Part shown: positions 1 to 40,453 of the stretch, piece by piece
Numbering within the stretch: the stretch's first letter is position 1
Layout of the letters: every line of letters begins with the position of its first letter
Assembly: GCA_020721965.1 (NCBI GenBank)
Contig: DYLS01000041.1
Location: forward strand, 1 to 40,453
Direction of reading: 5' to 3'
Length of the DNA stretch: 40,453 bases
Source: Blastopirellula marina
Lineage (GTDB): Bacteria; Planctomycetota; Planctomycetia; Pirellulales; Thermoguttaceae
Made by a program: the position numbers and the translations under genes
The notes under the pieces: generated by a model
The model's input: the letters and a program-made list of their open reading frames with translations, nothing else
Databases searched by the model: none
What the model was told of the DNA's origin: nothing

Positions 1-1
1 C

Positions 2-121
2 GCAACACTGCCCGAGGTTGACAGGCCCGCTTCCTATTCCCGCACATGGGCGGTATGGATCGCTAGCCTCATCACGCTCGCCAGCGTCGCTCTCGGCGTG
101 TACCTGGCGCTCGTACCATAG
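2..121 (+). CDS. C-terminal end of a membrane protein (partial)
   Basis: An open frame enters from the left edge and stops at the TAG at 119-121, giving 39 residues. The last ~22 residues are hydrophobic (WAVWIASLITLASVALGVYL) and form a likely terminal transmembrane helix ending two residues before the stop. The residues before it are polar and suit a cytoplasmic or periplasmic segment. The family cannot be told from so little. Composition and the sharp hydrophobic end favour a real gene tail, but no start or domain is visible. Confidence 0.4.
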   Translation, partial: ATLPEVDRPASYSRTWAVWIASLITLASVALGVYLALVP

Positions 122-165
122 TGAGTGGCCAAGGTGCAATAAAGTGCGGCCGAACCCTTCGTTGC

Positions 166-226
166 ACCCAACTCGCTATGGCGGGCTTCGTTCGCTTTCG
201 CCGTCGGCTGAGCTTGACCGTTGGGC
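166..226. other. possible attC-like (integron cassette) site, degenerate
   Basis: ACCCAAC (166-172) and GTTGGGC (220-226) match the R'' (RYYYAAC) and R' (GTTRRRY) core boxes of integron attC sites, 61 bp overall, which is within the known size range. The site lies just after one gene end and 31 bp before a hicA gene, a cargo type common in chromosomal integrons. Against it: no convincing L''/L' inner boxes with an extrahelical base are seen, and no integrase is present. It could be a decayed lone site or chance. Confidence 0.22.
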
Positions 227-257
227 ACCATGACGAGGGCCATGGCATACTCGGCGC

Positions 258-446
258 ATGAAAGTCAGCGAAAGACTGGAGATTCTGCGTAAAGACGGCT
301 GGCTGCTTGTGGCGACCAGAGGCTGCCAGCGCCCGTTCAAGCATCCCGTGAAGCCCGGACGCGTTACCGTTGCAGGGAAACCAATCGATGACCTTGCTCC
401 CGGAACACTCGATAGCACCCTCAAACAAACATCACGGAAAGGTTGA
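258..446 (+). CDS. hicA: HicA-like toxin, probably inactive
   Basis: The 62-residue product matches HicA (YcfA-like) mRNA interferase toxins in length and pattern: an N-terminal helix (VSERLEILRKDGW), then the RG..R.FKHP strand, then KPGRVTVAGKP and DDLAPGTL. HicA cleaves mRNA through a catalytic histidine in a G-S-H motif. Here the equivalent position reads RGCQRPFKHP, so Ser-His has become Cys-Gln and the catalytic histidine is missing. The expected antitoxin gene starts 4 bp downstream but is truncated (next entry). Together this suggests a decaying, non-toxic remnant of a type II toxin-antitoxin pair. Family assignment is firm; inactivity is inferred. Confidence 0.75.
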   Translation: MKVSERLEILRKDGWLLVATRGCQRPFKHPVKPGRVTVAGKPIDDLAPGTLDSTLKQTSRKG

Positions 447-450
447 AGCG

Positions 451-489
451 ATGCGCTATGCCATCGTTATCCCAACCCCCGCCGAATAG
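451..489 (+). pseudogene. hicB: hicB antitoxin remnant (first 12 codons)
   Basis: The ATG lies 4 bp after the hicA stop, the usual hicAB spacing, and the first residues MRYAIVI match the N-terminal strand of HicB antitoxins. The frame stops at TAG 487-489 after PTPAE. No continuation of the HicB partial RNase H fold or of its DNA-binding domain is seen in the following AT-richer sequence, so the rest appears lost by deletion or replacement. Confidence 0.45.
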
Positions 490-518
490 GGGATTCTAAT
501 TGCAAGTGATTGCAAAGA

Positions 519-677
519 AATGATTTACGTCAATTGAGCACCCTGATTCCCCCCCGCTTTCTGAGTACAAGGCGTATCGTGCAACTCATTACAGGACAAG
601 AACTTACGAAAAACATTGAATGACTACAGCACGCAGCATAAATCAACCGAAAGTCGTTGTGTAGTAATGATTTACGT
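519..677. repeat. direct repeat pair in an AT-rich, gene-free stretch (490-921)
   Basis: AATGATTTACGT occurs at 519-530 and again at 666-677, 147 bp apart. The stretch 490-720 is visibly richer in A+T than its surroundings and starts exactly where hicB is broken off. No convincing gene is seen from 490 to 921; the open frames there lack family features. The repeats may flank a small insertion that replaced the hicB body. Confidence 0.35.
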
Positions 678-921
678 AATAATACGTCCAGGAAGTTTGG
701 ATTAACCGCGACTTTTAGACCTAACATATAGTGGTGTGCAATGGCGGTGGGGCACCACTTCCTCAAAGTGACTTGTGAAGTTGGCGCGGTACCGAACGCT
801 CATTCGAGCATTCCGAGCATATGGAAGTAGGTCGCCACGCCAATAGAGGGAGTAGGTTGTGGCGCCAAAAGAGGGGACCGCTCGCCGCGCGGTCAAAAGC
901 GATTCGCGCCGCAAGCTGCCG

Positions 922-1092
922 TCACGGCGAGGGCCGAGACTGCCATGCCGAACCCAACGGGCAATGCGTGCAGCCAGCGCAGGTCGGCCCTTTTTCGGAG
1001 ACGTTCCGCAGCGACCGGAAGTGTTGCACCAGATACGCCACGGCGATTCCAACCGCGATCCAAGCCGAAATGTCTTGCCAAAACATCGACAT
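922..1092 (-). CDS. FeoB-associated Cys-rich membrane protein
   Basis: A 56-residue product that begins MSMFWQDI, has one hydrophobic helix at about residues 9-24 (AWIAVGIAVAYLV) and then a short cytoplasmic tail with C38-x2-C41-x2-C44. This is the layout of the small FeoB-associated Cys-rich proteins (Pfam FeoB_associated type, FeoC-like position) found after feoB in many phyla. It follows feoB on the same strand after a 120-bp gap, making feoA-feoB-small Cys protein a complete Feo set. The cysteine triad may bind iron or a cluster, or report redox state to FeoB. The role is inferred; layout and context make the call strong. Confidence 0.82.
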   Translation of the reverse strand: MSMFWQDISAWIAVGIAVAYLVQHFRSLRNVSEKGPTCAGCTHCPLGSAWQSRPSP

Positions 1093-1212
1093 AGGCATCA
1101 GCTACCGTGAAAAAGCTGCTCTCACCGATCACACGACAGACGCGAAAGTCAGTCTACCCTCTCCCACTGCTATAGGATTCACGCTGGATCATCCGATTCA
1201 ACGGTGTCGGCC

Positions 1213-3774
1213 TCAACCACTTAAAATTCTAGACCCGACCTGGTAGGTGGCAAGGGCTGCGAAGTAGGCCAGCGTGGTCATGTAGGCGAAGGTGAAAGCG
1301 GGCCAGAACCAACTATTGGTCTCGCGGCGGATGACAGCCAAGGTAGCCGCGCATTGGGCGCAAAGGGCGAAGAATACCATGATGGAGAGGGCGACCGGGA
1401 TGTTGAAGACGGGCCGGTTCGTGCCCTTCCAGGTCGCGGTTTGCAGACGCGCATGCAATTCGCCCGCGGTTTGTTCGGATGTCACATCGATTTCTTCGCT
1501 GCCGCTGCTCAGGTTGAACATGACGCCGAGGGTGGCCACTACCACCTCGCGAGCGGGGAAAGAGGCGAGGACCGCCGTGCTGATGCGCCAATCCCAGCCG
1601 AGAGGGCGAAAGACTGGTTCGATGAATCGGCCCAGCCGGCCCATGACGCTTTGGTGTTGGTACGCCATTTGGATCTCGCGTTGCAGCTCGTCCCAGCGTG
1701 CTTGGACACTTTGGCGAGTCGGGCTTCCCTCTGGCAGGCGCGCGAGTTGTTCCCGGAGCTGGTCGCGTTCGGCCGCAAACGGAGCCTCCACGGTAGCAGC
1801 ATGGTGCGGGTAGTACAGCAGTGCCCAGACGACGATCGAGACCGCCAGAATCAGAGTGCCCGCGTTCCGGACGAACACCACTACCCGTTCCCAAACCCTC
1901 AGCCCCACCGTGCGCGGCGAGGGCAGTTTGTAGGCCGGTAATTCCATGACGAAAGAGGGGGTACCACCGCGGAAGATCACGCGTTTCAAGAGCAGGGCCA
2001 CGACGACGGCAACGGCAATGCCCAGGGCGTACAGGCCCATCAGGACCAGCCCCCTCAAGCTCAATGTTCCCCACAGATAGCGACGATCGGGGATGAAAAC
2101 GTAGATTAGCAAACCGTAAACCGGCAGCCGGGCGGAGCAGGTCATCAAAGGGGCGATGAGAATGGTCGTCAAGCGATCCCGCTCGTTCTCGATGGTGCGC
2201 GTAGCCATGATCCCCGGCACAGCGCAGACGAAACTGGAAAGCATGGGAATGAACGACTTTCCGCTCAGGCCGATCCGCGTCATGAGCCGGTCCATGAGAT
2301 AGGCGGAACGGGCGATATAGCCGCAGTCTTCCAGGATGGCGATGAAGGCGAAAAGGATGGCGATTTGCGGGACGAAGGTGAGCACGGCCCCTACGCCGCT
2401 GAGGATGCCATCAATAACCAGGCTCTGCATAGCGCCGGGAGGAATCGCTTGCGAGATCAGGCCTGCCAATGCCTGCACGGCTCGATCCATCGCCTGGCTG
2501 AAGGGTTCGGCAGCGCGAAACACCGCCTGAAACATGGTCGCCATGACCAGCGCGAAGATCAGCATCCCCCAGACCTTGTGGGTTAGCACGGCATCCAGCC
2601 GATCGGACAAGGTCTGCTCGTACTGCTCCGGATAGGTCACGACGCCGTCCAAAACCTTCGCCACCCATTGATAGCGGCATTGCACCTCGACTTCGGAAGT
2701 CGAAAGCCCCTGGGCGGCAATGGCGTCGCGGGCCTCTTGAACGAGTTGCGAGACCGCGGAGGCATCCTTGCCAAAAAACTGCTTTTGCAGGAAGCCGTTG
2801 TGGTCGAACAGCAGCCGCTCCGTCCAGAACCGCGCTCGCCAATCGTACGGGGCTCCTGGGATGGATTTCCCGCGGCGAACATCGTCCACGGCCCTGACGG
2901 TCAGATTTGGTGAAACGGCGGATGCAGCCGCTGTTGCGTGCGTGCCGTTATTTGCCGCCCCGTCCACCTGGTCCGCGCCGAAATCCGTGATGGCATGGTT
3001 GCTGAAATGGTTGCTGGAGTCCGTGCCGGTATCCGTACTGGAGTCCATACTTAGATTGTTGCCGGAATGGTTGCGGGAATTGTCGCTGCGATCCAGGCTG
3101 GCATCCTCGCTCGTCAGCAGCGATTGCGGCGGCTTCTGCCCATCGCAGATGAGGTCGAGCCAATGGCGCTCGGCCAGCCGGGCAAGGAGGGCTTCGGATT
3201 GCGCGACGATCACGTCCGGCACTTGCGGCAGGCGCGGTCTGGGAGGAGACTCCATGACGGCGGCGATCGCCGCTTGCAAGGCATCCACGCCCTTCCCCTG
3301 ATGCGCCAGCACAGGCACGACCGGCACGCCCAATCGCTCGGACAGGGCTGCCGGGTTCACGGAGATGCCGTGCCGTTCCGCCACGTCCACCATCGTCAAT
3401 GCCACGACCGTCGGAAGGCCCAAGGCCAGCACCTGTCCCGCGAGATAGAGATTCCGCTCCAAGTTCGAGGCATCGACCACGCAGACCACGGCGTCGACGG
3501 GCGGTACCCCCTTTTCCTGGCCGAGTAAGACCTGGACGGCCACGAGTTCGTCGCGCGAGCGGACGGCCAGGCTGTACAAACCGGGGAGGTCCACGACCTC
3601 GAAAACGCTGCCGTGATATCGAAACCGGCCGGTCCGCTTCTCCACGGTCACGCCGGGATAGTTGCCGACCCGTTGGTAGATACCCACCAGCGCGCTGAAC
3701 AATGTGGACTTGCCCGTATTGGGATTGCCGAGAAGGGCGACTGTGACGCAGCGTTTCTCCGAAGCGACGCTCAT
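1213..3774 (-). CDS. feoB: ferrous iron transport protein B (GTPase permease)
   Basis: FeoB moves Fe2+ across the inner membrane and carries an N-terminal G domain. With the ATG at 3774 the product is 853 aa; an in-frame ATG 75 bp upstream would add 25 residues that lie before the G domain. G1 GNPNTGKST is at 16-24 and G3 DLPG at 62-65. The G4 position reads TMVD (127-130), so the usual Asn of NxxD is Thr, which should weaken guanine selectivity. Residues ~216-305 are a Ser/Asn/Asp/Thr-rich low-complexity insert in the cytosolic linker, absent from ordinary FeoB. The membrane part has both Gate motifs, including SSFVCAVPGIMATRTI and the FPAREVVVATLG segment, and the conserved C-terminal helices. 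The gene follows feoA on the same strand. Confidence 0.95.
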   Translation of the reverse strand: MSVASEKRCVTVALLGNPNTGKSTLFSALVGIYQRVGNYPGVTVEKRTGRFRYHGSVFEVVDLPGLYSLAVRSRDELVAVQVLLGQEKGVPPVDAVVCVVDASNLERNLYLAGQVLALGLPTVVALTMVDVAERHGISVNPAALSERLGVPVVPVLAHQGKGVDALQAAIAAVMESPPRPRLPQVPDVIVAQSEALLARLAERHWLDLICDGQKPPQSLLTSEDASLDRSDNSRNHSGNNLSMDSSTDTGTDSSNHFSNHAITDFGADQVDGAANNGTHATAAASAVSPNLTVRAVDDVRRGKSIPGAPYDWRARFWTERLLFDHNGFLQKQFFGKDASAVSQLVQEARDAIAAQGLSTSEVEVQCRYQWVAKVLDGVVTYPEQYEQTLSDRLDAVLTHKVWGMLIFALVMATMFQAVFRAAEPFSQAMDRAVQALAGLISQAIPPGAMQSLVIDGILSGVGAVLTFVPQIAILFAFIAILEDCGYIARSAYLMDRLMTRIGLSGKSFIPMLSSFVCAVPGIMATRTIENERDRLTTILIAPLMTCSARLPVYGLLIYVFIPDRRYLWGTLSLRGLVLMGLYALGIAVAVVVALLLKRVIFRGGTPSFVMELPAYKLPSPRTVGLRVWERVVVFVRNAGTLILAVSIVVWALLYYPHHAATVEAPFAAERDQLREQLARLPEGSPTRQSVQARWDELQREIQMAYQHQSVMGRLGRFIEPVFRPLGWDWRISTAVLASFPAREVVVATLGVMFNLSSGSEEIDVTSEQTAGELHARLQTATWKGTNRPVFNIPVALSIMVFFALCAQCAATLAVIRRETNSWFWPAFTFAYMTTLAYFAALATYQVGSRILSG

Positions 3775-3913
3775 GGGTGGAAAGGCGAATGAGGGGTCAT
3801 GGACCCGAGCGAATGGGGTCGCCGATCTGCGGAGGAACGGCCAAGCCATTACTGGTCCAGGGTCTTTTCAAGGAACCGAACGCTTCTCCCTCGACCGAAA
3901 GCCTGGAACGCGA

Positions 3914-4279
3914 TCAGCCGCATCCGCGATGCCGATGTTGCCCGCCTTGGGCGCCACGATGACGATGCCGACACGGTATCTCTCCTGTAGAACGAAGGGG
4001 TTCTACAAGAATCTGCACGTCGTCGGACCGCAGGCACAGCTTGCTACCACCCACGTGGACGATGCAGGGGTTGCCGGGCCGGAACACGCGGATTTCGCGA
4101 CCTTTGCAAAGACCGATCTCCTGGAGGCGATGGGCGGCATCGCCGGGAGCAAGTAAGGACACGATGATACCGCGATCCCCAGCCCGCAGGAAATTCAACG
4201 GTAACGGCTCCGCGGTTCCCGTCTCGGGGGCGGGACGGGCCGCAATCGCTTCAGACGCATTTTGGTTGGGACCGATCAT
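3914..4279 (-). CDS. feoA: ferrous iron transport protein A (SH3-like)
   Basis: The 121-residue product has a FeoA domain at about residues 28-95: LNFLRAGDRGIIVSLL, then HRLQEIGLCKGREIRV and VGGSKLCLRSDDVQILVEP, the small SH3-like fold that binds FeoB. FeoA proteins are usually 75-90 aa; this one has a polar 27-residue N-terminus and a His/Arg-rich tail (CRHRHR, QHRHR) that no known FeoA needs. feoB starts 139 bp downstream on the same strand. Transcription is expected from the promoter/Fur-box pair at 4515-4569, leaving a ~255-nt leader. No strong Shine-Dalgarno is visible before the ATG, so the start could lie slightly further in. Confidence 0.9.
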   Translation of the reverse strand: MIGPNQNASEAIAARPAPETGTAEPLPLNFLRAGDRGIIVSLLAPGDAAHRLQEIGLCKGREIRVFRPGNPCIVHVGGSKLCLRSDDVQILVEPLRSTGEIPCRHRHRGAQGGQHRHRGCG

Positions 4280-4343
4280 TCTAGGGGTCTCTGTCTCCGG
4301 CTGATCAAACTCATCGAACTGGGTACAATATCCAACGACTGCT

Positions 4344-4388
4344 CATAACGAACCAGGTCATAGCGGATCGGGTCATAGTGAATCGGGG
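4344..4388. repeat. three tandem 15-nt units in the feoA leader
   Basis: Units CATAACGAACCAGGT, CATAGCGGATCGGGT and CATAGTGAATCGGGG follow each other without gaps. They lie between the Fur-controlled start region and the feoA start codon, so they would be transcribed as part of the leader. Similar degenerate short tandem repeats recur before other genes of this window. Confidence 0.7.
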
Positions 4389-4514
4389 GACAGCCTGGCC
4401 GGGTTTCCGCAAAGTCACGCCTCTCTTTGGCCTGTGCGGCGGCGATTTTCGATGTGCCGCGATGAGGGGCAATCATCGATTGTGGTGCGTCTTTGCCTGA
4501 ATAACGTCGCCCAA

Positions 4515-4533
4515 ATTGAGAACAATTCTCATT
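4515..4533 (-). promoter_or_regulatory. Fur box of the feo operon
   Basis: On the minus strand the 19 bp read AATGAGAATTGTTCTCAAT, an inverted repeat TGAGAA-N3-TTCTCA that fits the classic 19-bp Fur consensus with conserved TGAGAA/TTCTCA arms. It begins about 8 bp downstream of the -10 hexamer and covers the predicted start point, the position where Fe2+-Fur blocks RNA polymerase. The downstream genes are feoA and feoB, classical Fur targets. Confidence 0.85.
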
Positions 4534-4540
4534 TGCTTTC

Positions 4541-4569
4541 ATTATATGCTACGCCTCCCGCGCGTTCAA
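4541..4569 (-). promoter_or_regulatory. sigma70-type promoter of the feo operon
   Basis: On the minus strand TTGAAC (4569-4564) and a perfect TATAAT (4546-4541) are separated by exactly 17 bp. The predicted start is near 4534, inside the Fur box edge. The match quality, spacing and operator placement support each other. Confidence 0.8.
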
Positions 4570-4583
4570 GGGTTCGATACCGG

Positions 4584-4906
4584 TAGTCTTTCCCAGGGGT
4601 TCTTGTCACTGCAAGACAGCTCGCCCTCCAGCCCTCGCCCGCCTGTTCTCGCCCTCCTGTCATTTCGAGCGAAGCGAGAAACCTTTTGAAGCGAGAAACC
4701 TTCTCGTCATGGGGTAAGATTTCTCCTCGCTGACGCTCGTCGAAATGACAGTCCTTTCCACACTCAGGGAACCTCTGGGACCGCAGAACAACGCGCTGGA
4801 ACCTCTGAACGACCATTGGGAACGTCTGGAGAATCCATGGGAGTCTCTGAATAACCCTCGTTGATTCACAAATCTTTTCCTTTATTGCTGGGCCGTGAAC
4901 GGTTAC
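4584..4906. repeat. dispersed ~330-bp repeat, copy 1
   Basis: This stretch aligns along its length with 34278-34613. Shared landmarks are a TAGTCTTTC-type left edge, TGTCATTTCGA (4658-4668) with its exact inverse TCGAAATGACA (4740-4750), two copies of GAAGCGAGAAA, an AAGATTTCTCCTCGCT block, a tail of degenerate GGAACCTCTG units and a right edge GCCGTGAACGGTTAC. It has no coding frame of note and begins 15 bp outside the feo -35 box. It fills most of the feoA-ffh gap. The long inverted repeat could fold in DNA or RNA. Confidence 0.8.
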
Positions 4907-4931
4907 TGATACCGAATTGGCCGCGAACGTT

Positions 4932-4981
4932 TTTGTGGACAACGCCTCGCGGCTTCTTTGTGGACAACGTTCCGCAGCCTG
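4932..4981. repeat. 25-nt tandem duplication
   Basis: TTTGTGGACAACG occurs at 4932-4944 and 4957-4969, each followed by a diverged CCTCGCGGCTTC / TTCCGCAGCCTG, giving two 25-nt units. It sits ~330 bp before the ffh start, in a gap with no other visible gene. Confidence 0.6.
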
Positions 4982-5017
4982 CCCAGCCATTGGGAGGACA
5001 TCCGGCCGGATCGGCGA

Positions 5018-5047
5018 TTGCCAGTTTTCGGCGGGTTTCGTTAAGAT
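5018..5047 (+). promoter_or_regulatory. candidate promoter for ffh
   Basis: TTGCCA (5018-5023) and TAAGAT (5042-5047) with an 18-bp spacer match 5/6 and 4/6 of the sigma70 hexamers. The predicted start near 5054 would give a ~254-nt leader before ffh. No SRP RNA signature (GGAAGG tetraloop arm) was found in that leader. Confidence 0.35.
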
Positions 5048-5307
5048 AAATGGGGGATGGCGGTCAGCGATTGCGTTGTGCCAGCGATTTTGCCGGGCCG
5101 GGGGCGGCCGGGTTCTGCTAAAACGCCGGACGGTCCGGCCGCCATCTTGCGAAGCCTTTCCAGGGATAAAACACAGAGCCGCACCGGGACGCTTTCCGGG
5201 ACGCGGCGAGGTGGGGGGCGATCGTCGCAGCCAGAGGCGGACGAGACAGCACTTTTTTCGAGATCACATATTTCGCGACCACCGCGGATTCCAATCACGA
5301 GGCCAAT

Positions 5308-6789
5308 ATGTTTGAGCGATTGCAGAGCGGGCTTTCCGACGCCTTGCGGACCCTGGTCGGTCAAGGCAAGCTCACGGAATCGAATATGCGGGAGGGCTTG
5401 CAGCTTGTTCAAGAAGCCCTGCTGGACGCCGACGTAAGCCTCCCCGTCGTCAAGGATTTCGTGGCGAAGGTGGCCGCCGAGGCAAAGGGGGAGCGGGTTT
5501 CGCGATCCTTGAGGCCGACGCAACAGTTGCTGGCCATCGTGTATGAGCAATTAGTGGCCCTCATGGGGCCGATCGACCACGAAATCAAGATCAAGCCCTC
5601 GGGCAGCGTGGTGATGCTGTGCGGTCTGCAAGGTTCGGGCAAGACCACGACCTGCGCGAAGATGTCACGGATGCTTCGCGAACGCGGGGCATCGCCATTG
5701 TTGGTGGCTGCCGACCTGCAACGTCCCGCCGCCATCGAACAGTTGAAAATCTTGGGGGATCGCATCGGGGTGCCGGTATATACGGAGCCGGGCGAATCGG
5801 ATCCCGTCGCGTTGTGCCGCCGTGCTGTTGCCCAGGCTCCCAAGCTGGGGGCCAACGTGGTGATCTTGGACACGGCGGGACGCCTGCACATTGACGCCGA
5901 ATTGATGCGTCAATTGGAAGAGATCGACAGGAAGGTCCGCCCCGACCAGGTCTTCTTGGTGGTGGATGCGATGACCGGGCAGGACGCCGTCCGCAGCGCT
6001 CGCGCGTTCCACGAGGCCCTGACTCTGGATGGCGTGATCCTGACCAAGCTGGATGGCGACGCACGCGGTGGGGCCGCCCTCTCCGTCAAGTTCGTCACCG
6101 GCGTGCCCATCAAGTTCATCGGGACGGGCGAGCAGGTCGATGCCCTGGAGGAGTTCCACCCGGAGCGGATTGCGGGCCGCATTCTCGGTCAGGGCGACTT
6201 GATGAGCTTGATCGATCAGGCCCGGCGCAAGCTCGATCAAGAGGCGATCGCCGAACAGCAAAAACGGATCATGGAGGGCGAGTTCACCCTCGATGACTTC
6301 CGGAACCTATTGGATCAGACGGCCCGACTGGGGCCGATCCAGAACGTCCTGGGCATGCTCCCCGGCATGGGCAACATCCTGCGGGCCTTGGAAAGCGATG
6401 ATGTGGACGCGGCCGCCTCCATCCGCCGCATTCGGGGTATCATCGACTCCATGACTCCCGAAGAACGCCGCAAGCCGGACATCATCGACATCAGCCGTCG
6501 TCGCCGCATCGCTGCGGGAGCCGGCGTGGCGACTCACGAGGTTACAGAATTGACGCGCGTCTATGAGCCGGTCGCCGATATGATGCGGAAAATGGCCTCG
6601 CTCAGTGCTCGCGGCCGAATCCAAATGATCCAGCAGCTCTCCCGCCAAATGATGAGCAGCCCCGAGTCGTTGCTCATGCGTCAAAAGAAAGGTACGGGAA
6701 AACGCTTGGGTTCGGCGGAGAAGGCCGCCTTGCGGAAACAAAGGGAACGCGAGTTGCGCCGGTTAAAGCGGGAAAAAAAGAAAAAATAG
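5308..6789 (+). CDS. ffh: signal recognition particle protein Ffh
   Basis: Ffh is the SRP54 GTPase that binds signal peptides of nascent chains and docks to FtsY. The 493-aa product has the N domain (1-~90), the G domain with P-loop GLQGSGKTTT (106-115), DTAGR (188-192) and TKLDG (245-249), and the Met-rich M domain (from ~300) with the GMLPGM loop and the RRRRIAAG RNA-binding segment. A very basic tail (RRLKREKKKK) extends past the usual end; length is slightly above the ~450 aa norm. It starts the housekeeping block ffh-rpsP-trmD-rplS, an arrangement known from many bacteria. Confidence 0.98.
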   Translation: MFERLQSGLSDALRTLVGQGKLTESNMREGLQLVQEALLDADVSLPVVKDFVAKVAAEAKGERVSRSLRPTQQLLAIVYEQLVALMGPIDHEIKIKPSGSVVMLCGLQGSGKTTTCAKMSRMLRERGASPLLVAADLQRPAAIEQLKILGDRIGVPVYTEPGESDPVALCRRAVAQAPKLGANVVILDTAGRLHIDAELMRQLEEIDRKVRPDQVFLVVDAMTGQDAVRSARAFHEALTLDGVILTKLDGDARGGAALSVKFVTGVPIKFIGTGEQVDALEEFHPERIAGRILGQGDLMSLIDQARRKLDQEAIAEQQKRIMEGEFTLDDFRNLLDQTARLGPIQNVLGMLPGMGNILRALESDDVDAAASIRRIRGIIDSMTPEERRKPDIIDISRRRRIAAGAGVATHEVTELTRVYEPVADMMRKMASLSARGRIQMIQQLSRQMMSSPESLLMRQKKGTGKRLGSAEKAALRKQRERELRRLKREKKKK

Positions 6790-7140
6790 CTTGAGGGGGC
6801 TGAGCCGGCAACCGCTTTCGCCGGGGGAGAGAACGATTTCCGGGCCGACCAAGGCGCTCTGGTCATTGCAAAATCTCCGCCGATTCGGCAAAATAACGGT
6901 TTGCCCTGCCTAGGATCCCAGGTGGGCGCAATGTCCGTACTGTGGTCTTCCGGGCCTTGGCGGGGCTTTGTGCAAGAGGGACGCTGAGCATCTGGGCGCC
7001 GTGCAAGAGTAGCTCGTAGCCCTCGGTCCTCGGCGGGTGGGGCGGCATGGCCAAGTCGTCCCGCGGGGCCGTGGCTGGAATCGGATGAGTCGGCTGGAAG
7101 TCAGCGAGGCATTTCCGCTTTTTTTAAGGGAGATATTTTC
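6790..7140 (+). other. ffh-rpsP intergenic gap / rpsP leader
   Basis: No gene is supported in these 351 bp. A weak promoter-like pair, TTGCAA (6866-6871) and AAAATA (6890-6895) with an 18-bp spacer, could serve rpsP and would leave a ~240-nt leader. An AGGGAG Shine-Dalgarno stands just before the GTG of rpsP. The gap is unusually long for an ffh-rpsP junction, so leader-based control by a ribosomal protein is possible but not shown. Confidence 0.3.
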
Positions 7141-7569
7141 GTGGCAGTTCGCATCCGCATGAAGAAAATGGGCAGAAAGCATCGCCCGTTCTTCCGAATC
7201 TGTGCAACCGATGCCCGAGCTCCGCGAGACGGGCGCGTGATTGAGGAATTGGGTACCTACGATCCCTTGATTCCCGAGACGGATGCGCGCGTCACGCTGA
7301 ATATCGAACGGCTTCAGTATTGGCTTGGCGTGGGTGCCAAGCCCAGCGATAACGTGGCTGTATTGATCAAGAAGTACGGCCCGAATGGTACTCGCCTACA
7401 GCAACGGCAGGAAGCCTTGGAGCGATTGCAGCAAAGGCAGGCGGCACGCCGGGCACTGGCGCAGCAGGCGGCCGCTCTGGCCAGTCAGCAGCGGGCAGCG
7501 CAACGCGCCGAGGCCCAGGAGCAGGACTCGCAAGACGCTCCCGCTGCTGATGAGGGCGCCGCCGACTGA
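7141..7569 (+). CDS. rpsP: 30S ribosomal protein S16 with long C-terminal extension
   Basis: The first ~85 residues carry the S16 fold signatures: AVRIRMKKMGRKHRPFFRICATD, DGR.IEELGTYDPL and the LQYWLGVGAKPSDNV segment. S16 binds 16S rRNA early in 30S assembly. The usual length is 80-90 aa; here a ~55-residue tail very rich in Gln, Ala and Arg and then acidic follows, with heptad-like spacing that suggests a helix or coiled coil. The GTG start is chosen because it gives the canonical N-terminus and has AGGGAG at a suitable distance. trmD begins 11 bp after the stop. Confidence 0.97.
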   Translation: MAVRIRMKKMGRKHRPFFRICATDARAPRDGRVIEELGTYDPLIPETDARVTLNIERLQYWLGVGAKPSDNVAVLIKKYGPNGTRLQQRQEALERLQQRQAARRALAQQAAALASQQRAAQRAEAQEQDSQDAPAADEGAAD

Positions 7570-7580
7570 TCGGGACGGCC

Positions 7581-8333
7581 ATGCGGATCGACGTCTTGAC
7601 GCTTTTCCCGGATATGTTTCAGGGCTTTCTCGGGGAAAGTGTCTTGGCACGGGCGATCGAGCGGGGGCTGATTCGGGTCATCTTGCACAATATTCGCGAT
7701 TGGAGTCACGACAAGAGGCATCATAAAATCGATGATCGGCCATTTGGTGGCGGTCCCGGAATGGTTTTGATGGCACCACCGGTGATCGAATGCGTAGAGG
7801 CGGTCCAAACCCAGGACGAACCCGGACACTTGGTGTTGTTGACCCCGCAGGGGCGGACCTTGACGCAGGAGGTGGTGGAAGAGCTATCGCAAAAACCGCG
7901 ACTGCTGCTCTTGTGCGGGCGGTATGAAGGCTTCGATGAACGTGTGCGGCTGATTTTGCGGCCCGACGAAATCTCCCTCGGAGACTACGTTCTCAGCGGC
8001 GGCGAGGTGCCGGCGATGGCCATCATCGAGGCCGTGTCGCGATTGATCCCCGGGGTGCTGGGGGATGAAGAAAGTTGTCGGCAAGATTCCTTCTCCGGCC
8101 CGAGTCGGATGTTGGATCATGCCCAGTACACGCGACCCAGGAGCTTTCGGGGGTTTGAAGTTCCGGCAGTCCTCCTTAGCGGGAACCATAGCGCCATCGA
8201 GCGATGGCGGTTGCAAGACAGCAAGAAACGCACCCAGTTGCGGCAGGCGGCGTTGGAAAATGCGGCGTTGGGAAATAAGGCGACGCGAGGAAAGGATTCC
8301 CACGTGCCGAAAACGAAATACAGCCAGGAGTGA
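7581..8333 (+). CDS. trmD: tRNA (guanine37-N1)-methyltransferase
   Basis: TrmD methylates G37 of tRNAs using S-adenosylmethionine and prevents +1 frameshifting. The 250-aa product shows the SPOUT-class signatures: FGGGPGMV near residue 55, LLTPQGRTLTQ, LLLCGRYEGFDERV, the trefoil-knot segment SLGDYVLSGGE and the DSFSG motif. Length is typical apart from a short basic tail (about 20 residues). The ATG follows rpsP after 11 bp and rplS starts 12 bp after the stop, so the three genes are very likely one transcript. Confidence 0.97.
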   Translation: MRIDVLTLFPDMFQGFLGESVLARAIERGLIRVILHNIRDWSHDKRHHKIDDRPFGGGPGMVLMAPPVIECVEAVQTQDEPGHLVLLTPQGRTLTQEVVEELSQKPRLLLLCGRYEGFDERVRLILRPDEISLGDYVLSGGEVPAMAIIEAVSRLIPGVLGDEESCRQDSFSGPSRMLDHAQYTRPRSFRGFEVPAVLLSGNHSAIERWRLQDSKKRTQLRQAALENAALGNKATRGKDSHVPKTKYSQE

Positions 8334-8345
8334 GCGAGAGAATCC

Positions 8346-8786
8346 ATGAACAAGCAGGAATTGATGGCAGCGGTCGAGCAGCCGTGTTTGAAGAGCGAAG
8401 TACCCTATTTCGAGGTGGGCGATACGGTTGACATTCATTGCCGTATCGTTGAAGGGAATAACGAGCGCATCCAGATCTTCAACGGTGTGGTGATCGCGCG
8501 GAGCGGTTCCGGAACCCGGGAAATGTTCACCGTCCGGCGCATCGTGCAAGGCGAGGGAGTGGAGCGGAAATTTCCGCTACATTCTCCGTTCGTCGCCAAG
8601 ATCGAGGTCAAACGGGCGGCGATCGTGCGTCGGGCCAAGTTGTATTATCTCCGCGACCGGGTGGGCAAGGCTGTGCGTCTGCGGGAACGCCGCCCCGACC
8701 AGATGAAGAAGCGGCAGAATCGCGAGGCCTTCTGGCTCAGGCAGCAGGCCGCGAAGTCGCAGAAGCGATCCGAAACCACCGCGTGA
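8346..8786 (+). CDS. rplS: 50S ribosomal protein L19
   Basis: The 146-aa product contains the full L19 fold: VGDTVDIHCRIVEG, ERIQIFNGVVIA, SGTREMFTVRRIVQGEGVERKFPLHSP and the basic VRRAKLYYLRDRVGKAVRLRERR helix. L19 sits at the 30S-50S interface. The family is usually ~115 aa; the extra residues are a short N-terminal stretch and a basic C-terminal tail (QKRSETTA end). It is the last gene of the rpsP-trmD-rplS unit and is followed by a strong hairpin. Confidence 0.97.
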   Translation: MNKQELMAAVEQPCLKSEVPYFEVGDTVDIHCRIVEGNNERIQIFNGVVIARSGSGTREMFTVRRIVQGEGVERKFPLHSPFVAKIEVKRAAIVRRAKLYYLRDRVGKAVRLRERRPDQMKKRQNREAFWLRQQAAKSQKRSETTA

Positions 8787-8844
8787 TCCTGCGGCTCTCC
8801 GGATCGCGATTAGCGAGGGGGACGACTGGCGCTTTTTCAGCACA

Positions 8845-8876
8845 GCGACCGCGCGGAAAATTCTCCGCGCGGTCGC
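8845..8876 (+). terminator. strong hairpin after rplS
   Basis: GCGACCGCGCGGA (8845-8857) pairs perfectly with TCCGCGCGGTCGC (8864-8876) across a 6-nt loop, a 13-bp GC-rich stem. It begins 58 bp after the rplS stop. No T-run follows, so it may be a pause site, an mRNA 3' end protector or a Rho-assisted terminator rather than a textbook intrinsic one. Confidence 0.6.
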
Positions 8877-9037
8877 ATCTCACGGATTACTGGCGGCTCG
8901 CTTCTTGAGGGGTATGGCAAATGCCCTTCGCTTTCTCGCTATCCGCGTGGCGGTCGCTCCGGCGTTTGACTGCAAATGGGTGGGCATCTCTGCGACGTTG
9001 GGTAGGTTGGGGGATGAGGCGGGGAGGCGGGCCCTCG

Positions 9038-9469
9038 ATGTCGCAGCCTGAGGGGCGGCCATCAGACACGAATCGCCAACCCCCTCATTTAGCGGTTGGT
9101 CGCCGGGGTGAGCAGGTAGCGGCGGACCATCTCAAATCCCTCGGATACCGGGTGTTGTCCCGCAACGTTCGCGCCGCGGGGGGCGAGCTGGACATCGTCG
9201 CCCTGCAAGGTGGGACGGTCGTTTTCTGTGAGGTCAAAAGCCGTTTGGGCGAGGCGGCCGCGGTCTGGGAGCGCGTGGACGCCAAGAAACGCCGGTCGCT
9301 GTTGCGAGCAGCCAGGGCCTTTTTGCGGCGGAAGCATTTGCAGGACGCACCGTATCGCTTCGATATTGTTACCGTAAGCTGGCCCAGCTTCGATCTGGCC
9401 GAGGTGCCCCAGGTAAGAGTTTATCGCAACGCCTTCTCGGGCGAGGAAGATGAGGGACCCACCGGTTGA
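9038..9469 (+). CDS. yraN: UPF0102/YraN family nuclease-like protein
   Basis: The 143-aa product has the YraN pattern: AVGRRGEQVAADHLKSLGYRVLSRN, then GGELDIVA, then VVFCEVKSR, matching the D...ExK core of the restriction-endonuclease-like fold, and a C-terminal YRFDIVTV strand. The cellular role of the family is unclear; it resembles Holliday-junction resolvases by fold. The ATG at 9038 is chosen because GGGAGG lies 10 bp upstream and earlier starts add 39 residues outside the family. It commonly follows rplS in bacteria, usually after rnhB, which is absent here. The 3' end overlaps the convergent EamA gene by 49 bp. Confidence 0.9.
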   Translation: MSQPEGRPSDTNRQPPHLAVGRRGEQVAADHLKSLGYRVLSRNVRAAGGELDIVALQGGTVVFCEVKSRLGEAAAVWERVDAKKRRSLLRAARAFLRRKHLQDAPYRFDIVTVSWPSFDLAEVPQVRVYRNAFSGEEDEGPTG

Positions 9470-10356
9470 GGGGAGGCACGGCTGGCAAGTTCGGCCGGGC
9501 GAGCCATCCAACACTCCCATACCACGTATCGCGAGAACAAGCCGGTGAGGATGAGGCCCGCCCCGCATAGCGTCCACCAGGCAGGCCGTTCTCCCCAAAA
9601 CAGGAATGCCCAGAGGGGGCTGAGGATCGGCTCCGTGAGGGCAATGGCTACGGCCTCTTGGCTGGAGACGACGCGCAGTCCTCGGGACAGGAGGATGTAC
9701 GGGGCCGCCATTTGCACGCCCCCGAATGCCGCCAGCCAAAGGAGTTGTCTGCTATTCGGCAGGATGCCCAGGCGCGCCACGACGGGGATGAGCAGCACCG
9801 CCGCGGCCAGGTGATTGAGCGCCGTGAGCCAAACGGCGTTTTCGTCGCGAAGCTGGCGCAGGGTCACCAGTACGCCGGCGTAAAAGATGCCGGAGAGGAT
9901 GCCGCAAAGGACGCCGACTTGGGAGCCGCCTTCGCCGCGGCCCAGCTCCAGGGCCAGGATCAGCACTACGCCCAGGATGGCGAACACCAGCGGGAGGGCG
10001 TCTTTGCGATCCAAAGGCTCGCGAAAGAGGAAGAGGGTTGTTAAAAGCACCCAAAAGGGAGCCAGGTTTTGCAGCCAGATGGCGTTGGCGGCCGTGCTTT
10101 GGACCATGGCGGTCAGGAACGTGACGTTCATGCCGGCAAAGCACAGCACCATCGGCAGCAGGAGGGGGCGGAAGCGGGCGCCGCGGGCGCCGGGGAGCAG
10201 GATCATCGCGGCGAAGAGCGCCCTCCAGAAGGCGAAGATCAATCCCCGCCATTCTTGCGGCCAATCGCTGAAAAAGTCGGCCTTGGCGAAGATCGCGCTG
10301 GAGCTCCACAAGATGGCGGCCGCCAGGACGTGGAGCCGCCCCATCGTCTTACTCAT
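9421..10356 (-). CDS. EamA/DMT family transporter
   Basis: The 311-aa product has about ten hydrophobic helices in two repeated halves, the EamA (drug/metabolite transporter) arrangement: helix 1 begins RLHVLAAAILWSSSAIFAK and the second half begins near GVLCGILSGIFYAGVLVTLRQL. Helix-end motifs such as ALTEPILSPLWAFLFWGE are typical of the family. It sits in the inner membrane; the substrate cannot be predicted. Its ATG overlaps the end of apbE by 8 bp, with GAGAGG just upstream, so the two are translated from one message. The 3' end overlaps yraN on the opposite strand. Confidence 0.92.
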   Translation of the reverse strand: MSKTMGRLHVLAAAILWSSSAIFAKADFFSDWPQEWRGLIFAFWRALFAAMILLPGARGARFRPLLLPMVLCFAGMNVTFLTAMVQSTAANAIWLQNLAPFWVLLTTLFLFREPLDRKDALPLVFAILGVVLILALELGRGEGGSQVGVLCGILSGIFYAGVLVTLRQLRDENAVWLTALNHLAAAVLLIPVVARLGILPNSRQLLWLAAFGGVQMAAPYILLSRGLRVVSSQEAVAIALTEPILSPLWAFLFWGERPAWWTLCGAGLILTGLFSRYVVWECWMARPAELASRASPQPVGPSSSSPEKALR

Positions 10357-11608
10357 GATGCCTCTCCTTGGGAGCGATGGGGCGTTCGTGCGACATCTCG
10401 GCCCAGTGTTGCGAGCGGTAGGCCACCGTTCGGCCGTTCTCCTCTTGCAGGATCAGTGCGGCGGCACCGGCGGCGTCGATGCGGGGAAGGCCCGCTTCTG
10501 GCCCCAGCACGCTAATCGCCGTGGCCCAGGCGTCGGCTTCCTCGCCGCTTCGGGCGATGACCGTGACCTCGCGCGGGGTGGTGATTCCCAGTCCGGTTTT
10601 GGGGTCCAGGATGTGGGAATACCGCACGCCGCCCACTTCCACGAAGCGGTAGCGATCGCCAGATGTTGCGGTGCCGCAGTTCCGCAGTCCGGTCATCAGG
10701 GAGGGTGCCTGATCCGCCGCCAAGGGCGCAATCGCGACGCTCCAGCCGTTGCGATCGGGCGGGGGATCTCCCAGGCCAAGGTCGCCGCCCAGGTCCACCA
10801 ATGCCCGGGCGACGCCATTTTCCCGCAGAACCTGAAGGGCCGCATCCACGGCATAACCCTTGGCGATGGCCCCGAAATCGAGCCGCATTCCCGGTGCGGT
10901 CAAAGTGACGGTCCGCTGCACCGCATCGAGGTGCAGCTTGTCGCATCCGACGGCCCGCCTGGCCTCCTCGAATCGCCAGGCAGGCGGCAGCTCTCGCACA
11001 GTCCGAGTGCGCCGCCAGAGACGGATCAGCGGTCCCAAGGTAACGTCGAACGCGCCGTCGCTCTTCCGCGATATTTGCACGCTCAACGACAATAGCTCCC
11101 AGAGGTCGGGGCTGACGGGGATGGCTTGGCCCGTGCCGGCAGTTCGGCACAGCCGCCGGACCTCGCTGTCCTCTTGGTAATCGCTGAAGATGGCGTTCAG
11201 TTCGCGAATCCGGGCTGCTGCCTGTTGGCAGGCCGCCGTCGCATGTTGGGGCAAGGCGTGATAGCACACGATGCGCAGCGGGGCAGCCATCTCCTCGCCT
11301 TCCCAAACCACGCGATGCAAGGGCGTTTCCGGACACTCGCCAGGCGGCGCGTGGGGGATCGCCTCGGCCCCGTTCGCCCCGGATTCGATCTCTGCGGCTC
11401 GGCAATGTGCGGCGCCCTCGGGGGGCGACTGGGCGATGGACAGACGGGCCACGCCCAGCAGCCATAGGGATAGGGCGACGAGAACAAGATACACCGATAT
11501 CGCAGAAAGTCTGCCAGGGCGGTAGTCCGCCGAACGACCGGGCCCAATCGCCCATTGAGCGGCCCTGGGCACCGTCGATCCGCGCAGTGTTGGCAAAGCT
11601 CTTGGCAT
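10349..11608 (-). CDS. apbE: FAD:protein FMN transferase, ApbE family
   Basis: ApbE attaches FMN from FAD to Ser/Thr of periplasmic or membrane flavoproteins. The 419-aa product has a membrane anchor at ~35-59 (SVYLVLVALSLWLLGVARL), followed by the catalytic domain: FDVTLGPLIRLW, DFGAIAKGYAVD (~244), LVDLGGDLG, YSHILDPKTG (~330) and the metal-site segment EADAWATA (~358). The ATG at 11608 is chosen because GGAG precedes it by 8 bp; the upstream open frame adds 60 Cys/Arg-rich residues before the anchor. No obvious flavinylation target (RnfG/NqrC type) is encoded nearby. It is co-transcribed with the EamA transporter. Confidence 0.93.
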   Translation of the reverse strand: MPRALPTLRGSTVPRAAQWAIGPGRSADYRPGRLSAISVYLVLVALSLWLLGVARLSIAQSPPEGAAHCRAAEIESGANGAEAIPHAPPGECPETPLHRVVWEGEEMAAPLRIVCYHALPQHATAACQQAAARIRELNAIFSDYQEDSEVRRLCRTAGTGQAIPVSPDLWELLSLSVQISRKSDGAFDVTLGPLIRLWRRTRTVRELPPAWRFEEARRAVGCDKLHLDAVQRTVTLTAPGMRLDFGAIAKGYAVDAALQVLRENGVARALVDLGGDLGLGDPPPDRNGWSVAIAPLAADQAPSLMTGLRNCGTATSGDRYRFVEVGGVRYSHILDPKTGLGITTPREVTVIARSGEEADAWATAISVLGPEAGLPRIDAAGAAALILQEENGRTVAYRSQHWAEMSHERPIAPKERHHE

Positions 11609-12153
11609 GGTAGTGACTCCGCAGCGGAATCGCTTGCACACTGTCGCTCCCCATCTCCTGCAGGCGGCTTTTCGATCGGCGATTCCGTGACGTCCCTTCA
11701 TCATGCTTGAAAGCCGGGCGGTTGAGCAACCGGGTAGCCGCATGGCTTTCCCTCTCCCGCACGCGGCTGCTCCCATGCGGGCAGCCACAGGGGGACTCGC
11801 ACTTTCTCACGCGCGGGCAGCCAAAGGGGACGCCCACAGCAGCGTGCCGACAGCAGCGTGCCGACGCAGAGTGGCGAAACATACCGCAAAGCCGGGCGGC
11901 GAAACCGCGCAAACAGGCAAAAGCCCTACATTCGCCGCAATCCCAGTCCTATACGCCAGAGGGCTGTGGCCCAATGCCTGCTGATTTGCCTCTCGCAAAA
12001 TGTGCTCTACATTTGAACAGACTTGGAGCGACCGCGTCTCGATCCAGGTTGAACGCCTGACCTTCCCGTCAACCACGCATCGGCAACATGAGCAGGGGCG
12101 GACGCGGCAGAGATCGCACGGGCAATCCGCAACGCTTTCTGGAGAACGAATTC
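11609..12153. repeat. divergent gap with short repeats (14-nt tandem at 11837-11864)
   Basis: The 545-bp gap between the divergent apbE and chemoreceptor genes holds no supported gene. It contains an exact tandem duplication of CAGCAGCGTGCCGA (11837-11850, 11851-11864) and diverged copies of a GCGGGCAGCCA-rich unit about 43 bp apart (near 11777 and 11811). Promoters for both flanking genes must lie here but no convincing hexamer pair was found. Confidence 0.5.
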
Positions 12154-14202
12154 ATGCGCAACAATCAACCGGTGACGGGCGTGGAACATGATTATCCCGC
12201 CGATAGGGTTTTGATTTCGCGGACGGACCCCAAGGGCATTATTACGTATGTGAATAGTCACTTTGCCGAGGTCGCGGGTTATTCTCTCGAGGAACTGGTC
12301 GGCCGACCCCACAACATCGTGCGGCATCCCGACATGCCGGCGGAGGCATTCCGCGACCTGTGGGCAACCATCAAGCGGGGCCGACCCTGGTGCGGTCTGG
12401 TCAAGAACCGGTGCAAGAATGGCGACCATTACTGGGTGCGAGCCACGGTTACCCCTCAACGAGGGGGTGGATACACCAGCGTCCGTACCAAACCGACTCG
12501 GAAGGAGATCGAAGAGGCAGAAAAGCTCTATCGCCTGATGCGGCAGGACAAGTCTTTGACGCTTCGCAATAGCGTGCCTCGTAGACGCAGGCTGTGCGGC
12601 CTCTCCACCGCGGCTTGCAGAATCCAAGAGCGCTTCAATTCCGTGTCCATTTCCGCGCGGCTGACGGGCGCCGTGGCGCTGATCCTTGGTTTACTCATCT
12701 TCGTCGTTGTCCAAAGCATGCAGTCCAGCCGTACCATCGAGGTGGCGTACCGGAACTACATCGAACAGGATGCCCAGTGGCGATCGAATTTCTACCGCAT
12801 GTACGGGCAGGGGCTTCAGATGGGGCAGGCCATCCGCAACATCATCCTCGATCCTCAGAATCCGAAGGCCTACCGGAATCGGGAGGCGGCCGCCGGAGAG
12901 TTCGAGAAGGCCGTGCTGGATGCCCAAAAGCAGGACGAATCTATTTTCCAAAGCGGCCTGCCGGCACGCATCATGGCTTTGCGCGACGAGCAAAAGAAGT
13001 TCCAGGACCAAATCCTTCAATTGGTCAAAGCCGGGCGAAGTGACGAGGCGAAGGCCGTTCTCAACGGGCAGGAGACTCCCAAATGGCGCGAGATTCGTCA
13101 AATCCTGCTCGACGAGATCAAGCTGCTCGACGCAGCCGAGCCCAAATTGCTGAGCGAACTGTACACGCAGGCATCGACCAGGCGCACGTATGCTTTGGCA
13201 ATGAGCTTGGGAATTGGTATCCTGGGCGTTCTGCTCGTCTGGGCCGTGGTCCGCAAGATCAAGCGTTCCATTCGTCATGTTTTGGACGTGGTGAAGGGGA
13301 TGACGGATGGCCGGCTCGGTCAAGTGGTGCATGTGACCGAGGAAGACGAAATGGGCCAGTTGCTTGCCAACATCGTGATATTCCGCAATCTGCTCCTCGA
13401 GGCGATCAGTCTTATCAATCAAGGCTCGGCGACGTTGCTCAGCTCGGGCGAGCAGATTGGCGCGGTCAGCAGCGAGACGCTTTCCGCCGCGGAAACTCAG
13501 CTATCCGCGGTCAGCAATGTGCTTTCGGCGATCCAGGAGGTCTCGGCCTCGGCGGACGAAATGAGCCGGCACGCGGTCGATGCACGAGAGGCCGCCGACC
13601 AGGCCATGGCGGTGACGCGTGGCGCCGCGGAGACGGTGACGCAGACCGAACAGCATGTCTCCGAGCTTTTGCGAACCGCGGATGAGATCAGCCGCGTGCT
13701 GGTGGTCATCAAGGAAGTGGCGGAGCAGACCAACCTGCTGGCCTTGAACGCGGCAATCGAGGCCGCCCGGGCCGGCGAACAGGGCATGGGCTTTGCCGTC
13801 GTCGCCGACGAAGTTCGCAAGCTGGCCGAGCGCGCCAGCAGCTCCACGCGAGAGATCGCCGCGATGGTGAAACGCGTCCAAAATGTCAGTCATGCCGTGG
13901 CGAATGAGGTGGCCGAAAGCAATCGCCGCATGTGCGGAGGCGTTGCGGAGGGGTCGCAGGGCGAGCATGCGAGCACTTCGGTGGAACAATCGGTGGTGCA
14001 AGCCGGTGAGACGATGCGGATGATCAGCGAAGCCCTGCTGAAGAGCACTGCTACGATCCACGACATCACCGCGAAGATCGAGAATGTGGCCACCACAGCC
14101 CAGCAGAACGCGGATGCGGCACGGCGGTCGGCGGGTGAGGCCGATCGATTGCAGCACCTGGCGAAAGATCTCGAAGGCGTCGTCGAGCAATTCCACCTGT
14201 GA
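12154..14202 (+). CDS. Aer-like PAS methyl-accepting chemotaxis protein
   Basis: The 682-aa product begins with a PAS domain (~15-125) that follows E. coli Aer closely: [33 protein letters not shown] and SVRT..T..EIE; Aer binds FAD there and senses redox state. Next come TM1 (~168-189), a ~155-residue probable periplasmic four-helix sensor region, TM2 (~345-366), HAMP and the signalling hairpin with [20 protein letters not shown] (524-543). Aer itself lacks a periplasmic domain, so this receptor may integrate internal redox and external signals. The ATG at 12154 has GGAGA 10 bp upstream. No other chemotaxis gene is near; it is an orphan receptor. Confidence 0.93.
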
Positions 14203-14590
14203 CGATGGTTGCACCAAGGGGACAGCGCGGGGGAAGAATCTTGGCCTTCCACCACGCGACCGCGTGTGCATTCGCAACGGCATAGTCGATCCTCCCGATG
14301 GATTGGCGGTGGATTCTGCGTCACGGGTCGTGTCGCGAGTCGAAACCCAGTCTGTTGAGCGCCCGCCACGAACGGGTGATGCCTGGCGTCTCGCCGATCG
14401 TCGAAGCACGCGTTGGCCACGTCGGATGCGTGCGAGAGTCTGGCGGTGGCCGAATTTCGCCCGCACAACCCGCGATCGCCATCATCACCGGGCGGTGGGC
14501 GGGGGCGCCCCGATGGAGTCCCCTCTCCTCCAGGCGGTACAATATGGAGGGGGGTAGCGGCGCAGCCGGTTGCCATGAGAGCCGCTAATG

Positions 14591-14698
14591 CTACAGCGCA
14601 GGCTTGTTGGTTTGGATCCTCATCTTGCGGTGATGAGAGATAACGCCCCGCAAGAGATGCTGGGTAGATCGTGCAATCAGGCGGGCTTTGCGCTGTAG
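14591..14698 (+). repeat. 108-bp structured repeat, copy A
   Basis: Bounded by perfect 10-bp terminal inverted repeats CTACAGCGCA (14591-14600) and TGCGCTGTAG (14689-14698). Inside, CTTGCGG (14624-14630) pairs with CCGCAAG (14648-14654). It aligns without gaps over its first 95 positions with the element at 23708-23816 read on the minus strand. It ends 28 bp before the ATG at 14727 and would lie in that gene's leader in sense orientation. The remaining part of this gap (14203-14590) holds no supported gene; TACAAT at 14538-14543 is a possible -10 box. Confidence 0.8.
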
Positions 14699-14726
14699 TA
14701 CGAAGACCAGGTGGGAGACCCATCGG

Positions 14727-15227
14727 ATGAGTCCGCAAGACAAGTCGGCGTCGCCGACGCGAGTGGCTATTACCTTCGATTGCGTACCGCTTCGCACGGT
14801 GACGCGCAATGATCCGCCGCTGGACGCCTCGCCCGGATTCCTGGCACTGTGGAATCGTGTTCAGGCGGCGATCGCCAAGCACGGTCGGCACAACACGTAC
14901 TATCTTCACAATGGGCGATGCGAGTATCACCTGACGAATCGTCCCCAGGTCGGCTGGCTGGCGTTCGCCTTCGAGGGATGCGTGATGACCGACCCCGAGG
15001 ATTGCAAAACGGTGGCCTGCGACCTGGACGTGCGGCTGGCCGGCGATACCTGCGAGTGGGCCACGGAGCCGATCGTCCGCTGGTTTGCCGAATCGGTGCG
15101 CCGCTCGGTGATGGTGGAATTCGATCTCTACATCGAGGCGGGCGATTTGGAACGGACCGTCCAGCGGTTGCAACAATTGGAAGCCGAAACCCAGGCCAAG
15201 GGAGGCTACGTGGGCTTCGGGCTGTGA
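14727..15227 (+). CDS. protein of unknown function
   Basis: A 166-aa soluble product I do not recognise. It has no signal peptide or membrane helix. Noticeable parts are an N-terminal strand VAITFDCVPLRTV, a Cys/His-bearing middle (NTYYLHNGRCEYHLTNRPQ, EGCVMTDPEDCKTVACDLDV) and an amphipathic helix near the C-terminus (ERTVQRLQQLEAE) before a Gly-rich end. The ATG at 14727 is chosen because GGGAG stands ~10 bp upstream. Codon use and composition resemble the neighbours, so it looks like a resident gene. It stands alone, downstream of the structured element at 14591-14698, and converges on holB with a 61-bp gap. Confidence 0.75.
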   Translation: MSPQDKSASPTRVAITFDCVPLRTVTRNDPPLDASPGFLALWNRVQAAIAKHGRHNTYYLHNGRCEYHLTNRPQVGWLAFAFEGCVMTDPEDCKTVACDLDVRLAGDTCEWATEPIVRWFAESVRRSVMVEFDLYIEAGDLERTVQRLQQLEAETQAKGGYVGFGL

Positions 15228-15288
15228 TGGCACCGGGATCGATACCGCGGGACAGACGCCGTGGCCGCGAATTACAGCGTGGGCGGAC

Positions 15289-16395
15289 TCAAAACGGCAG
15301 AAGCGGCGCGATCGGCTCGTCACGCATGGCCTGCCGCAGCTTGAAGACCCAGGCGTCGATGAGCGTGGCCGGATTGGCGTTGCGCTCCACAGCGGCATAG
15401 ACCGCAAGACACAGCTCGGCGGAGGCGACCGCGGCCTCGTCACTAGCGTGCCACCCGGAGGCAGAGGGCCTTGCCGTGTGCGGGATGGGGTGATCCACGC
15501 CCTCGGTGGGTGCCGACTGTAGCGTGCCCGCTTCGGCGGCGAGCCGCTCTTGCGCCAAACGAAGAAAGAACTCAGCGGAGAGCGATGCCACTTGCTGCAA
15601 ACGTCGGCGGCGGGGAAAGGTCTCCTTGCTTGCCGCCTCCACGAATTGGCGAATCTCCTTGCTCCAGGTGATCGCGTCGAAGTCGCCTCGTGACAAGGCG
15701 GCGTACCACCGCTCCAGGAACTCCCAGAGGGTGGGGTCGGCCAACTCGCGGGCCTGGGTCAGGCTGCCTCCACTCCAGTCTGCCAAACGCCTTGCCTCGT
15801 CCGCGTTCTCGACCCAACCGAAGGAAATCAATAGATCCGCCACCGTCTCCGTTGAGAGGGGAGAGAAACGTACCTGGCGGCAACGGGAGCGGATGGTGGG
15901 GAGTTGCTTGGCGGGCGACGTGCCGATCAGGATCAGCACGGCATCGGGCGGCGGTTCCTCCAGCGTCTTCAACAGGGCATTGGCCCCCTCGGCGTTCAAA
16001 TAGTCCGCGTCGTCGATGATCCCAATGCGTCGCCGCTTGGAGTAGGGTTTGAGATGCACGTGGCGGCAAAAGCCACTGCCCATTCGATTGTCGCGATCGC
16101 CGATCAGCAATTCCACCGGGATGAAGGCACGATCGTCCGGCCGCGAAAGGATCATGACGTCGGGGTGCGAGCCGGCGATGACCTGGGCGCAGGCGGGGCA
16201 TTGGCCGCACGGGTCCATCAAGGCCTCGGCCCGCGTTTGGCAAAGTAGGGCCTGGGCCAGCTTCAGCGCGAAGGTACGCTTTCCGATGCCTGCCGGTCCC
16301 AAGAACAGGTAGCTGCCCGACAGGCGCCGCTTGGCCGCTGCCCGGCGGAAAAAATCCACGATCGCATCGTGCCCTTCGATCCCTTGCCAAGCCAT
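15289..16395 (-). CDS. holB: DNA polymerase III clamp-loader subunit delta'
   Basis: The 368-aa product matches the AAA+ clamp-loader delta'/gamma class: Walker A-like GPAGIGKRT (33-41), a zinc module with Cys 52, 63, 66 and 69 (PCGQCPACAQ), RRIGIIDDADYLN as Walker B, ALLKTLEEPP, and the SRC arginine-finger motif in IRSRCRQVRF. It helps load the sliding clamp. The ATG at 16395 is favoured by AGGA ~9 bp upstream; a TTG further up adds 15 residues before the conserved WQGIEGHD. It follows tmk on the same strand after 125 bp, the tmk-holB pairing common in bacteria. Confidence 0.93.
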   Translation of the reverse strand: MAWQGIEGHDAIVDFFRRAAAKRRLSGSYLFLGPAGIGKRTFALKLAQALLCQTRAEALMDPCGQCPACAQVIAGSHPDVMILSRPDDRAFIPVELLIGDRDNRMGSGFCRHVHLKPYSKRRRIGIIDDADYLNAEGANALLKTLEEPPPDAVLILIGTSPAKQLPTIRSRCRQVRFSPLSTETVADLLISFGWVENADEARRLADWSGGSLTQARELADPTLWEFLERWYAALSRGDFDAITWSKEIRQFVEAASKETFPRRRRLQQVASLSAEFFLRLAQERLAAEAGTLQSAPTEGVDHPIPHTARPSASGWHASDEAAVASAELCLAVYAAVERNANPATLIDAWVFKLRQAMRDEPIAPLLPF

Positions 16396-16520
16396 GACCT
16401 CGGATTCCTCGCTCGCCTTTTCAGCCCTTTTTTCGTGCAAACTTGACCGGTCGCCTCACATGACCGGCAACGGATGATCGCGGCGGCCCCGCGGTCCCGG
16501 TATGGAGCAGTATGTAGCGG

Positions 16521-17159
16521 TTACCGTTTCCGCGACGCAAGGAGAGGCCGAACGATCCGCAAGACCGCCTCGTGAACTTCGTCGGGTGTTCGGTCCGCGC
16601 GTACCACGGTCATCCGATCAGCAAAGCGGCAGGCCTCTTGTAGGAAGCCTTCGCGGACCTTTTCCAGGTATTCGATGCCGCGGCTTTCCAGCCGGTCAAA
16701 ACCACGCGCGATCCGCCGCAGGGCGTCCTCGACCGGCATGTCGAAGACGATCGTGAGGTCGGGCAGCAGCGTACCGACAGCCAACAGGCCCACCTGGCGG
16801 AGCTTTTCCACATCCAGTCCGCCCGCATAACCTTGATATACCAGGTTCGACGTGAGGAAGCGATCGCTGAGGACGATGTGCCCTGCCGCCAAGGCGGGTC
16901 GTATGACCTCTTCCGTCAATTGTGCCCGCGCCGCCATGTAAAGCAGCATCTCCGCTTGCGAGCCAATCGGAATCTCGCGGCGGTGCAAAAGGAGGTTGCG
17001 GATTTCCTCGCCGAGGGGGGTGCCGCCCGGGTCGCGGCACAGGACCACGGTGTGGCCTTCCTCGCGAAGACGCGAGGTCAGCCGTTCCGCCTGGGTGCTC
17101 TTACCCGTGCCGTCCCCGCCCTCGAAGCAAATGAATATTCCTACGGTATCCGTTGCCAT
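16521..17159 (-). CDS. tmk: thymidylate kinase
   Basis: Tmk phosphorylates dTMP to dTDP. The 212-aa product has the P-loop EGGDGTGKST (13-22), RDPGGTPLGEEIR (dTMP-binding DR[E/P] motif), the LSDRFLTSNLVYQG segment (97-110) and the lid region after DLTIVFDMPVEDALRR. Length is normal. The ATG at 17159 gives the canonical N-terminus; the upstream frame adds 15 unrelated residues. It leads holB on the minus strand. A degenerate copy of the ~108-bp element lies 83 bp upstream, in opposite orientation to the gene. Confidence 0.96.
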   Translation of the reverse strand: MATDTVGIFICFEGGDGTGKSTQAERLTSRLREEGHTVVLCRDPGGTPLGEEIRNLLLHRREIPIGSQAEMLLYMAARAQLTEEVIRPALAAGHIVLSDRFLTSNLVYQGYAGGLDVEKLRQVGLLAVGTLLPDLTIVFDMPVEDALRRIARGFDRLESRGIEYLEKVREGFLQEACRFADRMTVVRADRTPDEVHEAVLRIVRPLLASRKR

Positions 17160-17242
17160 GCAAATCTCGTACGATGCGGAACTGGAAAGTACCCTTCCAG
17201 CCAAGTGTCAAAAGCCGGCCGACAGCGGCGTCGCGTCCAACA

Positions 17243-17349
17243 CGACGGCCTAGCCTTGTTTGCTTGAATCAACATCTTGTGGGATTGGGCACAGCGGCTA
17301 GCAATCCGTGCCGCGCACATCATGCGATCAAGCGGGCTTTGCGATGTGG
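17243..17349 (+). repeat. 108-bp element, degenerate copy B
   Basis: Aligned to copy A (14591-14698) this stretch keeps the core landmarks at the same offsets: CCTTGTTTGCTTGAATC, CATCTTGTGG and TCAAGCGGGCTTTGCG near the right end, with almost equal length (107 bp). The terminal inverted repeat is eroded (CGACGGCCTA on the left, GATGTGG on the right). It lies upstream of tmk but on the other strand relative to that gene. The surrounding gap 17160-17689 holds no supported gene. Confidence 0.6.
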
Positions 17350-17419
17350 TACCAAAAGCCTGGCCGTCGGGGTGCTGAACGATCGACGGCATCCGCGGCC
17401 TGATGGCGAGTGCGCCGTG

Positions 17420-17460
17420 CTACCGGGCCGAGCCTGTTTGTTGGAATCTTCCTATTGTAG
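17420..17460 (+). repeat. 108-bp element, left-half fragment C
   Basis: About 41 bp that match the first 40 positions of copy A with one gap: CTACCGGGCCGAGCCTG followed by TTTGTTGGAATCTTCC. The remaining two thirds of the element are not recognisable after 17460. It lies 70 bp beyond copy B in the same orientation, suggesting a partial tandem or nested insertion. Confidence 0.45.
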
Positions 17461-17689
17461 CCATTGAGACGTATCCCGGCACAGGAGGTTTCCGCGTTCC
17501 CGCCCTGGAGATCGTCGCATGGCCCGGTTGACAAGAGCGAAGCCCGACGGGAGAGCGGGACCTCCCCCGCCGGGCGAGCCTTCCCCCGCCACAGTCGCCG
17601 CTGAACGCTTGTTTGCGCTACCTGCCCTCCGGAATCGTTGGAGTCATGCTGTTTGTGGGGAGCGAGACAGGCCAGGCCCCGAGGGACCA

Positions 17690-20080
17690 TCATTTCCGCG
17701 AGGCTCCCGAGGCCCAGCGAGGCCGCCAGCCATCGTTCCCTTCGTCTGCCGTTTGCAAAGAGGCTGGCGTGGCGAGTTGACTCGGGGTATCGGCGACGGT
17801 AGCGGGGACCACGGTACGATTGCCGGATGGCTGCGAGACCTGGGGCGCCCTGTCCTTGCCGATCATGGCTCCCAGTGGCGCCAATTCGGGAAATTCCGGC
17901 CCGATTGCGGCATCGGATACGGCTTGCCCGCTCTGCCGTGGGGAGTCGCTCGCCGTAGCGCCTTCGACGGCGGCGCCGTGCGGCTTAGACGGCAAGACCC
18001 TGGCCGACGGATCGGCACCTTTCGAAGCTCCGTCCGAAGGGCCATTCGGCTCCAGGATCGGCTCTGGGGCGGGGATGATCTCGACATTCGGGGCCGTCTC
18101 CGCCGGGCTAGCCTGCTCCGGCGATGCCGGTAGCTCCAAGGAGCCTTCGGAACGCTCATCCAGCTCGGCCTTGCCTGCGTGGAGATCATACTCTCCCCGG
18201 CTGAATACGGGCGGATTGGTCCGACCGTAATCGAGATAGATGCCGGCGTCGCGGGCACGGGCACGCCGCAAGGCGTCGAAGTAGGCCTTGTGCGGCCAAG
18301 GCCCTTCGGTCAGATAGACGCCGTTGTATTCCAGCAAGGATCCCTTGCGGAAGTGCAGGTGGCTGATGGCGAACATGTACTTGGTGATGGCCTGGTAGTA
18401 CTGGATGTCGGCTTCGGCGCGGCGTTGCTGGGCGTTGAGCAACAGGTCCAGCGTGGCGGTTCCCGCGTCGTACATGGCTGTGACAGCGCGGACCTCGTTT
18501 TCCGCGGCCACGGTGCGGTTGTAGTTGGTTTCGGCAAGCGTGTAGTATTCGTCCAGTTCCCGCAGTACCCACGCGATCTGGTGGGAGATTTCGAGTTCCT
18601 GCTCCTGGAGGATGGAGCGTTCACGGGCGAGATTGAGCTGCGCATTTCGCACCGCCGCCATTTCCTTGCGGAAACCGATGGGGATGCGAAGGTCGAGGCC
18701 GATCTGCCAGTCTTGGAAATCGCCCGAGGTCAACGAGCCATACGCATTCGACTTGTTGTTGGGGTCGATCAATTCGTCCCCCAGGCCGTTCCAACGGTAG
18801 AAGCCGAAGGCATCGAGCCGCGGTAGGAGGTAATTCTTGGCGGCGATCAACTCCAATTCGGCCCTTTTGACACGCCATTTCTCGCGGCGAAGCAGGGGGT
18901 TGCGAACCAGGGCTTCGGCATGAACGTCGTAGAAGTCGAACTGGACCTTGGCCTGGGTCGGTTCGTCGGCGGGTCGAATCAACCGCCCGTCGCTGGCAGC
19001 CAGACCCATCAGGTAGCGGAGGTTGTTTTCGGCCTTGTAGAGGGCGCTGAGGGCTTGCTCCACGGAGGCTCGGAAGGCGAGGTATTGCTGGCGAGCCTGG
19101 GCCTCTTCTTGGGCGCTTCCGCCGCGGCCGCCGACCTCGTATTTGGCGCGGACCTGGCGCCAGGTCTGCAAGGCGGCATCCCGGCCGGCAATCACGGTGT
19201 CCAATTGCCGATAGCTGAGGTACAGGGTCCAATACGCCTTTTCCACTTCCAGCATAAGCTCCGACACGGATTGCTCGAATTCGGCTAGCCGCTGATCGTT
19301 TTCGAGTCGCGCAATGAGCACGCCGTTGTTGATTCCTGGGATCGCGCCCGGTCCCGCGATGCGGTTGAAGGTGACGCCCGCTCCTTGCAGCAAGGGTTGC
19401 CGGAACCCGGCCTCGAGGTTGGTGGACCAGTCGCTGGGCCAAGCTCGGCTGGCCGTGGCGTTGTTCCACTCATAATTCACGTTGTGCGTCAAAGACCACG
19501 TGCCGCCGGTGGCATAGGTCTTGGAGAGCTGGGCCTGGAACGACCCGAGGTCTTGCTGGAAGGCGCTGGGGCGGAAGGCGGTGACGAATCCGGCTACGTT
19601 TTGCGGCGTGTCCCGTTTTTCCCAGAAGATTCTGGTGCTCAATTGGGCATCGAAGGCGGAAAGGGCGGCCTCGACGCCCGTTCGCGGATTGGATTCCTGC
19701 CGGGCCGGGTCGTACACGGATGCCACGGAGTCGGGGGCGAGCGTGAGGCTGGTTTCCGGCATGCGGGCCGCCCCGACATCCGGTTGGTTCAGGCTGCGGA
19801 TGATCTTGCTGTTTTGCAGGGCGATATTGACGGCCTCCTCCAGCTTCAGGTCCCAGTATTCCCGGACCTCGCTGTTCGATAGCGTCAACGGTGGAGCGGC
19901 TCCCCGGACCTCGTCCAGGGTGTCCGCCTCGACGTCGGGGTATTCGATCTGCGTCGCCTTATCCACGTAGTGGGACAGGTCCCCGTCTTCGTGCAAATAG
20001 AAGGGCTGCTGCGGCTGGCATCCGGACAGCAAGGCCGCCGAGATCAGACCGATCAACGGTACGCAAGTCCATCGCTTCAT
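17690..20080 (-). CDS. TolC-family outer membrane efflux lipoprotein
   Basis: The 796-aa product starts with a lipoprotein signal ending in the lipobox LLSGC (Cys 21) and contains the two-repeat outer membrane efflux protein domain (about residues 80-620), with long helices such as QRLAEFEQSVSELMLEVEKAYWTLYLSYRQL and the second-half segment LREL.EYYTLAE..YNRTV..ENEV. Such proteins form trimeric channels joined to an inner-membrane pump. A ~170-residue Pro/Ser/Ala-rich tail, probably disordered, follows and is unusual; TolC proteins are normally 430-500 aa. ATG 20080 has AGGA 8 bp upstream. No adaptor or pump gene is adjacent. Confidence 0.9.
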   Translation of the reverse strand: MKRWTCVPLIGLISAALLSGCQPQQPFYLHEDGDLSHYVDKATQIEYPDVEADTLDEVRGAAPPLTLSNSEVREYWDLKLEEAVNIALQNSKIIRSLNQPDVGAARMPETSLTLAPDSVASVYDPARQESNPRTGVEAALSAFDAQLSTRIFWEKRDTPQNVAGFVTAFRPSAFQQDLGSFQAQLSKTYATGGTWSLTHNVNYEWNNATASRAWPSDWSTNLEAGFRQPLLQGAGVTFNRIAGPGAIPGINNGVLIARLENDQRLAEFEQSVSELMLEVEKAYWTLYLSYRQLDTVIAGRDAALQTWRQVRAKYEVGGRGGSAQEEAQARQQYLAFRASVEQALSALYKAENNLRYLMGLAASDGRLIRPADEPTQAKVQFDFYDVHAEALVRNPLLRREKWRVKRAELELIAAKNYLLPRLDAFGFYRWNGLGDELIDPNNKSNAYGSLTSGDFQDWQIGLDLRIPIGFRKEMAAVRNAQLNLARERSILQEQELEISHQIAWVLRELDEYYTLAETNYNRTVAAENEVRAVTAMYDAGTATLDLLLNAQQRRAEADIQYYQAITKYMFAISHLHFRKGSLLEYNGVYLTEGPWPHKAYFDALRRARARDAGIYLDYGRTNPPVFSRGEYDLHAGKAELDERSEGSLELPASPEQASPAETAPNVEIIPAPEPILEPNGPSDGASKGADPSARVLPSKPHGAAVEGATASDSPRQSGQAVSDAAIGPEFPELAPLGAMIGKDRAPQVSQPSGNRTVVPATVADTPSQLATPASLQTADEGNDGWRPRWASGASRK

Positions 20081-20701
20081 GTCAGCCATCCTTGAGGACA
20101 TAGGCAGCCCAATTCGAGGGAAGCGAGTACCCTTTTTCTAACTGGGGCTTGCAACTGTGGCGTTAATTTGAGGAAAACCGAGACGCGCCGCCAAACGAGG
20201 CGGCAAAGTCTGTGTAATAGCTATCGTCGGCGTAATCGTTAAACTTTCACAAACTTTGGCTTACGCGGCGAAAATACAGAAAAGTCTTCGTATGCTGTGT
20301 GAACTTCCTGCATATCTCCGATTCACGAAACTGTTGGATTTGCTTTGATGGAATGCCTGGGTGTCTTTGGAATGATGGGCAAATGGGGATGGATGCGCTG
20401 GGCACGCTGTGCCGCCGGTTTTGCTTATCTAGCGTTTGCCCGCTCTCGCGGTGGCGTTCTCCCAAATTGGAATTTTTGCCGCGGTGGCCAATTGCTTGCC
20501 GTTCTGGATGGGTGTATGTTGGCGACATCGTGGGTTCTTGCTGTCGGCGGGGCCTTGCCGGGGCGGCTGTACCAGGGGCTTGCGCACGTCCCAAGCGCGC
20601 AGTTCGGCGGCTGGTTCGGCAAGTGCTGAAAGTTTGGTAAGTGCGTCAAGTGCGAAAAGCGGGGAAAGTCCAGCACGTACAGCAAATCCAGCAAGCCCCA
20701 C

Positions 20702-20827
20702 GAGTCCGGAAAGTCCGGCTAGTTCGGATAGTCCGGCGAGTCCGGTGATTCCGGCAATTGCGGATAGTCCGGATATGTCGGCTAGTTCAGCTAGTTCGGA
20801 TAGTTCGGTGAGTTCGGCGACGGCGGC
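20702..20827. repeat. fourteen tandem 9-nt units before the GDSL gene
   Basis: From 20702 the sequence runs in perfect 9-nt phase for 14 units of the type (T/G)AGT(C/T)CGG(N): GAGTCCGGA, AAGTCCGGC, TAGTTCGGA, TAGTCCGGC and so on, with scattered point changes. Related AGTTCGGC/AGTGC motifs reach back to about 20600. The array ends 114 bp before the start codon at 20942. Because the unit is a multiple of three, it creates open frames with three-residue repeats on both strands, which I do not take as genes. Nothing else is seen in the gap 20081-20941. Confidence 0.8.
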
Positions 20828-20941
20828 GAGTGAAGGAAGTGCACAAAGTCGGGCGAATGCCTGCCCCCCACCGCCCCTGCCGCGGGGAGAGCTTGGTCGA
20901 AGCATTGCATCCGTGGTCCTTGTGTTGGGAGGTTTTGCTCC

Positions 20942-22261
20942 ATGAAACGCAGTTTGGGTGTTGGTTTGGCGGTCGCGGCCCAGCTATTGATTGGGCTGGC
21001 AGCCGCGTCGGTCTTGGCCGAAAATGCGGCCGTGGTCCCCGTTCCACGAAACGACGATTGGTGGATGAAACGCCACCAGTCGATGAACGAGCGGGTGAAG
21101 CAGGGCCACGTGGATATGATCTGGATTGGAGATTCCATTACCCACGGCTGGGAGGGTGGCGGCAAGGAGGTGTGGGAGACGTACTATGGGTCGCGCAACG
21201 CCGTAAATCTTGGCATCGGGGGCGATCGCACCGAGCACGTCTTGTGGCGGCTGGACAATGGAAATATCGAAGGCATTTCGCCCCAATTGGCGATCATCAT
21301 GATCGGCACGAACAATGCCCTTTTCGAACCCCAGCAGACGGCAGAGGGGGTGAAGGCCATCGTGGAGCGACTCCGCTCGCGATTGCCGCAGATGAAGATT
21401 CTGCTGTTAGCGATCTTCCCGCGCGGAGAAAACCCTCAGGATCCCCTACGCCAGAAGAATGCCGCCGTGAACGAAATCATCAAGGGGTTGGACGACGGCG
21501 ACATGGTGAAGTTCGTGGACATCAACGAGGCGTTTTTGATGCCGGACGGGACGCTGCCGAAGGACATCATGCCGGACCTTCTGCATCCGAACGCACGGGG
21601 TTATGCCATTTGGGCGGCTGCCTTGGAGTCTTACATTGCCGCCGTGATGGGACCGCTTCCTGGAGCGAAGGCCGAGCCTGACGCGGAGGGTTTCGTATCC
21701 TTGTTCGACGGGAAGACGTTGACCGGCTGGCGCCAAGCTGGTGGCAAAGCCAGTGGTCAAGCTAGCTATTGGGCGGAGGATGGCTGCATTGTGGGGAAGG
21801 TCGGCAAAGGCCCCAATTCCTTCCTGTGCACCGACAAGACTTACCGCGATTTCGTGTTCAAGGTCGAGGCGAAGTTCGACGTGCCGGGCAACTCGGGCAT
21901 CCAGTTCCGCAGCCATCAACGGGAAGACGGCCGGGTTTACGGCTATCAGTGCGAAATCGATCCCTCGGAGCGGGGCGAGTCCGGCGGCATCTACGACGAA
22001 GCTCGACGCGGTTGGCTCTTCAAGCTGGAAGGGCTGGAAGATGCGCGAAAGGCCTTCAAAGTGGATGACTGGAATGAGTTCACCATCGAGGCCAAGGGCA
22101 AGCACTTGCGGACCTGGGTGAACGGCGTGCCATGCGCGGATTTCGTGGATGAAGGCGAGGAAGCCGATCTGGAGGGCTTCATCGCCTTGCAAGTCCATCA
22201 AGGCAAGCAGGGGCAAATCCGCTGGCGTAACATCCGCATCAAGGAGCTGCCCGCGGAGTGA
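20942..22261 (+). CDS. secreted SGNH/GDSL esterase fused to a DUF1080 domain
   Basis: The 439-aa product has a signal peptide (1-26, cut after SVLA), then an SGNH hydrolase domain (~40-235): block I GDSI with Ser 65, block II NLGIGGDRT, block III GTNN (122-125) and the catalytic Asp 212/His 215 in DLLHPNARGY. This half resembles PAF-acetylhydrolase-like and carbohydrate esterases. Residues ~248-437 are a DUF1080 (3-keto-disaccharide hydrolase type) jelly-roll: FVSLFDGKTLTGW, NSGIQFRS, GYQCEID and the WNEFTIEAKG strand. The pair suggests deacylation plus glycan cleavage or binding outside the cytoplasm. Planctomycetes carry many such proteins; the exact fusion partner order is worth noting. 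Confidence 0.92.
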   Translation: MKRSLGVGLAVAAQLLIGLAAASVLAENAAVVPVPRNDDWWMKRHQSMNERVKQGHVDMIWIGDSITHGWEGGGKEVWETYYGSRNAVNLGIGGDRTEHVLWRLDNGNIEGISPQLAIIMIGTNNALFEPQQTAEGVKAIVERLRSRLPQMKILLLAIFPRGENPQDPLRQKNAAVNEIIKGLDDGDMVKFVDINEAFLMPDGTLPKDIMPDLLHPNARGYAIWAAALESYIAAVMGPLPGAKAEPDAEGFVSLFDGKTLTGWRQAGGKASGQASYWAEDGCIVGKVGKGPNSFLCTDKTYRDFVFKVEAKFDVPGNSGIQFRSHQREDGRVYGYQCEIDPSERGESGGIYDEARRGWLFKLEGLEDARKAFKVDDWNEFTIEAKGKHLRTWVNGVPCADFVDEGEEADLEGFIALQVHQGKQGQIRWRNIRIKELPAE

Positions 22262-22470
22262 TCGTTTGGCTGGAATGGGCCGTTGCCCGGTGGAGCGGGG
22301 CCGCCTACTCGGATCAGGTTCGCCCTATCCGATGGTTGCGATCGAATCGCGGCGATCCGCTTGGCCCGGTTCATGGCTCTTCCTGGCTGTTCGTGATTTC
22401 CTCTCGATCTAAGCTGCCAAGCGGCGTTGCGGACCTCCAGACCGCGCGCCGCCTTTTTCATAATGGGGCG

Positions 22471-23658
22471 TTACGCGAAGGTGCGAACGGGTACCGCCTG
22501 GCCATTCCTTTCGGCCGAGACGTACGCGCTGTAGATCGTGGAGATGGCGTCGGCCGCCAGTCGGCTGTCGCTCTCCAGAGGCTCCCCGTAGGCGATCGTC
22601 CGGTAGAACGCCTCCAGCTCTTGGGGGTAACCGGTCATCCAGTCCTCGTCGGGCGACGTGCCGGTCCAGCCCTGTTTGGTGCCGATCTTTTCCACGGTGT
22701 AAATGTCGCGGAAATACTCTTCCTTGGCGTTGTACGTCATCATGGCCGTGTTGGGATTGATATTGCAAAGGGCGCGGTGATTGTTCGCGCACACCTCCAG
22801 CCAGTTGTGAACGCCCCCCAGCACGATGTCCGACGCGAAGACCGTGGCGATCATGCCATCGTCGAACTCGATGTGGATCATGGAGAAGTCGTCGATGTCG
22901 TGGTAGTCGCAACGGATGTGACCCAGGTCTTGAAATGTTGGCAGACGGGTGATGGCGTGGGTTCGGGCGGAAACGGCAACGGGGCGGATGGCCCTGCCCA
23001 ATCGTGACCGCCCCTCTACCCGTTTCAGATAGAGCGCCGCGGTCAAGGGGTGACAACCCTTTCCGATGAGAACTCCCCCCCCACAGAATTTCCAGAAGGC
23101 GTATTCCTCCGAATGGGAGCCGCTGTGGGCCTCTTCCCCGTGAATCCAGAGAATCTGCCCTTCGGTCTTTTCCAGGATTTCCCGTTCCTTTTGGATCGAG
23201 GGGGCGTACACCCAGTTTTCGGCGTACAGCAAACGGCCGCGGCTGGAGGATTCGGCCTCGAGAATCCGCTCCACCTCCGCCAGGGCAGCGTCGAGCGCCA
23301 CCTGTTTGGGAAAGTGATCGCCATGAAAGTCCGGGCTATTGTCCCCGAAGTAGCCGGTCAGGGGCTTCTCGCAAATTACGAATCTGTCGCTTTGCAGGGC
23401 CTGAATCGAGAAGGGCGCGTGCGTGACCGGCGGTGTGCAGACGTGCACGGCTTCGACCGCGTCGATCAGGGCCTCCAGGCTGGGAAAAGCGCGGATGTCG
23501 CGATCCCGGGCGAATTTCTCGGCCGCCTGGCCATTCCGCGAGTAGACCCCCACCACATCGACGTTCACTCCCGCCACCTTGCTCAACGAATGATAGTGGA
23601 AGGATGCTGAAAAGCCGCAACCGATCAAGCCACATCGAATGGTCTTCTTCGCTTTCAT
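22471..23658 (-). CDS. Gfo/Idh/MocA family oxidoreductase
   Basis: The 395-aa product has the N-terminal NAD(P)-binding Rossmann fold with IRCGLIGCGFSASFHY, VDVVGVYSRN, AVHVCTPPVTHA and the signature ICEKPLTG containing the catalytic lysine, followed by the C-terminal alpha/beta dimer domain (WIHGEEAHSGSHS, FCGGGVLIGKGCHPL, FMIHIEFDDGM-like strand). These enzymes oxidise or reduce sugars and inositols. ATG 23658 has GAGG 10 bp upstream; an upstream open frame would run through the repeat element D and is rejected. It converges on the secreted GDSL/DUF1080 gene, so a joint role in sugar-derivative use is possible but unproven. Confidence 0.92.
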   Translation of the reverse strand: MKAKKTIRCGLIGCGFSASFHYHSLSKVAGVNVDVVGVYSRNGQAAEKFARDRDIRAFPSLEALIDAVEAVHVCTPPVTHAPFSIQALQSDRFVICEKPLTGYFGDNSPDFHGDHFPKQVALDAALAEVERILEAESSSRGRLLYAENWVYAPSIQKEREILEKTEGQILWIHGEEAHSGSHSEEYAFWKFCGGGVLIGKGCHPLTAALYLKRVEGRSRLGRAIRPVAVSARTHAITRLPTFQDLGHIRCDYHDIDDFSMIHIEFDDGMIATVFASDIVLGGVHNWLEVCANNHRALCNINPNTAMMTYNAKEEYFRDIYTVEKIGTKQGWTGTSPDEDWMTGYPQELEAFYRTIAYGEPLESDSRLAADAISTIYSAYVSAERNGQAVPVRTFA

Positions 23659-23707
23659 GGTTGTTTGCCTCGAAATCGCGATGCCTACTCGGCGCCTTGA
23701 GTTAATC

Positions 23708-23816
23708 CTACAGCCCAAAGCCCCCCCTGATTGCGTTATCTGCCTAGCATATCTTGCGAGGCGATATGTCCCATCACCACAAAACGTTGAGCCAATCAAT
23801 CCGCACTGGGCTGTAG
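23708..23816 (-). repeat. 108-bp structured repeat, copy D
   Basis: Read on the minus strand it begins CTACAGCCCA and ends TGGGCTGTAG, perfect 10-bp terminal inverted repeats. Compared with copy A the eighth pair is swapped from G-C to C-G, keeping the stem. The inner stem TTTGTGG with TCGCAAG keeps all seven pairs through three G-U wobbles. The core GGTGATG, CGCAAGA, ATGCT, AGAT and GCAATCAGG is shared. The element ends 49 nt before the Gfo/Idh start codon, in sense orientation. The rest of the gap up to 23990 shows nothing else. Confidence 0.8.
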
Positions 23817-23990
23817 TATTCACTGGCGGACATGTGTGCCGGACCGCGGGTGCGACGGCTTGCTCAAGGGGGGGAATGATCATTGTCCCGGTGCGGAGAG
23901 GGTCGGGCAAGCCGGGCGAACGACCGGGGTAAGACCTGCGGCCAGCCGGACCCTCTAAGGCTTTGGCGAAAACTTGCAGCGGATCGGGAG

Positions 23991-24518
23991 TCAGGAAGGC
24001 ACTCTCCCGGTTTGCAAGCAGAGGAGGGCAATCAGCGTTTTGGCGTCGCGAATGGTACCCGACTCCAATGCCGACATGGCCTCTTCTTGAGAAAGCGGCG
24101 CGAGTTCGATCTGTTCGTCCGCCTCGGGTCGTGCCGGGCCAGGCACCAGCTCGCGCGCCAGGAACAGCGTCATTCGCTCATCGCTGACCCCTGGCGACGG
24201 CAGAAAATCGAGCAGCTTTTGCAAGCGGTGGGCCGTGTAGCCCGTCTCTTCTTCCAGCTCTCGGAACGCCGTCTGCTCCGGTGATTCGCCGGGTGCTGCC
24301 GTGCCGGCGGGGATTTCGAGGAGCCATTCCTCGATGGCCGGGCGGCAGTTGCGAATCATGACGATTCGGCCGTCGGGCAGGATCGGTAGGATGCCCACCG
24401 CCCCAGGGTGCCGTATGACATATCGCGACGGGCCTCCGCTCTCGTCGAGGTACGTTTTGCGAGTCACATGGAACTTGGGCGTTCGTAGCAAGGCTTCTTC
24501 ACGGTAAAGACGAGACAT
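23991..24518 (-). CDS. Nudix hydrolase, ADP-ribose pyrophosphatase-like
   Basis: The 175-aa product contains a perfect Nudix box, G-x5-E-x7-REL-x-EE-x-GY, in GTAAPGESPEQTAFRELEEETGY-type sequence (residues ~75-97), which binds Mg2+ and cleaves nucleoside diphosphates linked to another moiety. The upstream WLLEIPAGT and the downstream FLPSPGVSDERMTLFLA (with P about 15 residues after the box) match the ADP-ribose pyrophosphatase/NudF group. The ATG at 24518 is chosen because GGAG precedes it by 9 bp. It is the first of two minus-strand genes; the Gfo/Idh gene follows after a 332-bp gap containing element D. Confidence 0.92.
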   Translation of the reverse strand: MSRLYREEALLRTPKFHVTRKTYLDESGGPSRYVIRHPGAVGILPILPDGRIVMIRNCRPAIEEWLLEIPAGTAAPGESPEQTAFRELEEETGYTAHRLQKLLDFLPSPGVSDERMTLFLARELVPGPARPEADEQIELAPLSQEEAMSALESGTIRDAKTLIALLCLQTGRVPS

Positions 24519-24965
24519 CGGCTGCATCTCCGGGTGCTGCGCGGGGTGATTCGCGACCATCTTACTTCGATAGGGTACACGCCAAGTGGGCCGGGGGGTA
24601 TGGGGGCGAAGCGAACACGCCCCGGTCCGCTATCGCGAAAACGGGGCGCCGCGAGGCACCGTAGCCCACAGTCTCGCACTGATTTTGGGAATCGTGCAAT
24701 CCGCTGATTCTCTAGAATCTTTCCATACGCTCCGATTGGCTGGTTTGCTTGCCAAGAAAGCATGACGTAGGCTTTCAAGAGAGCCGTAGTGTCGGGCAGT
24801 GCCAGCGCCGCTTTCGCAAAGCCACACGGCGGTTTGCTCCGCGGGCTGGGTTTTGGAACCTGCCGAGGGCTGGCCAAGGAGGGGGCGAGCGGGAGCAGGC
24901 GGTCGGATTTTGGCCCACACAAGTCATCACCGTAGCGGAGAAGCAAATTTCCCCAGAGTTTAATA

Positions 24966-25025
24966 TTGGCTCCGGGCAGACTGGCTTCAGGGAGACTAGC
25001 TTCAGGGAGATTGGCTCGCGCCAAG
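24966..25025. repeat. four tandem 15-nt units before the HD-GYP gene
   Basis: Units TTGGCTCCGGGCAGA, CTGGCTTCAGGGAGA, CTAGCTTCAGGGAGA and TTGGCTCGCGCCAAG follow directly, ending 31 bp before the start codon at 25057. The middle two differ at one base. They probably lie in the gene's leader. The rest of the gap 24519-24965 shows no supported gene. Confidence 0.75.
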
Positions 25026-25056
25026 CCTTGCGCCTACGTTTCGGGGAGTCCTCAGC

Positions 25057-26799
25057 ATGAACGCACCCTTTGAACCGCTCACAGACCTTTGCGATTTGGC
25101 GACCCAAACGACGGACTGGTCTTCCCAGTTGGAAGGCGCGAATGAGATCGCAGACAACGAAGTCTCGGCCGCACAGGGGGAAGCCGCTGGGGAAAAGGAA
25201 CATCCCACATTGCTGTTGCTGAAGCGGGTCTTTCACGCCCCCTTCGCGGTCTTGGATGCCGAGACCGCCGTATGTGTGGAGCGTCCGGCCGGTTTGCCCG
25301 CGATGGACTGGGACCTCTTTGCTGCCATGTCGCGACCTTTGGTTGGGCGGCGCAAGCCGGTCCTGATTGTGGAGGAGGATCCGCTGTGCGTCCTGGCCGT
25401 ACCGCTGACCGGCCGATGGCGGTCCTGCGTGGCCGCGACTCCCTTGCTGACACGGCGTGGCGAGCCGCGCGACAATTGGACACTCGCCGAGAGGGCGACT
25501 GGTTGCGGCGCCGCCGAACTTGCCGCTTGGGCCAACGAGCAACGGCCGTGGGATCCCGAATCGGCTCTTCGCGTGGCCGAATTGGTGATGGAGCACGCCT
25601 TTCACTTGCAGCGCTTGGCGGATGTGGAGCGAGAAACCGATGAGATGTCGTTTCACCTCTCTTCGGTGTATGAAGAGATCAGCCTCCTCCACCGATTGAC
25701 ACAAAATCTGCGGCTCTCCAAGAGCGATACGGAATTGGCGAAGTCCGCCCTGGATTGGCTCGCGGAGGTCGTTCAGGCGGAAGGATTGGGGCTTCTGTTC
25801 CTGCCCGTGGCGGATGCCGCGGACGACCCCGGAACCGTGGCACGGACCAAGCCGGAACTGCTCTCGGTCGGGTGTTTCCCGCTCTCGGCGGAAGAGGTCG
25901 CTCTCTGGGCCGAGAGGATGAGGTTGGCGGAACTGAATGGCCCGGTGGTTCGCAATCTCTCGCCCGAAGAGACGCCTCAATCCGATCATCCGGAGATCCG
26001 GAACTGGATCGGCGTGGCGGTTACCGAAGGCCAACACACCTTTGGATACTTTTTGGCCGTCAATCATGCCCGCGGATCGCAATTTGGCAGCGTCCAGGCC
26101 AACATGCTGCACTCCGTGGCCTCGATCCTCGGCATTCACAGCGGCAACATCGAGCTGTACCGGCAACAGGCGGAGTTGTTGGCCGGCGTCGTCCGGGCGC
26201 TCAGCTCGGCCATCGATGCCAAAGACCCCTACACGTGCGGCCACAGCGACCGCGTTGCCCGAATTGCCGTGCTGCTGGCGGAGGACCTGGGTTACTCGCC
26301 CGAGGCCTTGACGCGGGTATACTTGGCAGGCTTGCTGCACGATGTGGGCAAGATCGGCGTCAGCGATGCCATTCTGCAGAAGCCCGGAAAGCTGACCGAG
26401 CAGGAATTTGAACACATCAAGACGCATCCGACCACAGGTTTCCGGATTCTCTCCGGCCTGCGCAACCTCGAGGATGTGACGCGGGTGGTCCGCCACCATC
26501 ACGAATCGTGGGACGGTCGAGGATATCCGGACGGTCTTGCAGGCCAAGATATTCCCCCCGTCGCCCGAATCGTGGCCGTCGCCGATTCCTATGACGCCAT
26601 GGCCAGCACGCGGCCCTATCGGAGTCGCATGCCCCTGGAGAAGATCGAGGAGATTTTGAGGCACGGCGCCGGAAAACAATGGGATCCGGCGGTCATCGAC
26701 GCCTTCTTCCATGTCAAGGACAAGATCGTGAAGATTACGGATTCGGACGAGCTGAACAACGTTCAGTTGCCATTCTTGTCCCCGGTTGGTAAGACCTGA
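25057..26799 (+). CDS. GAF/HD-GYP cyclic-di-GMP phosphodiesterase
   Basis: The 580-aa cytoplasmic product ends in a full HD-GYP domain (~375-560): HSDRVARIA (396-404), the metal dyad in LLHDVGKIG (427-434), KPGKLTEQEFEHIKTHP, RHHHESWDGRGYPDGL (479-493, with the GYP motif) and ADSYDAM (509-515). HD-GYP enzymes hydrolyse c-di-GMP, and some cGAMP. Residues ~205-365 look like a GAF-type sensor (LLHRLTQNLRLSKSDTELAKSALDWL through the strand IGVAVTEGQHTFGYF). The N-terminal ~190 residues are less clear. It has no receiver or membrane helix, so the signal is probably a small internal ligand. Neighbours give no pathway link. Confidence 0.93.
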   Translation: MNAPFEPLTDLCDLATQTTDWSSQLEGANEIADNEVSAAQGEAAGEKEHPTLLLLKRVFHAPFAVLDAETAVCVERPAGLPAMDWDLFAAMSRPLVGRRKPVLIVEEDPLCVLAVPLTGRWRSCVAATPLLTRRGEPRDNWTLAERATGCGAAELAAWANEQRPWDPESALRVAELVMEHAFHLQRLADVERETDEMSFHLSSVYEEISLLHRLTQNLRLSKSDTELAKSALDWLAEVVQAEGLGLLFLPVADAADDPGTVARTKPELLSVGCFPLSAEEVALWAERMRLAELNGPVVRNLSPEETPQSDHPEIRNWIGVAVTEGQHTFGYFLAVNHARGSQFGSVQANMLHSVASILGIHSGNIELYRQQAELLAGVVRALSSAIDAKDPYTCGHSDRVARIAVLLAEDLGYSPEALTRVYLAGLLHDVGKIGVSDAILQKPGKLTEQEFEHIKTHPTTGFRILSGLRNLEDVTRVVRHHHESWDGRGYPDGLAGQDIPPVARIVAVADSYDAMASTRPYRSRMPLEKIEEILRHGAGKQWDPAVIDAFFHVKDKIVKITDSDELNNVQLPFLSPVGKT

Positions 26800-26891
26800 A
26801 GCTTTGGCCTGAACGCCGAGCTCGGATTCTGGGACGGCCACCATGTCTTGGCTCTGCGGCCTGCCGCGGGCGCTCGCCGCGTTACTGGGAT

Positions 26892-26940
26892 AATAGCCGC
26901 ATTGCGCAATCGCCGCATTGCGCTAATAGCCGCGTAGGGG
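26892..26940. repeat. three degenerate 16-17-nt units
   Basis: AATAGCCGCATTGCGC, AATCGCCGCATTGCGCT and AATAGCCGCGTAGGGG follow each other in the short gap between the convergent HD-GYP and oppB genes. GCATTGCGC is itself partly self-complementary with GCGCAAT, so the region could fold into a small hairpin for both 3' ends. Confidence 0.6.
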
Positions 26941-26957
26941 GAAACGTGCAGCCGCAA

Positions 26958-27875
26958 TCAGCGGAGTTTCACGCGGGGATCGAGCAGCACGTAGGCGGCA
27001 TCCACGAGCACGTTCGCGCCGTAAAGTAGCAGCGTGAACAGCAAGACCAGCCCCATCGCGAGCGTGTAATCCCGCTGGATCGCGGCCTCCACGAAGTGAA
27101 CCCCCAGCCCGGGGATGGCGAAAATCTTCTCGACGACGGGGGACCCGGTGACGATTCCCGCCACGGCAGGCCCCAAGAACGAGACGACCGGCGTCAGCGC
27201 CGTACGAAGGGCGTGGCGGAAGATGACGGCAATTGCGGAAAGGCCTTTGGCGCGGGCCGTGCGGATGTAGTCTTGCCGCAGCACGTCCAGCATACCGGTC
27301 CGCGTCAATCGGGCGATATATGCCGCGTAGGGTGCCCCCAGGCATACCGCGGGCAAGACCAGGTGGCTCGGCGTGCCCCAACCCGCCGCGGGAAACCATG
27401 GCAGCAGAAAAACAAACAAGATGATGGCGAAGCCGGCGATCACAAAATTGGGGAGTGCGATGCCCAATGTGGCAGCGGTCATCAGGACGCGATCCGCCAG
27501 GCCGTTGCGCCGCACCGCAGAAACGACGCCCGTGGGAATCCCAACCGCCAGGGCGAAGAGCATCGCCGCGCCACCGAGGGCGGCGGAGACGGGCAAACCT
27601 TGCGCGATGATCTGGTTGACCGTGAAATCCGCCATCCGGTAACTATACCCCAAATCGAAACGGAGGACGTTGCCCAACTCGCGGACGTACTGCTTCCAGA
27701 ACGGGTCATCCAGGTGATAGCGTGCGGCCAGATTCCGTTCGATCTGCGGGTCCAGCCGTCGCTCGCGGTCTAGCGGTCCGCCCGGCACGGCACGCATCAG
27801 ACAAAAGCTCACCGTGAACACCGCCCAAAGCGTGATCAACAGCCAGATCGTTCGCGAGACGATGAATCGGAACAT
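26958..27875 (-). CDS. oppB: oligopeptide-type ABC transporter permease
   Basis: The 305-aa product matches the DppB/OppB inner-membrane permeases: first helix FRFIVSRTIWLLITLWAVFTVSF, the N-terminal segment PGGPLDRER, LDDPFWKQYVRELGNVLRFDLG YS, the EAA loop DYIRTARAKGLS and VV.FLGPAVAGIVTGS.VVE.IFAIPG near the end, with six helices. The ATG at 27875 gives the canonical N-terminus. It lies 93 bp after oppA on the same strand. The usual oppC permease and oppD/oppF ATPases do not follow; the next gene is convergent. The transporter must be completed from elsewhere. Confidence 0.92.
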   Translation of the reverse strand: MFRFIVSRTIWLLITLWAVFTVSFCLMRAVPGGPLDRERRLDPQIERNLAARYHLDDPFWKQYVRELGNVLRFDLGYSYRMADFTVNQIIAQGLPVSAALGGAAMLFALAVGIPTGVVSAVRRNGLADRVLMTAATLGIALPNFVIAGFAIILFVFLLPWFPAAGWGTPSHLVLPAVCLGAPYAAYIARLTRTGMLDVLRQDYIRTARAKGLSAIAVIFRHALRTALTPVVSFLGPAVAGIVTGSPVVEKIFAIPGLGVHFVEAAIQRDYTLAMGLVLLFTLLLYGANVLVDAAYVLLDPRVKLR

Positions 27876-27968
27876 GTTCGCTTTGCGTTGTGCTACGTTA
27901 TCAAGGCCAACATCATACAACGGATGGCGACCTCCCTGGCGGGGTGCCTTGCAGCCATCAATTCGGCA

Positions 27969-29873
27969 TCATTCTCCCGTTCCCAGCGAGGGATGGTCGG
28001 CGATCCTGAGGTCTTTCAAAGGGTGAATATCCAGAATATTGGGGTAAAAGCCCTGAACACGAGGGGAAACCATATTTCGCGTGACGGGCCAATATATGGG
28101 GATCAGCGGCATCTCGCGGAGTAAGATTTCCTCGGCTCGGCGGAACAGCCGCATGCGCTGCTCCGGTCGCGGTTCCACCTGGGCTGCCGCCACGAGGGAG
28201 TCGTACTCCGGGTGACTCCATCCGCCGTGATTGTTCGGATTGTCCGTCGTGAACATTTCCAGGAACGTGTTCGGATCGAGATAGTCCGCGATCCAGCCGG
28301 CACGGGCGATCCAAAACTCGCCCTCCCGCCGCGACGCGAGATATCTTGCCCAATCCTGATTGTTGAGCCGCACGTCCAGACCTAGCGTGCGGCTCCATTG
28401 GGATTGCAGCAGTTCGGCAATGGCCTGGTGGGATTCGTGCGTGTTGTAGAGCAGCTCCATGCGGGGCATTCCTCGGCCGCCGGGATAGCCGGCTTCAGAC
28501 AGCAACGCCGCCGCCCGCTGAGGGTCATACCGCTCGCAGTGCGGGGGCTGGTAGGCGACATACTTGGCAATGTCTGCGGGAACAAGGCTCTCGGCGGGGA
28601 TTTGTCCCGAACGCAGGACCCGGGATACGATCTCCTGTTTATTCACGGCCATGGCGATGGCACGGCGGACCTGCGACTTGTTTAGCGGTTCTCGCCGCGT
28701 GTTGAAGATGTAGTATTCGCTAGCCAAATAAGGGGCGGGCAGGAAATCCCTTCTCCTCGATCTCAGCAAGTCGGGAACGATCTCGTTGGGCACCGTAGGA
28801 ATCCAGTCGGATGAACCCGTCAGGTAGAGGTTCAGTCCCGTGACGGCCGATTCCACGGCCAGCACGTCCACGCTGTTCAAAAGGACGTCCGCGCGGTCCC
28901 AGTAATAGGGGTTCTTTTCCAGCCGAATGCGGTCCCGGATGCGCCGATACTTCAAGACGAATGGCCCGTTGCAGACGATGTTTTCGGGTTTCGTCCAAGC
29001 CGGATAACCGTATCGTTCCACGCAGTGCCGGGGAACCGGGCACATCGGGAAAAAGCCGACGATCTCCAGAAAGTAGGGCACGGGGTGCTTCAGCGTGATC
29101 TGCAAGGTCCGCTCATCGATGGCCTGGATGCCCACCCGGTGAAAGTCGAACAGCAGCCAGGCGTAGTCTTCCGCGGTTGGGTCGCGCGGCACGGCCGTGG
29201 CACGCTGAAAGCGTCGTGGCTTGCCGCCGATGTCCACGACGTAAACCGGCTCGGCGGTGGGCGGGCCACTCCCCTCCGCGCGGCCTGGGCCGGTAGATGA
29301 CGCTGCCGCTTCTGGTGCCTCGATGGCCAGCAGTCGTCCGTAAAGCATCTTGCCTCGGGCAAAGGGGGGATCGCTAGGCTCGCGCTCGCGAAGCTCGATT
29401 TCCACGGGGTCTCCCACTGCCACCCGACCTCCCGTGTATTCTTCGGCGTGGGTTATGTACCACAACTCGTAGGCGTATTCGGCAGCCGTCTCAGGATGCA
29501 GTAGCCGCTGGAACGACCAGCGAAAATCCTCGGCGGTGACCGGCCGCCCATCCGACCAGCGGGCATCCTTGCGTAGGAAAAAGGTGTAGGTTTTCCCATC
29601 GGGCGAGATTTCCCAGCGTTCGGCGACACCGGGCATGGGCGCCAAGGTTCGTGGGTGGTAGGTGGTCAAGCCCTCAAAGATGGCCCAGATCACGCGGCCT
29701 TCCGGTTGGCCAGAGACCAGGGCCGGGTCGACCGTCTTGATCTCCGTGCCATTGCAGAAGGTGAAGTCGGCTTTTTCTGGTCGAACCAAGGCCAAAGCCG
29801 CCGCCAGGCCAAAGACGCTCAAGAGGAGGATGGCCCCCACGAGAATTCGGTACACGGTGGCAGCCCTGGTCAT
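27969..29873 (-). CDS. oppA: peptide ABC transporter substrate-binding protein
   Basis: The 634-aa product is an SBP_bac_5 (OppA/DppA) protein: TEIKTVDPALVSGQPEGRV, LAPMPGVAERWEISPDGKTYTF, DARWSDGRPVTAEDF, CNGPFVLKY and PLNKSQVRRAIAMAVNKQEIV are the family landmarks. The N-terminus has one hydrophobic helix (8-31) without a lipobox Cys, so it is likely anchored by an uncleaved helix. About 100 residues between EEYTGG and TLQITLKHP form an insertion relative to E. coli OppA, containing a Pro/Ala/Glu-rich stretch. The start at 29873 places this helix first; the upstream open frame adds 38 Arg-rich residues. It precedes oppB. Confidence 0.92.
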   Translation of the reverse strand: MTRAATVYRILVGAILLLSVFGLAAALALVRPEKADFTFCNGTEIKTVDPALVSGQPEGRVIWAIFEGLTTYHPRTLAPMPGVAERWEISPDGKTYTFFLRKDARWSDGRPVTAEDFRWSFQRLLHPETAAEYAYELWYITHAEEYTGGRVAVGDPVEIELREREPSDPPFARGKMLYGRLLAIEAPEAAASSTGPGRAEGSGPPTAEPVYVVDIGGKPRRFQRATAVPRDPTAEDYAWLLFDFHRVGIQAIDERTLQITLKHPVPYFLEIVGFFPMCPVPRHCVERYGYPAWTKPENIVCNGPFVLKYRRIRDRIRLEKNPYYWDRADVLLNSVDVLAVESAVTGLNLYLTGSSDWIPTVPNEIVPDLLRSRRRDFLPAPYLASEYYIFNTRREPLNKSQVRRAIAMAVNKQEIVSRVLRSGQIPAESLVPADIAKYVAYQPPHCERYDPQRAAALLSEAGYPGGRGMPRMELLYNTHESHQAIAELLQSQWSRTLGLDVRLNNQDWARYLASRREGEFWIARAGWIADYLDPNTFLEMFTTDNPNNHGGWSHPEYDSLVAAAQVEPRPEQRMRLFRRAEEILLREMPLIPIYWPVTRNMVSPRVQGFYPNILDIHPLKDLRIADHPSLGTGE

Positions 29874-30006
29874 GGCGACACGTCCCGACGAAAACCGGCG
29901 ACAGCACCCGGGCAATGCGCGGCCCGGGAGATCGCCCAAGTTTCGGTGCCAGCGATCCGACGAAAACGGCCGCCGGCATGCAGACATTGCGAGGGATACA
30001 GTTTAT

Positions 30007-30055
30007 GCATCGAACATTCATGATAGTCACGCATCGAGCACCCATGATAGCAAAC
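30007..30055. repeat. 24-nt tandem duplication upstream of oppA
   Basis: GCATCGAACATTCATGATAG-TCAC at 30007-30030 is followed by a diverged copy GCATCGAGCACCCATGATAG-CAAAC at 30031-30055. It lies ~135 bp upstream of the oppA start codon, in the divergent gap with the APC permease gene. Confidence 0.65.
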
Positions 30056-30250
30056 GATGCCATGTTGGGAAAACCGCGGATTGGCGGACATTGCGCCGCC
30101 GGGGATCGCCCAGTCGTGGCCAAGCCTGCTCGAAGGGCGCTGTCCCGGGACGTGGAAACCCGCTTGGCAATCGGCTATTCTGAGACGTTGCCGCCTCGCG
30201 AGGTGTTTTCGTTTGCATGGCCACGGCACGAGTAGCGAGATCAACCCGCC

Positions 30251-30429
30251 GTTCCTGTTTAGGGAGGCATTTTTGTTCTGTTTGAGGAGGAATTCGTGCT
30301 CGCGGGGCATTCGTGTTCGGGAACATTTATATTCGGGGGGCATTCGTATTCGGGGGGCATCCGTGTTTGGTAGGCGTTGCTGTTCAGGTAGGCGTTGCTG
30401 TTCGGGGCGTGTTCCTGTTCGGGGAGGAG
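30251..30429. repeat. about ten tandem 17-18-nt units before the APC permease gene
   Basis: The region is made of degenerate units of the type ATTCGTGTTCGGGGGGC: for example ATTCGTATTCGGGGGGC, ATCCGTGTTTGGTAGGC, GTTGCTGTTCAGGTAGGC and GTTCCTGTTCGGGGAGG, about ten in a row with unit lengths of 16-22. It ends ~95 bp before the permease ATG. Apart from this and the 24-nt duplication, the 650-bp divergent gap 29874-30523 shows no supported gene. Confidence 0.75.
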
Positions 30430-30523
30430 GGGCTTCCTACGGGGAAGGGGCGGCCAGGCTCACGGTAGGGTTGCACGGCACCGCTTTCGGTAACGAGAAG
30501 CAGGAGATTCTAGGGGAGTCGCA

Positions 30524-32014
30524 ATGGCTCGACCTTTTGACAAGACGGCGTCGGGCGAAATGAGGGCCGCGGAGCCGTGGAGTCCATCCGTGGCCTCGCC
30601 GTCGGCCGTGGCATCTCCTTCGGGGCGGCCTACCAGGCAATTGACGCTCTTCGATTCCGTCTGCATCATTGTGGGGATTATTATTGGGGCTGGAATCTAT
30701 CGCACCACACCGGACATTGCCGCTTGTGTGCCTTCTACGACCGCATTGGTTGCCGTATGGTTGCTGGGCGGAGGGTTGTCCTTGCTAGGCGGGCTTTGCT
30801 ATGCCGAATTGGCGACTGCCTATCCCCATGCCGGCGGAGACTATGTGTTTCTGACCCGGGCCTACGGGCGCCGCATGGGCTTCCTCTTCGCGTGGTCGGA
30901 ACTGTGGATCGTTCGGCCTGGCTCCATCGGGATGATGGCCTTCATCTTTGCACAGTATGCCTGCGAGCTACTGCCGGGTTTCGAGCAACATTCACGAACC
31001 GCGCAAATGCTGCTGGCCGGTGCCGCCGTGGCCGTCCTGACATGGATTAACGTGCTGGGAATCCGCGAGGGAAAATGGACGCAGAATCTGCTGACGACAC
31101 TCAAAGTGCTCAGCCTGCTATTGATCTTTTGCATCGGCATGGTTTGGGTGCCGGCCGTGGCTGGTATCCCCCGGGGGGTGGACGAGACGCCTGCCTCGCC
31201 GCTCAGCTCCAATTTCCGACTGGCTATGATCCTGGTCTTGTTCACCTACGGCGGTTGGAACGAAATGGCCTATGTGGCCGCCGAGGTGAAAAACCCCAAT
31301 CGGAATATTCTCCGCGCCCTGATCTTTGGGACGCTGGCCGTCACCGCGATCTACGTGTTGGTGACGCTGGCGTTCGTACAAGGCCTGGGTTTTCCTGGTG
31401 TTCGCCAGTCGCAGGCCGTGGCCAGCGATCTCATGCGGATCCCCTTCGGAGACTGGGGCGGCAGAGCCATCGCCTTGGTCATTTGCGTATCCGTGCTGGG
31501 GTCCATGAACGGGCAGGTTTTGACCGGGGCCAGGGTCTATTACGCGATGGGCAGGGATCATCCCCTCCTCAAAGGATTGGCAGTGTGGCACCCGGAACGC
31601 GGCACTCCCATCCGCTCGTTATGGATTCAGGCCGCCATCTCCCTAGGTCTGATTACCGCTTTGGGCTGGTACGAAAGCGGCTTCGTGAACCTGCTCAATT
31701 TCACAACTCCGATCTTTTGGACGTTCTTCGGGCTGGTGGGCCTCTCGCTGTTCGTGTTGCGGATTCGGGAGCCGCACCGCGAGCGGCCGTACAAGGTCCA
31801 CGGGTTTCCGATCGTTCCGCTGATCTTCTGCGCGTCTTGCGGATTTATGATCTATTCCAGCGTTTCCTATGCCGTGGAGCATTGCACGTTCGAGGCCGTC
31901 TGGGCGATCGGCGTGTTGGCAATCGGATTCGCCGTGAGTCTGCTCTTGCCTTCGTGTTATTCGGCCCCATCGGGCCAGGAAAGGCTGTTCGAGGAGAAGG
32001 ATCGATGCGGGTGA
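30524..32014 (+). CDS. APC-family amino acid permease
   Basis: The 496-aa product has about twelve membrane helices with the amino acid-polyamine-cation superfamily motifs: helix 1 DSVCIIVGIIIGAGIYRTT (the unwound GAGI ligand site), AELATAYPHAGGDYVFL in helix 3, helix 6 VLFTYGGWNEMAYVAAEVKNP and the GSMNGQVLTGARVYYAMGRD segment. It probably imports or exchanges an amino acid across the inner membrane; the substrate is not predictable. A ~38-residue Ser/Pro/Ala-rich cytoplasmic N-terminus precedes helix 1. GGGGAG lies ~8 bp before the ATG. Its stop overlaps the start of the MBL-fold gene by 10 bp, so the two are co-translated. Confidence 0.93.
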   Translation: MARPFDKTASGEMRAAEPWSPSVASPSAVASPSGRPTRQLTLFDSVCIIVGIIIGAGIYRTTPDIAACVPSTTALVAVWLLGGGLSLLGGLCYAELATAYPHAGGDYVFLTRAYGRRMGFLFAWSELWIVRPGSIGMMAFIFAQYACELLPGFEQHSRTAQMLLAGAAVAVLTWINVLGIREGKWTQNLLTTLKVLSLLLIFCIGMVWVPAVAGIPRGVDETPASPLSSNFRLAMILVLFTYGGWNEMAYVAAEVKNPNRNILRALIFGTLAVTAIYVLVTLAFVQGLGFPGVRQSQAVASDLMRIPFGDWGGRAIALVICVSVLGSMNGQVLTGARVYYAMGRDHPLLKGLAVWHPERGTPIRSLWIQAAISLGLITALGWYESGFVNLLNFTTPIFWTFFGLVGLSLFVLRIREPHRERPYKVHGFPIVPLIFCASCGFMIYSSVSYAVEHCTFEAVWAIGVLAIGFAVSLLLPSCYSAPSGQERLFEEKDRCG

Positions 32015-32760
32015 TCATCTTGGGAAGCGGCGGGTACCATCCGAACAATGAGCGGCACACGCTGTGCCTCGTCCTTCCGGAAGCGGGGCTGATTCTGGAT
32101 GCGGGAACCGCCTTTTTCCGTCTGGCCGACTATCTGGACCAGCGTCGCTGGGACGTGTTCCTGACACATACGCACCTCGATCACATTATCGGATTGACCT
32201 ACTACTGGAGCTTGACGCGGCAGACCAAGCTGGGCGAGATGGTGGTGCATGGATTGGAGGAAAAGCTGGAGGCCGTGCGCACGCACCTCTTCGCCGACCC
32301 GCTGTTTCCCAAGATGCCACCGTATCGATTCGAGCCGCTGGACGGCCACCCCCGGTTCCTGTTGGAACGGACCGGCTGGCCGAGCACGGAGATTCGCTAT
32401 TTCCCCCTGGATCACCCGGGCGGCTCGATCGGCTATCGATTCGATTGGTCGGACCGGTCGTTGGCATACGTCACGGATACCACGGCGCGAGCGGCGGCAA
32501 GCTATCTGCCGCACATTCGTGGGGTGGACCTCTTGCTTCACGAGTGCCATTTCCCGACTGGCTGTGAGGATCTTGCCGCGAAGACGGGACACGTGACTCG
32601 TGCCCAGGTGGAACGGGTGGCTTCCGAAGCGGGCGCCAAACGGCTGGTCTTGCTGCACCGGAATCCGATTGAAGACGACCGCTCCTCGCAGACGAGCGAT
32701 GCGGCTGGCACGGACTCGCCCAGCCTGGTCGCTCACGACGGTTTGGTGGTGGAGTTTTAA
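32005..32760 (+). CDS. metallo-beta-lactamase fold hydrolase (RNase Z-like branch)
   Basis: The 251-aa product is a single MBL-fold domain: RVIILGSGGYHPNNERHTLC, LILDAGTAFFRL, the metal motif THTHLDH (54-60), His 137 in FPLDHPGGSIGYRF, Asp 158 in YVTDTT and His 218 in LLHRNP. HECHF (179-183) and the GHVTRAQVERVASEAG stretch match RNase Z/cAMP phosphodiesterase-like members, but the RNase Z exosite arm is absent, so the substrate is unknown. GAGGAGAAGG upstream is a strong Shine-Dalgarno and the ATG lies inside the end of the permease gene, giving an operon of two. Confidence 0.9.
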   Translation: MRVIILGSGGYHPNNERHTLCLVLPEAGLILDAGTAFFRLADYLDQRRWDVFLTHTHLDHIIGLTYYWSLTRQTKLGEMVVHGLEEKLEAVRTHLFADPLFPKMPPYRFEPLDGHPRFLLERTGWPSTEIRYFPLDHPGGSIGYRFDWSDRSLAYVTDTTARAAASYLPHIRGVDLLLHECHFPTGCEDLAAKTGHVTRAQVERVASEAGAKRLVLLHRNPIEDDRSSQTSDAAGTDSPSLVAHDGLVVEF

Positions 32761-32905
32761 CGCCGCTTGGTGTAGGGGGCAGGGCACAAACCCCAGCCAG
32801 GGGCATGGGCTTGAGGCGAAGGTCGCCCTCTCTCGGAATCCTGTCGAGTACTCGTGGCGATCCGGCATCCATCGTTGGCTAACGCGCCACAGTTCGAAAA
32901 AATGC

Positions 32906-32934
32906 TTGTAATGACGAAAACGATGCCGTAGAAT
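32906..32934 (+). promoter_or_regulatory. candidate sigma70 promoter for the acetyltransferase-like gene
   Basis: TTGTAA (32906-32911) and TAGAAT (32929-32934) are separated by 17 bp, matching 4/6 and 5/6 consensus positions in a locally AT-richer stretch. The predicted start near 32941 would leave a ~278-nt leader. The gap 32761-33218 otherwise holds nothing supported. Confidence 0.45.
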
Positions 32935-33218
32935 ATCAGTAGAGTACGTCCGGCGGGAGAGAAAGACTCTGCTGGCTTGCGTTGCAGGAGCAGGCGGGAA
33001 ATCCGTACAAGTGTGGGCAACTATTGGGTTTTCATCCGATTATCGGGAAAGGAGGGTCCGCAAAAATTACGGAAGGCCCAGCGAAAGTTGGGCGTTTGAT
33101 AAAAGGGGTATTCGGGGCTGTCGCTCGCCACAGTTTTTATGCGGAGAGACAAATTGTGCCTCAGCATTGCCAACCGAGTTGCGCGTTCACTCCCTCCAGT
33201 CCTTCGGTTCCCGGGGTA

Positions 33219-34190
33219 ATGTGCATTCGCTCCTTCCGAAACTCCGATCCCCCCGCCCTAGCCGAAACCTGGAATCGCTGTCAAAATCTCCCCGGTTTCT
33301 TCGGTCCCGTCACCTATCAGCAACTGGAACAGTTCGTTTTCGGTAAGAGTTACTTCGACCCGAACTCATTCTTCGTGGCTTGTGACGGCAGCACACCCAT
33401 CGCTTTCGCTCATGCATGCTTGCTTCCGGCATTTGGCGGTGGTGCCGCATTGGACTCTTCCCATGGGACGGTTTGCCTCATCGCGGTTCCCGAACAAGTC
33501 GGTCGAGAATGCCTCGTGGAGGCCCTGCTCCGGAATTGCGAGGACTATCTGAGAAATCGGGGCGCCGAGCGGTTGTATGTGGGAGAGGTCGGACCTTGGC
33601 CTCCATTTTACTACGGACTGTTTGGCGGTTTTCGCGGTCCCGCCGTCATGGACCCCGGCATCGTGCGTGTGTTGTTGCGGAACGGCTACACATCGTATTG
33701 CGAGCACTGGTTGTTCCGGCTCGATCTGACTCAGTACACGGCTCCCCTGGACGATATCCTGAGTGGCTTGAGTTCGCGGGTTGTGGTGCAGCCCGAGACG
33801 GGAGTATCGCAAAACTGGTGGGCGGCATCGTGCTTGGCATATTATCAGGACGTGGATTTCGTGGGGCGGGAAATCCCCAGTGATCGGGTGGTGGCCCGGC
33901 TCAAGCTCCGCACCGTGGATCCCAACCGCAACCCCGTGAATACCGCTGGCGTGGCCTCGCTCCAGATCACCTCAGACTGGGGCAACCAAGGCTTGGATTC
34001 GTTCGTGCTGTTCCGTGCCATCCAGTGGCTACGGGCCAATGATAGTGGCGATTTCCGCGGTTGCCGTCTGCTGGAGGCCCAGGTGGACAGCACCGCACCG
34101 GCCTTGATCGCGGCGTGCCGTTTCCACCGCTTCCAAGAATCGCCCGGCGGCTTCACCTTTTGCAAAACCGCGCGAATGCAAACCGCGTGA
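33219..34190 (+). CDS. GNAT-like acetyltransferase, two-domain
   Basis: The 323-aa product looks like a duplicated GNAT-type protein: an N-terminal IRSFRNSDPPALAETWNRC opening and a central motif-A-like stretch CLIAVPEQVGRECLVEALLRNCEDYLRNRGAERLYVGEV, then a C-terminal half with VASLQITSDWGNQGLDSFVLFRAIQWL. The Q/RxxGxG/A acetyl-CoA loop is poorly conserved (EQVGREC), so activity is uncertain. No start has an ideal site: the ATG at 33219 fits the domain start but lacks a Shine-Dalgarno, whereas a GTG at 33156 has GGAGAG 7 bp upstream and adds 21 residues. It is transcribed alone from a likely promoter at 32906-32934. Confidence 0.65.
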   Translation: MCIRSFRNSDPPALAETWNRCQNLPGFFGPVTYQQLEQFVFGKSYFDPNSFFVACDGSTPIAFAHACLLPAFGGGAALDSSHGTVCLIAVPEQVGRECLVEALLRNCEDYLRNRGAERLYVGEVGPWPPFYYGLFGGFRGPAVMDPGIVRVLLRNGYTSYCEHWLFRLDLTQYTAPLDDILSGLSSRVVVQPETGVSQNWWAASCLAYYQDVDFVGREIPSDRVVARLKLRTVDPNRNPVNTAGVASLQITSDWGNQGLDSFVLFRAIQWLRANDSGDFRGCRLLEAQVDSTAPALIAACRFHRFQESPGGFTFCKTARMQTA

Positions 34191-34277
34191 ACCAATCGGG
34201 ATAAGCTACCGCGAAGGGGTAGCTCATGCCGCGGGGGTCGGGTACGGCGGTTCCGCCCAGCGGTTTTCCCGCGGCCT

Positions 34278-34613
34278 TAGTCTTTCACACGGGTTCTCGT
34301 CAATGCAAAACGGCTCGTCCTCTTGTCCTCGCCCCCTTGTCATTTCGAGCGAAGCGAGAAATCTTACGAAGCGAGAAATCTCCTCGACTGAGAATGAAGA
34401 TTTCTCCTCGCTCGGGCTCGTCGAAATGACATTGCTGCACTCGTCACAGTGACATTACTGGCGCTCGCCGAAATGACATTCGGTCTCACACTCAAGGAAC
34501 CTCTGGAACCTCTGAAGAACCCTCGGGAACAGTTGAACAATCCTTGGGAACTTCTGAATAGCGCTCGTTGTTTTACCAACCTTTTTCGATACAGCTCAGC
34601 CGTGAACGGTTAC
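34278..34613. repeat. dispersed ~330-bp repeat, copy 2
   Basis: Second copy of the repeat at 4584-4906, in the same orientation. It has TAGTCTTTC at the left edge, TGTCATTTCGA (34338-34348) and its inverse TCGAAATGACA (34421-34431), an additional diverged GCTCGCCGAAATGACATT at 34462-34480, the GGAACCTCTG-type tandem tail (about 34496-34560) and the right edge GCCGTGAACGGTTAC. It lies in the gap upstream of ahcY. The remaining gap 34614-35065 shows no supported gene; no SAH-riboswitch pattern was recognised there. Confidence 0.8.
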
Positions 34614-35065
34614 CCCGCGGCAGACTCCCGATCTCCGGTGCAGATATTTTCTGGATTCCGCGGTCTCCGGTCGAGGCACGGTTGGAGTCCTGATGCCGTT
34701 CCTTTCTTTTTTTGTGTCTTACCTTCACCTTGCCTGTTTTCGCCAATTTATTCTGGCTGTTACCGCGATTACCGCAATCGGGATGGGGGCCGCGGTGCCC
34801 GGCTTGTTCTGGGCACCGTTGACGGGGGGGACTCCGCGATGTGTCGCAGTGCTTGCCGACGGTGGGGTGTGCATCGTATGATAGCGGGGTACGGTGTCTT
34901 GCGGTTGTGTGGGGGCGAGTAAGCGGCTAGTCACCTTCCCCGCAGCACTACTCGTTGACCGCGGTTTTGCTGTGGTGTGCCTTTGTCCTGCTTTGCTCCT
35001 CACGGTGGGGCGATTGTTCCTGCTCGTAAATCAGATGACTATTGGGGAATTTCAGGAGACTTGCG

Positions 35066-36403
35066 ATGGCGCAGGTGGTTCAGAATAACCGGGCGGCTCA
35101 GAACAAGCTGCCATATAAAGTGGCGGACATCGGTCTGGCCGACTGGGGACGTCGCGAGATCGAGATGGCCGAAAAGGAGATGCCGGGCCTGATGGCGCTG
35201 CGACGCAAGTATTCGCAGTCCAAGCCGCTCAAGGGGACGCGGATTGCGGGATGCTTGCACATGACGGTGGAAACGGCCGTGCTGATCGAGACCCTCTTGG
35301 AGTTGGGGGCCGAGGTCCAGTGGAGCAGCTGCAATAAGTTTTCGACGCAAGATCACGCGGCCGCTGCCATCGCCGCCCGCGGCGTGCCCGTTTATGCCTG
35401 GAAGGGCGAGACCGATGAAGAGTACGACTGGTGCATCGAGCAGACCTTGCTCTTTCCCAGCGGCGAGCAATTGAACCTGATCGTGGACGATGGCGGCGAT
35501 CTGACAGCCATGGTCCACAGCCCCAGATATGCCCACCTCCTCCCGGGTATCCGGGGATTGTCCGAAGAGACGACTACCGGCGTACACCGCTTGTACCAGA
35601 TGCACGCCCGGGGCGAGCTGAAGGTGCCCGCCATCAATGTCAACGATTCCGTGACCAAAAGCAAGTTCGATAATTTGTACGGTTGCCGGGAATCGCTGGC
35701 GGATGGGATCAAGCGGGCGACCGACGTGATGGTGGCGGGCAAGACGGTCGTTGTGTGCGGCTACGGCGACGTCGGCAAGGGGTGTGCCCAGTCCATGCGT
35801 TCGTATGGCGCTCGCGTCATCGTGACCGAGATCGATCCCATTTGCGCGTTGCAGGCGGCGATGGAGGGATTCGAGGTCCGAACCTTGGAAGATGTCTGTG
35901 CCGACGCTCACATCTTCGTCACCGCATCGGGCTGCTGCAAGGTGATCCGCAGCGAGCACATCCAGCAGATGCGTGACAATGCCATCATTTGCAACATCGG
36001 CCACTTCGATATCGAGATCGACGTGGATTGGCTGGTGCACAAATCGGGGGCCAGGCGGACCACCATCAAGCCGCTGGTCGATCGCTTCACATTGCCCAGC
36101 GGCAAATCGGTGATCCTTCTGGCAGAGGGGCGATTGGTGAATCTGGGGTGCGCCACCGGCCATCCCTCCTTTGTGATGTCGAACTCGTTCACTAATCAAG
36201 TCTTGGCGCAGATCGCGCTGTGGACGGAGCCGGAAAAATATCCGCTGGGTGTCCACTGCCTGCCCAAAAAGCTCGACGAAGAGGTCGCCCAGCTCCATCT
36301 GGCGCACGTCGGAGCCAAATTGACCCGATTGACCCCGGAACAGGCAGAGTACCTTGGGGTTCCGGTCGACGGCCCCTTCAAGCCCGATTACTACCGCTAT
36401 TGA
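35066..36403 (+). CDS. ahcY: adenosylhomocysteinase
   Basis: AhcY reversibly splits S-adenosylhomocysteine into adenosine and homocysteine and keeps SAM-dependent methylation running. The 445-aa product has HMTVETAVL (65-73), [15 protein letters not shown], the active-site stretch [14 protein letters not shown] (Lys 198), the NAD+ loop GYGDVGKG (232-239), GHFDIEID and the C-terminal KPDYYRY that contributes to the neighbouring NAD site. The ATG at 35066 has AGGAG 8 bp upstream; the frame extends 8 residues further up without support. It is followed after 210 bp by the DUF1015 gene. Confidence 0.98.
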
Positions 36404-36613
36404 TGGCTGCATGGCCATCGCCCTGAGGAGGCTTTCGTAGGAGGCTATCGAGGTACTTCATCCAGCCGCGGAGCAGATACGCCGCCCTGAGCCGCCCTGG
36501 ACCATTTGCAAATGCGTTGCGAGTCGGGTTGCGGAGGCGGGGAAGGAAAAGTGGGGGTTTTTCGTACCTGATGGGATTGCCTGGGAAACGAGATTGCCGA
36601 CGATTTCACGCAC

Positions 36614-37915
36614 ATGCCAGAAATACAAGCCCTTCGCGGAATCCGTTATAACTTGGCTCGAGTCGGTTCGCTCAGCGATGTGATCGCGCCGCCCTACGAC
36701 GTGATCGCGCCGGAGTTGCAGGACGCTCTGTACCGCCGCCACCCGAACAATGTGGTTCGGCTCATCCTCAACCGAATCGAAACGGGGGACGACGAGACGA
36801 ATAACCGTTACTCGCGGGCCAAGCGGTTCTATCGCAGTTGGCTGGCGGAAGGGGTCTTGGTCCCCGACGCCGATCCGGCGGTGTACGTGTATCAGCAGGA
36901 GTTCGAGGTGGAGGGCCGCCGCTACGTGCGAACCGGCTTCATGAGCCGTGTGAAGCTATCGCACTTCGGTGAGGGGCATGTCTTTCCGCACGAAGAGACG
37001 CTGCGCGGTCCCAAAATGGACCAATTGATGCTGATGACGGTGTGCCGGGCGAATATGAGTCAGGTGTTCGGCCTCTATCCCGATCCCGATGGTCGCTCGC
37101 AAAAGATTCTCGACGCGGCGACTGCGGGGCGGACTCCCTTGGAGGCCGTGGATCACCTCAACGTGGTGCATCGGCTTTGGCCCATTACTGACGCGGAGCG
37201 GGTGGCCCAGCTATCGGAATTGGTCGGTCCGCAGCCCATCTTTATCGCCGATGGGCATCACCGCTACGAGACGGCCCTGGAGTATCGGGAGCAAATCCGC
37301 GATATGGGGCTGTTACGTCCGGACCACCCGGCCCATTACGTCTTGATGCACTGCGTGGCGATGGAAGACCCCGGCCTGATCGTCTTGCCGACGCACCGGC
37401 TGTTGCGAGGTCTGCCGGATTATTCGGCCGAGGACCTGGCAGGCAAGTTGCAACCGGCCTTTGCGGTGGAGAAGGTGGCCGAAGGTCCGCAGGCGGCGAG
37501 CGACGTATGGCGCATCTTGGAAAACGCCGCCGATCAAGGGACACTGGGATTCTTTACGCGAAGGGACGGCATCTGGTCCGTGGCTAGAATCCGTGCGGAA
37601 GGCCGGGAGATGATGGATCAGGTGGCTGCCGACCACAGCCCCGAGTGGCGCCGGTTGGATGTAGCCATCCTGCATCGCCTGGTCGTTCACCGCTTGTTGG
37701 GAGTCGAGGAGTTGCCCGAGCCGAAATACGTGCACCTGGTGTCGGAGGTGGTCGAGGGGCTTCAGTCCGGCGAGTTCCCCATCGCGGCGCTGGTTGCCCC
37801 CGCCTCGGTACGGGACATCCGCGATGTCAGCACCCAGGGCGAGCGAATGCCCGCCAAAAGCACGTACTTTTACCCCAAACTCTGCTCCGGTCTGGTGTTC
37901 AACCCCTTGGAGTGA
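36614..37915 (+). CDS. DUF1015 family protein
   Basis: The 433-aa soluble product matches the DUF1015 family along its length: ALRGIRYNL...DVIAPPYDVI, HPNNVVRLIL, YVYQQEFEVEGRRYVRTGFMSRVKL, GHVFPHEETLRGPKMDQL and the IFIADGHHRYETALEYRE motif with adjacent Asp/His residues that suggest a metal or nucleotide site. The biochemical function of the family is not established. It lies downstream of ahcY on the same strand, 210 bp apart, and upstream of the parS region. Confidence 0.92.
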   Translation: MPEIQALRGIRYNLARVGSLSDVIAPPYDVIAPELQDALYRRHPNNVVRLILNRIETGDDETNNRYSRAKRFYRSWLAEGVLVPDADPAVYVYQQEFEVEGRRYVRTGFMSRVKLSHFGEGHVFPHEETLRGPKMDQLMLMTVCRANMSQVFGLYPDPDGRSQKILDAATAGRTPLEAVDHLNVVHRLWPITDAERVAQLSELVGPQPIFIADGHHRYETALEYREQIRDMGLLRPDHPAHYVLMHCVAMEDPGLIVLPTHRLLRGLPDYSAEDLAGKLQPAFAVEKVAEGPQAASDVWRILENAADQGTLGFFTRRDGIWSVARIRAEGREMMDQVAADHSPEWRRLDVAILHRLVVHRLLGVEELPEPKYVHLVSEVVEGLQSGEFPIAALVAPASVRDIRDVSTQGERMPAKSTYFYPKLCSGLVFNPLE

Positions 37916-38018
37916 TTTCAGGGCTGCCGGGACGCTCTCCGCGGTGCTGGCGAATTCGCTTCGCCCGAGTTGTTCGGCCAGGCCACGTGCTTACCGCCTT
38001 CCCGTCGGGACGGGTCGG

Positions 38019-38036
38019 CCGTTTCACGTGAAACGG
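38019..38036. promoter_or_regulatory. parS centromere site 1
   Basis: CCGTTTCACGTGAAACGG is a perfect 18-bp palindrome containing GTTTCACGTGAAAC, the ParB-binding core (consensus TGTTTCACGTGAAACA). It lies 544 bp upstream of parA, in the 664-bp gap 37916-38579, which shows no gene. Confidence 0.9.
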
Positions 38037-38122
38037 GGCGTTACGGCGGAAGTTTGCCGGTCATCGCCGCGGATATGGCCTTTGTCGCTTCCAAGGCCAT
38101 TGCTGTCTGCACAAGATGCGGG

Positions 38123-38138
38123 CTTTTCACGTGAAACA
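38123..38138. promoter_or_regulatory. parS centromere site 2
   Basis: CTTTTCACGTGAAACA matches 14 of 16 consensus positions with the TTTCACGTGAAAC core intact. Two sites ~100 bp apart upstream of parAB favour ParB nucleation here. A third resemblance at 38221-38236 (12/16, centre TCTCGTGA) is too degenerate to count. Confidence 0.8.
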
Positions 38139-38579
38139 GCGTGGCGAACGCCCCTTTTTTGGCTCACCTCCCCGCGCGCCCGTGCGGCACGCGCGCTTTG
38201 AGCTGGCAGCTACCGGTGAACATTTCTCGTGAAAAATTCTCGCCGTGGAAGGTCGCTCGTCATTCGGCCGTTGTGGCGGCCCGCCCGTGACTTGAAGGTT
38301 TGAAGCGGCGATCGCGCTGAACGGCCGGGTTCGCCGCGATGAGATCGGGCGATCTACCCCGGAGGATAGGCCGCGCCGTCTCGGTCCCGCTCGCCACGCT
38401 CGGGAGAGAAGCCGCTGTAAAAGGGTTGCACGCCCCGGGTAGCGTTCGATACCCGAGCAGGGCGCCTGTGCCCCACGCAACGAAAGTGCCGTTCCGAAGG
38501 AATGCCGGGATTGCTACAATCGACCGCCGTTGAGATCGGAAATCAGACGAAGGCTGGGTCGGGCAAGGAGTCGTTTGGC

Positions 38580-39326
38580 GTGGCGCGGGTCATCTGCATC
38601 GCCAATCAGAAAGGAGGTGTGGGCAAGACCACGACGGCCATCAATCTGGCGGCGTGTTTGGCCAGGGCGGGCCTGCAAACCCTCCTGGTCGATCTCGATC
38701 CCCAGTGCAACGCGACCTCGGGCCTGGGCCATCAGCCGGTCGTGGAGCACCCCTTGCCGGCGGGCGTGCCGCTGCACCATGCGGTGCGAGAGACCGGGGT
38801 CTCCGGCTTGTTTTTGTTGCCGGGAAGTCGCCGCTTTCGCGATGTGGAGGCACTCGCCCGCGATGATGGTCGTTACGCCGCCCAGCTCCGCAGTCACCTG
38901 GAGAGCGGGGCGGCCGGCTTCGACCTCGTGCTGATCGATTGCCCGCCCTCCATCGGACGGCTGACTCGAACCGCCTTGGCCGCTTCCCAGGAGGTGCTGA
39001 TGCCCATTCAGTGCGAGTACTTCGCCATGGAAGGCCTTGCCCAAATGATCGAAGTCATTCGCCAGGTGATAGAGGAGCGGGAGCATCGGCTCCAATTCGG
39101 CGGCATTCTGCTGACAATGCACGATCCCGCCTTGGAGCTGACCTGGGAAGTGGAGGCGGAAGTACGGGAGTTTTTCGGTGAGATCGTTTACGCTACGGTG
39201 ATTCCAAGGGATGTGGCCTGCGCGGAGGCACCCAGCCACGGGAAGCCTGTCATCGACTATGCCCCACGATCCCGCGGTACCCGCGCGTATGTGGAATTGT
39301 GCATGGAGGTCTTAGAACGTGACTAG
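38580..39326 (+). CDS. parA: chromosome partitioning ATPase ParA/Soj
   Basis: The 248-aa product is a ParA/MinD-type deviant Walker ATPase: KGGVGKTTTA (11-20), LLVDLDPQCNATSGLG, FDLVLIDCPPSIGRLT and MPIQCEYFAMEGL. It dimerises on DNA with ATP and moves ParB-parS complexes. The GTG at 38580 is chosen because AAGGAG stands 9 bp upstream and it gives the canonical ARVICIANQKGG start; an upstream ATG would add 26 unrelated residues. TACAAT at 38513-38518 is a possible -10 box. Its end overlaps parB by 8 bp. Confidence 0.96.
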   Translation: MARVICIANQKGGVGKTTTAINLAACLARAGLQTLLVDLDPQCNATSGLGHQPVVEHPLPAGVPLHHAVRETGVSGLFLLPGSRRFRDVEALARDDGRYAAQLRSHLESGAAGFDLVLIDCPPSIGRLTRTALAASQEVLMPIQCEYFAMEGLAQMIEVIRQVIEEREHRLQFGGILLTMHDPALELTWEVEAEVREFFGEIVYATVIPRDVACAEAPSHGKPVIDYAPRSRGTRAYVELCMEVLERD

Positions 39327-40305
39327 AGAGAAACGCCTAGGGAGAGGTCTGGAGGCCCTGTTAGGACGAGTCGGCGCGCCGGCGGCGGACCCCGATCGAG
39401 AAGTCGTGCCTTTTTCCCAAGCGGCCACGGAAATGCAAGATGCCCCCGCCGATGGAGTCGCTCATCAGGGCGACTTGCGGAAGGTGTCGGTATTCGAGAT
39501 CGAGAAGAACCCCTTCCAGCCCAGACGCGACTTCGACGAGGAGGAAATCTCGCTGCTGGCCGACAGCTTGCAGCAACACGGTTTGTTGCAGCCGCTGGTG
39601 GTTCGCCGCTTGGCGACCGGCTATCAGTTGATCGCGGGCGAAAGGCGGCTCCGCGCGGCGGTCCGGGCGGGATGGACCGAGGTGCCGGTTCGCGTCGTGG
39701 ATGCCGAAGACCGCCAGGTGGCCGAATTGGCGATCGTGGAAAACCTCCAGCGAAAGGACCTGAACGCCCTGGAGAAGGCCGAATGCTTCCAACGTTACAT
39801 CGAAAGTTACGATGTTCCGCAGGAAGAGCTGGCCTCGCGATTGAATCTGGATCGCTCCACGATCTCGAACTTCCTCCGCCTTCTCGATCTGCCGCCGCAA
39901 GTCCAACAGGCCCTGCGGGAAAACCGCATTACCCAGGGCCATGCGCGCGCCATCCTGGGCTTGGAATCGGAACAAGAGCAGATCGAGTTGTGCCGCCTTG
40001 TGGAACAAGAGGGGTTGAGCGTGCGCAAGGTCGAGGCCTTGGTTCAGGAGCATCGGCAGCAGGCCGGACCTGTCTTGTCCATCGTGAACAAGGACGGCAC
40101 GGCAGAGAAGCCCCGGCCCGCCTCTGGCGAGCACCTCGCCGCGCTGGAGCAAGAGTTTCGAGCCGCGCTGGGCAGCAAGGTCAGCCTTTCGCACAACGGC
40201 CGAGGCCGCGGCAAGATCGTCATCCATTTTCGGTCCCACGAAGAGTTTGAAAGAATCCGCGCGCATATCTGCGGCCAGGCCGGCCTCTCCGCCGATGCCG
40301 TGTAA
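39319..40305 (+). CDS. parB: chromosome partitioning protein ParB/Spo0J
   Basis: The 328-aa product starts with the KRLGRGLEALLG peptide that stimulates ParA, followed by the ParB/CTPase fold: box I NPFQPRRDF (64-72), GERRLRAA (107-114) and ENLQRKDLN (141-149), then the parS-binding helix-turn-helix (~165-190) with LNLDRSTISNFLRLL and GHARAILGL, and a C-terminal dimerisation domain. It binds the parS sites at 38019-38138 and spreads with CTP. The GTG start overlaps the parA stop (GTGACTAG), so the two genes are translationally coupled. Confidence 0.97.
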   Translation: MTREKRLGRGLEALLGRVGAPAADPDREVVPFSQAATEMQDAPADGVAHQGDLRKVSVFEIEKNPFQPRRDFDEEEISLLADSLQQHGLLQPLVVRRLATGYQLIAGERRLRAAVRAGWTEVPVRVVDAEDRQVAELAIVENLQRKDLNALEKAECFQRYIESYDVPQEELASRLNLDRSTISNFLRLLDLPPQVQQALRENRITQGHARAILGLESEQEQIELCRLVEQEGLSVRKVEALVQEHRQQAGPVLSIVNKDGTAEKPRPASGEHLAALEQEFRAALGSKVSLSHNGRGRGKIVIHFRSHEEFERIRAHICGQAGLSADAV

Positions 40306-40419
40306 ACAGGTTTTTTGGAAAGAATAGCGGTATCGCCTGCCCGACGATCACTGGTCTGTGGTATCGCCGATTCCCCCGGGCGCGTCGTTACGCGGTGGTA
40401 TGCGAGGGCACGGCGGTAT

Positions 40420-40448
40420 GTAGGGGCACGGCGCCGCCGTGCCCCTAC
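40420..40448. terminator. perfect hairpin after parB
   Basis: GTAGGGGCACGGC (40420-40432) pairs with GCCGTGCCCCTAC (40436-40448) over a 3-nt loop. A partial direct copy of its left arm (GAGGGCACGGCG) lies at 40404-40415. No T-run follows inside the window. It may end the parAB transcript or be a dispersed palindromic repeat; sequences of this look recur in several GC-rich genomes. Confidence 0.5.
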
Positions 40449-40453
40449 CGTCT

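Follow-up and report, generated by a model that had tools for sequence, protein, structure and literature searches.

A new MITE family with IS701-type ends behind a candidate leader RNA in Blastopirellula marina

Introduction

Two related, structured stretches of DNA, each lying shortly upstream of a start codon, raise the question of whether contig DYLS01000041.1 of Blastopirellula marina (assembly GCA_020721965.1; all 40,453 nucleotides of it are called the window here) carries copies of a leader RNA that is kept by selection on its fold, or copies of a mobile element whose transcript folds. An earlier note, which compared the two copies (A and D) by their letters, had left the choice at a leader RNA or a MITE. 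Our analysis of 130 copies bears out the second half of that alternative, through target-site duplications and a nested copy, and speaks against the first, for which there is neither covariation nor enrichment at gene 5' ends. We put a probability of about 0.93 on the reading that the element is a non-autonomous DNA transposon (MITE), now an orphan, spread by an IS701-type transposase whose source is absent or undetected here.

Results

Copies in the window

Copies A and D are present where they had been described, are related to each other and have inverted-repeat ends, with perfect 10-bp inverted ends in both (CTACAGCGCA/TGCGCTGTAG in A, CTACAGCCCA/TGGGCTGTAG in D), although their true ends lie farther out than the note had placed them, at 14589-14700 and 23706-23818. 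Copy A (14589..14700, + strand, 112 bp, 128.9 bits against the covariance model described below) ends in TGCTACAGCGCA and TGCGCTGTAGTA and is flanked by CTAA on the left (14585..14588) and CGAA on the right (14701..14704). Copy D (23706..23818, - strand, 116 bits) ends in TACTACAGCCCA and TGGGCTGTAGGA, with TGAA at its 5' end (23819..23822) and TTAA at its 3' end (23702..23705), both read in element orientation. These duplications are imperfect, agreeing in three of four letters in each copy. A third, decayed copy (17241..17351, + strand, 68.1 bits) lies between perfect CCAA duplications (17237..17240 and 17352..17355) and is antisense to both of its neighbouring genes. The pattern CTACAGC-N80..105-GCTGTAG matched the window twice and none of 100 shuffles.

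The distances to the following start codons, 28 nt for A and 49 nt for D, agree with our own gene caller, which places these starts at 14727 (+) and 23658 (-). The gene after A (14727..15227, + strand) has no Pfam family at E <= 0.001, and the gene after D (22471..23658, - strand) encodes a GFO/IDH/MocA oxidoreductase, as indicated by the gene caller and Pfam. The letters of the inner stems of A and D also match their earlier description, and the swap at pair 8, G-C in A and C-G in D, is real. Taken with short flanks (121 nt altogether), copy A folds better than shuffles by z-scores of -3.8 in sense and -2.9 on the other strand, and copy D by -3.4 and -4.6.

A dispersed family with target-site duplications

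The family is short, non-coding and dispersed, with 130 copies in 1,180,789 bp (covariance-model search of 61 stretches, window included; 131 matches at E <= 0.001, one of which was dropped as the antisense reading of another copy). The model was built from 27 copies, namely 30 loci minus L015, L017, L023 and L025, which were left out of the alignment without a written reason, plus D. Scaled by proportion, the copy density corresponds to about 545 copies per genome, an estimate that is probably too high because contigs in which copies had already been found were the source of the stretches. In the search of the whole genome, all 150 of the best 150 among 1755 first-look candidates matched the model, the weakest with E = 1.8e-15, while a search with copy A gave at least 40 copies, A included, among the best 40 of 230 candidates, and four further short antisense matches that reflect the palindromic ends. 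Among 40 genomes (best 90 candidates per genome), matches occurred in three, all of the same genus and the own genome included, with six matches in the sister species G002 and one in G001. A fourth genome of the genus, G003, has no match to the model, yet has elements with the same ends.

Lining up the copies gave consensus terminal inverted repeats (TIRs) of about 12 bp, TACTACAGCGCA/TGCGCTGTAGTA, and lengths of about 112 bp for the main MITE and about 105 bp for a subfamily B. The 13 subfamily B copies, chosen by a length of 114 among the covariance-model matches, show 89-96% identity with the consensus of their subfamily, and over the 104 copies, whatever their kind, that could be aligned, mean identity to a common consensus is 75.6%. 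This spread suggests older and younger bursts, of which subfamily B looks to be among the younger. Two further kinds of arrangement were observed. A stretch of 388 bp in the sister species G002 (L098:3023-3410; G002:C1:3117022-3117409) shares these ends; it is longer than the 112-bp MITE and may be an intermediate deletion form. At L068:10661-10902 and L071:14138-14375, copies in the same orientation stand a few bases apart, which suggests either that elements inserted more than once at the same place or that a copy was duplicated in tandem.

The letters next to the copies favour Y, T, A and R in turn on both sides, giving a 4-bp duplication with the consensus YTAR. For the 82 copies in which both ends matched at 8 or more of 12 positions, 18 had perfect 4-bp direct repeats against 2.98 expected (none of 2000 shuffles reached this), and 197 of 328 repeat letters agreed against 145.4 (sd 7.0). 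A first set of 53 copies (two of 55 were left out) had given the same picture, with 12 perfect repeats against 1.49 (0 of 2000 shuffles) and 117 of 212 letters against 87.0 (sd 6.0), while an inverted comparison of its flanks stayed at expectation. The other repeat lengths from 2 to 8 bp showed zero or slight excess in that first set, the largest being at 5 bp (76 letters against 65.7, sd 5.9). In the set of 82, 5-bp repeats agreed in 128 letters against 100.3 (sd 7.1), with none perfect, a small excess that may come from overlap with the 4-bp signal, and 2-bp repeats were perfect in 6 copies against 2.17 (30 of 2000 shuffles reach that). A CRESS-like nonanucleotide, attC and Helitron-like ends had been considered from the letters and were set aside once the 4-bp duplication was seen.

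Insertion into an identifiable prior sequence was found in one case, L074, where a subfamily B copy is nested in an A copy. TTAA stands on both sides of the B copy, at a site where the A consensus reads TTGG, and the letters of A resume beyond it.

Position relative to genes and stop codons

Genes were taken from our own coding-score caller rather than from annotation, and the caller misses some genes. Overlap with a gene exceeds 20% in none of the 130 copies, whereas at random places 94.2 (sd 4.9) would lie mostly inside genes. Because a gene split by an insertion would escape this count, the 150-nt flanks were also scored for coding: the same strand was coding on both sides in 1 of 124 copies, compared with 558 of 607 random points in genes and 10 of 422 in intergenic gaps. 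The copies do not interrupt genes.

Within the intergenic space, 120 copies (10 of the 130, at stretch edges, were dropped) were compared with random placement in the same space. The placement of A and D before start codons does not extend to the family: 13 copies lie within 60 nt of a gene 5' end, where 15.5 are expected. Near gene 3' ends, on the other hand, copies are in excess, with 44 inside the 60-nt limit against 15.4 (sd 3.7; 0 of 1000 placements). They are rarer between divergent genes (18 against 36.2, sd 4.9) and commoner between convergent ones (22 against 13.1, sd 3.4).

Part of the excess at 3' ends has a specific geometry. Among 109 copies with located ends (matching at 7 or more of 12 positions), a gene 3' end lies within 60 nt in 35 cases, and in 15 copies the stop codon coincides with the final three letters of the duplication (offset 0), whereas every other offset within 60 nt is represented by at most 2 copies. 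These 15 stop codons comprise 13 TAA or TAG and 2 TGA, and the two copies of the duplication still agree fully in 4 of the 15. The proportion, 15 of 109 or 13.8%, exceeds the 6.6% of YTAR words that are so placed among those available outside coding sequence (p = 0.006); an alternative count gave 13 of 107 against 6.1% (p = 0.014). Since a stop codon, TAA or TAG, is part of every YTAR word and is rebuilt by the duplication, a gene hit in this way keeps its stop, and we infer that such insertions are neutral and hence survive. The stop-codon cases explain only part of the 3'-end excess.

Fold and covariation

The consensus folds strongly, at -54.1 kcal/mol on the + strand and -43.4 on the other, because it is a long imperfect palindrome. 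The pairs themselves, however, are not conserved beyond chance. Pair tests used the 104 copies of 105 to 130 nt, leaving out the other 26 of the 130, and across 42 consensus pairs 2278 cells were Watson-Crick, against 2270.5 (sd 11.7) with shuffled partners. Covariation was absent from the TIR stem (982 paired cells, a value reached by 658 of 1000 shuffles) and from the inner stem singled out by the earlier note (546 paired cells, 587 of 1000 shuffles as high). At the double-changed cells of these two stems, 32 of 86 are Watson-Crick, close to the one in three that we reckon for independent change, and the G/C swap between A and D, read before as compensatory, thus belongs to no compensatory pattern. 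Nor does the retention of G-U pairs, taken before as a mark of selection on RNA, hold across the family: at the 33 Watson-Crick consensus pairs there are 204 G.U and 215 A.C cells, and as G.U is no higher than A.C, there is no preference for the sense strand. When all 42 pairs of the + fold are counted, G.U reaches 777 and A.C 220, the former because nine consensus pairs are themselves G.U.

Two further comparisons gave a similar result. The structure that RNAalifold gave for 27 copies was weak, at -3.27 kcal/mol with a covariation term of +0.21, and 2 of its 15 pairs were double-changed. Between the consensus of the own genome and that of G002, pairs changed on both sides stayed paired in 2 of 5 cases (A fold) and 4 of 8 (G002 fold), and pairs changed on one side in 3 of 15 and 4 of 13, respectively, which gives no hint of compensation. 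Rfam gave no match at gathering level in the window, and for 14500-14800 none at E <= 1 either. We detected no selection on an RNA fold.

A transposase partner

The IS701 family duplicates YTAR targets, and the YTAR duplications therefore led us to suspect this family before any such element had been seen; in the open-access literature we found no paper linking IS701 with YTAR. A profile search found no DDE_5 gene in the four genomes of the genus (G000-G003), three of which are in fragmented assemblies, where IS copies are easily lost. The partner is for this reason inferred from other genera. The end motif CTAATACTACAGCGCA, which includes four duplication letters and favours CTAA-type sites, was found with at most one mismatch in 30 of the 296 genomes and 20 of the 121 genera of the order, with 133 matches in total, 43 of them in the own genome. 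A reversed-motif control had no match in the own genome and, by our count, 21 matches elsewhere, in 17 of the 296 genomes, so single end-motif matches mean little.

Tracing this motif led to three insertion sequences with MITE-like ends in the genomes G047 and G116, which belong to other genera of the order. They measure 1547, 1547 and 1535 bp and carry TTAG, TTAG and CTAA, respectively, on both sides. Their gene (L140, L142) encodes a DDE_5 protein (PF13546, E 1.1e-72 and 4.1e-71), assigned by NCBIfam to IS701 (NF033540, 334.9 and 335.7 bits, cut-off 150), and a PDB sequence search with the transposase gave no match at E <= 1. PF13546 occurs in 72 of the 296 genomes, 68 of them above cut-off. 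Among 30 DDE_5 loci, four (L223, L224, L227 and L229, from the four genera g84, g60, g37 and g57) combine the two ends with a perfect duplication, while 25 were without a good end motif on both sides, this being the sole motif sought. One locus, L226, has ends with the 12th base A of the MITE, in which two letters are N, and has no duplication; most IS ends seen have T at this position. The likeness between MITE and insertion sequences lies in the terminal ~12-16 bp.

A scan of named genome contigs found paired ends in 24 stretches from 10 assemblies (counted by accession prefix), labelled Planctomycetota, Phycisphaerae, Planctomycetaceae, Ruminiclostridium, Bacteroidales and Lachnospiraceae. 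Their interiors are unlike that of the window copy (the best of them reaches 23 in global alignment, on a scale where an identical sequence scores 119), and a perfect 4-bp duplication flanks 12 of the 23 measurable stretches. The Lachnospiraceae stretch (L208), with two of four duplication letters matching, may be a chance match. In the metagenome-assembled genome (MAG) Ruminiclostridium sp. MnB_11, six stretches (L200, L211, L213, L214, L217 and L218) form a MITE family with the same ends, YTAR-like flanks and an unrelated interior, reflecting either a wide spread of these ends or a mislabelled bin. Eight MITEs with these ends from other MAGs (L198, L199, L202, L203, L205, L207, L212 and L220) show, by eye, near-perfect inner palindromes around GCATCTTGCC, and hairpin interiors therefore recur.

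Discussion

The history that best accommodates these observations starts with an IS701-type DDE transposase that would have recognised the MITE ends TACTACAGCGCA/TGCGCTGTAGTA, as the ends and duplications in other genera suggest, and would have inserted the element into 4-bp YTAR sites, thereby duplicating the target. The source of the transposase was presumably later lost from the genome, or was missed in the assembly, and with the source absent or undetected the copies would decay independently as orphans. Where a copy landed on a stop codon, the duplication would have repaired the stop and left the gene whole. It is conceivable, though on balance rather doubtful, that hundreds of copies persist partly through such landings, each of which would add a hairpin of ~112 nt to a 3' UTR, and that mRNA ends or stability are altered at many genes as a result.

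A riboswitch-like, cis-regulatory leader RNA, kept before start codons by selection on its fold, now seems extremely improbable. In its favour, A and D both stand in sense orientation 28 and 49 nt before start codons and fold better than shuffles, and copies in same-strand gene pairs do lean toward sense (24 sense to 10 antisense in the first 55 copies). In the larger set, however, the lean falls to 48 against 32 (p = 0.09), gene 5' ends are unenriched and divergent gaps depleted, covariation is absent, Rfam gives no match in the window at gathering level, and target-site duplications and the nested copy contradict it. What we found is a family of many copies in mixed orientation, with target-site duplications and without preference for gene starts, the very picture that the earlier note had set against an RNA. 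A milder version, in which the element is a MITE but its hairpin is used by the host at some sites, for example in 3' mRNA processing or as a stabilising element, is improbable too, though to a lesser degree. The accumulation of copies near gene 3' ends, of which stop-codon cases account for only 15 of 35, and the stable + strand hairpin of the consensus would fit it, as would parallels described in PMC10969869, where Correia elements are cleaved by RNase III and ERIC has an RNase E effect at 3' ends. Yet the orientations near 3' ends are about equal (24 same, 20 opposite), the pairs are not kept as copies decay, and avoidance of promoters together with the target word can explain the positions.

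Among mobile elements, two other drivers deserve consideration. YTAR-like targets are also known for IS5-group elements, and the four genomes of the genus yielded no IS701-type gene, so a MITE moved by a non-IS701, IS5-like DDE transposase would be compatible with the duplications; we regard this as very unlikely, given that MITE-like ends and a DDE_5 gene occur together in four other genera. We give still less credence, very little indeed, to REP/REPIN-type repeats moved by a RAYT (an IS200/IS605-like Y1 transposase). The MITE ends do contain CTAC/GTAG, and the own genome has one Y1_Tnp gene (G000:C109:8101-8319, L095), with the nearest MITE copy found in the Y1_Tnp stretch (L069) ~9 kb away. 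To our knowledge, however, the Y1 mechanism would not be expected to leave a duplication fixed at 4 bp, and G001 has one model match yet no Y1_Tnp match. PMC3733652 reports REPs in planctomycetes, but describes them as 20-40 bp long with an unpaired GTAG tag, whereas the present element has 112 bp with GTAG inside a long TIR.

The orphan MITE with IS701-type ends thus remains our reading, and its consequences are of three kinds. What could have been pursued as a new RNA class proves a false lead; the case illustrates that comparing just two copies can make a MITE pass as an RNA class; and it offers a testable rule, that a transposon whose target word holds a stop codon can insert there with the gene unharmed. 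As to novelty, we consider this a new MITE family of a known kind. The family is not described in the parts of PMC3733652, PMC4853749, PMC10969869 and PMC9208149 that were available, and we found no description of a MITE family with IS701-type ends in the open-access literature, a scope that leaves out ISfinder and most subscription journals.

The closest known systems are IS701 insertion sequences (NF033540; PF13546), which, like the MITE, have ends TACTACAGCGCT or CACTACAGCGCT and 4-bp YTAR duplications. They differ in being ~1.55 kb long with a gene, where the MITE has ~112 bp and none, and in the 12th end base, which is A in the MITE and, among the insertion sequences seen, in L226 only. 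Correia/NEMIS, ERIC, RUP, Nezha and Chunjie have ends and duplications other than those of the present MITE, which is further set apart from other bacterial MITEs by its probable IS701-type partner and its stop-codon niche. In general design they are alike, being non-coding elements of 70-300 bp with TIRs that are often intergenic, and copy numbers in the hundreds occur elsewhere too, as with the 711 copies of ERIC in Photorhabdus (PMC3733652 and PMC10969869). The REP/REPIN-RAYT systems, finally, resemble the MITE in that they are dispersed extragenic palindromes with GTAG at the end and are reported from planctomycetes (PMC3733652), but the MITE, for which no RAYT link was found, is the larger element and combines a TIR with a target-site duplication.
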